Shown here piece by piece: positions 1-64,000 of a stretch of DNA of 64,000 nt. The notes under the pieces were generated by a model. It worked only from the letters and a program-made list of their open reading frames with translations. It had not been told where the DNA came from and made no database searches. Both the position numbers and the translations under genes were made by a program. Numbering within the stretch: position 1 is the stretch's first letter; every line of letters starts with the position of its first letter. This DNA is from Flavobacteriaceae bacterium PS02337 (GTDB lineage Bacteria; Bacteroidota; Bacteroidia; Flavobacteriales; Flavobacteriaceae). The stretch covers positions 1-64,000 of the forward strand of contig JASCOE010000009.1 of assembly GCA_029959285.1 (NCBI GenBank). Reading direction: 5' to 3'.

Positions 1-116
1 TGTGATGTCGATTATCAATGCTATTAGGAATAAATTGATCTTAAGAATATTTGCTTGTGTAAGAGATGATAGATTTTATGAAAAAAAACATCAATATTTA
101 TTTGGATAAAACATAG

Positions 117-165
117 AAACCCACGCCCGTAAGCGTGAGCAGTCTACTTATCATCCTGTGGGTTT
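117..165. other. Structured left-edge region with nested hairpins
   Basis: An 8-bp outer stem (AAACCCAC at 117-124 with GTGGGTTT at 158-165) encloses a 5-bp inner hairpin (CACGC 122-126 with GCGTG 133-137, sharing bases with the outer arm, so the two are alternative or partly exclusive). The rest of 1-338 is AT-rich and shows no ORF that I can support. It could be an RNA element, a terminator of a gene to the left, or the edge of the mobile island. Function unknown. Confidence 0.25.
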
Positions 166-288
166 AAACTGCCAAGTTTTTTGAAACAGGATTCAAAGCG
201 AAATGCTTCAAATATTTTTATATGAAGAATCGCAAATTTACACTTCTTATTAGAAGTAATTGAACAAATATATTAAAAAAATATAACA

Positions 289-304
289 GTACCCTTTAGG
301 GTAC
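289..304. promoter_or_regulatory. Palindrome upstream of XRE regulator, probable operator
   Basis: GTACCC-TTTA-GGGTAC is a perfect 6-bp inverted repeat with a 4-bp spacer. It ends 3 bp before a TAnnTTTG promoter box and 34 bp before the XRE start codon, so it sits in the spacer between the expected -33 and -7 elements. Small XRE controllers of restriction-modification loci typically bind such sites to control themselves; binding here is inferred. Confidence 0.5.
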
Positions 305-307
305 CAA

Positions 308-315
308 TAATTTTG
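308..315 (+). promoter_or_regulatory. Bacteroidota -7 promoter box for the XRE gene
   Basis: TAATTTTG fits the Bacteroidota -7 consensus TAnnTTTG and lies 23 bp before the start codon at 339. No TTTG is seen at the expected -33 distance; the palindrome at 289-304 occupies much of that spacer instead. Confidence 0.45.
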
Positions 316-338
316 TTTTTTCCAATGAAATTTAACAT

Positions 339-590
339 ATGAATAAAATAGACTTTATCAAGGAAAGAATAAAATTTGGAAAGCATGTTTTGAAGTTAAG
401 ACGTAAAATTAAAAGCGTTGAGTATCAGAATCGTCCAATGTCTCAACAGGAACTTGCTGATCGTAGTGATTACATAAACAAAAAAACTATTGGACAAATT
501 GAAAGGGGTGAAGTAAATGTTCAATTTGAAACGTTATTAGCTTTAGCCCAAGTCCTAAATATATCATTAAAAGAGCTTCTAGATTATTAG
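339..590 (+). CDS. Small XRE-family helix-turn-helix regulator
   Basis: This 83-aa protein consists almost entirely of one Cro/C1-type helix-turn-helix domain. The segment MSQQELADRSDYINKKTIGQ (residues 34-53) followed by IERGEVNVQFETLLALAQVL is the classic recognition-helix region of the XRE family. Its size and position beside a restriction-modification operon resemble controller (C) proteins, which time restriction after methylation. It reads on the plus strand, opposite to the defence operon whose tail faces it 436 bp away. A perfect palindrome just upstream suggests autoregulation. Whether it also controls the operon promoter near 14,700, which has a different repeat, cannot be told from sequence. 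Confidence 0.85.
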   Translation: MNKIDFIKERIKFGKHVLKLRRKIKSVEYQNRPMSQQELADRSDYINKKTIGQIERGEVNVQFETLLALAQVLNISLKELLDY

Positions 591-613
591 ATATTATAGT
601 ATATAAAAAGTAC

Positions 614-635
614 AATAGATGATTTGGCATCTATT
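614..635. terminator. 8-bp hairpin downstream of XRE gene
   Basis: AATAGATG-ATTTGG-CATCTATT is a perfect 8-bp stem 24 bp after the XRE stop codon. It is followed by AT-rich sequence rather than a clear T-run, so termination is plausible but not strong. Confidence 0.4.
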
Positions 636-868
636 ATATTTGGTTGAAATAACAAAGAAGTACCTATAGCGATCAAAATGGTGATCCTCCAACATTTATT
701 TCATTTACGAAGTTTTGAAATATAAAGTAAATAATAATATTGACAGCGATATAATTTTGAAGCCCTATATAATTTTACTTTTTATCATACCCGAAGTAAA
801 GAAAGTGTGGAGTTAAAAATTTACAGGCCGTTGACCCAAAAACAGATAAGTTCAACAAATTAGATTAA

Positions 869-882
869 ATAGATAATCTATG
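869..882. repeat. 14-bp dyad repeat, left copy flanking the defence operon
   Basis: ATAGATAATCTATG contains the odd palindrome ATAGAT-A-ATCTAT. An identical 14-mer lies at 14782-14795, just upstream of the first gene of the operon. The remainder of 591-1026 is AT-rich noncoding sequence. Confidence 0.5.
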
Positions 883-945
883 TTTAAATCGGCAATTTTA
901 ATTAACCAATCGTTATGCGATATTGCTTTCAGTTATCTCATATTT

Positions 946-987
946 ATTATTCAGCTTAATCACTTAATTATCCAGCTTAATCACTTA
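946..987. repeat. Two tandem 21-bp repeats downstream of the defence operon
   Basis: Two adjacent 21-bp units (946-966 and 967-987) differ at one base; the shared core is CAGCTTAATCACTTA. They lie 40 bp beyond the stop codon of the last gene of the operon, in the gap between the operon tail and the XRE gene. Role unknown. Confidence 0.7.
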
Positions 988-1026
988 TAGGACTTCGAGA
1001 AACACTAGTAAGAAACAATAAGAATT

Positions 1027-2379
1027 CTATTTTCTACGATTTAATAGAATTCTTTTTAGTTTTGAGCTTTTATTCATATGATGTACTCTTATGTTTTCCC
1101 ACATTATTAATCTGTTTTCGATTCTAGTTATTGCTCTTATGTCACCATCTTGTGAAATGACAAAACCTATACTTCCAACATTTTCCCAGCAATGAGAAAA
1201 AATTGCTCGATGTCTTGTTCCAAAATGATTTGGTTTTATCGGTTCTAGATTTCGAACATTAAACCTCGCAGTTTTTGAAATATAAACACCTTCTGGCAAG
1301 TTGAAGTTTCTTACTACAGCACCAAAACCATTAACTTTAAGCTTGTCATCTAATATAACTAGACCATCGATACAGCTTAATGAAGCGACAAATCTTATGG
1401 CTCCTTTTAATTCATCAGTACTTTCATTTTTATTGTTGTTAGAAATGGATTCGTCCAAGTATAATTCAACTGGAATATCCTTTTCATTTTCAACATCTAA
1501 ATAATCTTCATAAATTAAATCAGATACTGTACTGTTTTCAATTGAAAAAGCAATTTTATTTTTCAATGCTTTATATAATCTATCATATTCAATTTTGTGT
1601 TTAATGTCTAAATCATTGTAGTTTGACTTACTGATTATGAAAGATCCACCATGGTGATAGTTTTGGATTCTTATTAATATTCTAGAAATCGTTTGAGTCC
1701 AAAGATTATTTACTTGATTATTCCATGTTACTTTTTCAAAATCAGATAAAGCATTTACATTTTTAGCAATATCTTCAATTAGTTTTTGAGAATGTGATTT
1801 TACTATTTGTGAAAAGGAACCGAATTTAAAAACATCAATATATTTACTTATTAATATATTTTGCTTTAATGTAGCCACTAATTCATAGTCAATTATTACA
1901 AGTAATGTACCAATATTGGTGATTGAAGTTTGAAACAAGCCTGGTTGTTCTGGGCCAGATTCTGATTCGTGATGTAAAAAGTTTTGATAGTGGATAGACT
2001 GGTCAATCAATCCCCAAATAAATAGGTTACCATTTTTATCAAAATCAACTGCTAATGATGAACTCCAAGGATCTGCTGCTTTAGAGAGTTTAACAATGTT
2101 TTTTACACTAAATTCAATTTGCTCTTCTAACTTAATTAAACTCCATCTGTCCCTCACAATCCTTTTTGGTGGTTTAGGGTCTGGGTTTTCTGAGTCTATT
2201 AAAGTTATGGTTACTTTTATAAAATCATTTTCTTCTGTTTTTAAACTTGCATAGAAAAGGTTTTCAAAAAGTTCTACAAGTATTTTTTGGCTTAGCTTAT
2301 GGGATTGATTTTTTAAGTTTTTAAATTTATTAAAAACTACAGTAGCTAAATCTGAAGGAGTTGCATTGATTTTTTTCAT
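1027..2379 (-). CDS. DAC-domain (diadenylate cyclase-like) protein with N-terminal sensor region
   Basis: The last ~120 residues of this 450-aa protein match a diadenylate cyclase (DAC/DisA_N) domain. DGL (338-340) stands where the family has DGA, followed by FGTRHRA (386-392), the strongly conserved RHR motif that binds ATP, and FVISQDGDI (406-414). DAC enzymes join two ATP to give c-di-AMP. The first ~300 residues have no motif I recognise; DAC domains with unusual N-terminal sensor domains (the DACNV/DACNG/DACNH types described by comparative genomics) are the nearest idea. It is the tail gene of the defence operon, 3 nt after the metallopeptidase gene. The A-to-L change in DGA might alter activity. 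No membrane segments seen. Confidence 0.7.
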   Translation of the reverse strand: MKKINATPSDLATVVFNKFKNLKNQSHKLSQKILVELFENLFYASLKTEENDFIKVTITLIDSENPDPKPPKRIVRDRWSLIKLEEQIEFSVKNIVKLSKAADPWSSSLAVDFDKNGNLFIWGLIDQSIHYQNFLHHESESGPEQPGLFQTSITNIGTLLVIIDYELVATLKQNILISKYIDVFKFGSFSQIVKSHSQKLIEDIAKNVNALSDFEKVTWNNQVNNLWTQTISRILIRIQNYHHGGSFIISKSNYNDLDIKHKIEYDRLYKALKNKIAFSIENSTVSDLIYEDYLDVENEKDIPVELYLDESISNNNKNESTDELKGAIRFVASLSCIDGLVILDDKLKVNGFGAVVRNFNLPEGVYISKTARFNVRNLEPIKPNHFGTRHRAIFSHCWENVGSIGFVISQDGDIRAITRIENRLIMWENIRVHHMNKSSKLKRILLNRRK

Positions 2380-2382
2380 GAT

Positions 2383-3075
2383 TTAAATTTTCTCTAATTT
2401 TAATTTCCAATGCTTCCAATCTGGAGCTATGTTTTCTAATAGATTATAGAACTTTTTTGAATGGTTTCTTTCGATTAGATGGCATAATTCATGTGTCATA
2501 ACATAGTCAATACAAGCTGATGATGCTTTTATTAATTCTGGATTGATTACTATTTTACCTGAAGAAGTATAGCTGCCCCAGCGTTTTTTCATGCGTTTAA
2601 TTTGCAATTCCGGTTTTTGAATTTTGTACTGAATGAATTTTCTATATGCTTCTTCATACATTTTTTCAAAGATTTTAGAAGCTCTCTTATAATACCACTC
2701 TGTCAATAAATGTTTCACTTCTTCAGCAGTACTTTTGGTCGTAAATACAACTAAGTAACTACCTTCAATTTTTACTTTTTTTTCTTGAGAATTAATGATC
2801 TTTAAAAGATAATTTCTCCCTAAGTATTTATGAGTTTCTCCAATTACATATTCTCTTTTTGGAGTTTCTGGCAGGAATTGTTCAAAGTATTTTTGTTGTG
2901 TTATTATCCATCTTGAACGTTTTGACACTACTTTCTTGATTGTATCAATAGAAGAATCTATAGGTGCTTTTATTTGTACAGAAGTATCAGGGTGTACCTC
3001 AACGGCAATACTTTTCCTTTTCTTTTCAGCTACTGAAAATGCGATTTTTTTTGTACCGTACTGAATGTGATGCAT
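2383..3075 (-). CDS. YgjP-like (DUF45) zinc metallopeptidase
   Basis: A 230-aa protein with the zinc motif HELCHL (HExxH) and a third ligand histidine in the following RNHSKKFY segment near the C-terminus. The preceding MKKRWGSYTSSGKIVINPEL stretch is typical of the YgjP/M48-related family. Such genes are very often coupled to type I restriction HsdR genes, and here only 1 nt separates it from hsdR and 3 nt from the DAC gene, so co-translation is likely. Its substrate is unknown; a role in HsdR turnover or maturation is inference from context. Cytoplasmic, with no signal peptide. Confidence 0.85.
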   Translation of the reverse strand: MHHIQYGTKKIAFSVAEKKRKSIAVEVHPDTSVQIKAPIDSSIDTIKKVVSKRSRWIITQQKYFEQFLPETPKREYVIGETHKYLGRNYLLKIINSQEKKVKIEGSYLVVFTTKSTAEEVKHLLTEWYYKRASKIFEKMYEEAYRKFIQYKIQKPELQIKRMKKRWGSYTSSGKIVINPELIKASSACIDYVMTHELCHLIERNHSKKFYNLLENIAPDWKHWKLKLEKI

Positions 3076-3076
3076 C

Positions 3077-6000
3077 TTAAAAATTGTTTTTTGCTACTTT
3101 TAAACATTTATCTAATATGGCATCTAAATCATCAAATGTGATATCAATACCTAATGATTTACGATGTGCCATTAGATAATCTTCAACCTCGTTTTCCATT
3201 TCTTTGATTACATCAATATTTTTTTTCCAATCTCTAATGACTAGTTTTTCAATAATTTTTGAAATATCAATTCCAATATTGGCCAAAACATCTTTTTGTT
3301 GGATTGCTATTTCTTTTCCAAAACTGCTCTCAAATACTTCACTCAATACACCGAAGAATGCTCTCGCCTCAGGTTTGTTTAACAATGTTTGCGGAATGTC
3401 TTCGAGATATCCTTTTTCAAATTGATCTCGGATATTTAATACTGCTTTTAAATACTCTGCTTCAGAAATTCTGTTTTCTTGAAATGATTTTATAACATCT
3501 TCTAATAACTGAGAAAATTTCTTGTAAAAAGCTTCGTCTTTCTCCATGTTTTCCGTTATTACCTTTTTCATTTTGTGTGCTATGAAATCGGCTTTCGAAG
3601 CTGGAGTTTTACCATATTCTTCAATAGCTTCGTTTACCATTTGCTTGTCGAAAATGTTCAATTCTTTTGTAATTATTATTACGTCATCAGCTTGTACATA
3701 GGTGTCCAATAGCTTTTTAACTCTAGGTTCGTATTCTTTGTATGAAACGATTTCTGCATACCTGTTTTGTAATGAAACACGAAGTTTTACAAACATTTTT
3801 AATTCTTGTTTGTAGAAATCAATTTGTTCTTCTGAAAATTCAATGTAAAATTCATTAGAAGCCAAAGCTGTTTGTAATGTTCTGGCAAATTGGCTCAAAG
3901 CTTCATAAAAATCATCTCTTAGGTCTTTGTAAGCTAAGTGTCTTTCAAGAGCTTCGATGTCTTTTTTGTTGTAGACTTCTTTAAAACAGTCCCAAACATT
4001 TGCATGATGAATGGACACTTTTCTTATTTCATCACTAACATCAACTATTGTATTGGTCAAATCTTCCTCATCAAAATCTTCGAATGCTGCATAAGACGTT
4101 AAGGCTTCATCCAATTTTCCTAAAATACCCACATAATCAATAATATGACCGTGTTCTTTGCCACTAAATAATCTATTTACTCTGGCAATGGCTTGTAATA
4201 AATTATGAGAATGTAATGGCTTTGCTAAGTACAGAATTGTATTTCTAGGGGCATCAAAGCCTGTAAGTAACTTACTTACTACGATTATTAATTCAACTTC
4301 AGTTCCTTCGTCCTGGAACTTACTAATGATATATCTTTCGTATTCTTCCTGTCCATTGTATTTTTCCATTAATGAAGCCCAGTATTTTTTTGCTTCGTTT
4401 GTGGTTTCTTTCCAAACATCTTCATAATCTTGACGGCTGTCTGGTGGTGTGAATACTACAGCTGTGTTGATTTTTAATTCTGGATCTGTTTGCTCCTCAA
4501 AATATTTTTGGTAGCGGATTGCCGTTTCAATTCGAGGTACCGCTAATTGTGCTTTGAAGACTCCACCTTGCCAGTTTTGCGAGTAGTGTCTTGAAATGTC
4601 ATATGCTATTTCGTTAACTACTTGTTCGCTTTCATAGATTCTACTTATACTTGCAAATTTCTTTTTTAAATCTTTTTGAGCTTCTTCATTTAGGTTATTT
4701 GATAAACGTTGGAAGCCTTTGTCGATTTGCTGCTTATTTACACTTAATTGTGCTGAACGCCCTTCATATAGCAATGGTAAAACGGCACCATCTTTTACGG
4801 CTTGGTCAATAGTATATTTATGGATAAAGCCACCAAATTTTCTCGCCGTACTTTTTTCGTTTTTCATTAATGGCGTTCCAGTAAAACCAATGTAACAAGC
4901 ATTTGGCAATACTCGTTTCATGTTGATGTGAGCTGTTCCGTATTGACTACGATGGCTTTCATCCACTAAAACAAATATGTTTTCGGAGTTGTCAATGAAA
5001 GAGGTGTTTTTGGTTGCAGTTTGAAATTTATCGATAATGGTAGTAATGATTTCATTTCCTTTGTCTTGCAATAATTCTATTAAATCACTACCGCTTTTTG
5101 CTTTTTCAACGGATTTACCGCAATTTCTAAAGGTTTTATAGATTTGGTTATCTAAATCAATTCTATCAGTAACTACAATAATTCTAGGTGAAGGAATGCT
5201 TTTATCTAATGCTAATGCTTTTGATATCATTACCATAGTTAACGATTTTCCACTTCCTGTTGTATGCCAAATTACACCACCTTTACGTTTATTTGTTTTA
5301 TCAATTTCTTTTACTCTTTCTATAGTGTTTTGAACGGCAAAATATTGTTGGTAACGAGGTACTTTAATGTTTGGTCCATCATATACTAAGTATTTGTAAA
5401 CAAATTCTAAAATTCTATTAACGCTACAAAGGCTCACTAATGATTGGTCTTGAATCGTAGTTACTCTGTCTTCTTTTTGTGTTCCGTATTTAGTAGTTTT
5501 AAGTGTTTTTTGAGTTTCCTTCTCATTATTTTCTTTCCATACTGCCCAGAATTTTTCTGGAGTACCTACAGCACCATATTTTACTTCATTAGGTTGTACT
5601 GCCAATAATAATTTGGCATAGTGATATAATTTCGGAATTCCTTCTTCGCGTTTTTGATTGCGAATGTGTTGCGAAATTGCTTCGGTTAAGGAAGCGTTTT
5701 TGTCTCTGCGTTTGTTTTCAATAACTATGAAAGGAATGCCATTGATGAAAAGAACAATATCGGGTCTTCTTTTTTCTTTGATCCCTTCAACAACAAATTC
5801 ATCTGCGATGTGGTATGCATTGTTCTCAGGGTTTTCCCAATCAATGAATCTCATCGTATATGCTTTACGGTCGCCCTGAATGGTTTCATTAAAACTTTTT
5901 CCTAAAGTGAGTAAATCATGAATGTTCTCATTGGTTTTTATCAAACTTTCTTCGGGAATGTTTTTTAGGACATTGATTGCCGATTGAATGTTGGAGTTAG

Positions 6001-6211
6001 AAAAAGGATATTCTTTGTCTTTATATTCAAAACTATTGATAGCGCTCAACCGTTCCGCTAAAATATCTTCCAGTATCACATTAGAAAGTAAGCCACCACG
6101 TTGTTTGATGGTTTCTTCGGGAGTTATGTATGACCAACCCAATTTGCGAAGTAAAAGGATCGCTGGTTTTTGAGAATCATTGTGCTCTGAATAATTTAGT
6201 ACTGCACTCAT
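3077..6211 (-). CDS. hsdR: Type I restriction enzyme R subunit (HsdR)
   Basis: This 1044-aa protein is the motor-nuclease subunit of a type I restriction system. The N-terminal PD-(D/E)xK nuclease is visible as RRPDIVLF (D151) and VIENKR (E165, K167). The superfamily 2 helicase follows, with Walker A HTTGSGKS (316-323) and the DExH box VDESH near residue 415, then ARVNRLFSG as motif VI. It cleaves unmodified DNA after ATP-driven translocation, together with HsdM and HsdS. Length and domain order are normal and the frame is intact. It is separated from hsdS by the CBASS and GGDEF genes but lies on the same strand, 40 nt after the small beta-rich gene. Confidence 0.95.
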   Translation of the reverse strand: MSAVLNYSEHNDSQKPAILLLRKLGWSYITPEETIKQRGGLLSNVILEDILAERLSAINSFEYKDKEYPFSNSNIQSAINVLKNIPEESLIKTNENIHDLLTLGKSFNETIQGDRKAYTMRFIDWENPENNAYHIADEFVVEGIKEKRRPDIVLFINGIPFIVIENKRRDKNASLTEAISQHIRNQKREEGIPKLYHYAKLLLAVQPNEVKYGAVGTPEKFWAVWKENNEKETQKTLKTTKYGTQKEDRVTTIQDQSLVSLCSVNRILEFVYKYLVYDGPNIKVPRYQQYFAVQNTIERVKEIDKTNKRKGGVIWHTTGSGKSLTMVMISKALALDKSIPSPRIIVVTDRIDLDNQIYKTFRNCGKSVEKAKSGSDLIELLQDKGNEIITTIIDKFQTATKNTSFIDNSENIFVLVDESHRSQYGTAHINMKRVLPNACYIGFTGTPLMKNEKSTARKFGGFIHKYTIDQAVKDGAVLPLLYEGRSAQLSVNKQQIDKGFQRLSNNLNEEAQKDLKKKFASISRIYESEQVVNEIAYDISRHYSQNWQGGVFKAQLAVPRIETAIRYQKYFEEQTDPELKINTAVVFTPPDSRQDYEDVWKETTNEAKKYWASLMEKYNGQEEYERYIISKFQDEGTEVELIIVVSKLLTGFDAPRNTILYLAKPLHSHNLLQAIARVNRLFSGKEHGHIIDYVGILGKLDEALTSYAAFEDFDEEDLTNTIVDVSDEIRKVSIHHANVWDCFKEVYNKKDIEALERHLAYKDLRDDFYEALSQFARTLQTALASNEFYIEFSEEQIDFYKQELKMFVKLRVSLQNRYAEIVSYKEYEPRVKKLLDTYVQADDVIIITKELNIFDKQMVNEAIEEYGKTPASKADFIAHKMKKVITENMEKDEAFYKKFSQLLEDVIKSFQENRISEAEYLKAVLNIRDQFEKGYLEDIPQTLLNKPEARAFFGVLSEVFESSFGKEIAIQQKDVLANIGIDISKIIEKLVIRDWKKNIDVIKEMENEVEDYLMAHRKSLGIDITFDDLDAILDKCLKVAKNNF

Positions 6212-6251
6212 TTATTATTTATTTTGAGGAGAGTTAAAGTAATTATAGTCT

Positions 6252-6599
6252 TTATGCTTGTCCCAATTTATTAAATATTACCCTTTCTCCACTTCCTAAC
6301 TGAATTGTCATTTGAGTATTGTCTAGTGCCCAGATTTTCAAGCTTTCATATTGAGGCAAATCTTCTGATTTAAATATTTCTTTAAATTCTATTTCAGATA
6401 GTTCATTTTTATGATTTAATATATTGAATTTCCCATGCCATTCGTATATAATTTTATTATCCTCTTTCGGATTGTATATAGTAAACATTGATCTAGCTAT
6501 ATTGTAGCTATCATCAGATTGATGGATATTGAAATCAGTTACTATTTCTCCATTTGTATTTCTCCAAATGCCAAATAATTGTTGAATTTGTATATCCAT
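6252..6599 (-). CDS. Small beta-rich protein coupled to the GGDEF gene
   Basis: A 115-aa protein I do not recognise. It has no signal peptide or membrane segment. Alternating hydrophobic stretches (LFGIWRNTNGEIVTDFNI near the N-terminus, NKIIYEWHGKFNIL, LKIWALDNTQMTIQLGSGER near the C-terminus) predict a small beta-barrel or lipocalin-like fold. Its start codon overlaps the GGDEF stop as TAATG, so the two are probably made together. By analogy with Cap15-type or Panoptes OptE effectors, whose beta-barrel binds cyclic dinucleotides, it could be a nucleotide-binding partner, but here the membrane helices are on the GGDEF protein instead. That is inference only. Confidence 0.75.
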   Translation of the reverse strand: MDIQIQQLFGIWRNTNGEIVTDFNIHQSDDSYNIARSMFTIYNPKEDNKIIYEWHGKFNILNHKNELSEIEFKEIFKSEDLPQYESLKIWALDNTQMTIQLGSGERVIFNKLGQA

Positions 6600-7372
6600 T
6601 AGTAATTACTTTTTGTGTTATTTTTTCCTTTTATTTCTTTTGCAGACATCAATGCTAGACTTGCTCTATTAAGAAATGTATCGATTGTGTCTTCCTCTTT
6701 TTTGAATTCAGTTACACCACAAGAGACTGACAGATTAATACTTGTTTCATCAATTATGAAAGTATTATCAGCAATTGATTGTCTTTTTCTGTTTGCAGCT
6801 GTAACAGCATCTGCTAAACAGGTGTTTTTTGCTATAACAATGTATTCATCACCTTTGAAAAGTCTAAAAGTTTCATCAGTTCCTCTTTTGTCATTATGAA
6901 GTAATTGTCCTAAACTTTTTAGTATTTTGTCAGCTTTTGTATGACCGTATCTTGTATTGTAGTCTTTGAAATCATCAATGTCTATGAAAATAATAGATAA
7001 TGTTTCTATTTTTGAGGTATTTAATAATTCTTCAATAGTTTTATTAAGGTGTTTTTTTAAAGCTTTATGGTTTTTTAATCCAGTAATTTCATCTGTAAAA
7101 TTATCTTTCTCTAGTGTTTTATATTTTTTAAGATAAATTAATCTAATTAATAGAAATGCTATTATTATTAGAATTATACTATAAATTATAATTCCATATA
7201 GATAAACAGTATATTCCATTTTTAAAAATGCTCTTAAGGAGAATTTTTCAGGAATTATCAATGGTATAAGAACTCCAACCAACAGAAAAATCAAAGATTT
7301 TATTGAATCATAAATAGCTTTAGATAAAGCATCTGATTTAAACTTTTGAAGTGAATTACTGAAAGAACCCAT
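6599..7372 (-). CDS. Membrane-anchored GGDEF-domain protein in a CBASS operon
   Basis: This 257-aa protein has two predicted membrane helices (about 25-40 and 55-79) and then a GGDEF domain (about 92-250). DEITGLKNHKAL (94-105) is the usual domain entry. IDIDDFK (130-136), N139 and D148 match the metal and guanine-contacting positions of diguanylate cyclases. The signature is KGDEY (173-177) instead of GGDEF, with one extra residue before it. RGTD (163-166) resembles the RxxD inhibitory site. Catalytic acidic residues are kept, so it may still make a cyclic dinucleotide. It lies 39 nt after the E2-like gene and overlaps the small beta-rich gene by one base. The domain entry argues for a true GGDEF rather than a Cas10-type mCpol domain. 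Confidence 0.8.
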   Translation of the reverse strand: MGSFSNSLQKFKSDALSKAIYDSIKSLIFLLVGVLIPLIIPEKFSLRAFLKMEYTVYLYGIIIYSIILIIIAFLLIRLIYLKKYKTLEKDNFTDEITGLKNHKALKKHLNKTIEELLNTSKIETLSIIFIDIDDFKDYNTRYGHTKADKILKSLGQLLHNDKRGTDETFRLFKGDEYIVIAKNTCLADAVTAANRKRQSIADNTFIIDETSINLSVSCGVTEFKKEEDTIDTFLNRASLALMSAKEIKGKNNTKSNY

Positions 7373-7411
7373 ATTATTTTACTTTATATTGTTTGCAATT
7401 AACGTTATTTA

Positions 7412-7873
7412 TTATTCGATTTCTTTTGTCGATTTATGAGGAACAAATGGATGTTCCCATTTACCTGTAATTAAATAAATTTCATAAAACACAAACCATT
7501 CTATTGTCCAGGGAATGATTGTATTAAACAGATGGTGCTTTTTATAATCCCAAATAATATCCGATGAATGATAAAGGCATAAGCTATTGTCTGATGGGAA
7601 CATGTGTATATCGTCATTATAGCTTATTTGTGGATCAATTATATTTACTTTTGGTGATGATTTACCATTGTAGCTAATTTGAAACTTATATTCAATAGAA
7701 AGTGGAGTTGGTTTACAAAATCCTTCACACAAAAGAAATTCATTCTTAATTGTACATTTTAAAAAGTCGAAATTATTTTCAATTAATTTTTTCTCTCTAA
7801 TTAAAATATACTTATTAAGTAGCTTTTGTTGCCTTGCTTTTGGTTTACTTCGATTAAATCTAGTTCCCGCCAA
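7412..7873 (-). CDS. E2-like conjugating protein of a short type II CBASS
   Basis: A 153-aa protein resembling the bacterial E2-like (Cap2 E2-only) proteins of short type II CBASS. The region DIHMFPSDNSLCLYH (88-102) gives H90 and the likely catalytic C99, followed by the tryptophan-rich helix DIIWDYKKH and TIEWFVFYE typical of this family, ending GKWEHPFVPH. In characterised systems the E2 acts on the C-terminal tail of the CD-NTase to prime signalling. There is no E1 or JAB peptidase gene nearby, which defines the short type. The gene overlaps the CD-NTase gene by 14 nt, so production is coupled. Confidence 0.75.
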   Translation of the reverse strand: MAGTRFNRSKPKARQQKLLNKYILIREKKLIENNFDFLKCTIKNEFLLCEGFCKPTPLSIEYKFQISYNGKSSPKVNIIDPQISYNDDIHMFPSDNSLCLYHSSDIIWDYKKHHLFNTIIPWTIEWFVFYEIYLITGKWEHPFVPHKSTKEIE

Positions 7874-8870
7874 AGTTTTTATGTTCTTTATGTTTTACAC
7901 CTGCATTATCCTCGGTAATATTTCCGCTTTTTTGAGCATAAGCACTACCACTTAATATGCTTTGTTTTAAAGCATTTAATGATTGTTCTTTTGCATCAGT
8001 ATCTTCATCAGCTCCTTCTGGAAATTTATCTCCCAAATGATTTTTCCATAGTTTGCTAGCTTTTAATTGATTTTTTTCATCAATTGCTTTATTTGCATCC
8101 TCAATAAACGACTTTAAATTGTTGATTAATTTGTCTTTTCTTGTTTGCTCATAATCCCCAAACAAATCATCATTTGGTGTTGCAGGAACTATGCACTCAA
8201 AAGAGCTATCTAGTACTTCTTTTATTTTTTCTAAAGTATCTCTTAAAGCAATATCGTCCCTATCATTTTTTTGGATATTATTTGCTGCTAGAATACTCAT
8301 AGCGAGTCCACTGGGCATTTTGTCTCTTTTAAAATCACACCATGCTTTTAAATGTCTAGATATTCTTAAAACTTGAGGTATATTTTTGATTTCATTTATA
8401 TACCACTCAACAAAATCTTTTGGGTCGCTTTCTGAACAATCTTCATTTTTTATAGCTAATAAAGGATGGTCGCTACCATCAGGAAAATAATAAACAGGAA
8501 TGTCAATATGATACTCTGCTTTAAATATTACTCTGATACATTTTTTTCTATGTTCAGGAGGTGTAGTTGTATGACCGTCAACTGCATTTTTAACCCAAGT
8601 TTGTAATGTAGTTCCAGAAACACCTTGTTCTCTTCTAAAATATACCCCGTCATCTAAATCACACTCATTATCTTTTGTCAAAATTATTGTGCCTACTTTG
8701 TATGAGCCTTGAATGTAAAATTCAGGTTTATATTCGGGATAATTTGCCTTAAAGTAATTTCTAATTTTAGTTCTAATTTCTTCTTTAGATAGTTTTAGTT
8801 TATCTTTCTTTGCTTTTGGAATATTTAAATTTATATCAAAATCTAAAAAAAGTTTGTTACAGTTAGCCAT
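7860..8870 (-). CDS. CD-NTase (cGAS/DncV-like nucleotidyltransferase) of CBASS
   Basis: The nucleotide cyclase of the CBASS module, 336 aa from the chosen start. Polymerase-beta-type motifs are QGSYKVGT (GS at 55-56), DLDD (71-74) and a third aspartate at D123 in YHIDIPVYYF. It would make a cyclic di- or trinucleotide upon phage infection and activate the patatin effector. The tail ends in NFGGN; a glycine-ended tail is the part acted on by E2-like partners in type II CBASS. The start at 8870 (MANCNKLFLDF) is preferred because the family begins this way and it follows the patatin stop by 1 nt; an earlier ATG at 8903 would add 11 residues and a 32-nt overlap. Product specificity cannot be read from sequence. 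Confidence 0.9.
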   Translation of the reverse strand: MANCNKLFLDFDINLNIPKAKKDKLKLSKEEIRTKIRNYFKANYPEYKPEFYIQGSYKVGTIILTKDNECDLDDGVYFRREQGVSGTTLQTWVKNAVDGHTTTPPEHRKKCIRVIFKAEYHIDIPVYYFPDGSDHPLLAIKNEDCSESDPKDFVEWYINEIKNIPQVLRISRHLKAWCDFKRDKMPSGLAMSILAANNIQKNDRDDIALRDTLEKIKEVLDSSFECIVPATPNDDLFGDYEQTRKDKLINNLKSFIEDANKAIDEKNQLKASKLWKNHLGDKFPEGADEDTDAKEQSLNALKQSILSGSAYAQKSGNITEDNAGVKHKEHKNFGGN

Positions 8871-8871
8871 G

Positions 8872-9885
8872 TTATTTTGTTTTATAGTTTTTAGGTTCTT
8901 CAAAAAATTCTAGAACTTGTGGTTGAATAGCATAATGGTAACCATCATGATCTCCCATTGCTTTTAATGTTTTTAGAGCACCATCATGAGTAATATCCAT
9001 ATCAATCACCCCAATATGTTCTTTTGATAATTTTGGTGATGGAATTCTAAAGTATGTACCTTTCGGATGAATGTTATCAATAATGTTTTTCATAAAGAAA
9101 TCGCTGAAATACGCTTGACCATCCATTGATGCCTGAAACAATTTATTAGCCCAGTGTCTAAATGATTTGGATGTTTTTTTAGTAGATGCCCAACCGCTTG
9201 GTTGAGGAACACTTGAAACCGATAAAATTTTAAATGTATCAAACTCTTTACCTTCACCAACAAAGAATTGTAATGCTTCTAATAGACCACATAGTGTTGG
9301 GTTGTTAGCCCATAAACCGCCATCAGCATATAAAATATTATCATGCTCGTGAATAGGAAGATAAGTTGGTGCCGCTGCGGTTGCTAATGCCACATCAACC
9401 ATTTTTATGTTTTTATCCATGAAAAATTTACCTTCTTTGTGAGGGAATTTAAAAACACGAGGTTCACCTTTAATAAGATTAAAACTTGGGATACATAATA
9501 AATTATTGGCTTTAGCCATAGTTTTGGTTCCAAAAGTTTCCTCTAAAATTTCCTTTAAGGGTTCGTTTGAAAACTTACCCCAAAGCAATAGTTGTTTTAA
9601 AAATTGCCATTTTCTTTGAAACCATCTGCAAAATTTATAATTAGACACTGGAAATATTTCGTTTCCTCTTTTAAAATATAAATCGGATAATTTTTGAGCC
9701 GAAATACCACTACTTAAACCTAATGCAATTAGACCACCTGTAGAAGTACCGCAAATCATATCAAAATGATCTGTAATTTTTTTTCCTGTTTTCTCCTCTA
9801 TTCTTGCTAATAACGAGGCACTATAAAGTCCTTTTATACCACCACCGTCAATAGATAATATTTTAAATACTTTCTTTTTTCCCAT
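8872..9885 (-). CDS. capV: Patatin-like phospholipase, CapV-type CBASS effector
   Basis: A 337-aa patatin-family lipase. The oxyanion loop DGGGIKG (13-19), nucleophile elbow GTSTGG with S48 and dyad aspartate in ADGG (D188) are all intact. In CBASS, CapV is switched on by the cyclic nucleotide from the neighbouring CD-NTase and degrades the inner membrane, killing the infected cell. The gene directly precedes the CD-NTase and overlaps the hsdS gene by 23 nt, so it is fused into the restriction operon. The gene symbol is based on family and context, not on experiment. Confidence 0.88.
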   Translation of the reverse strand: MGKKKVFKILSIDGGGIKGLYSASLLARIEEKTGKKITDHFDMICGTSTGGLIALGLSSGISAQKLSDLYFKRGNEIFPVSNYKFCRWFQRKWQFLKQLLLWGKFSNEPLKEILEETFGTKTMAKANNLLCIPSFNLIKGEPRVFKFPHKEGKFFMDKNIKMVDVALATAAAPTYLPIHEHDNILYADGGLWANNPTLCGLLEALQFFVGEGKEFDTFKILSVSSVPQPSGWASTKKTSKSFRHWANKLFQASMDGQAYFSDFFMKNIIDNIHPKGTYFRIPSPKLSKEHIGVIDMDITHDGALKTLKAMGDHDGYHYAIQPQVLEFFEEPKNYKTK

Positions 9886-11194
9886 ACTTTTTAATTTTAA
9901 CTCTCAATTTACCAGTTAACAACTGCTGCATTAATCCTTGTTTTTGCTTTTTAAAAAAAAATAATTCGCTTCCTAATCCTTTTATTTCATTGTCTATTTT
10001 AGAAAGAAATGACGCTATTTTTTGTTGCTCTTGTATTGATGGTAATGTAATTTTAAATTTCTCTAAATTTCCTTTCGAAATACCGTATACTTTACTCCCT
10101 GTTGCAATGGTTTTTAAACGTTTTTTTATATCAGGATTTTTAAACAAGTAAGCTCTGTATCCATGAGCTGTTTGGTTATTTTTATCGCGTAGGGCAAAAG
10201 TGTGTAAACCAGCCAATACTTTTCTACCACTCAAGTTATATACTTCTAAAGCTTCACCAACACCTTCATAATCTTCCGATGCATCTGCAATTATCAAATC
10301 ACCTTCTTTTAATAAGTGAATGCTGGGTTTGATGTTTTTGTTTAAAACCGGAATACGACTTTCTATATTGAAATCTAACACTGCATTTTTATATGTCGCA
10401 TGAATGTCACCATAATGAATGTAATAAACACTATCTTCTTCCACGTTATAATTAAGATCGTTCCTGGAAAAAGAACTTGTTCCAATAAATTCAAAGACTT
10501 CATTTATCGGTAAGGAAAGCCATTGGTTATTTTCATAACCTTTTAACCTCACCTCACCAGTCAGCAACTTTTTCATGACTGCTTTTTTGTATTGTTTTTT
10601 ATTGTCAATGAGTTGTTGTTGAAGCTTAATGGCTTTATCCCAAGTAGCTAGTATTTGTGCTATTTTTTGTTGCTCGGGTACAGGGGGTAAAATGATTTTA
10701 AACTTCTCTAAGTTTCCTTTAGAAATACCATATACTTTGCTACCTGTCGCAATTGTTTTTAGTCGTTTTTTTATTTCAGGGTTTTTGAACAAATAAGCTC
10801 TATATCCATGAGCTGTTTTATTATTTTTATCTCGAAGTGCAAAAGTGTGTAAACCTGCTAAAACCTTTTTATTCTCTATATTATAAACTTCCAATGCTTC
10901 ACCCACACCTTCATAATCTTCAGAAGCATCGGCAATAATTAAATCGCCTTCTTTTAAAAAGTTTGTGCTCGGTTTTATGTGTTTTTTAAGTGCCGGAATA
11001 CGAGTTTCAGTATCAAAATCTAATACTGCATTTTTATATGTAGCGTGAATGTCACCATAATGGATATAATAAATACTGTTTTCATCAATTTCATAATGAG
11101 TATCATTTCTGGAAAAAGAACTTGTACCAATAAACTCAAAAACTCCGTTTATAGGAAGGAAAGACCAGTCTTGTGGAATTTTATTTTTAGTCAT
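9863..11194 (-). CDS. hsdS: Type I specificity subunit HsdS with two near-identical target domains
   Basis: A 443-aa S subunit that carries the DNA-recognition domains of the type I complex. Its two halves (about 1-205 and 220-430) are nearly the same protein: both contain VFEFIGTSSFSRND, YYIHYGDIHATYKNAVLDF, LIIADASEDYEGVGEALEVY and TIATGSKVYGISKGNLEKFK. Each half ends in a conserved helix starting EQQKIA. The DNA of the halves differs at many silent positions, so this is not a very recent copy. Two equal target domains predict a symmetric bipartite recognition site. It overlaps the Fic gene by 8 nt and the patatin gene by 23 nt. Confidence 0.93.
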   Translation of the reverse strand: MTKNKIPQDWSFLPINGVFEFIGTSSFSRNDTHYEIDENSIYYIHYGDIHATYKNAVLDFDTETRIPALKKHIKPSTNFLKEGDLIIADASEDYEGVGEALEVYNIENKKVLAGLHTFALRDKNNKTAHGYRAYLFKNPEIKKRLKTIATGSKVYGISKGNLEKFKIILPPVPEQQKIAQILATWDKAIKLQQQLIDNKKQYKKAVMKKLLTGEVRLKGYENNQWLSLPINEVFEFIGTSSFSRNDLNYNVEEDSVYYIHYGDIHATYKNAVLDFNIESRIPVLNKNIKPSIHLLKEGDLIIADASEDYEGVGEALEVYNLSGRKVLAGLHTFALRDKNNQTAHGYRAYLFKNPDIKKRLKTIATGSKVYGISKGNLEKFKITLPSIQEQQKIASFLSKIDNEIKGLGSELFFFKKQKQGLMQQLLTGKLRVKIKKYGKKESI

Positions 11195-12575
11195 TTTTTA
11201 TCGCTTTTATTCTTCCTTTGATGTCGGCTAAAAGTTTTTTAGTCAAAGTATTTACCATTGTTTTTATCTCTTCATTGGATAATGATTCAGAATATAGTTT
11301 TTTACAAAAGGTGTCTTTGTCGGGATCACTACTATTGGTGTCATTTATAATATAATAGTACTGTTGAAAAATAATAAAAACGCTGGTATAACTGCTAAAA
11401 GTGTTGGTGCTATCATGTTTAAAGCCATTGTAAGTAATGCTTAATCGTAAGTCATCTATTTTTTTTGGATCACGCTCCATTTCTAAAATTTCAGAAATGC
11501 CATCTTTTATATATATATCTTCAAAAAATTCATCAAAATATTCAATTCCTTTATTCCAGGAGTGATTTCCTTCTGCAGAGCTTTGGAACTTTTTCTCTAC
11601 AAACATTTCATCGAATTTTTTTGTTTTTTCGATTAGTTGCTCAAACAATTTTCGAAACGAGCTTTGATATAATTCTTTGATAGCTTCATTTGATTTTGCA
11701 ACTACTTTATCATCTTTAGCTTTGAGGTGACGTTTTAAGATTTCTAATTCTTTTTCCACATCGTCTTCCTCTTCAATATCTTTTCCTTCAATGACATCCA
11801 ATACCAATTGTTCTGAACGTTCTATTAAGCCTGAAACGTATTGATAAAAAGCCTCTTTGTCCCCGCCATAGCTCTGAATGTCGCTGATGTAATTGTAATA
11901 CACAGAACGCTCCGATTTTGAAATCCAAAATGGGGTGTAGCCTAAAGCGATCAAAATAAGGTTAGTCAAAATACGTGCTGTTCTACCATTCCCGTCATAG
12001 AACGGGTGTATCTCTAAGTATTCTAAATGAAATTGTAAGGCGACATCAATAGGATGAGGAGCATTTTTATTATTCGCAATTATAGCGTCAATGTCTGCAT
12101 TGGTTTTGTTGAGTAAATAATGCATTTTATCTGGCACCAACTCCCAATCTACAAAAGTGTATTTTTCTCCTTTGTGATTGAAAATTTCATTATTTTCTGG
12201 TTTCCAATTTCCAATCTTTTTCTTTTTTTGTGAATCTTCTTCGTGCATAATTCCTGCATGAATTTCTTTTATTCTTTTTTCGGAAAGCCGCAATTCTGCT
12301 TTCCCAATTTTAAGAATATTAGAAATTACTTCGTCGTGACCTTTCATTTCCAGCACGTCTTTTAGTGGTTTTTGACGTACGTCTAGGTTGCCTACCATAA
12401 CACTTCTTGTTTCTTCAATAGTAAGCGTGTTTCCTTCCATACTATTTGAGTTGAAATTCCACTCTAGACGAAACTTGTTGTTGATTATGTTTAGTTGCTC
12501 TTTGGTTAATTTCCCATTTTGAACAATCTTCTCTTTGATAGAGTCAATTTTGTTTTTAATGTCCGTGTATTTCAT
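11187..12575 (-). CDS. Fic-domain protein within the restriction operon
   Basis: A 462-aa protein with the complete Fic active-site motif HPFYDGNGRTAR (190-201), which transfers AMP or a similar group to target proteins. An N-terminal inhibitory motif of the (S/T)xxxE(G/N) type is visible as SNSMEG (43-48), so it is a class II, self-inhibited Fic. The C-terminal ~220 residues are helical and acidic and not recognised. Fic genes between hsdM and hsdS are common in type I loci; their target is generally unknown. It starts 10 nt after hsdM and overlaps hsdS by 8 nt. Confidence 0.9.
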   Translation of the reverse strand: MKYTDIKNKIDSIKEKIVQNGKLTKEQLNIINNKFRLEWNFNSNSMEGNTLTIEETRSVMVGNLDVRQKPLKDVLEMKGHDEVISNILKIGKAELRLSEKRIKEIHAGIMHEEDSQKKKKIGNWKPENNEIFNHKGEKYTFVDWELVPDKMHYLLNKTNADIDAIIANNKNAPHPIDVALQFHLEYLEIHPFYDGNGRTARILTNLILIALGYTPFWISKSERSVYYNYISDIQSYGGDKEAFYQYVSGLIERSEQLVLDVIEGKDIEEEDDVEKELEILKRHLKAKDDKVVAKSNEAIKELYQSSFRKLFEQLIEKTKKFDEMFVEKKFQSSAEGNHSWNKGIEYFDEFFEDIYIKDGISEILEMERDPKKIDDLRLSITYNGFKHDSTNTFSSYTSVFIIFQQYYYIINDTNSSDPDKDTFCKKLYSESLSNEEIKTMVNTLTKKLLADIKGRIKAIKND

Positions 12576-12585
12576 ATTTATATTT

Positions 12586-14097
12586 TTATATTCCTAATTC
12601 TTCTAGGTAGTGTTTCATCTCTTTTCTCACTTTAGCTAATTCACTTTCAAGCGTATTAATTTCTTCTTTGACTTTTGCTAAATCGATAGGTTCTTCTTCT
12701 TCGAAAGTATCTACATAACGAGGAATATTTAAGTTGAAATCATTTTCTTTAATTTCATTTAAAGTAACCACATTGCTATATTTTTCAATAGTTTCAAAAT
12801 TTTGATAAGTTGCTACAATTTTACGAATATCAATTTCTCTAAGTCGGTTTTGTTTTTTACCATCTTGGTATTCTTTACTGGCATCAATAAACAAAACTTC
12901 TGTAGATTTTTTTGCTTTGTTGAAAATCATGATAGCAGCTGGAATACCAGTCCCAAAAAATAAATTGCTAGGCAAACCGATTACTGTTTCTAGTAAGTTT
13001 TCTTCAATTAATTTTTGACGAATTTTACCTTCTGCAGCACCTCTAAACAGCACACCATGTGGAACGATTACACCAATTCTTCCATCAGGTAGTGTAGTAT
13101 CAATCATATGTAAAATAAAAGCATAGTCTCCTTTGCTTTTTGGTGGCGTACCCCTAAGAAACCTTTTAAAGCGGTCTGTTTCAGCATTTTCGGCACCCCA
13201 TTTGTCGAGGCTAAAAGGAGGATTAGCCACTACTATATTGAATTTCATTAAATGGTCTCCTTCAATTAATTGCGGATTGTTAATCGTATCGCACCATTCA
13301 ATGCGAGCACCATCCATACCGTGTAAAAACATGTTTAACTTACTTAATGCCCATGTATCTCCGTTACTTTCTTGTCCGTACAGAGCAAAGTCCTTAGACC
13401 TTAAACCATCTTTATCTTTTACTTGTTCTCCCACTTTGATTAGTAATGAACCTGAACCACAAGTAGGATCACATATTCTATCTCCAGGTTTAGGATTAAC
13501 TAATCTTGCTAATAATTCGCTTACTTCATCTGGACTATAAAATTCACCTCCTTTTTTACCGGCACCACTGGCAAACTCGCCAATGAGGTACATGTATGAA
13601 TTACCTAAAACATCTTCGACTTTGCTTAACTTTGAAGGTCTGAAATCTAAAACAGGACTTGCGAAATCATCTAACAGGTTTTTCAATCTTCTGTTACGAT
13701 CTTTAGTTTGTCCTAATTTATCGGAATTAAAAGATATGTTTCTGAAAACTCCTTCTAATTTAGCAAGATTTTTATCCTCAATTTTTGCCAGAACTTTATC
13801 TATTATTTCCCCAATATTGTTATCGTTTCTGTTTTCATATAAATAATCAAACGAACAATTTTCAGGCAAAACAAAACGTTCTCTTTGTAGTTTTCTTTGA
13901 ATTAGTTCGTCATCATTACCATATTGAACTTTATATTCTTCATAATGATCCTTCCAAACATCACTCATATACTTTAGAAACATAAAAACCAAAATATAAT
14001 TTTTGTATTCAGAGGAATCGAAAGCACCTCTAAATGTATCACATGCTCCCCAAAGTGCTTTATTTATTTGATCTTGTGTTGGGTTTGTATTAGTCAT
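12586..14097 (-). CDS. hsdM: Type I DNA methyltransferase subunit (HsdM)
   Basis: A 503-aa N6-adenine methyltransferase. The SAM-binding motif DPTCGSGSLLI (210-220) and catalytic motif NPPF (292-295) are intact, with the helical N-terminal HsdM domain in front and a coiled-coil C-terminus that docks HsdS. It methylates the host recognition sites and is also required for restriction. The first codons overlap the upstream half-length HsdS gene by 8 nt, and the Fic gene begins 10 nt after the stop. Confidence 0.96.
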   Translation of the reverse strand: MTNTNPTQDQINKALWGACDTFRGAFDSSEYKNYILVFMFLKYMSDVWKDHYEEYKVQYGNDDELIQRKLQRERFVLPENCSFDYLYENRNDNNIGEIIDKVLAKIEDKNLAKLEGVFRNISFNSDKLGQTKDRNRRLKNLLDDFASPVLDFRPSKLSKVEDVLGNSYMYLIGEFASGAGKKGGEFYSPDEVSELLARLVNPKPGDRICDPTCGSGSLLIKVGEQVKDKDGLRSKDFALYGQESNGDTWALSKLNMFLHGMDGARIEWCDTINNPQLIEGDHLMKFNIVVANPPFSLDKWGAENAETDRFKRFLRGTPPKSKGDYAFILHMIDTTLPDGRIGVIVPHGVLFRGAAEGKIRQKLIEENLLETVIGLPSNLFFGTGIPAAIMIFNKAKKSTEVLFIDASKEYQDGKKQNRLREIDIRKIVATYQNFETIEKYSNVVTLNEIKENDFNLNIPRYVDTFEEEEPIDLAKVKEEINTLESELAKVRKEMKHYLEELGI

Positions 14098-14674
14098 TTT
14101 TAATTAAGTTTAATAGTTGATTTTGGATTAATTCTTTTCTTTTTACTTTAATTTTGTCTAGAATTTCAATTTCCTGGTTTAATAAAATTGCTGTTTTAGC
14201 AATAGCTTTTTGTATGTCTAGAGGAGGCACCTTAATAGGTAACTCCATAATATCTTGCTTGTTTAAATTAGGAACATAAGTACCTGCTTTTTTTTCATTT
14301 AGATAATTTTGAGCTTCTTTCTGATTGATGTACCAAACTAAATATTCTGGAATAATTTTTTTTTCTTCTACCCTAATTACAAAAAATGTTGCAGAAGGAA
14401 CTACTTTAATGTTGATATCTTCAATTGCTATTGCAAAGTTGTTGACGCCTTTTGAAACAAATAAAATATCATTTTTTTGTAAGTAAAATTTATCTTTAAA
14501 AATAAAGTCACTAACTTTATCAATACTATAATAGTCAAAACTTGAATAATTTTCTTTGATATCTTTCATTTGAAGAATACCAACATCACCATTAGGATTG
14601 TGCTCTATTTTTTCCCTGAAGGAATATCCAGAGAATAAAGCATCTGAAAGTATAAGATTTTTCAATAATAACAT
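14090..14674 (-). CDS. Half-length HsdS-like specificity protein, single target domain
   Basis: A 194-aa protein with one type I specificity domain. The core shows GILQMKDIKENYSS, FVIRVEEKKIIPEYLVWYIN and the closing helix PPLDIQKAIAKTAILLNQEI. It is about half of a normal S subunit and its target domain is unlike both halves of the full HsdS at 9863-11194. It is the first gene of the operon and overlaps hsdM by 8 nt. Half-S proteins can work as homodimers or swap with other S subunits, so it may provide a second specificity; it could equally be a remnant. The start codon overlaps a direct repeat that may be an operator. Confidence 0.85.
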   Translation of the reverse strand: MLLLKNLILSDALFSGYSFREKIEHNPNGDVGILQMKDIKENYSSFDYYSIDKVSDFIFKDKFYLQKNDILFVSKGVNNFAIAIEDINIKVVPSATFFVIRVEEKKIIPEYLVWYINQKEAQNYLNEKKAGTYVPNLNKQDIMELPIKVPPLDIQKAIAKTAILLNQEIEILDKIKVKRKELIQNQLLNLIKND

Positions 14675-14731
14675 TTTACATAATTTTTATACTGCAAATG
14701 TAGATAAAGTTTTTACATAATGCCTATACTG
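14674..14731. promoter_or_regulatory. Tandem direct repeats at the defence-operon promoter
   Basis: TTTTACATAAT-N3-TATACTG occurs twice, at 14674-14694 and 14711-14731, 37 bp apart, with all 18 defined bases identical. On the minus strand the promoter box TACATTTG lies between the copies, one copy covers the start codon region, and the other covers the -33 region. This layout fits a repressor or activator binding in tandem. The binding protein is unknown. Confidence 0.6.
14695..14702 (-). promoter_or_regulatory. -7 promoter box for the defence operon
   Basis: TACATTTG on the minus strand fits TAnnTTTG and is 20 bp upstream of the first start codon, leaving a very short leader. No clear TTTG is present at -33, where one of the direct repeats sits instead. 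Confidence 0.45.
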
Positions 14732-14781
14732 TATTTATTTTATTCTTTTTTTAACTAATAATATCTACTTAATCAAATTAT

Positions 14782-14795
14782 ATAGATAATCTATG
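14782..14795. repeat. 14-bp dyad repeat, right copy flanking the defence operon
   Basis: This is an exact copy of the 14-mer at 869-882, containing ATAGAT-A-ATCTAT. The two copies enclose the whole twelve-gene operon (13.9 kb). They could be boundaries of a cassette or binding sites for a shared regulator. Confidence 0.45.
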
Positions 14796-14916
14796 ATATT
14801 TTTAAAATGCATTTAGGAGGAAATAAGATTCCAATAGATGTCAAACTATGCCAGTAAGTATTTACTAGGCTTTCAATATTTAAATTACATTTTTATGAAT
14901 TTTAAAAAGTGTAATT

Positions 14917-15087
14917 ATGGAGAAAGATATTGACTACGGAAATTCAAAGTTGACCACGGAAAAAGCTTTACAAATGCTTAGGTCTGAGGGACTAGAGGTG
15001 ACTATTGAACAAGCAGAGGAAATTTTGTATTTCTTAAGAATAATTGCTAATATCGCTGTGTTGAAACATTTAAATAAAACAAAATGA
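14917..15087 (+). CDS. 56-aa protein coupled to the recombinase
   Basis: An unannotated-size ORF of 56 codons, starting MEKDIDYGNSKLTTEKAL and ending AVLKHLNKTK, whose stop overlaps the recombinase start as ATGA. The sequence LTTEKALQMLRSEGLEVTIE looks like a helical, possibly helix-turn-helix, unit. The coupling suggests it works with the recombinase, for example as a directionality or accessory factor; that is inference. A dyad (AATTACATTTTT at 14883-14894 with AAAAAGTGTAATT at 14904-14916) lies directly before the ATG and could fold over the ribosome-binding region or bind a regulator. Confidence 0.75.
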   Translation: MEKDIDYGNSKLTTEKALQMLRSEGLEVTIEQAEEILYFLRIIANIAVLKHLNKTK

Positions 15088-16634
15088 GTAAGATAGCAGA
15101 TTTGTATATTCGTGTAAGTACTGACGAGCAAGCAGAAAAAGGATTCTCCCAACGGAATCAGGAGGAAATGCTAAGAAAATATTGCAGCATTAACCAAATA
15201 CAAATACGCAATGTAATTTATGAAGATCATTCAGCAAAGACTTTTAATAGGCCTCAATGGAAAAAATTTCTTGATGATGTAAAAAAAAATAAAAATAAAA
15301 TTAATCTGGTTCTTTTTATGAAGTGGGACAGGTTCAGTCGTAATGCGGGTGATGCTTACCAAATGATCAATGTATTAAGAAAGTTGGGTATAGAGCCGCA
15401 GGCAATAGAACAGCCACTTGATCTTAGTGTTCCGGAAAACAAGATGATGCTTGCGTTTTACCTGGCTGCACCCGAGGTTGAAAACGACCGAAGGGCATTG
15501 AATACCTTTCAGGGGCTTAGAAGGGGTAAGAAGGAGGGAAGGCATATGGGTATGGCTCCTTATGGATACGCTAATAAAATAACTGAGGATGGGAAAAAGT
15601 ATATTGCCATTGTACCAGATAAAGCTGTAAAAGTTATTTGGATTTTTGAGCAGATTGCTAAAAATATTTTTAGTACTGAATCAATTTATCAAATGGCCAA
15701 AGAAAAAGGTTTTGCCATTTCTAAGAATAACTTGTGGCTTATCATAAGAAATCCACTGTATTGTGGAAAGATTGTTGTTCCTAAGTACAGAGATGAGGAG
15801 GAGAGATGGGTCAATGGACAGCATGAGCCAATTATCAGTGAGGGATTGTTTTATCGGGTACAGGATGTTCTTGACAGTAAAGCACGGACATATAGGCCTA
15901 AAATTAAGACTATTGAGAATTTTCCTTTGAGAGGTTTTTTTCTTTGTCCGAATTGCGGTCAGAAGTTAACAGGAAGTAAATGTAAAGGAAGAAATAAATA
16001 TTACTATTATTATCACTGTGATAAAGTTTGTAAATGGAGAGTGAATTCCGAAATAGCTAACAAGGTTTTTAAAGACCATTTAAATAAATTCAAACCTTTA
16101 GAAGAAGTTAAGAAATTATATACCGCAGTTCTGCTTGAAGGATACAGAGAACATACTGGATTAGTCGCTAATGAAAAAAAGAAGTCACTGGAGCAAATTG
16201 CAACTTACGAAAAGAAATTATCGGTTGCCAGAAATCTTTTAGTAAGTGAGAAAATTGATCCTGAGGATTATAATCTTATGAAAATTGAATACAATGCTGT
16301 TATCAGTAATCTGGAAAAAGAGATCGGAAATGTAGAGGACGACAGAACCACTATAGAGTACTTAACGACAACTGGATTGGAAAACCTTTTAAAACTAGGT
16401 GAAGCCTTTGATGGTGGGACCTTAGCTGATTCCAGGGAGATAATTGGTTTAATTTTCCCCGAAAATTTTACATTTCAAGAAAATAAAATCCGCACCGCCC
16501 GAGTCAATGAAATCATCAACTGTATCTATCTGGTAAACAATAGATTACGGGCAAAAAAAAACGGAACAAAAGATGATATTTTTCTTTTGTCCCGAGTAGT
16601 GACCTCGACTGGATTCAAACCAGTAACCTTCTGA
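15084..16634 (+). CDS. Large serine recombinase (site-specific integrase)
   Basis: A 516-aa large serine recombinase. The N-terminal resolvase domain has the catalytic serine in YIRVSTDEQ (S12) and the KWDRFSRNAGDA segment; the Recombinase domain (about 160-270) and a zinc ribbon CPNCG...C...C (about 280-325) follow, then a coiled coil. These enzymes integrate or excise elements through crossover between att sites. The last ~12 residues (STGFKPVTF end) are read from inside the tRNA-Arg gene on the other strand, so the frame is completed by the target site. It is the likely mover of the defence island. Confidence 0.93.
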   Translation: MSKIADLYIRVSTDEQAEKGFSQRNQEEMLRKYCSINQIQIRNVIYEDHSAKTFNRPQWKKFLDDVKKNKNKINLVLFMKWDRFSRNAGDAYQMINVLRKLGIEPQAIEQPLDLSVPENKMMLAFYLAAPEVENDRRALNTFQGLRRGKKEGRHMGMAPYGYANKITEDGKKYIAIVPDKAVKVIWIFEQIAKNIFSTESIYQMAKEKGFAISKNNLWLIIRNPLYCGKIVVPKYRDEEERWVNGQHEPIISEGLFYRVQDVLDSKARTYRPKIKTIENFPLRGFFLCPNCGQKLTGSKCKGRNKYYYYYHCDKVCKWRVNSEIANKVFKDHLNKFKPLEEVKKLYTAVLLEGYREHTGLVANEKKKSLEQIATYEKKLSVARNLLVSEKIDPEDYNLMKIEYNAVISNLEKEIGNVEDDRTTIEYLTTTGLENLLKLGEAFDGGTLADSREIIGLIFPENFTFQENKIRTARVNEIINCIYLVNNRLRAKKNGTKDDIFLLSRVVTSTGFKPVTF

Positions 16635-16673
16635 GCCGTAATCAGATGCGCTATTCAGTTGCGCCACGAGGCC
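16600..16673 (-). tRNA. tRNA-Arg (anticodon ACG)
   Basis: The minus strand folds into a complete 74-nt cloverleaf. The acceptor stem GGCCTCG pairs with CGAGGTC, leaving discriminator A; the D stem is GCGC/GCGC; the anticodon stem TCTGA/TCAGA holds loop TTACGGC with anticodon ACG; the T arm is ACTGG-TTTGAAT-CCAGT. CCA is not encoded. Its 3' half overlaps the end of the serine recombinase frame (16600-16634), pointing to integration at the tRNA 3' end. Confidence 0.95.
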
Positions 16674-16786
16674 TTTTTTGCTACAATCGGCTAATTTTCG
16701 TAGCTTTGTTGATTGCTTATTGCGGGTGCAAAGATAGACATAAATGTGAGATAAACAAGGGAAAAATAACATAAAATTAAAAAAAA

Positions 16787-17299
16787 ATGCAGTTTGAAAA
16801 GTATATACGTGATATTCAGGGATTTCCAAAAGAAGGAATTTTGTTCAAAGACATTACTCCATTATTAATTAACCCTGAAGCGCGAACAAATTGTCTAAAA
16901 GTTTTGCTGGATTCTTTAAAAGACCAGAAAATTGATAAGGTTGTTGGAGCAGAAAGTCGTGGTTTTTTCTTCGGAATCCTGCTTGCTCAAGAATTAAATG
17001 CCGGATTTGTTCCTGTTCGTAAACCAAAAAAACTTCCTTTTGATACTATTTCAGCTTCGTATGAATTAGAATATGGAACTGATAGTTTAGAAATGCATAC
17101 CGACGCCATTAAAAAAGGAGATCGCGTTTTAATTCACGACGATGTTTTGGCAACAGGCGGAACGGCAAAAGCAGTTTGCGAGTTGGTAGAAAAATTGGGT
17201 GGCGAAATTGTGCAATGCAATTTCTTAATGGAGCTGACTTTCCTTAACGGAAGAGAAAAAATCAACGAATATCCTGTTTTTGCGGCTTTAACGTATTAA
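16787..17299 (+). CDS. apt: Adenine phosphoribosyltransferase
   Basis: A 170-aa purine-salvage enzyme converting adenine and PRPP to AMP. The PRPP-binding motif VLIHDDVLATGGTAKA (near residues 119-134) and the N-terminal GFPKEGILFKDITPLL are characteristic. Length is normal for the family. It is the first chromosomal gene after the tRNA-Arg attachment point and reads away from the island, ending 1 nt before the convergent response-regulator gene. Confidence 0.96.
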   Translation: MQFEKYIRDIQGFPKEGILFKDITPLLINPEARTNCLKVLLDSLKDQKIDKVVGAESRGFFFGILLAQELNAGFVPVRKPKKLPFDTISASYELEYGTDSLEMHTDAIKKGDRVLIHDDVLATGGTAKAVCELVEKLGGEIVQCNFLMELTFLNGREKINEYPVFAALTY

Positions 17300-17950
17300 T
17301 CAAACAAAAACAATTTTATGCTTAATGGCATAAAGCACTAATCCGATTCGGGTTTTTATTTCAAGTTTATCAAAAAGAGATTCTCTGTAACCGTCAATAG
17401 TTTTTGGACTTAAACACATTTGAGAAGCAATTTCTTTATAAGTCATTTCTGTGCACGCATGTTTGATAAAAACAATTTCTTTTTCTTTTAAATTGATTTT
17501 CTTATTATCGCTGTTGACTTTATTAATCAACATTCCAGAAACCAATTCGGTGAAATAAAAACCCTTTTCGATTACGCATTCAATTGCTTCTTTAAATATT
17601 TCTGGAGAAGTATCTTTCAATAAATAGCCTTTTGCGCCGTTGGTTATCATTTTTATAATAATTTCTTCATCATCATTTACAGATAAAGCAATTACTTTTA
17701 AATCTGGTCGAAAATCTTTTAGCCATTTCATTGTGCTTAAACCGTCTAAAACGGGCATATTGACATCCAATAAAATTAAATCAATTTCGGTTGAAGCATT
17801 TTCTTCAATGTAATCAATAAAAACTTTTCCGTTTTCAAAACGTTCGATCACTTCATAATCTCCAAAACTTTTAATTAACAATTCAAGAGATTGCGAAAAC
17901 AGTAAATGATCGTCTACAATTAATATTTTATTTTTAGAATTCGTTTTCAT
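17300..17950 (-). CDS. NarL/LuxR-family response regulator
   Basis: A 216-aa two-component regulator. The receiver domain has the phosphorylation site in LILLDVNMPVLDG (D62) and acidic pocket VDDH near the N-terminus. The C-terminal LuxR-type helix-turn-helix reads LKEKEIVFIKHA...YKEIASQMCLSPKTIDGYRE. It overlaps the histidine kinase gene by 17 nt, so the two form a cognate pair. The target genes and signal are not evident. Confidence 0.93.
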   Translation of the reverse strand: MKTNSKNKILIVDDHLLFSQSLELLIKSFGDYEVIERFENGKVFIDYIEENASTEIDLILLDVNMPVLDGLSTMKWLKDFRPDLKVIALSVNDDEEIIIKMITNGAKGYLLKDTSPEIFKEAIECVIEKGFYFTELVSGMLINKVNSDNKKINLKEKEIVFIKHACTEMTYKEIASQMCLSPKTIDGYRESLFDKLEIKTRIGLVLYAIKHKIVFV

Positions 17951-18722
17951 AGCCTTGAGTTAATGGGTATTCGATGGTTACACTGGTTCCTGTTCGATCT
18001 GAATTTACAATCAATTTTGCACCAATCAGTTTGGCTCTTAATTTCATGTTATTTAATCCGATTCCAGAATTCGATTTTTTGACATCATATCCAATTCCAA
18101 AATCGTTTAATTTTAGCCTAAAAACAGTATCGGTAGTTTCGATATAAACGTCAAACAAATCGCTTCTAGAATGCTTTAAACTATTGTGAAGCGCTTCTTG
18201 AAAAATGCGATAAATGATTAATTCGTGCTCTTCATTTATATTCGGAACGGCTCCAATTTGATTGAAATTGTATTTGATTTTCTTCAGCTTTTTTATTCTT
18301 TCTAAATCTTGCTGAATAGCTTCTAAAAAGTTGTTTTGAAGTAAATTGTCTTTATTTATAATCCGCGAAAGAATTCTCAGTTCGTCTAATGATTTGGCTA
18401 AAACGGCTTTAAGATCTTTAAGTTCGCTTATTTGAACATTTTTATTGCTAATCGAAATATTAAGCTGCATAATTGCAACCGAAATAATCTGTCCGATATT
18501 ATCATGCAATTCTTTACTAATTTCAGATAAAGTTTGATCTTTAATTTCTATTCGAGTTTTTACTAGTTCGGATTGGAAATACAAGTCAGCTTCCATTTTT
18601 TCTACCAAATAATTGTTTCTTTTTTTTAAAAAATAAAAGAAAATAATCACCAGAGTGACAAGTAAGGTAAAGAAAACAATACCTAAGGAAATGACTAATA
18701 ATTGTATTTCTTTTCGCTCCAT
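17934..18722 (-). CDS. Sensor histidine kinase, HisKA_3 type
   Basis: A 262-aa kinase with one N-terminal membrane helix (about 6-30), the phosphoacceptor motif SKELHDNIGQ and an HATPase domain ending DFGIGYDVKKSNSGIGLNNM. This architecture pairs with LuxR-type regulators such as its overlapping neighbour. It has no sensory domain of its own beyond the membrane segment and probably senses through the adjacent multi-TM protein, whose gene it overlaps. The start at 18722 (MERKEIQLL) is chosen because AGGAT lies a few bases upstream; an earlier ATG at 18746 would add 8 residues. Confidence 0.9.
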   Translation of the reverse strand: MERKEIQLLVISLGIVFFTLLVTLVIIFFYFLKKRNNYLVEKMEADLYFQSELVKTRIEIKDQTLSEISKELHDNIGQIISVAIMQLNISISNKNVQISELKDLKAVLAKSLDELRILSRIINKDNLLQNNFLEAIQQDLERIKKLKKIKYNFNQIGAVPNINEEHELIIYRIFQEALHNSLKHSRSDLFDVYIETTDTVFRLKLNDFGIGYDVKKSNSGIGLNNMKLRAKLIGAKLIVNSDRTGTSVTIEYPLTQGYENEF

Positions 18723-19342
18723 ATAAATCCTATTATAAAGCAGCAATGTGCCAGCAAATTTAAAATAAACAATACCAAACTAAATACAGATTCGTCTTGT
18801 TTAATTAAAAACCAATTGATAGCCAGCATAAAAGGAGTAAAAGGAACGTGAAAAACAAGTATTCCTAAAACATACCAGAAAAATACTGACTTTTTAAAAT
18901 TTAATATTTTGTTTGAATTGAAAATTTCTACTAAATATAAACAGGATAATATTAAAACCAATAAAACGCCTATAGCAAAACTGTATGTAAAAGATCGATT
19001 GGTGTCTTCTTTAAAATATAAACTGTTTAGGAAAAAAGAAACCACAAAAAGAATCAAAAAAAGAATGGCTAAAGCTCTAGTATTAATTTTGGTAAGTAAG
19101 GCTCGTAAAAGTAAAATATAGGCAGAAAAACTGGCGAACATATAGAAATTGTAGACGTAAAAATTCAGCAAACCTGTCCAATAGGTAAAATAATACCCAA
19201 CAATTTCGATTAGAATTGAAAACCAGATTAAAAGTACTAAAAATTTAGCTTTGTTACCAGGAAGTTTTGGAAGCGAAAATAAACCAACAAGTCCTGATAA
19301 AAAAGCCAGATATATGATATAAGATCTTAAAAATTCAAACAT
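18695..19342 (-). CDS. Multi-pass membrane protein upstream of histidine kinase
   Basis: A 215-aa protein with about seven hydrophobic segments and no other motif that I recognise. Its end overlaps the start of the histidine kinase gene, forming a three-gene unit with the response regulator. A role as sensory or accessory membrane subunit for the kinase is inferred from that coupling only. Confidence 0.75.
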   Translation of the reverse strand: MFEFLRSYIIYLAFLSGLVGLFSLPKLPGNKAKFLVLLIWFSILIEIVGYYFTYWTGLLNFYVYNFYMFASFSAYILLLRALLTKINTRALAILFLILFVVSFFLNSLYFKEDTNRSFTYSFAIGVLLVLILSCLYLVEIFNSNKILNFKKSVFFWYVLGILVFHVPFTPFMLAINWFLIKQDESVFSLVLFILNLLAHCCFIIGFIWSEKKYNY

Positions 19343-19348
19343 AGTTTT

Positions 19349-19780
19349 TTAATATAATAAGCTTGGCGGTCTTCCGATGTTGCCGTAATTCATTGGTTCA
19401 AGGCTTGGTATGTCAGAAGAAGATTCTTCTTGTACTAAAGCAAAAGTTTGAATTTTAGCGGTTGTTTTTTCTGCCTTTTTCCCCGTCGGAACTAAAAACA
19501 AAGTCGTCAATCCAGCTTTTTCTCCGTGTTTTTCATCGTCTGGATAAACTCCAAAGTAAAAACGAATTCCGTCAACATTGTAGCCGTCTTTTGCTCCGTT
19601 AGTTTTTATATAATGAATGTAGTTTTCTAATTCTTCTAAAGAATACCAAATCGCATTGGCATCTTCTTTTTGTGCTTTTTTCGCTGTAAGCGAAGCTCTC
19701 TTACTATTGTAATTCACGTTTAATTGTCTAGCAAATTCTTTACTAATTAATTGACTCGGTTTTGCAGGAGGATTTTTCAT
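19349..19780 (-). CDS. Hypothetical protein of the muramidase cluster
   Basis: A 143-aa cytoplasmic protein that I cannot assign. The middle reads IWYSLEELENYIHYIKTNG and then VDGIRFYFGVYPDD and LTTLFLVPTG, a pattern I associate with uncharacterised Bacteroidota proteins. It is rich in lysine at the N-terminus and ends with a low-complexity tail. It lies 6 nt upstream of the multi-TM gene (same strand) and is divergent from the 671-aa protein gene, so it could belong to either neighbourhood. Confidence 0.7.
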   Translation of the reverse strand: MKNPPAKPSQLISKEFARQLNVNYNSKRASLTAKKAQKEDANAIWYSLEELENYIHYIKTNGAKDGYNVDGIRFYFGVYPDDEKHGEKAGLTTLFLVPTGKKAEKTTAKIQTFALVQEESSSDIPSLEPMNYGNIGRPPSLLY

Positions 19781-20042
19781 GGTTTTATTATTTATTGATT
19801 GGTTAAATATTTAGTTAATAGTCTTTTGAAAACTGATTGGGACAAAATTATCTGAAACACAAAGTTGTGACAAGGGGAAATATACCCTTTTTTATTTGGG
19901 TAAAAATGATTTGAAAAAATGGGTTAAAGTGCTGTTACATAATATTTTATAAAGATAGAATTTTACATCGTCAGTTTTAATGTAAAAAACTGGCATTCAA
20001 AAATTTAAACCTCATTAAGTAATTAACTAAAATTTTAAAATT

Positions 20043-22058
20043 ATGTCACAACCAACAGCCCTAGGTTATCCTCATGCAGGAGCCGGAACAGTAGAAATTC
20101 TTTTAGAAAAAGAAGATGGAGCAGATTATGCAGTGCTTTTCTCACCAGATCCTAACAATATATTATTGAGAGATGCCGGTCTGCCAATGCAGTTTTATTA
20201 TTATCCAAAAGCGCCACGTTTAGCGAAACATCCCGACGGAAGATTCAAATTTGCGATGCAGGTTTTTAAATCAGAGGGAGATTCGTCTACCGTAATCGGT
20301 GCAGAAGGATTGGAAGAAGAAGCAGGAGCTTACACTACTTTAACCAGTACAATCGATTTACCTGAAGCTCTTTTGAAGAAAGCAATTGATAAATTAAAAG
20401 AAAAGCTTCATACAAGTTATAATAATCAAAGACAGTCAAAACTTTTTGGATTATTCTCTTATTTAAAAGGAGTTGACAGAGATTTTAATGAAACCAATGT
20501 CAGACCAATTCAATTGACAGAAAACACCATTACGATGCACGTTGTAGGTGAAAAATCGCCAAATAATCCGTTTGGAGGCGCAAATCCTTGGACATTTAAT
20601 ATTCAAGGTGAAGGTGCAGGAACCACATTCGGATTGGGAGATAATGCACTTTCTGTACTTATGGGGCGTTACAGCGCTTCTTTAGTCAAAAATGCATTAG
20701 AATCTGGATCAAATAACTTGGTTATCGAAAACAAAATTAAGTACAAAGGCTATATGCCAACAACGACAATTAAAACAACTGTAGATGTTAAAAAAGTACA
20801 CACTTATTTTTCAGCGAAAGCCAATGTAAGCTGGTCTTTTGTTGATGTAAATTGGGAAAGTGAATACGAAAAAATCTTAACGCAAGGCGGAATTGTCAGC
20901 GAAATTATTACTGATAATCAGTTTTCTAACGAAGAAAGAAAAAAAGTTGAAGAAGCGCTTTTTCAAAAACAAAGAGATTTCGCTTTTCAATTGGTTCAAA
21001 AACAAATCTTTGATGCGCCAGAAAAGCAATTTACGCCAGCTTCAACACCAGAAAAACCAGGTGGATTTTTTAGAATTCTTTTTGGAGGCGGAAGCGTAGG
21101 AGTGAGCCTAAAACACGGATCTCAAATTAGAGAAGTAAAATTTACAGATGAAATTAAATTCTCTGCAATTGAAGTTTTAGATTCAAAAATTAGTGGAAAT
21201 CTAACGCCTCTGACAATGAAATCTGGTGCAGAAGCAGCAACAGAATTAAAAAAATACATTACTGTTATTCAGTTAGATGAAGATTTTTCTAAAGTTCAAG
21301 TAATTGCTTCTTTAAACGGAGGTTTGATCAAATTGGACAAAGACAGCGATATTGTCAATGATAGTCCGGTAAGTCAGGTTTCTATCGAAGTGGGTTATCC
21401 AGATTCTAAAGGGAAATTGATCTGGAAAAGTTCTGGTAGAATGATTGCGCCAGAAGGAACTCCGTATGTAAAAAATACCAGCAGATCTGGTAAAGAAATC
21501 GACGCTATTTTTCCTGCAACTTGGAACGACAAATCGAAAGAAAAGAATGCTTTTGTGTTTGATTTCGTAAAAAATAATGGTTCAACTAAAGTTAAAGTTC
21601 GTCAAGAAGTAATGTATGAAAAAGACAAGAGAATCAAGCTAAAAGATACAACTCGAGAATTTGAATTTGAAGGAACAAAAATCTTCGTTCCGCTGCCAAT
21701 TCAAAATATGATTAATTATACATTATCGACTGAAGAATTGTACGAATGCGACACGCTGGAAGTAACACTAAAAGTAGATAAAATGTCTACTAAAAAATTC
21801 AAGTTTACAGCAGATAATTTTGAAGATGCGATTCCGTACAGAGCTTGGTATGAGTTAGATTACACAATTAAACCAACAGAATACAAAGTGAAGTATACTT
21901 GCAACGGAAAAATCGGTAAAAAATCTAAAAAAGTATCTATTTCGACAGATTATATCAAAATAGATTATCAAGAAGGAGATGTTTTGTTTGAAATTCCAAC
22001 TGGAACTGATGCTCAAAACGCAGACATTGAGAAAATCAGAGCTCCATTTATGGAATAA
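20043..22058 (+). CDS. Unrecognised 671-aa beta-rich protein
   Basis: A large protein with no signal peptide or membrane segment that I can identify. It begins MSQPTALGYPHAGAGTVEIL and contains many short beta-like segments, a glycine-rich stretch (FFRILFGGGSVGVSLKHG near residue 345) and a lysine-rich C-terminal domain. No catalytic motif is visible. Together with the next two genes on the same strand, including a muramidase, it could be part of a structural or delivery apparatus or a toxin-like assembly; that is inference from neighbours. A 246-bp noncoding gap upstream holds its presumed promoter. Confidence 0.8.
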   Translation: MSQPTALGYPHAGAGTVEILLEKEDGADYAVLFSPDPNNILLRDAGLPMQFYYYPKAPRLAKHPDGRFKFAMQVFKSEGDSSTVIGAEGLEEEAGAYTTLTSTIDLPEALLKKAIDKLKEKLHTSYNNQRQSKLFGLFSYLKGVDRDFNETNVRPIQLTENTITMHVVGEKSPNNPFGGANPWTFNIQGEGAGTTFGLGDNALSVLMGRYSASLVKNALESGSNNLVIENKIKYKGYMPTTTIKTTVDVKKVHTYFSAKANVSWSFVDVNWESEYEKILTQGGIVSEIITDNQFSNEERKKVEEALFQKQRDFAFQLVQKQIFDAPEKQFTPASTPEKPGGFFRILFGGGSVGVSLKHGSQIREVKFTDEIKFSAIEVLDSKISGNLTPLTMKSGAEAATELKKYITVIQLDEDFSKVQVIASLNGGLIKLDKDSDIVNDSPVSQVSIEVGYPDSKGKLIWKSSGRMIAPEGTPYVKNTSRSGKEIDAIFPATWNDKSKEKNAFVFDFVKNNGSTKVKVRQEVMYEKDKRIKLKDTTREFEFEGTKIFVPLPIQNMINYTLSTEELYECDTLEVTLKVDKMSTKKFKFTADNFEDAIPYRAWYELDYTIKPTEYKVKYTCNGKIGKKSKKVSISTDYIKIDYQEGDVLFEIPTGTDAQNADIEKIRAPFME

Positions 22059-22135
22059 TTTTTTTGAGTTAGTAAGCACAAGGGACGTCATGTCCCTTTT
22101 GTTTCTTCAAATTCTAATCATTAAACCAAAACGTC

Positions 22136-24289
22136 ATGCCAGATTTAAATACATTTAAGCTCGAAGGAACCAAATTAGTTCCCATAAACAGATTCAATCT
22201 TGAGCCTGCAAAACCTAGCACAGCATTTTCGGCAATAGCCATAAATAAAGTAAACGATTTTAAAGTTATTGAGCATCCAATAATTCATTCTATTGATATA
22301 AAACCTATTTTAATTTTTCCAATTGCAGAAAGTTATTTTCCTTTAATTGAAGGTGATAAAGCTATTAGTGAGAATGATTACTTTAAGGATTATTTTAAAA
22401 ACGAAATAACTTTATTTTTTCCTCAAATTGACATTGTGCCCAATAACGGAACCGTTTTTTATTATGAAAATGTACCAGATAAATCAGGAAACAAAGGCGG
22501 ACTTCGTGGAAAAGTAACATTGAGATATACTATTAAAGAAAAGCCATTGCAAGCCAATCAGAAAAGTATTGCGCTCAACTTAAAAGAAGCAATTTTAAAT
22601 CTAAAAGTAAATCTAGATTTTATCAAAATAAACGGAGTTGTCAATACGGCGACACAAGAAATTCAATTTGATTTGATTGATGAAGCTGTTAAAATTGCGT
22701 TTTTGAACCTAGTTTCTAATCTAAATGACTTGAAGTGTAATCTTGATCTTTTCTTTGATTTTAAAGGGTATTCTAAAATAAAAAGAAACTTTCTGTTTGC
22801 GAGAGATATTTCGATTTTAAAAAATCAAATCATAACTAAATCAGATTTGAGTTCGCCTAGAGCGACATTAGCGCCAAAATCAACGATTATTAGCAGTCCG
22901 TTGATGGTAAGAGCTGATTTGCAAACGAAAGTTGCTCCAAAAACAATTATTTCGGGAATTCAATTGGATAATAGTATTAAAAGCAATGTTCAGGAAGAAT
23001 ATGTAAAAAGTACTTTTCTGCTCAAAATCAACAAAACGTTGAGTTATCCGATTGGCGCAGATCCAACGATAAGTTTGTACAAAACAATTGGCGGCGGATT
23101 TGTAAATATTCCGTTTAATCTAAATGAAGATTTTTCGCAGTTCAAGCAAATATTTGTTACTGGATTTAATTTTAGTAAACTTTCTATTTATAAATCGATG
23201 GTTCAGCCGAATACTTTTTTGCTGATTGCGAAAGTGTATAGTTTGTCAAAAGATTTGAATACAATGAAACCTTGTATTTCGACGATTTTTCATGCGTTTG
23301 AAGAAGGCGCGGGAACTGAAGAAGAAATTTCAAAAATCAGTTTTCAGTTTGCCATTGGTCCAAATCTTTCTGATTTTGATTTGGCTAAATTGAAAATCGC
23401 TTTGTTTCAAAATAACTTTTTAGACGGCGATACAACAGATTATTTTGATAAAATTCAGTTTTTATTTCCCAACGATATTTCGGCAGAATATGAAGTTAGC
23501 GGGAATTATTTCTTGCAGCAATCGGATATTTCTACAGACGGAAAACATTTTCTTTTTAATCTTTCTACCGAAAATTTATCCGAAGCGAGTATTATGATTA
23601 ATGCTTTGAATAATACGATTACGCAATATGCTAACATTAATTTTAAGCATAAAGAAATCAAAGACAGCAGTATAATTGAGCTGAATATTGAACAAACTAT
23701 TGGTGAAATTCTCGAAGCTTTGATAGATAATTCGGCAAAGAAAATTGAAATCAGTAATCAATCTATTTCGAACTGTAAACTCAATTCGGTTTTATTGGTT
23801 TACAATCAAAACACAACTTATTTAAATAGCAGTTTCTTTAAAACTTATCCAGAATTAATCAGTAATGCTACTAAGTTTTTAGAGTTTTCAATTTTAAATC
23901 CAACTGTTTCTGGTGAATTGAAAAATGTGTTTTTTGATTTTGAAAATATTGAAAATATAAGTTCTGAGTTTAGTCAGATTGTTTCGCAATCAACTGCTTA
24001 CAATCGATATATTCAAGTTCAGATTAAAACCCAAAATATCGCAACAAGTAAAATCACAATAGAATTAACGGTTCAAGAAACGGGAAGTAAATTTACAATT
24101 GAACGTTTGAAATCGGAATTTTCAACGCCAATTTTATTCAATTTTATTGTCAAAAATACTTCTGTCAACAACACTTTGATTTCTTATAAAGTGAATTATT
24201 TTGATAAAAATGATAATCTGACTGGTTCAACCAATGAAGTTTTTGACTTCTCAAAATCCTCCAAAATAATTATAAATAAAAAGTCATGA
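22136..24289 (+). CDS. Unrecognised 717-aa beta-rich protein coupled to a muramidase
   Basis: A 717-aa protein without signal peptide, membrane helix or known motif; most of it alternates hydrophobic and polar residues as in beta-sandwich proteins. It starts MPDLNTFKLEGTKLVPINRF. Its stop overlaps the muramidase start as ATGA, so the two are translationally coupled, and it follows the 671-aa gene by 77 bp. The arrangement resembles a carrier or assembly protein with a cell-wall-degrading partner, but no phage or secretion hallmark confirms this. Confidence 0.8.
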   Translation: MPDLNTFKLEGTKLVPINRFNLEPAKPSTAFSAIAINKVNDFKVIEHPIIHSIDIKPILIFPIAESYFPLIEGDKAISENDYFKDYFKNEITLFFPQIDIVPNNGTVFYYENVPDKSGNKGGLRGKVTLRYTIKEKPLQANQKSIALNLKEAILNLKVNLDFIKINGVVNTATQEIQFDLIDEAVKIAFLNLVSNLNDLKCNLDLFFDFKGYSKIKRNFLFARDISILKNQIITKSDLSSPRATLAPKSTIISSPLMVRADLQTKVAPKTIISGIQLDNSIKSNVQEEYVKSTFLLKINKTLSYPIGADPTISLYKTIGGGFVNIPFNLNEDFSQFKQIFVTGFNFSKLSIYKSMVQPNTFLLIAKVYSLSKDLNTMKPCISTIFHAFEEGAGTEEEISKISFQFAIGPNLSDFDLAKLKIALFQNNFLDGDTTDYFDKIQFLFPNDISAEYEVSGNYFLQQSDISTDGKHFLFNLSTENLSEASIMINALNNTITQYANINFKHKEIKDSSIIELNIEQTIGEILEALIDNSAKKIEISNQSISNCKLNSVLLVYNQNTTYLNSSFFKTYPELISNATKFLEFSILNPTVSGELKNVFFDFENIENISSEFSQIVSQSTAYNRYIQVQIKTQNIATSKITIELTVQETGSKFTIERLKSEFSTPILFNFIVKNTSVNNTLISYKVNYFDKNDNLTGSTNEVFDFSKSSKIIINKKS

Positions 24290-25110
24290 AAACAATAAAA
24301 GCGGGCGCAAAGTCTCCTGAAGTTTATTACTTAAATGAACTTCTAGCCAAATTAAAATACAATGTTATCGTTTCAGATTATTTCGGATCAGAAACAGATA
24401 GATCCATTAGAGATTTTCAAATAAAAAACAATCTTGTGGTCGATGGTGTTGTCGGATTAAAAACTTGGTCTTTACTTTTAGAGAAAAGCAAAAATGGTTT
24501 TTCTTCTAATAATAAATTGCTTTCCGAACAAGATTTAATGGATTTTTCAAAACAGTTTAATTTGGAATTGGCAGTTGTGAAAGCGGTCAATGAAATAGAA
24601 AGTAACGGAAAAGGCTTTTTAATTGACGGCCGTCCAAAGATTTTGTTTGAAGGACATATTTTTTGGCGTGAACTTGAAAAGCGAAATATTAATCCGAATT
24701 CATACATCAATTCGAACACGCAAGATATTTTATTCGAAAAATATACTAAGAAATATTACGTCGGCGGAACAGCAGAATACATTCGTTTAGAAAAAGCTAG
24801 AAATTTAGCTCAAGACAAACGATTTATTGATGCCGCAAATAGTTCTGCTTCTTGGGGACTTTTTCAAATTATGGGTTTTAATGCCACTTCAATCGGTTAC
24901 AAAAGCCTAGATGAATTTGTAGAAAAAATGAATAAAAATGAAGGCGAACACCTAAAAGCTTTTGGATTATTCCTTGAGAAAAACAACTTACTCGGAATTC
25001 TAAGAAATAAAAACTGGGCATCATTCGCCTTAAAATACAACGGACCAGCCTACAAAACCAATAAATACGACGAGAAGCTGATGCGAGCGTATCAAAAATA
25101 CTCAAGATAA
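24286..25110 (+). CDS. N-acetylmuramidase with N-terminal peptidoglycan-binding domain
   Basis: A 274-aa lysozyme-like enzyme. Residues ~1-62 form a peptidoglycan-binding domain (VDGVVGLKTWSLLL), and residues ~80-274 match the N-acetylmuramidase (DUF3380) family with the probable catalytic glutamate in VNEIESNGKGF and the following KILFEGHIFWREL. It would cleave the glycan backbone of peptidoglycan. There is no signal peptide, so export must rely on a partner, lysis or an injection-type route. Endolysins of phages share this domain, but no other phage genes are nearby. Confidence 0.88.
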   Translation: MKTIKAGAKSPEVYYLNELLAKLKYNVIVSDYFGSETDRSIRDFQIKNNLVVDGVVGLKTWSLLLEKSKNGFSSNNKLLSEQDLMDFSKQFNLELAVVKAVNEIESNGKGFLIDGRPKILFEGHIFWRELEKRNINPNSYINSNTQDILFEKYTKKYYVGGTAEYIRLEKARNLAQDKRFIDAANSSASWGLFQIMGFNATSIGYKSLDEFVEKMNKNEGEHLKAFGLFLEKNNLLGILRNKNWASFALKYNGPAYKTNKYDEKLMRAYQKYSR

Positions 25111-25200
25111 TTGTGAATTGTTAATGGTTAATTATAAATCTACAAATACAATTAACCATTTACAATTTACAATTCATCATTAACAATTAACAATTAAAAA
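25111..25200. repeat. Degenerate AATTAACAATT repeat tract
   Basis: The 90-bp gap after the muramidase is built from variants of AATTGTTAATGG and ATTAACAATT in both orientations, so it can form hairpins. Similar word-like repeats occur in other gaps in this window. It may act as a terminator or spacer. Confidence 0.5.
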
Positions 25201-25202
25201 AC

Positions 25203-25577
25203 ATGAGTTATTTAGTAAATCAAATGATTAATTCTTTGTCTAACAAAGTTTTGAAATTCGAAAAAGCCAATAGTGACCGTGATTATTCTGGTGGCGGTTG
25301 GTATGAAGAAGAAAAATATCAAATTTATCTATATCCAGATTTTAGTGCAGTTTATATCAGAGAATCTTTTAGAAGTGTTTCTGGCGGTGGGCTTTATCTT
25401 CCAAATCAATCGTCTACAAAAGAATATGGAAAATGGAATATTTGCGAAGAAAACGGAAAGTTATTTCTAGAAATGATTTTCGATGATAATTCCAGAGCTA
25501 AATTAGAAACCGAAAACTTAGGAACAGGAATTCAAAAACTCGGCGATAATATCTGGAATAGGTATTTGATTAGTTAG
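25203..25577 (+). CDS. Hypothetical 124-aa protein
   Basis: A small soluble protein with aromatic-rich beta-like segments (GGGWYEEEKYQIYLYPDF, then EYGKWNICEENGKLFLEMIF). No motif or signal peptide is recognised. It follows the muramidase gene on the same strand after a repeat-rich gap and precedes a long palindromic repeat. An immunity or accessory role for the muramidase is possible but unsupported beyond location. Confidence 0.7.
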   Translation: MSYLVNQMINSLSNKVLKFEKANSDRDYSGGGWYEEEKYQIYLYPDFSAVYIRESFRSVSGGGLYLPNQSSTKEYGKWNICEENGKLFLEMIFDDNSRAKLETENLGTGIQKLGDNIWNRYLIS

Positions 25578-25578
25578 A

Positions 25579-25795
25579 TTTTTTGTTTCAGGTTTCAAGT
25601 TTAAAGTTGATAAACTTTGAGCAAAAATTTTAACCGCAAAGAGCGCAAGTTTTTTTAATAGGTACTGTATATAAGCGCAAAGTCCGCAAAGCTTTGTAAA
25701 AAAACTTTGCGAACTTTGCGTAAACCTTCGCGTTCTTTGCGGTTAAAATTATGCTCAAAGCAAAACTTGAAACCTGAAACTTGAAACAAAAAATA
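25579..25795. repeat. Long near-palindromic intergenic repeat (~215 bp hairpin)
   Basis: Three nested inverted blocks run across the gap between convergent genes. The outer block at 25579-25602 matches the complement of 25763-25793 apart from a small insertion. The middle block near 25615-25649 matches 25727-25760 (about 31 of 35 bases, words such as ACCGCAAAGA). The inner block has GCGCAAAGT and ACTTTGCG arms. The transcript from either side would fold into one long hairpin, so it can terminate both the 124-aa gene and pheT. Confidence 0.8.
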
Positions 25796-28216
25796 TTATC
25801 TCAATGTAGCTCCAAGCTCAGTTTCAAATGTCTGTTGCAATTTAGACATGATTTTATCAATTTGAGTATCCGTTAAAGTTTTGCTATTATCTTGAATAGT
25901 AAAGCTCAAAGCGTATGATTTTTTTCCTTCTGGCAATTTATCACCTTGATAAACATCAAATAAATTAATGTCTTTTAAAAGTGATTTTTCCGTTTGTTTA
26001 GCCAAGTTGAAAATGCTTTCGTAAGTAGTTTTTTCATCAATTAATAAAGCTAAATCTCTACGAACTTCAGGATATTTAGGAATCTCAGTATATTTGATTT
26101 TTCCTGTAATGATTTTTAAAACCAAATCCCAGTTAAAATCAGCATAATAAACATCTTGTTTAATTCCGAAATGCTTTAAAATAGGCTTTTTAACAACTCC
26201 CATTTCAACTAAAACATCATTGTTATACGTAATTGCAGTTCCTTCAGAAAATATATCAGATTGAACTGGCGCATTCGAAATTTTTTCAATTCCTAAACGA
26301 GATAAAATCGCTTTTACATATCCTTTCAATAAAAAGAAATCTGTCGATTTTTGACCAGCTGTCCAGCTTTCTTTGTTTCTGTTTCCAGAAATCAATAACG
26401 AAAGATGTTTGTGCTCTTCAAATCCGTTTAAGTATTTATGGTATGTTTTTCCGAATTCAAATAATTTTAAATCTGAATTTCTTCTATTAATATTATATGA
26501 AACAGCTTCTAAACCAGAGAATAATAAAGATTGACGAAGCGTAGCCAAATCACTGCTCAACGGATTCAACATCGAAACATTATGCTCTTCTTTTAATGAA
26601 GTCGATAATTTTGCGTAAGCTGCCGTTGTCAATGAATTTGCCATCATTTCGTGGAAACCTTGAGAATTCAATTGAGAAGCAATCGTATTTTGTACTTTAT
26701 AATCTTCTGTTCTTGGCGAATTTGCTACAGTTGCATTAAATTTCTTAGAGAAATTAATGTTATTATAACCGTAAACTCTTAGAATTTCTTCGATAACGTC
26801 AATTTCACGCTGAACATCAACGCGGTAAGCTGGAATTGTTAAACCTAAACCAGAATCAGAAACACTGTTTACTTTTATATCTAAAGAAACCAAGATCTTT
26901 TTGATGGTGTCTTTTGAAATTTCTTGTCCAATAATTTTAGATACATGGCTGAAATTCAATAAAACAGAAAAATCTTCTACTTTTTTAGGATACACTTCTA
27001 CAACATCAGAAGTGATTTTTCCACCCGCAACTTCTTGAATCAAAAGCGCAGCACGTTTTAAAGCATATTCTGTAATGGTTGGGTCAATTCCTCTTTCAAA
27101 TCTAAAAGAAGCATCTGTACTTAATTGGTGCCTTTTTGCCGTTTTACGAATGCTAACAGGATCAAAATAAGCGCTTTCTAAGAAAATAGTTGTTGTTCCT
27201 TCAGAAACTCCAGATTTTTTTCCGCCAAAAACACCCGCAATACAAAGCGGACCTTTTTCGTCGCAAATCATTAAATCTTCTTTATGAAGCGTTCTCTCAA
27301 CATCGTCAAGAGTAACGAATTTCGTTCCTTCTTCAGCTGTTTTTACAATGATTTTTCCGTTGATTTTTGCTGCGTCGAAAGCGTGTAAAGGCTGTCCTAA
27401 TTCGTGTAAAACATAATTAGTAACGTCAACAATATTATTTTTTGGAGTTAATCCAATTGCTTTTAAACGGTCTTTAAGCCAGTTTGGAGATTCGTGAACA
27501 GAAATTCCAGAAATCGTTACACCGCAATATCTTGGCGCTAAATGAGAATCTTCAACATTAACATCAATTTTTAGTGTACGCATGTCAACTCTAAAATTGC
27601 TTACAGAAGGTGTAATCAATTCTATGTTTACACCGCGTTGTAGCATTCCAGCTCTTAAATCACGTGCCGTTCCATAATGACTCATTGCATCTGCACGGTT
27701 TGGCGTTAATCCGATTTCGAAAACTTCATCATTTGCAATTTGAAAAACTTCAGAAGCAGGAGTTCCAGGAACTAAATCTTCAGCCAAAACCATAATTCCG
27801 TCGTGGCTTGTTCCTAAACCTAATTCGTCTTCAGCACAAATCATTCCGTGACTTTCTTGTCCGCGGATTTTTCCTTTTTTAATGGTGAATTCTCCACCAT
27901 CTTTATCATATAAAATTGTTCCGATTGTAGCAACTGGCACTTTTTGTCCCGCAGCCACGTTTGCAGCGCCACACACAATTTGTATAGGAGCTTCTAAACC
28001 AATATTAACTGTAGTAACTTTCAATCTATCAGCGTCAGGATGTTTTTCGCAAGTAAGAACGTGTCCAACAACAACTCCTTCTAAACCACCTTTTACTGAT
28101 TGGTATTTTTCAACAACTTCAACTTCTAGACCTAAATCTGTAAGTAATTCTGAGGTTTGTTCAGATGTCCAATCTGTTTTAATAAATTGTTTTAACCAAT
28201 TGTAAGATATTTTCAT
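25796..28216 (-). CDS. pheT: Phenylalanine-tRNA ligase beta subunit
   Basis: An 806-aa subunit of the (alpha-beta)2 enzyme that charges tRNA-Phe. The N-terminal tRNA-binding domain (residues ~40-150, VVGHVLTCEKHPDADRL), the B3/B4 editing region, B5 domain and the C-terminal ferredoxin-like anticodon-binding domain (YPEVRRDLALLIDEK) are all present in the usual order. The length is normal. It is transcribed alone, divergent from the aldehyde dehydrogenase gene; pheS is not adjacent. Confidence 0.97.
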   Translation of the reverse strand: MKISYNWLKQFIKTDWTSEQTSELLTDLGLEVEVVEKYQSVKGGLEGVVVGHVLTCEKHPDADRLKVTTVNIGLEAPIQIVCGAANVAAGQKVPVATIGTILYDKDGGEFTIKKGKIRGQESHGMICAEDELGLGTSHDGIMVLAEDLVPGTPASEVFQIANDEVFEIGLTPNRADAMSHYGTARDLRAGMLQRGVNIELITPSVSNFRVDMRTLKIDVNVEDSHLAPRYCGVTISGISVHESPNWLKDRLKAIGLTPKNNIVDVTNYVLHELGQPLHAFDAAKINGKIIVKTAEEGTKFVTLDDVERTLHKEDLMICDEKGPLCIAGVFGGKKSGVSEGTTTIFLESAYFDPVSIRKTAKRHQLSTDASFRFERGIDPTITEYALKRAALLIQEVAGGKITSDVVEVYPKKVEDFSVLLNFSHVSKIIGQEISKDTIKKILVSLDIKVNSVSDSGLGLTIPAYRVDVQREIDVIEEILRVYGYNNINFSKKFNATVANSPRTEDYKVQNTIASQLNSQGFHEMMANSLTTAAYAKLSTSLKEEHNVSMLNPLSSDLATLRQSLLFSGLEAVSYNINRRNSDLKLFEFGKTYHKYLNGFEEHKHLSLLISGNRNKESWTAGQKSTDFFLLKGYVKAILSRLGIEKISNAPVQSDIFSEGTAITYNNDVLVEMGVVKKPILKHFGIKQDVYYADFNWDLVLKIITGKIKYTEIPKYPEVRRDLALLIDEKTTYESIFNLAKQTEKSLLKDINLFDVYQGDKLPEGKKSYALSFTIQDNSKTLTDTQIDKIMSKLQQTFETELGATLR

Positions 28217-28245
28217 TGTAACGATTTAATTCTTGAATAAGGTTA

Positions 28246-28253
28246 CAAATATA
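28246..28253 (-). promoter_or_regulatory. -7 promoter box for pheT
   Basis: TATATTTG on the minus strand fits TAnnTTTG and lies 29 bp upstream of the pheT start codon. No convincing -33 TTTG is visible. Confidence 0.4.
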
Positions 28254-28458
28254 AGGATTGCGCGTTGGAGTAAGAAAAAATTAAGTGCTTTTTTCTGACT
28301 GATTTTTATTGATGAAAAAATGAGCCATACTAAGTATTTGATAATTTATCTATTAAAATTTTATTAATTAAATATTATAATTAACTAAAAAAATCGAATG
28401 TGTAATTTTTGTGCTACAAGATGAATGAAAAGTGCTATTCTGTTTCTTTTTATGAAAC

Positions 28459-28466
28459 TAAATTTG
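28459..28466 (+). promoter_or_regulatory. Possible -7 promoter box for aldehyde dehydrogenase
   Basis: TAAATTTG fits TAnnTTTG and lies 23 bp before the chosen start at 28490. It falls inside the alternative longer reading frame, which favours the later start codon. Confidence 0.35.
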
Positions 28467-28489
28467 GTTTAAATCAAAAAAGGAATATT

Positions 28490-29995
28490 ATGAGTACCAC
28501 AGCAAAAAGACCTGAATTTAAGGCACAATATGATAATTATATTGGTGGAAAATTTACTGCACCAATTACAGGAGAATACTTTGATGTAGTTTCTCCAATT
28601 GACGGAAAAGTGTTTACAAAAGCAGCACATTCTGGAAAAGCAGATTTAGAATTAGCTGTAGACGCGGCTTATGAAGCATTTAAAACATGGGGAAAAACTT
28701 CTGTAACCGAAAGAAGTATTTTATTAAATAAGATTGCACAAAAAATAGAAGATAATTTAGAATATATCGCTACGGTTGAAACGATTGACAACGGAAAACC
28801 AATTCGCGAAACACTTGCTGCAGATATTCCGCTGGCAATTGATCACTTTAGATATTTTGCAGGCGTAATTCGTGCAGAAGAAAGTTCGATTGCAGAATTA
28901 GATTCTCAGACTGTTTCTATTGCTTTGAGCGAACCTTTAGGTGTTGTAGCACAAATTATTCCTTGGAATTTTCCAATTTTAATGGCGGTTTGGAAAATCG
29001 CTCCAGCGCTTGCAGCAGGAAATACAATCGTTTTAAAACCAGCCGAAAGTACACCAATTTCGATTATGGTTTTAATGGAATTAATTGGAGATATTTTGCC
29101 TCCAGGAGTTCTGAATATTGTAAATGGTTTTGGGGCTGAATTAGGTCGTCCGTTAGTAACCAATAAAAAAGTGGCGAAAGCAGCATTTACAGGTTCAACA
29201 ACTACAGGACGTTTAGTAATGCAATATGCGACTGAAAATATTATTCCAGTTACCTTAGAATTAGGTGGGAAATCACCAAACATTTTCTTCCCATCTGTTG
29301 CCGATCACGATGATGATTTCTTTGATAAAGCCGTTGAAGGCGCCGTTTTATTTGCTTTAAATCAAGGTGAAATCTGTACTTGTCCGTCTAGATTATTAAT
29401 TCACGAAGATATTTACGACAAGTTTATCAAGAAAGTTATCGAAAGAACGGAAGCTATTATAGCCGGAAATCCGTTAGATAAATCGACTATGATTGGTGCA
29501 CAGACTTCGATTGTTCAAAAAGAAAAAATCATGTCTTATATTAAATTAGGAAAAGAAGAAGGCGCAGAACTGTTAACTGGTGGTGACGAAAATAAACTGG
29601 GCGGAGAATTAGAAGGCGGTTATTACATTAAACCGACTTTGTTTAAAGGTCATAACAAAATGAGAATTTTTCAAGAGGAGATTTTCGGGCCTGTTTTAGC
29701 AGTTACCACTTTTAAAACGACAGAAGAAGCGATCGAAATTGCAAACGATACGATGTATGGTTTAGGAGCAGGAGTTTGGACAAGAGATGCACATGAAATT
29801 TATCAGGTTCCAAGAGCGATTCAATCGGGTCGTGTTTGGATTAATCAATATCATTCTTATCCTGCTGGTGCGCCGTTTGGAGGTTATAAACAATCTGGAA
29901 TTGGTCGTGAAAATCATAAAATGATGTTGAGTCAATACCGTCAAACTAAAAACATGCTGATTTCTTATGACAAAAAGAAATTAGGATTTTTCTAA
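28490..29995 (+). CDS. NAD(P)-dependent aldehyde dehydrogenase
   Basis: A 501-aa aldehyde dehydrogenase oxidising aldehydes to acids. The catalytic glutamate is in LELGGKSPN and the nucleophile cysteine in [11 protein letters not shown]; the Rossmann segment [10 protein letters not shown] is also present. It resembles the AldA/ExaC group found next to DUF779 proteins. The start [20 protein letters not shown] at 28490 is preferred because AAAGGAATATT precedes it and homologous enzymes begin close to this point; an upstream ATG at 28409 would add 27 unlikely residues. The DUF779 gene and an AraC-type regulator follow. Confidence 0.95.
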
Positions 29996-30137
29996 AGACT
30001 AACTATCAAAATCCTGGAGGATTCTTAGGAAAAAGTTAGCGGAATGTATGGGGCTTTAAATGAAAATTTAATGACATTAAGCAAGCTCACTCCAGGCAAT
30101 TTTGATTAAAAATAAAACATAAATAGTTGGTTATGTC

Positions 30138-30174
30138 AAAGCAGTAAATTTCTTTACAGGGTTTACTGCTTTTT
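30138..30174 (+). terminator. Hairpin between aldehyde dehydrogenase and DUF779 genes
   Basis: AAAGCAGTAAA (30138-30148) pairs with TTTACTGCTTT (30162-30172), 11 bp perfect, followed by a short T-run. It probably ends or attenuates the aldehyde dehydrogenase transcript before the DUF779 gene. Confidence 0.65.
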
Positions 30175-30190
30175 AAATTTAAATTGAAAA

Positions 30191-30568
30191 ATGATGATTA
30201 AACGTATAGATGCCACAGAAAAAGCAATAGAACTAATAAAAGTTCTAAAAGAGAAACATGGAAATTTGATGTTTTATCAAGCTGGAGGTTGTTGCGAAGG
30301 CACGCAACCACAATGTTTTGAAAAAGGCGGTTATTACCAGCGAACTGGAGATGTCTGCATTGGCGTTATTGAAGATACTGAATTTTGGGTAGACAATGAT
30401 TTATTCGAATACTGGAAACATGCTCATTTTACTTTAACTGTGATTGATGCCTTTGGAGTAGGTGGTTTTTCTTTAGAAACTCCATTAAAAAAGACATTTC
30501 AAATCGAATATAGAATTTTCACTCCCGAAGAAGAGAAGGATTTGGAACCAGTTTTTAGGATTGAATGA
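30191..30568 (+). CDS. DUF779 family protein
   Basis: A 125-aa protein of the DUF779 family, whose genes regularly accompany aldehyde dehydrogenases. The cysteine-rich motif FYQAGGCCEGTQPQCF near residues 28-43 is characteristic and suggests metal or thiol chemistry. It follows the dehydrogenase by 195 bp with a hairpin in between. A second ATG immediately follows the first. The biochemical role is unknown. Confidence 0.88.
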   Translation: MMIKRIDATEKAIELIKVLKEKHGNLMFYQAGGCCEGTQPQCFEKGGYYQRTGDVCIGVIEDTEFWVDNDLFEYWKHAHFTLTVIDAFGVGGFSLETPLKKTFQIEYRIFTPEEEKDLEPVFRIE

Positions 30569-30569
30569 A

Positions 30570-30650
30570 AAGTTTTCAGTCTCAGTCTCAGTGACAGTTT
30601 TCAGTTTAAAAAAAAACTTAGAACCTTAGTGTCTCAGCACCTTAGAACCT
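30570..30650. repeat. Word-like inverted repeat between DUF779 and AraC genes
   Basis: The gap between convergent genes consists of repeated words such as TCAGTCTCAGT and CTTAGAACCTTAG, related to those at 53678-53715 and 54115-54155. It is of the same general kind as the other palindromic spacers and may serve as a bidirectional terminator. Confidence 0.45.
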
Positions 30651-31574
30651 CTAATTAATATAAAGTAACTGATACTGTTTCGGTGTAATTCCTTCGTGTT
30701 TTTTAAATAATCTGATAAAATAATTGGCATCTTCAAAACCTGATAAATAACAAACTTCGTTAATTTGAATTGTTGGGTTTCTCAATAGATTTTTAGCACA
30801 TTTTATTTTTTCATTCAAAATATATTCAATCGGACTCATGCCAAGTTCGCGTTTAAAGAAACGATAGAAAGAAGTTGTGCTCATACAGGCTTTTTCGCTC
30901 AGCGATTTTAAACTCATATTTTCTTTCAAATTCTGTTTAATGTATTCTGTAACCTCTTTTATTGGATTGTTGTTTTCAATAAATTTTCCTTCATCCAAAG
31001 ATTTTACCGTTTGCGTTTGAATAATTCTAATTAGTAATTCTTTTAAAGTCAAATCGGCCAGAATATCTTTAGCGACAGAAGTGCTCATGCATTCTTTAAT
31101 CAGTTTATTGATTGTCGTTGCCATTTCGACATTGTTGTAAAAGAAGTAATTCTGATAATTTAATTGCCAGAACATATTATTTCCTTCTTTTGGATATTGC
31201 TCATTTAAGAAATTTAGAATTTCAGTAATTTTTGACTGATCAATAGCTAGAGCTAAACATTGCGTCGGATTATTTTTTGTTGCTTCAGGAAAATCAATTT
31301 TCATTTCTACATTAGAGGGAACAATTACAGTTTCACCTGGAAGATATTCAAATTCAGGATCATCAAAAAGATGCATGATTTTTTTACCGCGAAGCATACT
31401 GGTAACCACCAAATCATTAAATTTTAACGGAACCATTTTTGTCGATTCGTAGGTTTCGAATAAATTCAATTCACAATGACTCAGATTGTAAATAGTTCTA
31501 TTTTCAACAAGAGTCTTTAACGATTTTTCTTGTGATAATTGGAGTGGATTGACTAAAAATCGTTGATTGTTCAT
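30651..31574 (-). CDS. AraC-family transcriptional regulator
   Basis: A 307-aa regulator with an N-terminal ligand-sensing domain (AraC-type N region, about 1-200) and a C-terminal pair of helix-turn-helix motifs (LSEKACMSTTSFYRFFKREL and CYLSGFEDANYFIRLFKKHE). Being convergent with the aldehyde dehydrogenase/DUF779 pair, it is the natural candidate regulator of that pathway; this is a common arrangement but is not proven here. Confidence 0.93.
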   Translation of the reverse strand: MNNQRFLVNPLQLSQEKSLKTLVENRTIYNLSHCELNLFETYESTKMVPLKFNDLVVTSMLRGKKIMHLFDDPEFEYLPGETVIVPSNVEMKIDFPEATKNNPTQCLALAIDQSKITEILNFLNEQYPKEGNNMFWQLNYQNYFFYNNVEMATTINKLIKECMSTSVAKDILADLTLKELLIRIIQTQTVKSLDEGKFIENNNPIKEVTEYIKQNLKENMSLKSLSEKACMSTTSFYRFFKRELGMSPIEYILNEKIKCAKNLLRNPTIQINEVCYLSGFEDANYFIRLFKKHEGITPKQYQLLYIN

Positions 31575-31646
31575 TAAAATTAAGTTTTTGGTGAAGACTT
31601 TAAATTTAATGAAAATAAGGATATAAAGAGCAGATTTAACGTTTTA

Positions 31647-32510
31647 TTAAATCAGTTCTTCAACGTATTTTTTAATGTTTTCTGAAATCTTTTTTGTTGG
31701 AAGATCATTTTCATCATCCCCAAACGGATCTTCGATTTCTTCGGCAATAAGTTCTAAACTTGCTAAAACATAAAAGATAAAAACTACAACCGGAGCAACA
31801 AAATAGCCTAAACTTACCGAATATCCAAAAGGCAAAGTCATCGTGTAAAAAAAGATAAATTTTTTGATGAATGCACTATAAGAATAGGGAATAGGCGTAT
31901 TTTTTATTCGTTCGCAAGCGCCGCAAATATCTGTAAAAGAGACCAATTCATCATTTAAGGTAATAAGCTGATCTCCAGTTATTTTTTTTGCCTCATACAA
32001 ATCATTGATTTTTTGATACATAATCCTTTTCAATTGATTTGGTTTGTGCTTATGATTATCAATTTCTAAAGCAACATCTTCAAAAAGCTGTTTGCTGGTT
32101 TCTTCGTCTTTCAAATGTTTATATAAAATATCAGCGTACATCGGAATGTATTTTCTAAAAAATTTCCTGTCATTTTCATCTTTTAAAATCACAGAAAGTT
32201 TTATAGCCAAATTACGACTGTTATTCATAAGTGCGCCCCAAAGTTTGCGGCCTTCCCACCAGCGATCGTAAGCGGTATTAGTTCTGAAAACAAGAAGAAG
32301 CGAAATAACAAAACCTAGCATTCCGTGCATAATTGGAATGTTGTGGATATAATCGTTCTTCGTAACCTTAAAGTATTCTACTTCTAAATAACCTATAACA
32401 GCGGCATAAACTCCAATCGCAATCAGAATTGGAAACAGTTTTCGTACTGTATCAGATTTGTGAAAATGAAAAATAAAAGTAAACCATTCTTTAGTGTCGT
32501 ATGAAATCAT
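31647..32510 (-). CDS. Bestrophin-like channel (UPF0187 family)
   Basis: A 287-aa membrane protein with about four transmembrane segments, in the bacterial bestrophin/UPF0187 family. The segments FRTNTAYDRWWEGRKLWGAL and LPFGYSVSLGYFVAPVVVFI near the pore are characteristic. These form pentameric ion channels. The gene stands alone between the AraC-type regulator and the efflux operon terminator. Confidence 0.9.
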   Translation of the reverse strand: MISYDTKEWFTFIFHFHKSDTVRKLFPILIAIGVYAAVIGYLEVEYFKVTKNDYIHNIPIMHGMLGFVISLLLVFRTNTAYDRWWEGRKLWGALMNNSRNLAIKLSVILKDENDRKFFRKYIPMYADILYKHLKDEETSKQLFEDVALEIDNHKHKPNQLKRIMYQKINDLYEAKKITGDQLITLNDELVSFTDICGACERIKNTPIPYSYSAFIKKFIFFYTMTLPFGYSVSLGYFVAPVVVFIFYVLASLELIAEEIEDPFGDDENDLPTKKISENIKKYVEELI

Positions 32511-32609
32511 TTAGGCTTGTTTTGAAACAAATTTAAATTAAAATTATCCTAATTTGAATTTTAAGTAAAAAAAATATTCAAACAAATGAAACATAGTTTT
32601 GGTGATGTT

Positions 32610-32676
32610 AAAAAGGCGTTTCACTTAGATAAACGCACATAGCTTTGTGTATTTAAATGAGTGAAACGCCTTTTTT
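32610..32676 (-). terminator. Strong hairpin terminator after the efflux operon
   Basis: AAAAAGGCGTTTCACT (32610-32625) pairs with AGTGAAACGCCTTTTTT (32660-32676), 16 bp, with A/T runs on both sides and a smaller hairpin in the loop. It ends the efflux operon and could also work in the other direction. Confidence 0.85.
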
Positions 32677-32727
32677 CTGCGTTTTAATCTATATTTCTAT
32701 GTGTTGAAATTAATTCAACAAAGCAAA

Positions 32728-34038
32728 TTAAAAATTAATATTTCCAGCTAATTCTTTCAAGGCAATTTCAGATAATTTTGCTTCAAATTGCGCATTGCTG
32801 TAACGCACTTTTGCATTTACATAATTCAATTGAGCGGTTCTGAAGTCTATAGTTGTAATAGTTCCGATTTTGAATTTATCAAGCGTGATTTCTAAATTTT
32901 GTCTTGCAATAGCTTCGTTATCTTCTTCTAAATCAATTAATTCTAAATTGGTTAAATAAGTTTGAAAAGCCGTGCTTAATTGCGTATTCAAAATCATTCC
33001 TTGCTGTTCGATAGCAATCTGAGTATTTTCAATCTGCATTTTGGCTACTTTTTCATTACGATGCTGATTAAAACCGTCAAAAATATTCATAGAAGCGTTA
33101 AAACCATAATTTAAACCGCGTGAAGAATTTTCACTCGTAAAACCTAAACTTGACTGACTTTCAGCAAAATTGTAACCTGTAGTTAATCGTAAAATAGGAT
33201 AACGATCTGCTTTTACTTGCTTGAGTTGCAATTCGGCAATGCGTTTGTTTATTATTTGAGATTCGAGTGCTGGATTTTGTTTTTGTGCTAATTCCATCAA
33301 ATCGGCTAAAACTAATTTATTGTCAACTTTAACAGCATCTACAACTCTAAAATCAATTTTCGGATCACGTGCTAGATATTGATTCAATAAAATTTTAGCA
33401 TTTGCGTAAGATTCTTTTTGTCTCAATAAAGCAACCTGATCAGAATTTAAATCAACTTGAGCGTTTAAAACTTCTAATTTTGAAGCTTTTCCGATACTGA
33501 AACGGTTTTTAGCCAAAGTTAAACGCTGATTAGAAATTACAATTGTAGTATCTAAAGCTGCCAATTGTTGCTGTTGCTGCACTAAATCGTAATAAGCAGA
33601 ATTGACTTGTCCAATTTTAACTAAAATGGTTCTTTTAAGTTCAGAGTCACCCAGTTTTTGAAGTTCTTTTAATTGATCGTATCTGGCGAACATTTTCATT
33701 CCGTCAAAAACGGTCCAACCCAGACTTACTCCGTAATTTAAACTGTTGTTTTTTGCATTATTTAATGTTGTTGATGTTCCATCTTGACGAACTTGCGTTG
33801 AATTCGTAAGGTTGTTATTATCAACAACAGAAGCCGTTGCATTTGGCAACATTCCTGCGTTTCCAATTGTTACGTTTGTTTCGCTTATTTTAGAATTGTT
33901 TTTAGCAATTTTAATCTCAAAATTATTCTCTAAAGCGATGCTCATTGCTTGCTCAATAGTCAGAACTTCCTGCGCATTTGCCTGAACAATGCAAAAGAAC
34001 AGAATTAATAAAGTGCCGTATATTTTTTTGATATTCAT
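32728..34038 (-). CDS. TolC-family outer membrane efflux protein
   Basis: A 436-aa outer membrane channel of the TolC family with an N-terminal signal peptide (ending ...IVQANA, about residue 22). Two repeats of the long helical-hairpin type are visible, e.g. LTIEQAMSIALENNFEIKIA and GKASKLEVLNAQVDL near the middle. It forms the exit duct of the tripartite pump made with the RND permease and adaptor encoded just upstream on the same strand, 63 bp away. Confidence 0.93.
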   Translation of the reverse strand: MNIKKIYGTLLILFFCIVQANAQEVLTIEQAMSIALENNFEIKIAKNNSKISETNVTIGNAGMLPNATASVVDNNNLTNSTQVRQDGTSTTLNNAKNNSLNYGVSLGWTVFDGMKMFARYDQLKELQKLGDSELKRTILVKIGQVNSAYYDLVQQQQQLAALDTTIVISNQRLTLAKNRFSIGKASKLEVLNAQVDLNSDQVALLRQKESYANAKILLNQYLARDPKIDFRVVDAVKVDNKLVLADLMELAQKQNPALESQIINKRIAELQLKQVKADRYPILRLTTGYNFAESQSSLGFTSENSSRGLNYGFNASMNIFDGFNQHRNEKVAKMQIENTQIAIEQQGMILNTQLSTAFQTYLTNLELIDLEEDNEAIARQNLEITLDKFKIGTITTIDFRTAQLNYVNAKVRYSNAQFEAKLSEIALKELAGNINF

Positions 34039-34101
34039 ATTTAATTTCTTTTACCGGAAAACCACAATTTTGGTTGAATAAAATTCGTGATTTTTTGGTT
34101 G

Positions 34102-37100
34102 CTATTTTATACTTTCTTTTTCGTATTCGTCAATATGATCAAATTCTGGATAATGTTTTCTAGCTCTAGACCACATGAAATAAATTGCTGGAATAACAAA
34201 AAGCGTTAAGGCTAGTGAAAAAATAGTTCCTCCTACAATTACAACTCCCATTCCGATTCTACTTGTAGAAGCTGCTCCAAGTGACATTGCAATAGGAAGC
34301 GCTCCCAAAGCAATTGCCAAACTCGTCATTAAAATTGGACGTAAACGCGCTTCTGAAGCTTCTAAAATGGCTTCTAATTTCGGTTTTCCTTGCTCTCGTA
34401 ATTGATTGGCAAATTCAACAATCAAAATACCATTTTTGGTTACCAGGCCAATTAACATTACAGTTCCAATCTGACTAAAAATGTTCCAAGTTTGATTGAA
34501 TAACCACAATGAGAATAAAGCTCCCGCAACGGCCATTGGAACCGTTAAAATAATAATAAACGGATCGATGAAACTTTCAAATTGTGCTGCAAGAATTAAG
34601 AAAATCAATAATAATGCTAATCCGAAAGCGAAAGAAGTATTAGAACTGCTTTCTACGAAATCTCGAGATTCTCCAGCTAAATCGGTTGTAAAAGTTTCAT
34701 CTAAAACCTTCGCTTTAATTCTGTCCATTTCTTGAATACCGTCGCCCATACTTTTTCCTGGCGCTAAACCAGCTGCAACCGTAGCCGACATATATCGATT
34801 GTTGTGATACAATTGTGGCGGATTACTTTGTTCAGATACGTTTACAACGTTGTCCATTTGTATCAATTCTCCATTTTTGTTTTTCACAAACATAGAAGTC
34901 AGATCCAAAGGTTTAGATCTGTCTTTTTGATCGAATTGTCCGATTACCTGATATTGTTTTCCATTTTTAATGAAATAGCCAAAACGTTGTCCGCTTAATG
35001 AAAGCTGTAAAGTTTGCGCAATATCTAAAATTGAAATGCCTAAACTTTCTGCTTTTGCACGATCAATGGTTACGTTGATTTCGGGCTTGTTGAATTTTAA
35101 ATTTACATCTGTTGTAGAAAAAACATCACTTTTTCCAACTTCGCTCATAAACAAAGGAATCTTTTCTCTTAATTTATCAAAGTTTGGAGCCTGAATGATA
35201 TATTGAATTGGTAAACCTCCACGTCTGTTTACAGCAATTGTAGGTTGTTGCGTAACCGAAGTTTTAGCATTAGGATATTGTTTGGTCCATTTTGTCAATT
35301 TATCGGCAATCTCTTTTTGAGATCTTTTTCTTTCATCGACATTTTTCAATGTTAATCGAACCAATCCGCTGTTGACTGAATTCGAACTAAATCCTGGTGA
35401 TGTGATTACCAAAGCCACTTTTTTCTCTGAAATCGAATCATCAATCAGTTTTGAAATTTCCTGCATAAAACGATCTGTATATTCGTATGAAGAACCTTCT
35501 GGAGTTGTCATACGCATGGTTACAGAACTTCTGTCATCATAAGGAGCGGTTTCTTTTGGAAGAATAGTAAAGAATAAATAAATCAATCCAAAACAAGCAA
35601 TCAGAATTGGGAAACTGATCCATTTTTTATCCATGAATTTTGTTAATGCTTCTGCATAACCGCTGTTCATTTTTTCGAAAAATGGTTCTGTTTTAATATA
35701 GAATTTAGATTTTTTCTGTTCGCCGCCTTTCATTAAATAAGCATTTAACATTGGAGTTAAAGTCAAAGAAACGAAAGCAGAAATTAATACCGCGGCACCA
35801 ATTACAACACCAAATTCCCTAAAAAGTCGACCGACGAAACCTTCTAAGAAGATTACAGGTAAAAATACCGCAGCCAAAGTAACCGAAATCGAAATTACGG
35901 CATAGAAAATCTCGTTTGAACCTTTAATTGCCGCTTCAATTGGCGACATTCCTTCTTCTACTTTTTTGAAAATATTTTCGGTAACTACAATTCCGTCATC
36001 TACAACAAGACCTGTTGCCAAAACAATTGCTAATAAAGTTAATACGTTAATCGAAAAACCAAACATCCACATAATGAAGAATGTAGCGATCAAAGAAACC
36101 GGAATGTCAATTAAAGGCCTGAAAGCAATTGCCCAGTCTCTAAAAAACAAATAGATAATAATGATTACCAAAATAATTGAAATTCCCAATGTTTCGGCAA
36201 CTTCAAGTACAGATTTCTTTACGAAAATGGTATTATCAAGCGCAATATTTAGCTTAATATCTTTTGGAAGATCTTTTTGTAAGGCTTCATATTTTTTGTA
36301 AAATTCTTTCGAAATATCCAAATAATTCGCTCCTGGCATTGGCACAATGGCTAAACCAATTAATGGAAGTCCAGATTGGCTCAATTTTGTTTCTAAATTT
36401 TCAGGGCCTAATTCGGCGCCGCCGATATCGCTTAAACGGATAATTTTATCGCCTTCTGTACGAATGATAATATTATTAAATTCTTCTGGTTTAGAAAGAT
36501 TTCCGACCGTTTTTACCGTTAATTCTGTACTATTTCCAGTTAATTTTCCTGAAGGCAATTCGACGTTTTGTGCATTTAGTGCCGTACGAACTTCAGCAAC
36601 AGTACAGCCGTAAGCCGCTAATTTTGCAGGATCAATCCACAAACGCATGGCGTAACGTTTTTGTCCCCAAATTTGAACTGCACTAACTCCTGGAATTGTT
36701 TCTAATCGTTGTGAAATTACATTCTCAGCATAATCACTTAATTCTAAAGAACTTCTAGTATCACTTTGAACCGTCATCGAAATAATAGCTTCACTATCAG
36801 CATCGGCTTTAGATACAACTGGCGGTGCATCAATATCTTGTGGCAAACTTCTAATAGCTTGAGAAACTTTGTCACGAACGTCGTTTGCTGCTTCTTCTAA
36901 ATCTTTATCAAGATTAAACTCGATGGTAATGTTGCTACTTCCTTGGTTACTCGAAGAAGTAATATTTCGGATTCCGTCAATTGCATTTACCGCTTTTTCA
37001 AGTGGTTCTGTAATCTGTGATTCAATAATGTCTGAATTGGCACCCGTATAATTGGTACGAATAGAAACCTGCGCAGGGTCAATCGAAGGAAATTCTCGAA

Positions 37101-37200
37101 CACCCAAAAAAGTATAACCAATAAAACCGAAAAGTATAATTAATAAATTCAGTACAATGGTTAAAACAGGTCTCTTTATACTTGTAGTTGATAAACTCAT
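34102..37200 (-). CDS. RND efflux permease, HAE1 type
   Basis: A 1032-aa inner-membrane proton-driven pump of the AcrB/MexB (HAE1) group with twelve predicted membrane helices and two large periplasmic loops. Conserved segments include SIKRPVLTIVLNLLIILFGF at the N-terminus, the proton-relay helix ATGLVVDDGIVVTENIFK and the C-terminal VTKNGILIVEFANQLREQG. It is the middle gene of an adaptor-permease-TolC operon. Substrates are not predictable from sequence. Confidence 0.96.
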   Translation of the reverse strand: MSLSTTSIKRPVLTIVLNLLIILFGFIGYTFLGVREFPSIDPAQVSIRTNYTGANSDIIESQITEPLEKAVNAIDGIRNITSSSNQGSSNITIEFNLDKDLEEAANDVRDKVSQAIRSLPQDIDAPPVVSKADADSEAIISMTVQSDTRSSLELSDYAENVISQRLETIPGVSAVQIWGQKRYAMRLWIDPAKLAAYGCTVAEVRTALNAQNVELPSGKLTGNSTELTVKTVGNLSKPEEFNNIIIRTEGDKIIRLSDIGGAELGPENLETKLSQSGLPLIGLAIVPMPGANYLDISKEFYKKYEALQKDLPKDIKLNIALDNTIFVKKSVLEVAETLGISIILVIIIIYLFFRDWAIAFRPLIDIPVSLIATFFIMWMFGFSINVLTLLAIVLATGLVVDDGIVVTENIFKKVEEGMSPIEAAIKGSNEIFYAVISISVTLAAVFLPVIFLEGFVGRLFREFGVVIGAAVLISAFVSLTLTPMLNAYLMKGGEQKKSKFYIKTEPFFEKMNSGYAEALTKFMDKKWISFPILIACFGLIYLFFTILPKETAPYDDRSSVTMRMTTPEGSSYEYTDRFMQEISKLIDDSISEKKVALVITSPGFSSNSVNSGLVRLTLKNVDERKRSQKEIADKLTKWTKQYPNAKTSVTQQPTIAVNRRGGLPIQYIIQAPNFDKLREKIPLFMSEVGKSDVFSTTDVNLKFNKPEINVTIDRAKAESLGISILDIAQTLQLSLSGQRFGYFIKNGKQYQVIGQFDQKDRSKPLDLTSMFVKNKNGELIQMDNVVNVSEQSNPPQLYHNNRYMSATVAAGLAPGKSMGDGIQEMDRIKAKVLDETFTTDLAGESRDFVESSSNTSFAFGLALLLIFLILAAQFESFIDPFIIILTVPMAVAGALFSLWLFNQTWNIFSQIGTVMLIGLVTKNGILIVEFANQLREQGKPKLEAILEASEARLRPILMTSLAIALGALPIAMSLGAASTSRIGMGVVIVGGTIFSLALTLFVIPAIYFMWSRARKHYPEFDHIDEYEKESIK

Positions 37201-37285
37201 TTGTGATTTTAGATTTTAGAGTTCTGATTTTAGATTATTGAATATGTTTATTAAGCTCATAATTCATAATCCATAACTCAAAATT

Positions 37286-38347
37286 TTATTTAGTAACTTT
37301 TACTTTAATTGGTGCTTCATTTTTTAAAGACATAACACCGCTTGTAATTAAAGTATCTCCAGCTTTTAATCCTGATAAAATCAAAATAGATGAATCGGTT
37401 CTAGTTGTTGCGTCAACCATAACTTCTTTTGCTTTTCCGTGATCTGCAATAAAAACTTTTTTACCGTCTTGAACAGGAACGATTGCTTGCGAAGGTACAA
37501 CTATAGCGTCTTTGATAATATTTAATGGCAATTTAATATCTGCAAAAGTTCCAGGGAAAAGTTTTCCGTCGATATTGTCTGCAATTGCGCGAATCTGAAG
37601 CGTACGTGTAGCTACGGCAACTTCTGGTTCTATAGCGTAAATTTTAGCCGTATATGTTTTGTCAGATCCAGAAACTGTAAAATCTATAGTAGAACCTGAT
37701 TTTACTTGCGATGCATATTTTTCTGGAATAGAAAATGTGATTTTCAATTTTCCTGTGTTAACCAATTTTGCAACCAAAACTGTTGGTGTAATATAAGTTC
37801 CAGGTGAAATAGAACGCAAACCAATTTTTCCTGAAAAAGGCGCTCTTACAGAAGTTTTAGAAATTTGTGCTCTAATTAATTGACTTTGAGCTTGAGCCGA
37901 AGCGTGATCTGCTCTTGCAACGTCTGCTTCTTCTTGGCTAATAGCTTCTTTTTGAAGTAATAATTTTGCTCTTCTTTCATTTTCTGCCGTTAAACCTTCT
38001 TTTGTAGTAGCTTGTCTCAACTGCGCTTTCAGTTCAATGTCATTTACTTTAAAAAGAACTTGACCTTTGTTTACAAAAGTTCCTTCATTAAAAAATATTC
38101 CTTCTACAATTCCAGAAACCTCACTATGAATTTCTATTTGCTCATTTGCTTCAATAGAACCAGTAAGTGATAAATTATTGTCAAAAGTGGCTGTTTTTAT
38201 TACAGTTCCATTAACAGTTGTTGGAGAATCTTTATCGTTAAATTTTTTAGAGTCGTCGTTTTTACTCTTATTAGATATAATTCTGTAACTGATAAAACCA
38301 CCAATTGCGATAATTAAAAGTGTGTAAATGAGGTGCTTTAGTTTCAT
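37286..38347 (-). CDS. RND efflux periplasmic adaptor (MFP)
   Basis: A 353-aa membrane-fusion protein with one N-terminal membrane anchor. The lipoyl halves (IEIHSEVSGIVEGIFFNEGT and VRAPFSGKIGLRSISPG) enclose the coiled-coil hairpin, then the beta-barrel region. It links the permease and TolC proteins. It heads the efflux operon; two palindromes upstream are probable regulator sites. Confidence 0.94.
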   Translation of the reverse strand: MKLKHLIYTLLIIAIGGFISYRIISNKSKNDDSKKFNDKDSPTTVNGTVIKTATFDNNLSLTGSIEANEQIEIHSEVSGIVEGIFFNEGTFVNKGQVLFKVNDIELKAQLRQATTKEGLTAENERRAKLLLQKEAISQEEADVARADHASAQAQSQLIRAQISKTSVRAPFSGKIGLRSISPGTYITPTVLVAKLVNTGKLKITFSIPEKYASQVKSGSTIDFTVSGSDKTYTAKIYAIEPEVAVATRTLQIRAIADNIDGKLFPGTFADIKLPLNIIKDAIVVPSQAIVPVQDGKKVFIADHGKAKEVMVDATTRTDSSILILSGLKAGDTLITSGVMSLKNEAPIKVKVTK

Positions 38348-38395
38348 AAAATTGAGGTGAATATAGATTTTAGGTTTGTGTTTTTAGTAAGCTTA

Positions 38396-38403
38396 CAAAT
38401 TTA
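38396..38403 (-). promoter_or_regulatory. -7 promoter box for the efflux operon
   Basis: TAAATTTG on the minus strand fits TAnnTTTG and is 48 bp upstream of the adaptor start codon. The palindromes at 38447-38482 lie farther upstream. Confidence 0.4.
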
Positions 38404-38446
38404 ACTTTTTGTTGTGAAATCGGAAGCTGTTGGCTTTTATTTAACA

Positions 38447-38482
38447 TTTGTATGTACAAAGGTTTGCATTTAGACTGCAAAC
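38447..38482. promoter_or_regulatory. Two adjacent palindromes upstream of the efflux operon
   Basis: TTTGTA-TG-TACAAA (38447-38460) and GTTTGCA-N7-TGCAAAC (38462-38482) are both perfect inverted repeats, about 100 bp before the adaptor start. They look like binding sites for a regulator such as a TetR-type repressor, but no such gene lies in the window. The remainder of the 493-bp gap 38348-38840 is AT-rich with no gene seen. Confidence 0.45.
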
Positions 38483-38840
38483 GAGCCAAAAGGTTTAATT
38501 AATGTTTAAGTTTTTTAAGAAAATAAATAAATTCTGTAAGATTTTTTAAAGTTTTCAATAAAAAGGATTAAAAATCAATAAAGTCAGAGTTTTTCTAGGT
38601 TAAAATAAAATTAATGCATTTTATCTGATTTATTTTGCACTTTATCGATTTTATTTGTAACATTGGTATGTTGAACAAAATGACTGTTTTGAACATAAAT
38701 ACAGGGTTTTTAATCAATATTTTATGTTAAAATGTAAGAATGGAAATTGTTTTTTATGTTTTTTAATGAATTTGTTAGTTAATTGTGTTAACAAATGTTG
38801 ACTTTTTTAGAGTGTCTTAAAATGTTTTAAAAAATAATTT

Positions 38841-39440
38841 ATGAAGAAAACTTTACTCTTAAGTTTATGGTTTACATTGTTGTTTCTTGCAATTGGTTAT
38901 TTGTTTTGGCAGAACGAATTTAAGTACAGTCTTCCAACACCAATTCCTAAAAATTACCACGCAATAGCAATGGGATCTAAGGTCGAATTAGGACCATGTT
39001 GCGCATTTGATAACAAGCCTGTTTTTATTCATTTCTTCAATCCAGATTGTCCTTGTTCACGTTTTAATGTGCCACACGTGAGTGGTTTGATTAAAAAATA
39101 TGGCGACCAAATCAATTTTAAAATTGTGGTTTTAAACAAACAAAAGAATTTTACTATTGATGAAATTCAGGAAAAATTCGATGCCAAAATTCCCGTTTAT
39201 TTTGATGAAAAAATTGCAGCAAAATGTGCTGTTTTTTCTACTCCACAGGCTGTTTTACTAGACCCTACACACAATTTATATTATCGAGGCAATTATAATA
39301 AAACTAGATATTGTACAGATACCAAAAGTAATTATGCTCAAATGGCAATTGATTCTTTATTGAGTAAAAAATACAGCCCTTCTTTTAATGCTTTGGCTCT
39401 TAAAGCCTACGGATGTTCGTTACCAAAATGCACTAAATAA
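38841..39440 (+). CDS. Thioredoxin-fold protein with membrane anchor
   Basis: A 199-aa protein with one N-terminal membrane helix and a thioredoxin-like domain. The active-site region reads FFNPDCPCSRFNVPH, with C-P-C instead of a typical CxxC, and the cis-proline segment is FSTPQAVLLD. This matches periplasmic AhpC/TSA-like proteins of Bacteroidota. It is the first of four genes on the same strand, followed 29 bp later by a multi-TM protein. Confidence 0.8.
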   Translation: MKKTLLLSLWFTLLFLAIGYLFWQNEFKYSLPTPIPKNYHAIAMGSKVELGPCCAFDNKPVFIHFFNPDCPCSRFNVPHVSGLIKKYGDQINFKIVVLNKQKNFTIDEIQEKFDAKIPVYFDEKIAAKCAVFSTPQAVLLDPTHNLYYRGNYNKTRYCTDTKSNYAQMAIDSLLSKKYSPSFNALALKAYGCSLPKCTK

Positions 39441-39469
39441 ATCTATCCAAAAACCAAAAACTTAAATCT

Positions 39470-40330
39470 ATGAAACCAAAAGCTAGTTTAAACGAACAGG
39501 ATTACCTGCACAGTTTTATGTCTACAATGACGCAAAAATCAGACACTATTATCAATTATGTGCTTGCCGTTTATTTTCTTCTCGGAATCGGTTTGTCGTT
39601 TAAATATGACACTTTTGAAATAGGCGTCGGCGTCGGAACGTTGAATCTTTTGGCGTATTATTCGGCTAAATTTTTCATGAAAAACTCTAAGTTTTACCAG
39701 TACGTTTTGTCTGTCGTGCTTGCGATTTTTATGGCGCAATATATTTATCAAATGCACGGAATGTTCGAAATGCATTTTACAGTTTTTATTGCGAGTACGA
39801 TTTTGATTATTTACCAAAACTGGAAACTTCAAATTCCTTTGACTTTATTGGTTGTGCTTCATCACGCGGGATTGGCGTATTTACAAAACTTCGTTTACAA
39901 TGACGCAACTGGACTTCAGGTTTATTTTTCTCAAGTCAATTTTGATATAGAAACACTTGTTATTCATACAGTTTTGGCGGCAGTTGTTTTTTTTATGAAT
40001 GGATATTGGGCTTATTATTTTAAAGAACATAGTGAAAATCATATTTCTAAAATTTCAGATGAATACGAATTGGAAAATATGAAATTGGCTTCGGCAAAAT
40101 ACAGTTCAATGTCGGCTACAAAAGATTACAATGATTTCATTCATAGAACAACTTTAGATCTTAAACTTCCGGTTAATTCGGTTTTAAAACTTATCGATGT
40201 TTCAAAAGGACATACTGACAATGACAAATTACTTTCTTATCTGGAAATGATGCGAGAAAGCGCCAAAAAAATTGATGATTTGGTCAATGATATTCATGTA
40301 AAATCTACAAACAGCAGAAATTCAATTTAA
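39470..40330 (+). CDS. Multi-pass membrane protein with cytoplasmic tail
   Basis: A 286-aa protein with about six hydrophobic helices in the first 190 residues, then a charged tail (~195-286) with a helix SSMSATKDYNDFIHRTTLDLKL resembling a histidine-kinase-type dimerisation helix but lacking an ATPase domain. It lies between a thioredoxin-like protein and a PAS protein, suggesting that it is the membrane part of a redox- or oxygen-sensing set. Function not established. Confidence 0.7.
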   Translation: MKPKASLNEQDYLHSFMSTMTQKSDTIINYVLAVYFLLGIGLSFKYDTFEIGVGVGTLNLLAYYSAKFFMKNSKFYQYVLSVVLAIFMAQYIYQMHGMFEMHFTVFIASTILIIYQNWKLQIPLTLLVVLHHAGLAYLQNFVYNDATGLQVYFSQVNFDIETLVIHTVLAAVVFFMNGYWAYYFKEHSENHISKISDEYELENMKLASAKYSSMSATKDYNDFIHRTTLDLKLPVNSVLKLIDVSKGHTDNDKLLSYLEMMRESAKKIDDLVNDIHVKSTNSRNSI

Positions 40331-40354
40331 AATAATTTTCTAATATTTCGCTGT

Positions 40355-40699
40355 ATGTTCCAATATGATTTACCAACTGCAGTTCCGACTTTGCATAATT
40401 TAAAAAGAACGATTGATGACTTTTTAAGAGAAAGTATCACATTGAATGCAATCGATAAAATCGGCGCAGAAACAGAATTTGCTAAAGAAGTAGCAGAAAT
40501 TTTAAAAGTACATAAAAACAATTCTCAAGTTCAGAATCTTGATTTTCAATATAGAAAACTAATTGAGATTACAGGCGACATACATCGTCTGAATTTATTG
40601 GTTGACAATAAAATACCAGAATGGCTTGAAAATGAGTTAGAAAATGTTTTTAAGAAAATTAGAAATATTCTGCTTGTTTTAGAAATCGAATCAAACTAA
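40355..40699 (+). CDS. Small helical protein of the PAS cluster
   Basis: A 114-aa protein that is predicted to be all-helical (MFQYDLPTAVPTLHNLKR, then NLDFQYRKLIEITGDIHRLN). There is no signal peptide and no motif that I recognise. It starts 24 bp after the multi-TM gene and ends 43 bp before the PAS gene, so the group is probably one operon. Confidence 0.7.
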   Translation: MFQYDLPTAVPTLHNLKRTIDDFLRESITLNAIDKIGAETEFAKEVAEILKVHKNNSQVQNLDFQYRKLIEITGDIHRLNLLVDNKIPEWLENELENVFKKIRNILLVLEIESN

Positions 40700-40742
40700 A
40701 TGTTAGTTATTGAATGGAGTAATAACTTAAATATAAAAATTT

Positions 40743-41342
40743 ATGGATACCAGAAATCGCCCAACACCTTCTGATCGAGAAGTAGATTGGAATAAGAATA
40801 AAGTACTGCTTAGTAAAACCGACAAAAAAGGAACCATTTTATATGCCAATGAAGACTTTATAGATGTTTCTGGTTATGACGAATTTGAACTTATTGGTCA
40901 GCCTCACAATATTATACGACATCCGGATATGCCAAAAGTTATTTTTAAATTTCTTTGGGATAGCATAAAATCGAGTGAAAATATTCATGTAATTATTAAA
41001 AACATGGCTAAAACGGGGCGTTATTATTGGGTTGTAACCGATTTTAAAATTGTCGCAGATACAGATGGCGAAATTGTTGGATTTTTCGGGACTAGAAAAT
41101 CTGTTCCAAACGAAATCATTGTGAAATTTATCGAACCTTTATACAAAAAACTTTCACATATTGAAGAAACAACTGGTATGCAGGCATCTGAAGAATATTT
41201 GGTTGGTTTTCTAGAAGAGAGGAAAAAGTCTTATAAGGAATATATTGACCATTTAATAGCCACTGGAAAGGATGATAAAAATAAAATAAGCAAAGGCTTG
41301 TTTGGCGGACTATTCGAAAAGAAAACGGATTCTAAAAAATAA
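40743..41342 (+). CDS. PAS-domain protein resembling aerotaxis sensors
   Basis: A 199-aa protein with a single N-terminal PAS domain (~15-125) of the Aer type: VLLSKTDKKGTILYANEDFI, GQPHNIIRHPDMPK and RYYWVVTDFKIV. Aer-type PAS domains hold FAD and sense redox state. No methyl-accepting signalling domain, HAMP or kinase follows; only a helical, lysine-rich tail. It ends a four-gene set with a membrane protein, so sensing and output may be split over several proteins. Confidence 0.85.
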   Translation: MDTRNRPTPSDREVDWNKNKVLLSKTDKKGTILYANEDFIDVSGYDEFELIGQPHNIIRHPDMPKVIFKFLWDSIKSSENIHVIIKNMAKTGRYYWVVTDFKIVADTDGEIVGFFGTRKSVPNEIIVKFIEPLYKKLSHIEETTGMQASEEYLVGFLEERKKSYKEYIDHLIATGKDDKNKISKGLFGGLFEKKTDSKK

Positions 41343-41474
41343 TAAAAACATATGCTTCATTGCGTCGGCTTAAAAATATTCAAACTTAAATTTGCCCCCC
41401 AACAAATCTAAATCACCTGAATAAATAAAACTAAAAAAGTTTAAGTCTGATGCAGTGAAGTTTTTTTTAAGTAC

Positions 41475-42401
41475 TTAATACAAATGACAAGTACATTTTT
41501 CTGCGTTTTCATTAAGTAGCGTATAACTTAAGAAAAAAGTGTGCGAACCGTTGTTGTAGTTGCTGAATTTTGTGGTAGAAATATCATATGCATATCCAAC
41601 TTTTAAATCGTCAAGAAGCTGAATTCCTAAAAATATTCCGGCACTGGCGTTGTAATCAAAGTTTACAGAAGCTAAATATTTATTTAAATAACTGTAGTTT
41701 AAAGAAGTCAAAATACTGATTGGCGCTCCAGGCGTAACACGGGCTAAAAGGGCAGGAGTCAATGTAATATCACGCCTTAATTCAAATTGATATCCGAAAT
41801 TGGTGTAATAATAATTTTTTCTGTTAGAAAGTGTTGTGCCAGACGAATTACTGTAAGTTGATTGTAATAAATTTGGACTTGAAATTCCGACGAAAAATTT
41901 ATCAGAGTAAAAGTTTGCTCCAGCTCCAAAAATAGGAGAGGTTTTACTTTCCTGATTAAAGTTGCTTATTTCTTCTCCAGGCTCATAAATGTCTAAATTA
42001 TTTCTATTGATATTGTATGAGTTAATACCCGATTTTACACCCAGAACTAATTTGTATTTTCTATTTAGTTTGATGTAATAAGCAAAATTTCCCTCAAGAT
42101 TATATTCTCTTTTTGGTCCGATAGCATCGTGATATAAACTTAGTCCATAGCCAATTTTTTGAAGCGATTTAGTATCAACAGATAAATATTGTGTTTTTGG
42201 AGCTCCATCAAAACCAACCCATTGACTAGAATACATTCCGACAACATTTAAACCGTCGGCAGAACCAGCAAAAGCAGGATTGTAATACAACGGATTATAA
42301 TTGAATATAGATAATTTGGCATCGTTTTGAGCTTGAATATTATGTATAGAAAATATAATAAACGCAATCAAAAATATATTTTTTGTAAAAGTTCTAATCA
42401 T
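41475..42401 (-). CDS. PorP/SprF-family type IX secretion membrane protein
   Basis: A 308-aa outer-membrane beta-barrel of the PorP/SprF family with a signal peptide. The typical start of the mature part is visible in LSIFNYNPLYYNPAFAGSAD. These proteins assist secretion of large type IX adhesins encoded next to them. It overlaps the upstream adhesin gene by 8 nt, so the pair is coupled. Length is normal for the family. Confidence 0.93.
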   Translation of the reverse strand: MIRTFTKNIFLIAFIIFSIHNIQAQNDAKLSIFNYNPLYYNPAFAGSADGLNVVGMYSSQWVGFDGAPKTQYLSVDTKSLQKIGYGLSLYHDAIGPKREYNLEGNFAYYIKLNRKYKLVLGVKSGINSYNINRNNLDIYEPGEEISNFNQESKTSPIFGAGANFYSDKFFVGISSPNLLQSTYSNSSGTTLSNRKNYYYTNFGYQFELRRDITLTPALLARVTPGAPISILTSLNYSYLNKYLASVNFDYNASAGIFLGIQLLDDLKVGYAYDISTTKFSNYNNGSHTFFLSYTLLNENAEKCTCHLY

Positions 42402-44565
42402 TGTTATGTATGTATAAAAAACCTTTTCTTGTAGTGTTGGTTAGATCTTTTCTTTTGTAGTCTAAAATATAAAAATAGGATCCGGTTGGAAGTTTTTGAT
42501 TTTTCATAAAAATTTCTCCAGCATTTGCAAAACCAAAGAAATAATTTTGATCAACTCCATAACCAGAAGTTTTGTAAACTAACTGCCCAAATCTATTAAA
42601 TACTTGAATTGAATTGTCTGGAAAATATTCGATGTATTCAATTTTTAAATGATCATTTGATGTGTTGCTATCAATTGTAATCAGGTTATAAATGTCAACA
42701 TCACAAGGAAGTTTATTTACTAAAATTGCTGTACGATTACTGCTTTTGCATTTGTTTACAGGATCTGTAATTTCTGCATAATAGATTGTTCCATTTTCTA
42801 ATGGCGTCGTGTGCGGCAGTTGTTTAGTATCATTTATGCTGCTATAATATCTTACATAAGGTTTGTAATAGTTTAAATTTTCTATTGTAACCTGGTCTTT
42901 TAAACAAAATTCCTGAGAAAAATCTGGAGCAATAACGGCAGTACCTTCCTTAATTGTTACCGTTATTCCCCATCTAGAACTTGAACATCCTGTGGTTGCA
43001 TCATAATCTGAAGAATAATAAGTAACGTTATTTTTCAGTATTGTATTCGGACTAAGTAAATTACCGCCATCTTGGGCGTCGTACCAAGTTACGGAAAGTC
43101 CAGAAATATCGAGACTGGCAATTGTTGGCGCAGTTTCGTCTAAACAAAAAGATTGATTCGATTCTCCGATTGGAGTTCCCAAAGCATTTAATTGAATTGA
43201 AACTTTAGTCATTGGTCCAATGCAGCCATCTTTTGTGATTGCAGCATAGATTTCTCTGTTTGAAATAATTTCTGTTCTTTCGCTAATTGCATCAGTCGAA
43301 AGCATAGATTCGTACCAATTTACATCTAATCCGTTTTTCTCAAGGCTTGCTAAAGTAGGAGTCGGGTAATGACACATAATTTGAGTTTCCGGAATTGCAG
43401 GCCTTGAAATCGGATTGTTTTCAATATGAATTGGTTTTGAAATAAAAGAGGAACAACCACCATCTGAATAAGAAGTTAAAGAAACAGTGTAATCGCCTGA
43501 GTTTTCAAACATATGATCTGGATTTTGAAGAGATGAAGTTTTTCCATCACCAAAATTCCATTCCCATTTGTCTACAACACCATTTATAATATTTGTATTG
43601 TCTTGAAAACCAATAGGAGTAAAAGTTGTGTAATCTGTTTTACAAGGAATTGAAACAGAAAAATCTGAAACAATTGTGGTTGGATTTGAAAGTTTTGCCT
43701 GAATTGTTGATTCACACCTAAATCCATTATTATATGCAATCAATAAACATTCGAAAGTAGCGTTGGGCGGATAATCTGCTAGGGCTAAAGTAATACTTTG
43801 TGATGTTCCAAGTACTTGCCCTTGATGCGTCCATTTGTATTCTACAAAGCCAGCAGGGGCATTCAATGTAAAATTATTTCCGCCTTCACAAACGGCAACA
43901 TTAGCTTTTAATTTACTGCATTTTGCAGAAATATAAGCGTAACCAAAATGTTTGACAAAACCGCAATCTCTGGTAGTAAATTCAATAGATACCGATCTGC
44001 CGATATAATTAGAAAGATTTATCCCGACGGTATTCCATTGTGTCCAGTAAATATCTCCACAAATATTTGCATTCTGATTTGGTTCACCAGAACTCACATT
44101 ATATACGCCACAAAATGGATCAATTTCGGTTCCTTGATTGTCTATAACTCTAACACTAAAATTAGGCTGAGAAGCTTTGTCATGTCCGCCATCTTGAAGT
44201 ACAACCGCATATTTGTAAATAAACAAATTGTTATCTTCAGTTACTGAGCTCACATCATAAATTAATCGATCAGCTTCAGAACCACCAGCATTATTTCCCA
44301 ATCGGGCAGCGTGAGTTTCTCCTGGAGGAACCATAAAAAGTTCGCCTCCACAAGAAGAAGCTATACTATCTAAAATTCCAGCGCTTGTAACATAATGGTG
44401 CGCCGAATTTACACCTTCGTAAAAATTCGGATTCTCTCTTCCCCCGTACGAAGCTCGCCATCCATCAAATTTGGTAGTCGAAAAATCTGCATTATAACAA
44501 CCCGTCTGAGCATTAACTGAATAAATTATCGCTAAGAAGAATAAAATAGAGTAATATTTAATCAT
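42394..44565 (-). CDS. PKD adhesin with type IX type B sorting domain
   Basis: A 723-aa secreted protein with N-terminal signal peptide. It contains a galactose-binding-like N-terminal region, a PKD domain (VDKWEWNFGDGKTSS near residue 335), several Ig-like units, and a C-terminal type B sorting domain (IQVFNRFGQLVYKTSGYG and the final TRKGFLYI). These features mark a SprB-like adhesin exported by the type IX system and attached to the surface. It pairs with the SprF-like gene. Confidence 0.92.
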   Translation of the reverse strand: MIKYYSILFFLAIIYSVNAQTGCYNADFSTTKFDGWRASYGGRENPNFYEGVNSAHHYVTSAGILDSIASSCGGELFMVPPGETHAARLGNNAGGSEADRLIYDVSSVTEDNNLFIYKYAVVLQDGGHDKASQPNFSVRVIDNQGTEIDPFCGVYNVSSGEPNQNANICGDIYWTQWNTVGINLSNYIGRSVSIEFTTRDCGFVKHFGYAYISAKCSKLKANVAVCEGGNNFTLNAPAGFVEYKWTHQGQVLGTSQSITLALADYPPNATFECLLIAYNNGFRCESTIQAKLSNPTTIVSDFSVSIPCKTDYTTFTPIGFQDNTNIINGVVDKWEWNFGDGKTSSLQNPDHMFENSGDYTVSLTSYSDGGCSSFISKPIHIENNPISRPAIPETQIMCHYPTPTLASLEKNGLDVNWYESMLSTDAISERTEIISNREIYAAITKDGCIGPMTKVSIQLNALGTPIGESNQSFCLDETAPTIASLDISGLSVTWYDAQDGGNLLSPNTILKNNVTYYSSDYDATTGCSSSRWGITVTIKEGTAVIAPDFSQEFCLKDQVTIENLNYYKPYVRYYSSINDTKQLPHTTPLENGTIYYAEITDPVNKCKSSNRTAILVNKLPCDVDIYNLITIDSNTSNDHLKIEYIEYFPDNSIQVFNRFGQLVYKTSGYGVDQNYFFGFANAGEIFMKNQKLPTGSYFYILDYKRKDLTNTTRKGFLYIHNND

Positions 44566-44580
44566 CAGTTTCGTTGATTA

Positions 44581-44588
44581 CAAATTTA
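44581..44588 (-). promoter_or_regulatory. -7 promoter box for the adhesin operon
   Basis: TAAATTTG on the minus strand fits TAnnTTTG, 15 bp upstream of the adhesin start codon. A TTTG lies upstream, but its spacing to the box (14 bp) is shorter than usual. Confidence 0.35.
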
Positions 44589-44694
44589 CTTTGGGGGTTT
44601 CGCAAATGTAAGATTTTGTAATAAAAAAACTATCCTTTAGGTTAAAAAGTTGAAAAATATAAAAGAAATACTATTTTTCATTAGAGTTTTCGAA

Positions 44695-46803
44695 TTAACT
44701 AATGTAATTCCAGATGTTTTTCTTTTTAGTCAATTCGATGAAAATTGCTCGTAAAATAGCATGTTCTGGCTTTTGCAAGGCAGAATCTTCTTTTAAGATT
44801 TTCATGGCGTAATTTCGTGCTAAAGAAAGAATATCGCGATCGCGAACAATGTCTGCAATTTGAAGATTTAAAACACCACTTTGCTGCGTTCCCATTAAAT
44901 CGCCAGGTCCGCGAAGTTTTAGATCGACTTCGGCAATTTCGAAACCATCGTTCGTCTGAACCATAGTTTCCATTCTTGTCTTACTGTCAGCACTTAACTT
45001 ATGGCCCGTCATTAAAATACAATAACTTTGTTCGGCGCCACGACCAACGCGTCCGCGCAGCTGATGCAATTGCGAAAGTCCAAATCTTTCGGCACTTTCA
45101 ATAATCATTACGCTGGCATTTGGCACATTTACACCAACTTCAATAACGGTTGTGGCAACCATAATATTGGTTTTTCCTTCCGAAAAGCGTTTCATTTCTG
45201 AATCTTTATCGGCTGGCTTCATTTTTCCATGCAAAATGGAAATCGAATATTGCGGAAGCGGAAAATCACGAGAAATACTTTCGTAGCCGTCCATTAAATC
45301 CTTGTAATCCATTTTTTCAGATTCCTGAATTAACGGATAAACAATATAAATTTGTCTTCCTTTTGCAATTTCATCACGAAGAAATTTCCAAACTTTCAAA
45401 CGATTCGTATCAAAACGATGCACAGTTTGAATTGGTTTTCTTCCTGGAGGCAATTCATCAATTACAGAAATATCCAGATCGCCGTATAAACTCATCGCCA
45501 ATGTTCTCGGAATTGGCGTCGCAGTCATAACCAGAACATGCGGCGGAATATCATTTTTCTTCCACAATTTAGAACGCTGTTCAACCCCAAAACGATGTTG
45601 CTCATCAATTACTGCAAGTCCTAGATTTTGAAATTTTACTTTATCTTCTAATAAAGCATGAGTTCCGATTAAAATTTTAAGTTCGCCGCTTTCCAATTCT
45701 TCATGAATAATTTTTCTCTCAGAAGTTTTAGTAGAACCCGTTAAAATTCTAATATTGATATTTAATGTTTTAGCGAATTCTGATAAACCAAGGAAATGCT
45801 GATTGGCCAAAATCTCGGTCGGAGCCATTAAACAGGCTTGAAAACCGTTGTCAATGGCAAGAAGCATACTCATAAAAGCCACAATCGTTTTTCCAGAACC
45901 AACATCTCCTTGCAAAAGGCGATTCATTTGGGCGTTGCTTCCCATATCGGTTCTGATTTCTTTTATTACTCTTTTTTGAGCATTAGTTAAATCAAAAGGC
46001 AAATGATTTTGATAAAATTCATTAAAAAGTTCGCCCACTTTCGTGAATGGATGCCCTTTTATTTTATGTTTTCGAATAAGATTTTTTGTAATAAGCTGAA
46101 GCTGAATAAAAAATAATTCTTCAAATTTCAATCGAAATTGTGCTTTCGCTAAAATATCGGCACTTTTTGGAAAGTGAATATTAAACAAAGCCGCTTTTTT
46201 GGGAATCAGTTTTAATTCTTCAATTAAAAAGGGCGGAAAAGTTTCTGAAAACAACGCATGAGTTTCCAAAAAAAGCTGCTCCATTATTTTATTAATGGTA
46301 CGATTTGAAATTCCTTTATTAGCCAAAGCTTCTGTTGAAGGATAAACGGGCTGCATCGCCGAACGAAGACTTTTTTCGTGTTCGCTCAACAATTCAATTT
46401 CAGGATGCGCCATGCTAAATTGGCTTCCGTAAAGAGAACATTTTCCGAAGATTACGATAGTTTCATTGAGTTTTAAACTTTCACGAATCCATTTGTGGCC
46501 TTGAAACCAATTTAAATCAATTTGCCCTGTATCATCAACAAAAGTCGCCACGAGACGTTTTTTGTTTTTTGCAAATTCAACCGTTTTAATGTGAATTATT
46601 TTTCCAATAATTTGAACTTCAGAACCTGTATTCTGCAATTCATTAATCTTATAATAACGCGTTCTGTCAATATATCGATTTGGAAAAAAATTGACTAAAT
46701 CTCCATATTTATGAATACCCAATTCCTTACGAAGCAATTGGCCACGAGTTGGACCAACGCCTTTTAAGTATTCAATTGGATTTTCTAGGAGATTATTAGA
46801 CAT
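44695..46803 (-). CDS. recG: ATP-dependent DNA helicase RecG
   Basis: A 702-aa branch-migration helicase that remodels stalled replication forks. The N-terminal wedge domain, Walker A (QGDVGSGKTIVAF), VIDEQHRFG box and the C-terminal TATPIPRTLAMSLYGDLDIS and RGRVGRG motifs are all present. Length is standard. It stands alone on the minus strand, upstream of a noncoding region with a probable small RNA. Confidence 0.97.
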   Translation of the reverse strand: MSNNLLENPIEYLKGVGPTRGQLLRKELGIHKYGDLVNFFPNRYIDRTRYYKINELQNTGSEVQIIGKIIHIKTVEFAKNKKRLVATFVDDTGQIDLNWFQGHKWIRESLKLNETIVIFGKCSLYGSQFSMAHPEIELLSEHEKSLRSAMQPVYPSTEALANKGISNRTINKIMEQLFLETHALFSETFPPFLIEELKLIPKKAALFNIHFPKSADILAKAQFRLKFEELFFIQLQLITKNLIRKHKIKGHPFTKVGELFNEFYQNHLPFDLTNAQKRVIKEIRTDMGSNAQMNRLLQGDVGSGKTIVAFMSMLLAIDNGFQACLMAPTEILANQHFLGLSEFAKTLNINIRILTGSTKTSERKIIHEELESGELKILIGTHALLEDKVKFQNLGLAVIDEQHRFGVEQRSKLWKKNDIPPHVLVMTATPIPRTLAMSLYGDLDISVIDELPPGRKPIQTVHRFDTNRLKVWKFLRDEIAKGRQIYIVYPLIQESEKMDYKDLMDGYESISRDFPLPQYSISILHGKMKPADKDSEMKRFSEGKTNIMVATTVIEVGVNVPNASVMIIESAERFGLSQLHQLRGRVGRGAEQSYCILMTGHKLSADSKTRMETMVQTNDGFEIAEVDLKLRGPGDLMGTQQSGVLNLQIADIVRDRDILSLARNYAMKILKEDSALQKPEHAILRAIFIELTKKKNIWNYIS

Positions 46804-46964
46804 TAAAGAATTTTAGATTGTTGATTTTAGATTTTAGACTGAAAAAAAATGGTATTTGGATTTTTCTATTTGGAATTTAATTTGAAAGCGAAGATAAATC
46901 TTAATTAGCAAATTTGAAAATGAATTCTATTTTTCAATATTTTGAATCTTTTTTTTCATTTCTG

Positions 46965-46995
46965 ACGCAACCATTTATAAAGAGTGCAATCTTAA
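46965..46995 (+). promoter_or_regulatory. ECF-like promoter, upstream copy
   Basis: ACGCAACC (46965-46972) and AATCTTAA (46988-46995) are separated by 15 bp, as in extracytoplasmic-function sigma promoters with a CAACC -35 and a TCTTA -10. The same pair recurs at 47157-47187. Transcription would run into the hairpin at 47043-47073. Confidence 0.5.
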
Positions 46996-46999
46996 CAAT

Positions 47000-47073
47000 A
47001 CATTATTTATAACAATTGCTTACTAATTCAAATTGTTTAAAGCTCCGTCGGTTTTCTGGCGGAGTTTTTTTTT
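47000..47073 (+). ncRNA. Candidate ~70-nt small RNA
   Basis: The stretch starts just after an ECF-like promoter and ends at a strong intrinsic terminator, with no ORF inside. A transcript of ~70 nt is predicted. No known family is recognised. The rest of the 414-bp gap 46804-47217 is AT-rich apart from the second promoter copy. Confidence 0.4.
47043..47073 (+). terminator. Strong intrinsic terminator of the candidate small RNA
   Basis: CTCCGTCGG (47043-47051) pairs with CTGGCGGAG (47056-47064) through nine pairs including two wobbles, with a TTTT loop and nine Ts. No protein gene on this strand precedes it. Confidence 0.8.
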
Positions 47074-47156
47074 GAAGTTTGAATTGCTTTAGAAATTGAT
47101 ATTAAAATATTTCTTAAGTATTTGAATATTTTTTTAATGTTAAGTTTTAAAAATCC

Positions 47157-47187
47157 ACGCAACCTTTTTTAGAAAGTAAAATCTTAA
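47157..47187 (+). promoter_or_regulatory. ECF-like promoter of the lipoprotein gene
   Basis: ACGCAACC (47157-47164) and AATCTTAA (47180-47187) are 15 bp apart, matching the copy at 46965-46995. The lipoprotein start follows at 47218, leaving a leader of roughly 20-25 nt. Confidence 0.5.
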
Positions 47188-47217
47188 TAATAGTTAACCT
47201 TTTAAAAAACCTTAAAA

Positions 47218-47655
47218 ATGAAAAAAATTACCCTTATTTTAATTTTCGTATTTAGCCTTCTGGGCTTAGTTTCTTGTTCAAATGATGAATCAGATTCTCA
47301 AGCAAAATCTACTATTGTAGATTATTATGGAAAATGGACAAGTACTGATCAAATTACAGATGTAAACAGTCCTTATTTATGGACAGAATATTATGTTTTT
47401 AATGCAGACCATACATTTACAAAATCCCGCACAACTAAAGAAGGAACTACAACTTCAACTGGAACTTTTGAAATATTTATTTCCGAAAACAGACCTAATT
47501 TTAAACTGACTTACTCTATTGCGTCTACCATAGTTTTAGATATTAGTGCTCCACTATTTGCTGGTAAATCTGAACTTTTATATTTAAGGAATGGTGTTTT
47601 AGTGAACGCATTAGAAATGGTTGATTATGGACCAACATATAAAAAAGATAAATAA
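47218..47655 (+). CDS. Lipocalin-like lipoprotein
   Basis: A 145-aa exported lipoprotein. The signal peptide ends in the lipobox LVSC (lipid cysteine at about residue 20), followed by SNDES, which favours surface export in Bacteroidota. The mature part is beta-rich with YYGKWTSTDQI at its start, as in lipocalin-like domains. The ECF-like promoter suggests envelope-stress control. It ends at a clear terminator. Confidence 0.8.
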   Translation: MKKITLILIFVFSLLGLVSCSNDESDSQAKSTIVDYYGKWTSTDQITDVNSPYLWTEYYVFNADHTFTKSRTTKEGTTTSTGTFEIFISENRPNFKLTYSIASTIVLDISAPLFAGKSELLYLRNGVLVNALEMVDYGPTYKKDK

Positions 47656-47681
47656 AAAAAACGTAAGTTTGTTTAGATATT

Positions 47682-47716
47682 AAAAAAGTATTCAATTGAA
47701 AGTTGGATACTTTTTT
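47682..47716 (+). terminator. Terminator after the lipoprotein gene
   Basis: AAAAAAGTATTC (47682-47693) pairs with GGATACTTTTTT (47705-47716) with one wobble, followed by T-rich sequence. It lies between the lipoprotein and DUF1697 genes, supporting a downstream start for the latter. Confidence 0.75.
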
Positions 47717-47735
47717 ATTTTATAAAACTTTTGCA

Positions 47736-48275
47736 ATGACAACACACTTGGCACTTTTACGCGGAATTAATGTTTCTGGACATAATATGATGAAAATGGA
47801 AGCTTTGAAAGCAATGTTAGAAAATATTGGTTTTCAAAATGTTCGAACGTATCTGCAATCTGGAAATGTTTTTATTGATAGTGAAGAAGAAGCTTCGAAA
47901 GTTGGTTTTATGATTAAACAGGAAATTTTTAAAGTTTTCGGACATGAAGTTCCTGTTGTTATGATTACTAAAGAAAATCTGGAATCTTGTTTTGCAAATA
48001 ATCCTTTCTTGAAAGAAAAAGATATCGATACTAAAAAACTTTACGTTGCTTTTGTTTCTACGACATTGAAAAAAGAAAACATAAACGATTTAAAAATTAG
48101 TCAGTTTAAACCAGACGAAGCAAGTATTGATGAAAATAGAATTTTCATTAAATATGATGTTGGCGCTGGAAAAACGAGATTTGATCAAAAATATATCGAG
48201 AAAAAATTAAACGTAACGGCAACAATTAGAAACTGGAATACGGTTACGAATCTGCTTAAAATGTATTCCGAATAA
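47736..48275 (+). CDS. DUF1697 family protein
   Basis: A 179-aa protein of the DUF1697 family, recognised by the N-terminal signature THLALLRGINVSGHN and VRTYLQSGNVFIDSEE. Biochemical role unknown. The start at 47736 (MTTHLALL) fits the family; an earlier ATG at 47703 lies in the preceding terminator and would add 11 unlikely residues. It converges with the PP-loop ATPase gene 3 bp away. Confidence 0.9.
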   Translation: MTTHLALLRGINVSGHNMMKMEALKAMLENIGFQNVRTYLQSGNVFIDSEEEASKVGFMIKQEIFKVFGHEVPVVMITKENLESCFANNPFLKEKDIDTKKLYVAFVSTTLKKENINDLKISQFKPDEASIDENRIFIKYDVGAGKTRFDQKYIEKKLNVTATIRNWNTVTNLLKMYSE

Positions 48276-48278
48276 ATA

Positions 48279-49022
48279 TTATTTTGGTATTAAATCGCAA
48301 TACCAAAATCCGAAATCGAAAGCAGTTTCATCATTTGTATCGCAAGCCGTATTAGATGAATCTGTTGTTTTTGGTTTTTCGTATTTGCGGTGAACTATTT
48401 CGCCAATTTCAAAATCAATAGGTTTTGAGAAAATTGGTCCATCGAAAGCAAAAGTGTGAAATTCGCCGTTTTCGCCGCAGACATCAACATTTTCGGGTAA
48501 ATCGTTTATAAAATCCTGATCGATTATTCTGCCAACAAAACTTTTGTCCAAATATTTTTCATTTACACAAACTACAATGGTTTTGAATCCAAGCGAAATA
48601 AATTCTTGAATTAAATCTTTGGTTGGGACTTTCCAAATTGGAAATAAACCTTTAAAATTAATTTTAGCTAATTGATTTTCGCGATATTGACGTAAATCTT
48701 CCAAAAAAATATCACCAAAAACAGAATGCGTTATATCCTTATTTTTTAATTCTGATAAAGTTTCAGTCATTACTTCTTCATAAACTTCCATTGTTGGCAT
48801 TTCTGGAATTTCCATGATTTTTAAAGGAATTCCAATGCTTTCTGCTTGCGCTTGTAATAATTCAACACGAACACCATGCATAGAAATTCTTTGATATTGC
48901 TGATTTACACTTGTCAGCAAACATTCAATTTTATAATCTGGATTTTGAAGAATTTTGTATAAAGCAAGAGCAGAATCTTTTCCGCTGCTCCAGTTAAATA
49001 AAGCTTTTTGAGGTATAGACAC
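48279..49022 (-). CDS. Dph6-related PP-loop ATP pyrophosphatase
   Basis: A 247-aa ATP-binding protein with the PP-loop motif NWSSGKDSALALYK at residues ~10-23 and the conserved MHGVRVELLQAQAESIGIPL and VFGDIFLEDLRQYRE segments of the diphthine-ammonia-ligase-related family. Bacteria do not make diphthamide, so the reaction is probably another amidation or ligation; substrate unknown. Divergent from the aminopeptidase gene. Confidence 0.9.
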   Translation of the reverse strand: MSIPQKALFNWSSGKDSALALYKILQNPDYKIECLLTSVNQQYQRISMHGVRVELLQAQAESIGIPLKIMEIPEMPTMEVYEEVMTETLSELKNKDITHSVFGDIFLEDLRQYRENQLAKINFKGLFPIWKVPTKDLIQEFISLGFKTIVVCVNEKYLDKSFVGRIIDQDFINDLPENVDVCGENGEFHTFAFDGPIFSKPIDFEIGEIVHRKYEKPKTTDSSNTACDTNDETAFDFGFWYCDLIPK

Positions 49023-49082
49023 AATTTGGTATTTTATGATGTAAACTTACAAATTTCATTCTATTTGTTGGTGAAAGGTTTG

Positions 49083-49090
49083 TAACTTTG
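49083..49090 (+). promoter_or_regulatory. -7 promoter box for the aminopeptidase gene
   Basis: TAACTTTG fits TAnnTTTG; a TTTG at 49064-49067 is 15 bp upstream, somewhat close for a -33 element. The start codon is 26 bp downstream. Confidence 0.4.
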
Positions 49091-49116
49091 GGATTTCGCC
49101 TTCAAAATTCATTTCA

Positions 49117-51177
49117 ATGAAATACATCTTTTTATTATTCACCAGTTTTCTTTTTGCACAACAGACTCAATTTGTTGATTTTAAATCCGTTTCAGGTCAA
49201 TTATCATTAAACTCAAAAGAAAAAACAATTTCTGGAGCAGTTGATTTTCAATTTGAGGTTTTAAAAGATTGCGATACCATTTCGCTTGACGCAAAAAACA
49301 TGGAATTTTCAAATGTAAAAATCAATGAAGAAGAAATTATTTTTATAAATACAACGAAACAATTAAAACTGGTTTTTCCTTTCAAAAAAGGACAAAATCA
49401 TTTGATTTTCAATTATACTGCAAAACCAAAACAAGCATTATATTTTGTTGATATTGAAAATAATGAAACTCAAATCTGGACACAAGGGCAGGGCAGATAT
49501 ACTAGCAATTGGTTTCCAAGTTTTGATGATGTAAATGAAAAATTGATTTTCAATCTCGGAATTACTTATGATAAAGAGTATCAAGTAGTTTCCAACGGAA
49601 TTTTAAAAGAAAAAACAACAAATGGAAATGAGAATTTTTGGCAATATCAAATGCAAAAACCAATGAGTTCTTATTTGCTGATGTTGGCAATTGGAAAATT
49701 TGATAAAAAAGAGTTTAAATCAAAAAGCAGAATTCCGTTAGAATATTATTACGAGCCAAAAGATTCTAATCGATTTGAGCCTACATATCGTTATTCGAAA
49801 AGAATTTTCGATTTTCTTGAAAAAGAAATTGGTGTAAAATATCCTTGGCAAATTAACAGACAAATTCCGGTTAGAGATTTTTTGTATGCGGGAATGGAAA
49901 ATACAACCAGTACACTTTTTGCAACTCGTTACGTTGTCGATTCAACCGGATTTTGTGATAGAAATTACACCAATGTTGACGCGCACGAATTGGCACATCA
50001 TTGGTTTGGAGATCTTATAACGGCAGAAAGCAGTACGCACCACTGGCTTCAGGAAGGTTTTGCAACCTATTTTGCTTTATTGGCAGAAAGAGATATTTAC
50101 GGAGACGATTATTTTTACACGAAATTATACAATACGGCGCAACAAATAAAATTTGCTTCTAGAACCGATACGATTCCGGTTTTGAATGCAAAAGCCAGTT
50201 CATTAACTTTTTACGAAAAAGGTGCGTGGACATTATTTGTTTTGCATGAATCGATTGGAGATAAAGCGTTTAAAAAAGCTATTAAAAGTTATTTAAACAA
50301 ATACGCTTATCAAACGGTAAATACTCAAAATTTCTTTGATGAAATTAAAAAAGTTTCCGATTTTGATTTGGATAAATTCCAGAAAACTTGGCTCGAATCT
50401 ACCGCTTTTGACACGCCAACTGCGAATGCTTTATTGAGTAAAAACAAAACCATTCAGAAACGATTAGAAATTGATAAACTGAAGAAAACGCCTTTAAGAG
50501 AAAAGATAGAAGTTTTAAAAACTGCTTTAGAATCTGATGTTTATGAATCTGTAAAAAAAGCTGTTGTTGATCAATTAGAAAATGAAAAATACGAAGCAAA
50601 GAAACCGCTTTTACTTTTAGCTTTAGAAACAAATAATATTCAAGTGCGTCAGAATGTAGCAGAAACATTGACAAAAATTCCAGAAGATTTTAGATTGAAC
50701 TATGAAACTTTACTTGACGATAAATCGTATCAAACACAAGAAGTTGCATTGTATTGGTTGTGGAGAAATTTCCCTGATCATAGAAAAGAATATCTAGATA
50801 AATCGAAAAACTGGATCGGATTTAACGATTTTAATCTTCGCACGTTGTGGCTTTCTATGGCATTGTCAACCACAAATTACAGTAGCGACTCAGAATCTTT
50901 AATCAACGAATTAATTGCATTTTCGTCTACAAAATACGAAGCCACAACAAGACAAAATGCTTTAGAAAAACTAATTGCTTTCAAAATTATTAACGATCAG
51001 GTTTTGAGCAATTTAGTTAGTGCAACAACGCATCATATGTGGCAATTTTCAAAGTTTGGAAGAGATACGATTAGAGTTCTTTTAAAAAATCCTGAAATGC
51101 GTGCGTCTTTTAATAGAATTTTACCTAATTTGACCCCCGATGAACAGTTTCAATTGAATCGTTTGTTGAAAGAGTAA
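49117..51177 (+). CDS. M1-family aminopeptidase, secreted
   Basis: A 686-aa gluzincin aminopeptidase with an N-terminal signal peptide (cut near FLFA-QQ). The substrate-binding motif AGMENTT and the zinc motif HELAHHW with the distal glutamate are intact. It removes N-terminal residues from peptides in the periplasm or outside. The C-terminal ~200 residues form helical repeats of the ERAP/HEAT-like type. It is a monocistronic gene. Confidence 0.93.
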   Translation: MKYIFLLFTSFLFAQQTQFVDFKSVSGQLSLNSKEKTISGAVDFQFEVLKDCDTISLDAKNMEFSNVKINEEEIIFINTTKQLKLVFPFKKGQNHLIFNYTAKPKQALYFVDIENNETQIWTQGQGRYTSNWFPSFDDVNEKLIFNLGITYDKEYQVVSNGILKEKTTNGNENFWQYQMQKPMSSYLLMLAIGKFDKKEFKSKSRIPLEYYYEPKDSNRFEPTYRYSKRIFDFLEKEIGVKYPWQINRQIPVRDFLYAGMENTTSTLFATRYVVDSTGFCDRNYTNVDAHELAHHWFGDLITAESSTHHWLQEGFATYFALLAERDIYGDDYFYTKLYNTAQQIKFASRTDTIPVLNAKASSLTFYEKGAWTLFVLHESIGDKAFKKAIKSYLNKYAYQTVNTQNFFDEIKKVSDFDLDKFQKTWLESTAFDTPTANALLSKNKTIQKRLEIDKLKKTPLREKIEVLKTALESDVYESVKKAVVDQLENEKYEAKKPLLLLALETNNIQVRQNVAETLTKIPEDFRLNYETLLDDKSYQTQEVALYWLWRNFPDHRKEYLDKSKNWIGFNDFNLRTLWLSMALSTTNYSSDSESLINELIAFSSTKYEATTRQNALEKLIAFKIINDQVLSNLVSATTHHMWQFSKFGRDTIRVLLKNPEMRASFNRILPNLTPDEQFQLNRLLKE

Positions 51178-51179
51178 TT

Positions 51180-51262
51180 TAGAGAATGTAGAAGCAAGAA
51201 ACAAGAAGAAAGAACAGTAGTAAAACTTTAGTCTTTCTTCTTGTATCTTGTCTCTATCCATC
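51180..51262. repeat. Inverted repeat spacer after the aminopeptidase gene
   Basis: Words of the type AGAAACAAGAAGAAAGA occur here followed by the complementary TCTTTCTTCTTGTATCTTG, forming an imperfect hairpin of ~70 bp. It belongs to the family of word-like palindromic spacers seen elsewhere and probably ends transcription. Confidence 0.5.
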
Positions 51263-51299
51263 TTAAAAAAGACCAAAAACAAAACCTACATTACAATTT

Positions 51300-52205
51300 A
51301 TGAGAGCATTGGTTATTTCTGGTGGTGGCAGTAAAGGCGCTTTTGCCGGCGGTGTTGCCCAGTATTTGATAGAAGAAAAAAAACATGAATATGACTTGTT
51401 TTTAGGCACTTCAACAGGAAGTTTATTGATTCCGCATTTGGCTCTCGGACATATCAAAAAAATTCATTCAGTTTATACCAATGTTACTATGGCAAGTATT
51501 TTTAATATTTGTCCGTTTGTGGTTAAAAATAAAGACGGAGTAGATATTGTAACCATTAATCACTTTAATGTACTGCGTCAGTTTTTTAAAGGAAAACGAA
51601 CTTTTGGTGAAAGTAAAGGTTTGAAGAAATATATTAAGAATAATTTCTTACTCTCTGATTTCAATAAACTTAAAAAACTAAAAACAGATGTAGTTGTAAC
51701 GGTAACAAATTTTACAACAAACGAATCAGAATATAAATCTGTAAAAGATTGTACGTATGAAGAGTTTTGCGAATGGTCTTGGATTTCAAGTAATTATGTT
51801 CCGTTTATGAGTTTGGTCGAAAAGAATAATTTCGAATATGGAGATGGAGGATTTTCTAGTTTGGTTCCAATTCGTGAAGCTATTAACCGTGGCGCAACAG
51901 AAATTGATGTAATTGTACTTGAAACAGAAGTGAATACAACCAAAATAGTAATCGGTAAAAATCCGTTTTCGTTAATGATTGATTTGTTTCGAATTGCTTT
52001 AGATCAGGTCGAAAAACACGATATCGCTATAGGAAAACTTATGGCAAATACTAAAGATGTGAAACTTAACTTATATTACACTCCGATAAAATTAACCGAT
52101 AACGCACTGATTTTTAATAAAGATGTAATGAAAGATTGGTGGGAACAAGGTTATGAATACGCTCAGAATAAGTCTGAAGTTATGAGTGATAATAGGAAAA
52201 TGTAA
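51300..52205 (+). CDS. Patatin-like phospholipase (chromosomal, not CBASS)
   Basis: A 301-aa patatin-family protein: oxyanion loop SGGGSKGAFAGG (residues ~7-18), nucleophile in GTSTGS and the dyad in GDGGFSS. All catalytic elements are present, so it should hydrolyse lipid acyl chains. It has no neighbouring nucleotidyltransferase, and its sequence differs from the CapV-like protein at 8872-9885, so a housekeeping lipid role is more likely. Confidence 0.9.
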   Translation: MRALVISGGGSKGAFAGGVAQYLIEEKKHEYDLFLGTSTGSLLIPHLALGHIKKIHSVYTNVTMASIFNICPFVVKNKDGVDIVTINHFNVLRQFFKGKRTFGESKGLKKYIKNNFLLSDFNKLKKLKTDVVVTVTNFTTNESEYKSVKDCTYEEFCEWSWISSNYVPFMSLVEKNNFEYGDGGFSSLVPIREAINRGATEIDVIVLETEVNTTKIVIGKNPFSLMIDLFRIALDQVEKHDIAIGKLMANTKDVKLNLYYTPIKLTDNALIFNKDVMKDWWEQGYEYAQNKSEVMSDNRKM

Positions 52206-52209
52206 TTTT

Positions 52210-52260
52210 TAGAGTTCAGTTTTTAACTATTTAAAATCTGAACTCTAAAATCTAAAATAA
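52210..52260. terminator. Hairpin between convergent patatin and hypothetical genes
   Basis: TTTTAGAGTTCAG pairs with CTGAACTCTAAAA around a loop, forming a stem of ~13 bp between two convergent genes. It can terminate in both directions. Confidence 0.6.
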
Positions 52261-52261
52261 T

Positions 52262-52786
52262 TTAATACCAAAGTTCAGCAACTTCACTTTTAATATAACT
52301 TAAAGCAGCATTACTTGGAGATTGTTTCTCTAGTAAATCATTTAAAATGACTTCGCGCAGTTTATCAGCATTATCCACTTTATCGCTCATTGCGGCTTTA
52401 CGAATCATTTGGATTGTTGCATTTTTTGCAGTTGTAATAATTGTCCAACATTCGTCATACATATAAATTTGTTGCGTTAAATTATGTTCAAATTCTTGCT
52501 CAATTTGATCGATTACGAAGTTTTCATAATCATGTTTATTTTGAGAAATAGGAGAAATTCTAATTAATAATTTTGTCAAATTGATACGTTCCAAAAATAA
52601 AGTCATGCGTTCGTAAGCTTGCAAACGAACCGGAAGCGATTCTTTGTGCGCTTGTTTATTTAATAAAAAAGCACGTTTTCTGTCGTTGTTTTTAATGTGT
52701 AATTCGAAAAAACGATACGCTACAATTCCTGTAACTATTGCTGGCAAAGTATAACTTGCAAGTTCTATAATTTTGTTGAAATCCAT
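52262..52786 (-). CDS. Hypothetical membrane-anchored protein
   Basis: A 174-aa protein with an N-terminal membrane helix (LASYTLPAIVTGIVAYRFF) and a long helical cytoplasmic part containing YERMTLFLERINLTKLLIRI and YMYDECWTIITTAKN. It is typical of uncharacterised Bacteroidota proteins. The start at 52786 (MDFNKIIELASY) is preferred; an earlier ATG at 52855 would add 23 residues that do not look like coding sequence. Divergent from the TauE/SafE gene. Confidence 0.75.
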   Translation of the reverse strand: MDFNKIIELASYTLPAIVTGIVAYRFFELHIKNNDRKRAFLLNKQAHKESLPVRLQAYERMTLFLERINLTKLLIRISPISQNKHDYENFVIDQIEQEFEHNLTQQIYMYDECWTIITTAKNATIQMIRKAAMSDKVDNADKLREVILNDLLEKQSPSNAALSYIKSEVAELWY

Positions 52787-52909
52787 TTGAATAATTTTTA
52801 AGCAAAAATATACTTTTTGATGAGAAATCCACTTTAAATTTATGCTAATAAACAAAATGGAAGCTGTACTTTTGCAACTTGTTTTTTACGTATTTGAAAT
52901 ATCTTTTTA

Positions 52910-53677
52910 ATGGATTCATACATAATATTTTTTCTTTGTCTAGCTGCTTTTGCTGCGGGATTTATTGATGCCATAGTTGGCGGCGGCGGATTAATTCAGA
53001 CGCCAATGGGATTAATTTTATTACCCAATCTTCCCGTTTCTACAGTTATTGGAACTCTAAAAATTCCAGCTTTTAGCGGAACAGCTTTTGCGGCTTTTCA
53101 ATATTTAAAGAAAGTTGTTATTCAGTGGAAACTATTAATTATAATGATGTGTTTGGCAGTTCCGTCAGCATTTTTGGGTTCGACAATTTTAACGCTTGTA
53201 AGCAACGATTTTATGAAGCCGCTTTTGTTAGTTGTTTTGTCGTTATTGTTTATTTACACTTACGCCAAGAAAAACTTCGGACAACATGTTGCAAAAGATC
53301 ATTCGGCAACAACACAAATAATTTATGCCGTCGTTATTAGCATTATTGTTGGTTTTTACGATGGATTTATCGGTCCAGGAACTGGAAGTTTTTTTGTTGT
53401 AGCATTTATAGCACTTTTAGGTTTCGATTTTCTTCACGCTTCTGCGAATGCTAAAATGGTAAACTTGGCGACAAATTTCGGTTCGATTTGTTTGTTTATG
53501 ATAAAAGGAAAAATCATTTGGACAATTGCAATTCCGATGGCCGTTAGTAATGGTTTAGGAGGTTGGCTTGGCGCTAAATTGGCAATTAATAAAGGAAATG
53601 GTTTTATTCGAATTTTCTTTTTGATTGTCGTTGTCGGAACTTTGATTCGTTTTGCTTATGATGTGTTTTTTAAGTAA
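52910..53677 (+). CDS. TauE/SafE (TSUP) family permease
   Basis: A 255-aa inner-membrane protein with about eight helices. The repeated motif GFIDAIVGGGGLIQTP (residues ~17-32) and GFYDGFIGPGTGSFF (~148-162) define the TSUP family, which exports sulfite, sulfoacetate or related anions. The substrate here is unknown. A terminator follows at 53724. Confidence 0.93.
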   Translation: MDSYIIFFLCLAAFAAGFIDAIVGGGGLIQTPMGLILLPNLPVSTVIGTLKIPAFSGTAFAAFQYLKKVVIQWKLLIIMMCLAVPSAFLGSTILTLVSNDFMKPLLLVVLSLLFIYTYAKKNFGQHVAKDHSATTQIIYAVVISIIVGFYDGFIGPGTGSFFVVAFIALLGFDFLHASANAKMVNLATNFGSICLFMIKGKIIWTIAIPMAVSNGLGGWLGAKLAINKGNGFIRIFFLIVVVGTLIRFAYDVFFK

Positions 53678-53723
53678 GGTTCTGAGTTGCTAAGATACTA
53701 AGGTGCTAAGTTTTTTTGAGTAA

Positions 53724-53758
53724 CCGTTGGTTAAAACCAACGGCAATTCATTTTTTTT
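53724..53758 (+). terminator. Terminator after the TSUP permease gene
   Basis: CCGTTGGT (53724-53731) pairs with ACCAACGG (53736-53743), followed a few bases later by eight Ts. It is preceded by a word-like repeat (CTAAG variants) at 53678-53715 which matches, inverted, the sequence at 54115-54155. Confidence 0.7.
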
Positions 53759-53809
53759 GAGCATAATAATAGGATTAATGAAATATTAAAAATTATAAAA
53801 GATTAAAAA

Positions 53810-53965
53810 ATGCATGAAATTATAGAAGAGCAGGAAGTTTTTTTTGAAGATATTCCAGAAGATTTAGCTAAAGAACTTCAAAAAAGTGAGGATGATATAA
53901 AAGCTGGAAGAGTTATTTCTTTTTCAGATTTTAAAGAAAATTTGAAAAAGAAATATAATATCTAA
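53810..53965 (+). CDS. 51-aa antitoxin-like peptide without toxin
   Basis: A short ORF of 51 codons with good reading frame, starting MHEIIEEQEVFFEDIPEDLA and ending KENLKKKYNI. The C-terminal AGRVISFSDFKENLKK resembles the tail of Phd/RelB-like antitoxins. No toxin gene follows; the next 230 bp are noncoding and hold a structured RNA element. It could be an orphan antitoxin, a remnant of a lost module, or an unrelated small protein. Confidence 0.55.
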   Translation: MHEIIEEQEVFFEDIPEDLAKELQKSEDDIKAGRVISFSDFKENLKKKYNI

Positions 53966-53995
53966 TTTGAATTTTTTCAAAAATATTTAAAGAAA

Positions 53996-54098
53996 GCCAA
54001 TTGTTTAAATCTAGCCCCGATTGAGGCGATATCCTCGCAGCGTAGCGAAGAGATAAAGCCGGAAGCGGGAAACCATGCCTGAAAAATGCCAATTGTTT
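53996..54098. repeat. 11-bp direct repeats around the structured RNA element
   Basis: GCCAATTGTTT occurs at 53996-54006 and again at 54088-54098, exactly bracketing the GC-richer RNA element. Perfect direct repeats of this length resemble target-site duplications, or a simple duplication. Confidence 0.6.
54012..54080 (+). ncRNA. Structured RNA element resembling Flavo-1
   Basis: A GC-rich ~70-nt stretch in an AT-rich gap. It contains AGCCCCGATTGAGGCGATAT, a central hairpin (TCGC at 54034-54037 with GCGA at 54045-54048) and the closing AGCGGGAAAC. From memory, this sequence layout (AGCCCCGAT...AGCGGGAAA) recurs in Flavobacterium intergenic regions and fits the Rfam Flavo-1 RNA. The function of that RNA is unknown. 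Family assignment is not verified. Confidence 0.5.
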
Positions 54099-54168
54099 GG
54101 CTTCAAAATTAAAAAACTTAGCATCTCAGAACCTCAGAATCTTAGTAGCTATTTAAAGTATTAATTCT

Positions 54169-54176
54169 TATTTTTG
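54169..54176 (+). promoter_or_regulatory. -7 promoter box for the UvrD/PcrA gene
   Basis: TATTTTTG fits TAnnTTTG and lies 20 bp before the start codon; AAAGGAG follows at 54180-54186 as a good ribosome-binding site. Confidence 0.5.
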
Positions 54177-54196
54177 CCTAAAAGGAGAAAATTACA

Positions 54197-56536
54197 ATGC
54201 AGAAATATATTGACCAGCTCAACGAAGCGCAGAGAGCGCCTGTTTTGAAAAAAGACGGGCCAATGATTATTATTGCTGGTGCAGGTTCGGGGAAAACTCG
54301 TGTTTTAACAATTAGAATTGCGTATTTGATGGCTCAAGGAGTTGATGCTTTCAATATTTTGTCGCTGACTTTTACCAATAAAGCTGCCCGCGAAATGAAA
54401 CACAGGATTTCGGATATTGTGGGGGCGAGTGAGGCAAAAAATCTTTGGATGGGGACTTTTCACTCGATTTTTGCGCGTATTCTTCGTGCAGAATCGGATC
54501 ATTTGGGTTATCCTTCCAATTTTACTATTTACGATTCTCAGGATTCGGCAAGATTGATTTCTTCGATTATTAAAGAAATGCAGCTGGATCGTGATATTTA
54601 TAAACCTAAACAGATTTTAGGACGTATATCTAGCTATAAAAATAGTTTGATTACGGTTAAAGCATATTTTAATAATCCTGAATTGGTTGAAGCCGATGCA
54701 ATGGCAAAAAGACCAAGATTGGGAGAAATATATCAGCAATATGTTGAGCGTTGTTTTAAGGCAGGCGCAATGGATTTTGATGATTTATTATTGAAAACCA
54801 ATGAATTATTAACTCGTTTTCCTGAAGTTTTAGCAAAGTATCAAAACCGTTTCCGTTATATTTTGGTTGATGAGTACCAAGATACAAATCACTCTCAATA
54901 TTTGATTGTTAGAGCTTTATCTGATAAATTTCAGAATATTTGCGTGGTTGGAGATGATGCGCAGAGTATTTATGCTTTCCGTGGTGCGAATATTAATAAT
55001 ATTCTGAATTTCCAGAAAGATTATGAAGGTGTAATTATGTTTCGTTTGGAGCAGAATTACCGTTCGACAAGAAATATTGTAGAAGCTGCAAATACGGTTA
55101 TGGAGCATAATAAAACCAAACTAGATAAAGTAGTTTGGACTGCAAACGAATTTGGACCAAAAATTAAAGTTCACAGAAGTTTGACTGATGCAGAAGAAGG
55201 TCGTTTTGTTGCGAGTACAATTTTTGAGCAGAAAATGCAGAATCAATTGCACAATGGAGCTTTTGCAATTTTATATCGTACCAACGCGCAATCGCGTGCA
55301 ATGGAAGATGCATTGAGAAAACGTGATATTCCGTATAGAATTTATGGTGGACTTTCGTTTTACCAACGTAAAGAAATTAAAGACGTTTTATGTTATTTGC
55401 GTTTGGTTTTGAATCCGAAAGATGAAGAAGCTTTGATTCGTGTGATTAATTATCCGGCACGTGGAATTGGTGATACAACTGTTGAAAAATTGACTATTGC
55501 CGCAAATCATTACAAACGTTCGATTTGGGAAGTAATGGTGAATATCGATAAAATTGATCTGAAACTTAACGCTGGAACTAAAAACAAATTGAAAGATTTT
55601 GTGACGATGATTCAGAGTTTTCAGGTTATTGATCAAAATCAGGATGCTTTTTATATTACCGATCACGTTGCTAAGAAAACCGGTTTGGTTCAGGAATTGA
55701 AGAAAGATGCAACTCCAGAAGGAATGGCAAAAATTCAGAATATTGAAGAACTTTTAAACGGTATTAAAGATTTTACAGAAGGACAAAGAGAAATTGACGG
55801 AGCAAGAGGCGCACTTTCTGAATTTATGGAAGATGTAGCTTTGGCAACAGATTTAGATAAAGATACTAACGATGAAGATCGTGTGGCGCTGATGACGATT
55901 CACTTAGCAAAAGGATTGGAGTTTCCGCATGTTTTTGTGGTAGGAATGGAAGAAGATTTGTTTCCAAGTGCGATGAGTATGAGTACTAGAAGTGAATTGG
56001 AAGAAGAGCGTCGTTTGTTTTATGTTGCTTTAACTCGTGCAGAACATCAAGCGTATTTGACTTATGCGCAATCTCGTTACCGTTGGGGAAAATTGACAGA
56101 TAGCGAACCTTCTCGTTTTATAGAAGAAATTGACGGTCAGTTTTTAGAATATCTAACTCCTGCTGAAACTAATTACCGTTATAAATCGCCAATTGATGGT
56201 GATATTTTTGGTGATGTAGATAAATCTAAACTGAGATTGGCAAAACCAGTTGGAGGAACTCCACCAAAACATATTACAGATAATAATCCGAAGCCGGATT
56301 TGAATATTAGAAAATTAAAACCAGTTGCAGGAACTAATCCAAATGCTGTAAGTGCTCCAAATTTATTTGATAGTAAATTGACAATTGGAAATATCGTTAT
56401 GCACGAACGTTTTGGAAAAGGAGAAGTGATTAATCTTGAAGGCGTTGGTCCAGATAAAAAGGCAGAAATTAAATTTGAAGTAGGTGGAATTAAAAAATTG
56501 CTTTTAAGATTTGCTAAACTAGATGTTGTCGGATAA
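54197..56536 (+). CDS. pcrA: UvrD/PcrA-type 3'-5' DNA helicase
   Basis: A 779-aa superfamily 1A helicase for repair and replication. Walker A (AGAGSGKTRVL), the LTFTNKAAREMKHRI segment, VDEYQDTN box and VALTRAEHQAYL near the C-terminal motif VI are all present, with the C-terminal extension typical of PcrA (a Tudor-like domain, GNIVMHERFGKGEVINLEG). Length is typical. An AAAGGAG sequence precedes the start. uvrD is an equally fitting name. Confidence 0.95.
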   Translation: MQKYIDQLNEAQRAPVLKKDGPMIIIAGAGSGKTRVLTIRIAYLMAQGVDAFNILSLTFTNKAAREMKHRISDIVGASEAKNLWMGTFHSIFARILRAESDHLGYPSNFTIYDSQDSARLISSIIKEMQLDRDIYKPKQILGRISSYKNSLITVKAYFNNPELVEADAMAKRPRLGEIYQQYVERCFKAGAMDFDDLLLKTNELLTRFPEVLAKYQNRFRYILVDEYQDTNHSQYLIVRALSDKFQNICVVGDDAQSIYAFRGANINNILNFQKDYEGVIMFRLEQNYRSTRNIVEAANTVMEHNKTKLDKVVWTANEFGPKIKVHRSLTDAEEGRFVASTIFEQKMQNQLHNGAFAILYRTNAQSRAMEDALRKRDIPYRIYGGLSFYQRKEIKDVLCYLRLVLNPKDEEALIRVINYPARGIGDTTVEKLTIAANHYKRSIWEVMVNIDKIDLKLNAGTKNKLKDFVTMIQSFQVIDQNQDAFYITDHVAKKTGLVQELKKDATPEGMAKIQNIEELLNGIKDFTEGQREIDGARGALSEFMEDVALATDLDKDTNDEDRVALMTIHLAKGLEFPHVFVVGMEEDLFPSAMSMSTRSELEEERRLFYVALTRAEHQAYLTYAQSRYRWGKLTDSEPSRFIEEIDGQFLEYLTPAETNYRYKSPIDGDIFGDVDKSKLRLAKPVGGTPPKHITDNNPKPDLNIRKLKPVAGTNPNAVSAPNLFDSKLTIGNIVMHERFGKGEVINLEGVGPDKKAEIKFEVGGIKKLLLRFAKLDVVG

Positions 56537-56632
56537 CAAGTTTTGAAAATCAGGCAATAAATATGAAACATGAAATTTTAAAAGTGTAATGTTTTTAACT
56601 CCAACCAAACCTAACTTTAAACAAAAAACAAA

Positions 56633-57253
56633 ATGGCTGAATTCATAAAAATATATCCAGATAAACCTAGTGAAGCTGCAATTGCAAAGGTTGTAAAAGT
56701 ACTTCAGAATGGTGGTTTGGTAATTTATCCAACAGATACTGTTTACGGTTTAGGTTGTGATATTACTAATTCGAGAGCTTTAGAAAAAATTGCAAAAATT
56801 AAAGGCGTTAAACTAGAAAAAGCAAATTTTTCATTTATCTGTCATGATTTGAGTAATTTATCAGATTATGTACGTCAGATTGATACTTCGACTTTTAAGA
56901 TTTTAAAGCGAGCTTTGCCAGGACCTTATACTTTTATTTTACCTGGAAATAATAATTTACCGAAAGAGTTTAAAAAGAAAACTACTGTTGGTATTCGTGT
57001 TCCTGATAATAATATTATTTTAGAAATTGTTCGTCAGCTAGGAAATCCAGTGGTTTCAACTTCTATTCGTGATGAAGATGATGTAATCGAGTATACTACA
57101 GATCCAGAATTGATTTTTGAGAAATGGCAGAATCTTGTAGACTTAGTTATTGATGGTGGTTATGGGGATAATGTTGGTTCGACGATTATAGATTTATCTG
57201 AACATGAACCAGTTATTATAAGAGAAGGAAAAGGCGATATTGATATTTTGTAA
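56633..57253 (+). CDS. L-threonylcarbamoyladenylate synthase (YrdC/Sua5 type)
   Basis: A 206-aa enzyme of the YrdC/TsaC fold that makes threonylcarbamoyl-AMP for the t6A modification of tRNA. The signature GGLVIYPTDTVYGLGCD and the VGIRVPDN and GSTIIDLSE segments match. It lacks the extra C-terminal Sua5 domain. It lies 96 bp after the helicase gene on the same strand and ends near a bidirectional terminator. Confidence 0.93.
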   Translation: MAEFIKIYPDKPSEAAIAKVVKVLQNGGLVIYPTDTVYGLGCDITNSRALEKIAKIKGVKLEKANFSFICHDLSNLSDYVRQIDTSTFKILKRALPGPYTFILPGNNNLPKEFKKKTTVGIRVPDNNIILEIVRQLGNPVVSTSIRDEDDVIEYTTDPELIFEKWQNLVDLVIDGGYGDNVGSTIIDLSEHEPVIIREGKGDIDIL

Positions 57254-57385
57254 AAAAATACTTTAATTGTGTAAAAATAAAAATTTTATGCCTAACTTTA
57301 TTAAAGTTAAAATTTAGTTAGTTAATAAAGCATATATGTTTCTTGATTTGTATTTAAATCGGTTTATTTAGAAATTAAGATACAT

Positions 57386-57416
57386 AAAAAAAGCAGGTCA
57401 ATCGACCTGCTTTTTT
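57386..57416. terminator. Bidirectional terminator between YrdC-type and OmpA genes
   Basis: GCAGGTC (57393-57399) pairs with GACCTGC (57404-57410), flanked by seven As on one side and six Ts on the other. It serves both convergent genes. Confidence 0.9.
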
Positions 57417-57440
57417 GTTTTATAAGACTTTTGTACAAGA

Positions 57441-58274
57441 TTATTTAGCTTGTTTTTTCATCTCTTTTTCAATCATATCATAGAATTGATCGATTTTTGG
57501 CATAACTACGATACGAGTTCTTCTGTTACGAGCTTTATTTTCAGCTGAATCATTAGCAACTAATGGTACGTAAGAACTTCTACCAGCAGCAATTAATTTA
57601 GCTGGGTTAACACCAAGATCGTTTGTTAATACACGAACGATAGAAGTAGAACGTTTTACACTTAAATCCCAGTTGTCTAAGATAACTCCGTTGCTTTTGT
57701 AAGGAACGTCATCTGTGTGTCCTTCAACCATACATTCGAAATCTGGTTTGTCGTTTACAACTTTTGCAACTTTAGCTAAAACAGATTTTGCTTTGTCACT
57801 TACGTCGTAGCTTCCGCTTTTGAATAATAATTTATCAGCGATAGAAATAAATACAACTCCTTTTTCAACATTGATTTCGATGTCTGGATCGTTGATTCCA
57901 ACAGCTCCTTTTAAACTTGTAACTAAAGCTAAAGTAACACTGTCTTTTTTAGTTAATGCATCTTGAAGTCTAGAGATTTTCAAATCTTTTTCTTTCAAAC
58001 TTTCAAGAGATTTTTCAAGGTTTTCAGCACCTTTAGTAGTTAAGATAGTTAAATCTTTAGAACTATTGATTAAGTCTTGATTATGTTGTTTATAACTGTC
58101 AGCTGTTGCAGCCAATCCAGCTTTTTCTTCTAAGCACGTGTTTAATTTTACAGTACAAGAGTTTAACAAATCTTGAGTCTCTTTGTTCTTAGCTTCTAAC
58201 TCAGCATATTTCTTTTTAGAAACACATGATGTTAGGGCCATTAATACTGATAGTGCGATAACTATTTTTCTCAT
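57441..58274 (-). CDS. OmpA-family lipoprotein
   Basis: A 277-aa outer-membrane lipoprotein with lipobox LTSC near residue 17, then a long coiled coil (~25-120) and a C-terminal OmpA domain (~125-270) with VEGHTDDVPY and NRRTRIVVMP, which binds peptidoglycan diaminopimelate. It probably tethers the outer membrane to the wall. The gene has its own terminator and lies downstream of the glycosyltransferase gene. Confidence 0.94.
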   Translation of the reverse strand: MRKIVIALSVLMALTSCVSKKKYAELEAKNKETQDLLNSCTVKLNTCLEEKAGLAATADSYKQHNQDLINSSKDLTILTTKGAENLEKSLESLKEKDLKISRLQDALTKKDSVTLALVTSLKGAVGINDPDIEINVEKGVVFISIADKLLFKSGSYDVSDKAKSVLAKVAKVVNDKPDFECMVEGHTDDVPYKSNGVILDNWDLSVKRSTSIVRVLTNDLGVNPAKLIAAGRSSYVPLVANDSAENKARNRRTRIVVMPKIDQFYDMIEKEMKKQAK

Positions 58275-58306
58275 AAATTTAATTTTAATTAGACTTGATT
58301 ACAAAT

Positions 58307-59326
58307 TTAGTTTTTAATATTTTGAATACTGTTAAAGATTTCTTTAAATACTCTCAAATTCCTTATATAATAAAGGAAAACGATGCTTTTTACCATATAG
58401 TATTGCTGTATTTGAAAATCTTTTCGTTTCCCGAGATATTTTAAAGATAAGCAATAAAATGAAAAATGTGCCTTTAAAATGGCAAAAGTATGTCCAAATT
58501 TTCCCTGTGTAAGAAAACGGATACCCGCAATTCCGTCTAAAACCATTCTGAAGAAAATCACAAAAAATAATCCTCTTTTTGGCAGATTTTTGACAAGCAT
58601 TAATAATGAATTTCTAAAATTCAGATATGTCTTTTTAGGATTTCCTTGCTGTAAAGTTGCGCCTCCAACATGATAAACTACAGATTGAGAATTGTACTTT
58701 ATAATATGACCTTCGTTTGAAGCTCTCCAGCATAAATCAATTTCTTCCTGATGAGCAAAGAAGCTTTCATCAAAACCTTTTAATTCATGATAAACATTTT
58801 TTCGGATGAAGAAACAAGCGCCTGAAGCCCAGAATAATTCAATGTTGTCATTGTATTGTCCGTTGTCTTTTTCTACTGTTTCAAATATTCTTCCTCTGCA
58901 AAATGGAAAGCCATATTTATCAATGAAACCACCTGCAGCACCAGCATATTCAAAATATTCTTTATTTTTAAAGTCAAGAATCTTTGGTTGAATTATGGCT
59001 GTTTGTTTTTCATTATCGAAAGTTTCAAGAATAGGTTTAAGCCAGTTTTCAGTAACTTCAATATCTGAATTTACTAATGCATAGATTTCTGCATCAATAT
59101 GTTGTAAAGCATCATTATAACCTTTTGCAAAGCCATGATTGCCGGAGTTTTTTACAATCTTTACGGTAGGGAATTTTTCTTTGACGAATTCAACAGAATT
59201 ATCTGTAGAATCATTATCTGCAACATAAATTGTTGCGCCTTCTGAAAATTGAATAACAGATGGTAAAAACTGCTCAAGCAATTTTACCCCGTTCCAATTC
59301 AAAATGACAACTGCTATTTTATCCAA
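58307..59326 (-). CDS. Family 2 glycosyltransferase
   Basis: A 339-aa glycosyltransferase of the GT2 family (GT-A fold). The N-terminal VVILNWNGVKLLEQFLPSVI, the nucleotide-sugar binding ADNDSTDNS and later FDESFFAHQEEIDLCWRA with the catalytic region are characteristic of rhamnosyl-transferase-like members. The substrate sugar is not evident. It is close to, and in the same direction as, the HsdR_N-like gene. Confidence 0.93.
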   Translation of the reverse strand: MDKIAVVILNWNGVKLLEQFLPSVIQFSEGATIYVADNDSTDNSVEFVKEKFPTVKIVKNSGNHGFAKGYNDALQHIDAEIYALVNSDIEVTENWLKPILETFDNEKQTAIIQPKILDFKNKEYFEYAGAAGGFIDKYGFPFCRGRIFETVEKDNGQYNDNIELFWASGACFFIRKNVYHELKGFDESFFAHQEEIDLCWRASNEGHIIKYNSQSVVYHVGGATLQQGNPKKTYLNFRNSLLMLVKNLPKRGLFFVIFFRMVLDGIAGIRFLTQGKFGHTFAILKAHFSFYCLSLKYLGKRKDFQIQQYYMVKSIVFLYYIRNLRVFKEIFNSIQNIKN

Positions 59327-59343
59327 AAGTATTATTATTTATT

Positions 59344-59796
59344 TTAGTGGTATTCTTTATAATCAGGCAGGTTTCTCAAAAACTCATATTTTTCGTTTTC
59401 AAAATCCATTTGACAATAAAAATGGTTTAGTCCGTTTGTGACATTCAAAAACCGTGCCTGCATTGTCATATTATAACGTGCTATTTGGTCAAAAGTTGCC
59501 TGAGATATTTTAACTTCTGGTGCTTTACATTCTACCAATATATGTATAGAACCATCTGAATTAAAAACGACAACATCGTATCTTTTTCTTAACCCATTGA
59601 CTTTTAAAACTTTCTCTACATTAATTAACGATTTTGGGTATTTTTTTTCGTAAATTAAATAATGAACAACATGCTGGCGAACCCATTCTTCTGGAGTAAG
59701 AATTATAAATTTTTTTCTGATTTCATCAAAAATAGACACTTTATTTTCGCTATTTTTGAATCGAAAACTATAGATTGGAAAATTTAATCGCTGCAT
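59344..59796 (-). CDS. Stand-alone HsdR N-terminal-like nuclease-fold protein
   Basis: A 150-aa protein that resembles only the N-terminal part of type I HsdR. The PD-(D/E)xK core reads RKRYDVVVFNSDGS then HILVECKAPEV. No helicase or methylase accompanies it, so it is not a restriction enzyme by itself. It is a conserved Bacteroidota gene beside holA. The start at 59796 (MQRLNFPIYSFRF) is preferred over one at 59829 because the extra 11 residues are unlike the family. Function unknown; a DNA-repair role is possible. Confidence 0.85.
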   Translation of the reverse strand: MQRLNFPIYSFRFKNSENKVSIFDEIRKKFIILTPEEWVRQHVVHYLIYEKKYPKSLINVEKVLKVNGLRKRYDVVVFNSDGSIHILVECKAPEVKISQATFDQIARYNMTMQARFLNVTNGLNHFYCQMDFENEKYEFLRNLPDYKEYH

Positions 59797-59816
59797 AAAG
59801 CAAAAATATAAAATAG

Positions 59817-59878
59817 TTTTTTGTTTCAAGTTTAAAGTTTCAAGTTTTGAAACGAGAAACTGAAACTTTAAACTAGAA
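59817..59878. repeat. GTTTCAAGTTT-type inverted spacer
   Basis: Between the divergent HsdR_N-like and holA genes, GTTTCAAGTTTAAAGTTTC and GAAACTGAAACTTTAAAC form an imperfect palindrome. The words match those in the long repeat at 25579-25795. Confidence 0.5.
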
Positions 59879-59889
59879 AGAAAATTTAG

Positions 59890-60894
59890 ATGGACGAAGT
59901 TGTAAAAATCGTTAATGATATAAAAGCCGGAAATATTAAGCCAATTTATTTTTTAATGGGTGAAGAACCTTATTATATAGATAAGTTGTCGGAGTATATT
60001 GAACAAAATGTTTTAGCAGAAGAAGAAAAGGGATTCAATCAGACTGTTTTATACGGAAGAGATGTTTCTGTAGAAGATATTGTTTCAACAGCCAAACGTT
60101 ATCCAATGATGGCTGATCGTCAGGTTGTTATTGTAAAAGAAGCGCAAGATTTGTCTAGAACAATTGACAAAATTGAATCATACGTCAATAACCCGATGGA
60201 AACTACGGTTTTAGTTTTTTGTTACAAATATAAAACGCTTGATAAACGTAAAAAAGTAACTAAATTATTGGCTCAAAACGGTATTGTTTACGAAAGCAAA
60301 AAATTATATGAAAATCAGGTTGGAGATTGGATTAAAAGGGTTTTAGCCGGAAAAAAATATACTATTGATCCAAAAGCAAATGCAATGTTAGTTGAGTTTT
60401 TGGGTACAGATTTGAGTAAAATTAATAATGAATTAGAGAAACTTCAAATTATTTTGCCGCAAGGAACCATGATTACGGCGGAACATATTGAAGAGAATAT
60501 TGGTTTTAGTAAAGATTATAATGTTTTTGAACTTCGAAAAGCAATTGGAGAACGTAATCAATTGAAAGCATATAAAATAGCAGAGAATTTTGCTCATAAT
60601 CCAAAAGAATATCCATTGGTGATGACAACAGGTTTGGTTTTTGGATTTTTTGTTCAGCTTTTAAAATACCACGGATTAAAAGACAAAAATCCTAAAAATG
60701 TAGCCGCTGCACTTGGTGTAAATCCTTATTTTTTAAAGGAATACGATTTGGCGGTGAAAAATTTCCCAATGCGAAAAGTAAGTCAGATCGTTGGAGCTTT
60801 GAGAGATATAGATGTGAAGAGTAAAGGAGTGGGTGCGAATGCTTTACCGCAATCAGATTTACTAAAAGAAATGCTGTATAAAATATTTAATTAA
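59890..60894 (+). CDS. holA: DNA polymerase III delta subunit
   Basis: A 334-aa clamp-loader subunit that opens the sliding clamp for replication. The AAA+-like N-terminal domain (PIYFLMGEEPYYIDKLSEYI), the central EEKGFNQTVLYGRDVS and the C-terminal FGFFVQLLKYHGLKDKNP are typical of HolA. Length is normal. It is divergent from the HsdR_N-like gene and followed by the small CAL67264-type gene. Confidence 0.94.
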   Translation: MDEVVKIVNDIKAGNIKPIYFLMGEEPYYIDKLSEYIEQNVLAEEEKGFNQTVLYGRDVSVEDIVSTAKRYPMMADRQVVIVKEAQDLSRTIDKIESYVNNPMETTVLVFCYKYKTLDKRKKVTKLLAQNGIVYESKKLYENQVGDWIKRVLAGKKYTIDPKANAMLVEFLGTDLSKINNELEKLQIILPQGTMITAEHIEENIGFSKDYNVFELRKAIGERNQLKAYKIAENFAHNPKEYPLVMTTGLVFGFFVQLLKYHGLKDKNPKNVAAALGVNPYFLKEYDLAVKNFPMRKVSQIVGALRDIDVKSKGVGANALPQSDLLKEMLYKIFN

Positions 60895-60958
60895 GCCATT
60901 AAAATTCACGATATTTGCGTTTCTAAAAATTTTACTACTTAAAAATAATTACACAATT

Positions 60959-61141
60959 ATGGGAATGAATAAAAATACCGTTTTAGGATGGGCTACTTTT
61001 ATAATGGTACTTATGGGATTGTTGCTTATAGGTCTTGGAATCTTTAGATATAGTGAAGTTTCTGGCTGGGGATTTGCCGCAGTTGGAGTTGGTTTTTTAG
61101 CTAATGCATGGGTTTTCAATGCATTGAAAGGTAGAGTTTAA
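60959..61141 (+). CDS. CAL67264-family small membrane protein
   Basis: A 60-aa protein with two membrane segments (VLGWATFIMVLMGLLLIGLG and GFAAVGVGFLANAWVFNAL). It matches a small conserved Bacteroidota family called CAL67264 in public annotations. No function known. It sits 65 bp upstream of ettA on the same strand. Confidence 0.8.
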   Translation: MGMNKNTVLGWATFIMVLMGLLLIGLGIFRYSEVSGWGFAAVGVGFLANAWVFNALKGRV

Positions 61142-61206
61142 TCTTTTCAATATCAATTGCAATATAAATTCAATAAAAAATAAATAATAAAAATAAAATA
61201 TAGAAA

Positions 61207-62898
61207 ATGTCAGACGATAAGAAAGTAATTTTCTCAATGCAGAAATTGAGTAAAACCTATCAAGGAGCAGACAAACCAGTTCTTAAAAATATCTATTTGA
61301 GTTTCTTTTACGGAGCTAAAATTGGTATTTTGGGTCTTAATGGTTCTGGAAAATCATCTCTTTTAAAAATTATTGCAGGAGTCGATAAAAATTACCAAGG
61401 AGATGTGGTTTTTCAACCTGGTTATACTGTTGGGTATTTAGAGCAGGAACCAATTCTTGACGATTCTAAAACGGTTATCGAAATTGTTCGTGAAGGAGCT
61501 GCAGAAACTATGGCTGTTTTAGAAGAGTACAATCAAATTAATGATTTATTTGGTCTTGAAGAAAATTACTCAGATCCAGATAAAATGGATAAATTGATGG
61601 ATCGTCAAGCAGCTTTACAAGATAAAATTGATGCTCTTGGTGCTTGGGAAATCGATACAAAATTAGAAATCGCAATGGATGCATTGCGTACTCCAGAAGG
61701 AGATACGCCTATTAAAAACCTTTCAGGAGGTGAGCGCCGTCGTGTAGCTTTATGCCGTTTGTTATTGCAACAACCAGATGTATTGTTATTAGATGAGCCT
61801 ACCAACCACCTTGATGCTGAGTCAGTTCTGTGGTTAGAGCAACACTTAGCGCAATATGCTGGAACTGTAATTGCTGTAACGCACGACCGTTATTTCTTGG
61901 ATAATGTTGCAGGTTGGATTTTAGAGTTGGATAGAGGAGAAGGTATTCCATGGAAAGGAAATTACTCTTCTTGGTTAGATCAAAAATCAAACCGAATGGC
62001 TCAAGAAGAGAAAGTAGCTTCAAAACGTAGAAAAACTTTAGAACGTGAGTTGGAGTGGGTTCGTCAAGGAGCAAAAGGTCGTCAGACAAAGCAAAAAGCG
62101 CGTTTACAGAATTACGATAAATTATTAAATGAAGATCAAAAACAATTAGATGAAAATCTAGAAATCTATATCCCGAACGGACCACGTTTAGGAACAAATG
62201 TTATTGAAGCTAAAAATGTTGCAAAAGCTTTTGGTGAAAAATTATTGTATGATAATTTGAACTTTACTTTGCCACAAGCGGGAATTGTTGGAATTATCGG
62301 ACCTAACGGTGCTGGTAAATCTACTATTTTCAAAATGATTATGGGTGAACAAGCTACTGACAGCGGAGAATTTTCAGTTGGAGAAACTGTAAAAATTGCT
62401 TATGTAGATCAGTCGCACTCAAACATCGATCCGAATAAATCTATTTGGGAAAACTTTGCAGACGGTCAGGAATTGATTATGATGGGAGGAAAGCAAGTTA
62501 ACTCAAGAGCTTATTTATCTCGTTTCAATTTTGGAGGTGGGGAGCAAAACAAAAAAGTTTCAATGCTTTCTGGTGGAGAACGTAACCGTTTGCACTTAGC
62601 AATGACTTTGAAAGAAGAAGGAAACGTACTTTTACTGGATGAGCCTACGAATGACTTAGATGTAAATACACTTCGTGCACTTGAAGAAGGTTTAGAGAAT
62701 TTTGCTGGTTGTGCTGTAATTATTTCTCACGACAGATGGTTCTTAGATAGAATTTGTACACACATTCTAGCTTTTGAAGGAGATTCTGAAGTTTATTTCT
62801 TTGAAGGAAGTTTCTCTGATTATGAAGAAAATAAAAAGAAACGTCTTGGTGGTGATTTAACTCCTAAACGTTTGAAATACAGAAAATTGATTAGATAA
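61207..62898 (+). CDS. ettA: ABC-F translation factor EttA
   Basis: A 563-aa ABC-F protein with two ATPase domains and no membrane segments. Walker A motifs are GLNGSGKSSLLK and GPNGAGKSTIFK; signature motifs LSGGERRRVALC and LSGGERNRLHLA and the LLLDEPTNHLDAES segments follow. The inter-domain linker carries the family P-site arm. EttA gates the ribosome according to ATP level. It ends at a clear terminator. Confidence 0.95.
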   Translation: MSDDKKVIFSMQKLSKTYQGADKPVLKNIYLSFFYGAKIGILGLNGSGKSSLLKIIAGVDKNYQGDVVFQPGYTVGYLEQEPILDDSKTVIEIVREGAAETMAVLEEYNQINDLFGLEENYSDPDKMDKLMDRQAALQDKIDALGAWEIDTKLEIAMDALRTPEGDTPIKNLSGGERRRVALCRLLLQQPDVLLLDEPTNHLDAESVLWLEQHLAQYAGTVIAVTHDRYFLDNVAGWILELDRGEGIPWKGNYSSWLDQKSNRMAQEEKVASKRRKTLERELEWVRQGAKGRQTKQKARLQNYDKLLNEDQKQLDENLEIYIPNGPRLGTNVIEAKNVAKAFGEKLLYDNLNFTLPQAGIVGIIGPNGAGKSTIFKMIMGEQATDSGEFSVGETVKIAYVDQSHSNIDPNKSIWENFADGQELIMMGGKQVNSRAYLSRFNFGGGEQNKKVSMLSGGERNRLHLAMTLKEEGNVLLLDEPTNDLDVNTLRALEEGLENFAGCAVIISHDRWFLDRICTHILAFEGDSEVYFFEGSFSDYEENKKKRLGGDLTPKRLKYRKLIR

Positions 62899-62920
62899 TT
62901 TTTCTAATGAATTTAAAATA

Positions 62921-62961
62921 AAAAAATCCCAAATTCCAATTTCTCGGAGTTTGGGATTTTT
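62921..62961 (+). terminator. Terminator after ettA
   Basis: AAAAAATCCCAAA (62921-62933) pairs with TTTGGGATTTTT (62950-62961) and ends in a T-run. Confidence 0.85.
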
Positions 62962-62977
62962 CTTTTACGCTTTTTTT

Positions 62978-63077
62978 TGTCATTTCGAGGAACGAGAAAT
63001 CACACTAGTTTGTCGCCAAAGATTGGCGAATTTCTATGCGGAGTTACGAGTGCGATTTCTCGTTCCTCGAAATGACA
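62978..63077. repeat. 100-bp palindromic element (MITE/REP-like)
   Basis: Perfect 24-bp inverted arms (62978-63001 and 63054-63077; core GTCATTTCGAGGAACGAGAA) enclose 52 bp, with an inner hairpin TCGCCAA-AGA-TTGGCGA. The arm sequence is the same family as the repeats at 63504-63527 and 63913-63936. It looks like a non-autonomous copy. Confidence 0.85.
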
Positions 63078-63100
63078 AGATTACGCTAAATTCGAATTTT

Positions 63101-63508
63101 TCAAAGAAACTTAGATTTCAATTCCGGAGTCGGAATCATACAGCTTTCTTTTTTGCCATACCAATTATATCTGTTCTTCGCAACATAATCATAAATTCTG
63201 TCGCTAATAAAAATTGGTACAATTCTAAAAATCGGAGTCAATTTCCAAAATCCTCCAAAATGTTTTGCAATTTCTATAACTGCAGAAGATTTATAAAAAT
63301 AAGCGACACCTGGATTGTATAAAATAATACTATCCATTTTAGAAAAACTAATTCCTAGATATTTACAAATTGAAATCCCTAATTCCGATTGCAATGCTAC
63401 AAATCTGAAAACATCTTTTTTGTCATGTTTAATAATAAATTGTACAGCAGAATCACAGAGATTACAAACTCCATCAAAAAGGATTATTTTTTTATTTTTT
63501 GCAGTCAT
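63101..63508 (-). CDS. DCC-family (DUF393) thiol-disulfide protein
   Basis: A 135-aa protein of the DCC family, named after the D-x-x-C-x-x-C motif seen as FDGVCNLCDSAVQF near the N-terminus; the fold is thioredoxin-like. The natural start is the ATG at 63508 (MTAKNKKIILFDGVCNLCD). A longer version from 63544 would have an N-terminus translated from the repeat at 63504-63527 (giving HREIASFLAMT), so it is rejected. Even so, the start codon itself lies inside the repeat. Confidence 0.88.
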   Translation of the reverse strand: MTAKNKKIILFDGVCNLCDSAVQFIIKHDKKDVFRFVALQSELGISICKYLGISFSKMDSIILYNPGVAYFYKSSAVIEIAKHFGGFWKLTPIFRIVPIFISDRIYDYVAKNRYNWYGKKESCMIPTPELKSKFL

Positions 63509-63527
63509 TGCGAGGAACGAAGCAATC
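63504..63527 (+). repeat. Repeat copy left of the GIY-YIG gene
   Basis: Starts GTCATTGCGAGGAACGAAGC and matches the complement of 63913-63936 at 23 of 24 positions. It lies 31 bp past the stop codon of the GIY-YIG gene and includes the start codon of the DCC gene. Confidence 0.85.
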
Positions 63528-63557
63528 TCACGATGTTTTTCCATTACAATTTTATTT

Positions 63558-63863
63558 TTAGATAGTCATTATATTTTCTATTTCATCAAATAGATCTTCC
63601 CAATTTGGATTTATAGAACATATTAAATTATTTTTTGCTTCTCGTGATCCGGCTTTAATTTGTTTTTCTCTTGCAATTGCATCTTCAATCCATTGAAATT
63701 GTTCGTAGTAAACCAGAATGTTGAGATTATATTTTGCTGAAAATGATTTAGGATTTTTTTTGTTTTTATGTTCTAAGATTCTTTTCGGGAGATTTGATGT
63801 TACTCCAACATAAACGACTGTTTGATATTTGTTTGTTATAATATATATAAATCCAGGATTCAT
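63558..63863 (-). CDS. Single-domain GIY-YIG nuclease
   Basis: A 101-aa protein of the UPF0213/YhbQ-like GIY-YIG group. The core is FIYIITNKYQTVVYVGVTSN (residues 5-24), with the catalytic arginine in LPKRILEHK, the helix EDAIAREKQIKAGS and the glutamate/asparagine region NPNWEDL at the end. This fold cuts DNA with one catalytic metal. The gene is bracketed by inverted copies of a repeat, which suggests that it acts on, or spreads with, that repeat. Confidence 0.9.
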   Translation of the reverse strand: MNPGFIYIITNKYQTVVYVGVTSNLPKRILEHKNKKNPKSFSAKYNLNILVYYEQFQWIEDAIAREKQIKAGSREAKNNLICSINPNWEDLFDEIENIMTI

Positions 63864-63912
63864 ATTTTCTTTTTAAATTTTGTAAAATCTAAGAACGACC
63901 ATACTTAGTGTG

Positions 63913-63936
63913 GTTGCTTCGTTCCTCGCAATGACA
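63913..63936 (-). repeat. Repeat copy right of the GIY-YIG gene
   Basis: Inverted copy of 63504-63527 with one mismatch, ending CGTTCCTCGCAATGAC on the plus strand. A small hairpin (ACCA/TGGT arms) lies beside it at 63899-63915. Confidence 0.85.
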
Positions 63937-64000
63937 AAATTAATGAAAATATATTTTGTAGGTTTTTTATTATTTATAAATATTTATTATTGATTTTTAT

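Follow-up and report, generated by a model that had tools for sequence, protein, structure and literature searches.

The window, i.e., the whole stretch of 64,000 nucleotides that was analyzed, lies on contig 56 of a 5.7-Mb genome (100% complete), from a genus that has more than 399 genomes. Positions 1027 to 14674 are occupied by a co-directional array on the minus strand, in which no gap between adjacent genes exceeds 40 bases and some of the genes overlap. The features of this array and of the region next to it are as follows.

1027..2379, minus strand: GTRHRA-containing DACNV-domain protein whose C terminus is weakly DAC-like (Pfam DACNV, 4.3e-15)
2383..3075, minus strand: YgjP-like metallopeptidase (Pfam, 5.9e-54)
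3077..6211, minus strand: HsdR, from the type I restriction locus around the CBASS block (PADLOC REase_I, 5.6e-193)
6252..6599, minus strand: 115-aa protein, predicted eight-stranded small barrel; 1-base overlap with the GGDEF gene
6599..7372, minus strand: membrane GGDEF protein of 257 aa, with an N-terminal cytosolic helix, two TM helices, and a GGDEF domain (Pfam, model, and homologues)
6842..6856, minus strand: KGDEY hairpin of the GGDEF protein, residues 173-177; counted from the preceding Arg, family members have one to two residues more than RxGG[DE]EF and lack its first Gly
6875..6886, minus strand: RGTD, primary c-di-GMP inhibitory site (I-site) of the GGDEF protein, residues 163-166; R and D invariant in 7/7 family members
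7118..7321, minus strand: two TM segments of the GGDEF protein, about residues 18-48 and 52-85, before the GGDEF domain (hydropathy)
7412..7873, minus strand: CBASS E2-like protein, type II-short arrangement (PADLOC E2, 1.5e-54)
7860..8903, minus strand: CD-NTase, cGAS/DncV-like (PADLOC Cyclase, 2.5e-125)
8872..9885, minus strand: CapV patatin-like phospholipase effector (PADLOC, 1.8e-107)
9863..11194, minus strand: HsdS (Pfam/PADLOC scans)
11187..12575, minus strand: Fic (Pfam/PADLOC scans)
12586..14097, minus strand: HsdM (Pfam/PADLOC scans)
14090..14674, minus strand: second specificity-domain ORF (Pfam/PADLOC scans)
15084..16634, plus strand: serine recombinase, with its 3' end overlapping tRNA-Arg
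16599..16673: tRNA-Arg, overlapped by the serine recombinase gene

The CD-NTase, the CapV effector, and the E2-like protein are all present in the window, as in a type II-short CBASS. The CD-NTase matched the NCBIfam model for CBASS cGAMP synthases with 212 bits (cutoff, 150), and CapV matched that for CBASS cGAMP-activated phospholipases with 332 bits (cutoff, 200). The true start of the CD-NTase may be further in than annotated, since the PADLOC profile begins at residue 12. Neither E1 nor JAB appeared among the PADLOC matches listed for the 12 array ORFs scanned, nor did STING among those listed for 11 window ORFs. HsdS and HsdR, both parts of a type I restriction locus in which Fic is also encoded (positions 3077 to 14674), flank the CBASS block; this enclosing locus, like the atypical GGDEF hairpin described below, was absent from the first-pass annotation. 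In the related locus of G841 (L059), HsdR and YgjP likewise come after CapV, the CD-NTase, and the GGDEF gene. The overlap of the serine recombinase with tRNA-Arg makes the region look mobile, and the gene at 15084 probably marks where a mobile element has its integrase; in a search for an attachment site, the tRNA end was found in the window only within tRNA-Arg itself. Scans for promoters and terminators gave scores within one standard deviation of those of shuffled sequences. The same genome has a second locus with CapV and a CD-NTase (G000:C2:104318-105313, L126), with no GGDEF gene in 16.5 kb.

The GGDEF gene follows E2 at a distance of 39 bases. That a two-helix membrane GGDEF protein comes directly after an E2-like gene within a CBASS operon had been proposed from the sequence, and Pfam, hydropathy, and the PADLOC matches of the neighbors all bear it out. 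Residues 92 to 248 matched Pfam GGDEF (4.9e-28, 98.4 bits, cutoff 23.8); the N-terminal part gave weak matches at most in the PHROGs and Pfam scans. In the AlphaFold2 model, for which six sequences were used (mean pLDDT, 78; 82 to 94 in the blocks from residue 101 onward), helices are predicted at residues 15 to 39 and 56 to 92, the second running on into the GGDEF fold, and the closest solved structure is PleD with c-di-GMP (Foldseek, 4.1e-16). The KGDEY and RGTD motifs, as well as the catalytic and guanine-contact residues (D131, N139, and D148), were present as first described. Our alignment with PleD compared eleven positions, which correspond to its catalytic, guanine-contact, and I-site residues. 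All seven members of the family (see below) are identical at those matched to D327, K332, N335, D344, R359, D362, E371, R390, and K442, and all have D for E370 and K for R446. On the other hand, the hairpin is atypical. GG[DE][DE] is found in 60 of 61 generic GGDEF domains versus none of the seven, and the hairpin before GDE[FY] is longer by one residue in the window protein and by two in the other six. With the hairpin lengthened and its first glycine gone, GGDEF activity is not assured. Five residues are invariant across the family within the first 25 and none within residues 26 to 85, so that a short cytosolic helix before the membrane is constrained and the sequence of the TM helices is not. 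In the G841 homologue, the second TM segment alone exceeds the hydropathy threshold.

Two other kinds of synthase were considered and rejected. Hypr GGDEF enzymes, which make cGAMP, carry Ser or Thr where PleD has D344 (PMC9140294); the Asp found at this position (D148) in 7/7 members excludes that signature. As for mCpol, the Pfam GGDEF match speaks against it, and no mCpol was among the four Pfam matches of the protein up to E 1, in a library that may hold no mCpol model. The GDE[FY] motif, nearly absent from Kp and VnOptS (PMC12657218), is retained here, unlike in those mCpol proteins. Judging by fold, Pfam family, and key residues, the protein is probably a diguanylate cyclase, which would make c-di-GMP.

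The first-pass annotation had also joined the GGDEF gene to the 115-aa gene, as a possible split version of a Panoptes unit with a free OptE-like barrel. Their TAATG junction does exist, with base 6599 common to both ORFs, and eight beta strands are predicted for the 115-aa product, as expected from its description as beta rich, but at low confidence (pLDDT, 62.7; single sequence). The pairing itself was not supported. Searches with phmmer (E up to 10) found no relative of the small protein in the six homologue loci or in eight control CapV loci, so it is not a conserved partner, and its hydropathy (0.12 for the best 19-residue stretch) shows no membrane segment. In 299 genomes of the taxonomic family, it had two weak matches besides itself, and a sequence search of the PDB gave one match, at E 0.09. 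The low-confidence barrel model has calycin-like structural neighbors; it matched no solved structure at E <0.03, no Cap15 or OptE chain was named among the 50 matches listed, which does not speak against such a fold, and a viral fold search gave nothing below E 0.05.

Six full-length homologues of the GGDEF protein, 38 to 48% identical to it, were recovered, five in genomes of the same genus (G682, G788, G841, G976, and G985; 399 sampled) and one on the plasmid pRUNSL02 of Runella slithyformis. In a tree of the seven members and 61 other GGDEF domains (similarity-fetched loci without partial matches and duplicates; 65 domains before duplicate removal), they form one clade with a support of 0.999 and a long stem. 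No further full-length member was found in 299 genomes of the taxonomic family or 345 of the class (the latter at E 1e-30), nor among the matches listed for 395 genomes of the phylum. Within the genus, 392 of the 399 genomes had no match to a two-sequence profile at E 1e-6. Among the seven that matched, six carry the family and one (G951) has a match to the GGDEF part only; an extra match of this sort was found on a short contig of G841. These genome samples overlap and were drawn evenly from larger groups, and the 399-genome scan scored at most six first-look candidates per genome. The genome of the window has a single GGDEF match at E 0.001 and, at the same threshold, none to EAL or PilZ, in searches that were positive for GGDEF, EAL, and PilZ in 8, 6, and 5 of 14 control genomes. 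A similarity scan of genome contigs detected 11 GGDEF loci with 27 to 32% identity. There was no sign of a phage-borne origin of the family in the scans of viral contigs. No relative was confirmed there with P0001, P0002, or the two-sequence alignment; the seven-sequence alignment matched 29 loci. In 26 of these the match began no earlier than query residue 86; the remaining three matched from residue 36, 63, or 70, with 24 to 28% identity. The best 10 of 72 phage records covered 62 to 65% of the Runella query. In summary, the family resembles PleD and other membrane diguanylate cyclases in its fold, catalytic residues, guanine-contact N and D, and I-site. Unlike canonical diguanylate cyclases, it forms a separate clade, has lost the first Gly of a hairpin that is one to two residues longer, and is linked to CBASS, and the genome of the window has no match to EAL or PilZ.

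The linkage between this family and CBASS is well supported. For six of the seven members, CBASS genes are no more than 2 kb away, and five are near CapV. In G788, the GGDEF gene is 17 bases before CapV (PADLOC, 1.5e-105), which is followed by a CD-NTase of another clade (3.2e-89). In G841, it comes 22 bases after the CD-NTase (3.2e-102), itself located after a CapV gene that is cut by the contig end (1.9e-35). G985 has it 810 bases upstream of CapV (3.8e-113), a CD-NTase (2.4e-123), and a Cap2 E1-E2 (9.5e-205), with no ORF of >44 aa in the gap. On the Runella plasmid, the CBASS genes form a divergent operon at ca. 1.7 kb, with CapV (8.7e-100), a CD-NTase (2.3e-117), E2 (8.5e-47), and a second CD-NTase (2.9e-90), that stands behind an XRE regulator and an unassigned gene. 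The neighbor in G976, at 1.3 kb, is a decayed CBASS on the opposite strand, with a 1TM-type effector (8.4e-71) and not CapV. Its CD-NTase is left as two pieces (profile positions 1 to 103 and 319 to 442 of 443); the effector of this decayed system (L060, 11576 to 12795, minus strand) keeps the full profile length. Only in G682 was there no CBASS match among the 11 neighboring ORFs, where an XRE-type gene alone matches HTH-type models, and this genome has no CapV above the curated cutoff. The CBASS partners vary from E2 only to Cap2 or to CapV and the cyclase alone (E2 or Cap2 being present in three of the seven loci, those of the window, Runella, and G985), and the CD-NTase of G788 is 17 to 19% identical to the others; the GGDEF gene is therefore not tied to one cyclase.

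Across the genus, CapV was detected above the curated cutoff in 10 of 245 genomes (11 loci); 13 more genomes have patatin matches below the cutoff, which are outside this count. The eight other loci (11 minus the window, G788, and G808; three of the eight are stretches of 5 to 10 kb) have no family member, and the gene is thus optional in CBASS. Finding three of the five non-window genus members within 3 kb of CapV has a P of ca. 1e-11, and finding CapV in three of the five genomes a P of 5e-4, both under an assumption of independence that ignores shared ancestry and the clustering of defense genes, and with the CapV base rate taken from the 245-genome sample and the family members from the 399-genome sample. 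That CBASS might be tied to another cyclic-dinucleotide synthase, unrelated to its own, as in Panoptes, had been suspected from the window alone. The association proved recurrent, and the family is not found mostly away from defense genes. A functional tie between the family and CBASS is, in our view, probable.

Other neighbors are shared by fewer loci. The DACNV protein of the window and that of the G788 locus (L058, 12431 to 13795, plus strand) are 80% identical, and both loci hold the GGDEF gene with CapV; among the six family-bearing genus genomes, DACNV was found in these two, both times near the GGDEF-CBASS locus. Its match to Pfam DAC had an E of 0.15 for the whole protein and of 0.08 and 0.05 for the C-terminal pieces from the window and G788, and a Pfam DAC search of the window's genome gave nothing up to E 10, the DACNV gene included (12 of 14 controls were positive). 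Its GTRHRA motif and an IDG stretch resemble DAC motifs. It is possible that the protein is a divergent diadenylate cyclase and hence a third cyclic-dinucleotide synthase, although its membership in the system is uncertain; if it were active, two loci would each combine synthases of cGAMP, c-di-GMP, and c-di-AMP. It had no match in the PDB or among plasmids and is named in none of the open-licence PMC full texts searched. Incidentally, an LRAT-like gene is located directly upstream of CapV in two loci of the genus (L124, 8362 to 8808, minus strand, and L127, 3478 to 3900, plus strand; Pfam LRAT, 3.4e-9 and 1.4e-9) and is perhaps a lipid-related accessory.

Taken together, the data suggest that the GGDEF gene serves phage defense, perhaps as a decoy for phage proteins that sequester defense signals. 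The explanation that we favor, although tentatively, is that the protein is a diguanylate cyclase accessory to CBASS and that its c-di-GMP acts as a decoy, keeping phage sponges from taking up cGAMP. This explanation starts from the identity of the family, its conserved active-site and I-site positions, its CBASS linkage, and a host genome that gave no second GGDEF match and none to EAL or PilZ. From these we infer an active membrane enzyme that would make c-di-GMP and, through the invariant I-site, be inhibited by it, and such product inhibition would leave a modest standing pool of c-di-GMP. A phage sponge such as Tad2 would lower free c-di-GMP and empty the I-site, the released enzyme would refill the sponge with c-di-GMP, and, once the sponge is filled, the cGAMP of the CD-NTase would not be soaked up and would reach CapV. 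For a cell that has no c-di-GMP from elsewhere, a GGDEF enzyme under product inhibition would be an inexpensive solution, idle at rest. A review describes Tad2 as binding cGG strongly and notes that cGG-saturated pockets can compromise the capture of 3'3'-cGAMP (PMC12043709). A decoy of this kind could work without a partner gene and with various CBASS types, and it would account for the invariant I-site. Against it stand the member without CBASS genes among its 11 neighboring ORFs (G682, one of seven), the decayed CBASS of G976, the eight other CapV loci of the genus that lack the gene, and the atypical hairpin. Sponges also differ in what they bind. Acb4 does not bind c-di-GMP (PMC11722364), so the decoy would fail for Acb4-like sponges, and cGG is absent from the list of Acb2 ligands in the review (PMC12043709). 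Moreover, DncV-type CD-NTases can make some c-di-GMP (PMC6401482, PMC12802263), which weakens the need for a second source.

As an optional accessory gene in or beside a CBASS operon, the GGDEF gene is comparable to Cap2, Cap3, and E2. Unlike them, its product would make a nucleotide and not conjugate the CD-NTase, and it is found with and without ubiquitin-like genes. The presence of c-di-GMP in a CBASS context recalls the STING-CBASS of Flavobacteriaceae and Capnocytophaga, where c-di-GMP is the immune signal, made by the CD-NTase and read by STING (PMC8748872). Here, however, the GGDEF protein would be the maker of c-di-GMP, and no STING was among the matches listed.

The alternatives are given in descending order of probability. 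The gene could be ordinary cargo of defense islands that is functionally unconnected with CBASS and encodes either a degenerate receptor or a normal diguanylate cyclase. Defense genes do cluster, regions such as that of the window (with its serine recombinase and tRNA-Arg at 15084 to 16673) and the conjugative plasmid of Runella look mobile, and the atypical hairpin would fit a degenerate protein. Nevertheless, this explanation is unlikely, given that the gene lies at operon-like distances from CBASS genes of different types, that its active site and I-site are conserved, and that its host has no EAL or PilZ match. Also unlikely, and next in order, is that c-di-GMP binds CapV or another CBASS protein directly, either as a brake on leaky cGAMP or as a second activator upon membrane disturbance. 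CapV is present in five of the seven loci, and between the window and G788 it is 74 to 75% identical and the GGDEF protein 48%, versus only 19% for the CD-NTases. There is a precedent in Clover, in which the regulatory enzyme CloB makes an inhibitory nucleotide (PMC12265719). The likeness to Clover lies in a regulatory enzyme that makes a non-activating nucleotide beside a defense effector; the enzyme and the nucleotide are unrelated. However, G682 has the GGDEF gene without CapV, the neighbor in G976 is a 1TM-type effector, and binding of c-di-GMP by CapV is not stated in the literature consulted.

Slightly further down we place a guard made of one protein, in which the GGDEF domain would make c-di-GMP, the I-site would sense it, and the two TM helices would be the effector. 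Bound c-di-GMP would keep the helices harmless, and stripping by a sponge would lead to oligomerization and a breach of the inner membrane, much as in Panoptes but in one chain. The seven loci share no conserved partner gene, the I-site is invariant in 7/7, the invariant residues of the first 25 point to a conserved cytosolic helix before the TM segments, and the G682 copy stands without a neighboring CBASS, all of which fits a guard. Two TM helices are also the ordinary anchor of diguanylate cyclases, though, and neither the lack of conservation in the TM sequence nor a synthase that is not an mCpol favors such a role. Panoptes consists of an mCpol, OptS, and a 2TM-beta protein, OptE; a constitutive nucleotide restrains the membrane effector, and phage sponges trigger it (PMC12657218, PMC12657230). 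There are mCpol systems that adjoin CBASS loci in which the effector is a patatin or an S-2TMbeta protein and ubiquitin-like genes are present, and some mCpol genes are coupled or fused to 2TM domains (PMC12657218). Our loci resemble Panoptes in having a second cyclic-dinucleotide synthase beside CBASS, a patatin effector, ubiquitin-like genes, and a membrane component. The synthase differs from that of Panoptes in being a guanine-type GGDEF that has an I-site and is itself membrane bound, and no conserved OptE-like 2TM beta-barrel partner was found. The full version of this idea, a single-chain Panoptes that makes and reads c-di-GMP, turns membrane breaching, and guards the neighboring cGAMP-based CBASS, is a little less probable again. 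Finally, with the 115-aa protein lacking relatives in the other loci, a split Panoptes of the GGDEF protein and this free barrel as sensor or effector is very improbable.

We found no description of a GGDEF gene as a CBASS accessory in the titles and abstract openings of open-licence PMC papers, and the enzyme family appears to be previously undescribed in this capacity. It travels mostly with CapV-type CBASS, in a genus that is mostly without GGDEF enzymes. c-di-GMP is known as a lifestyle signal. A GGDEF family devoted to CBASS would give a very common kind of cyclic-dinucleotide synthase a part in defense and would explain why a single GGDEF has been kept by a genome without any other sign of c-di-GMP signaling. 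The authors of Panoptes speculate that there are more Panoptes-like systems, maybe with other synthase folds (PMC12657218). The family described here makes it possible to test whether bacteria make decoy dinucleotides to saturate or watch phage sponges.
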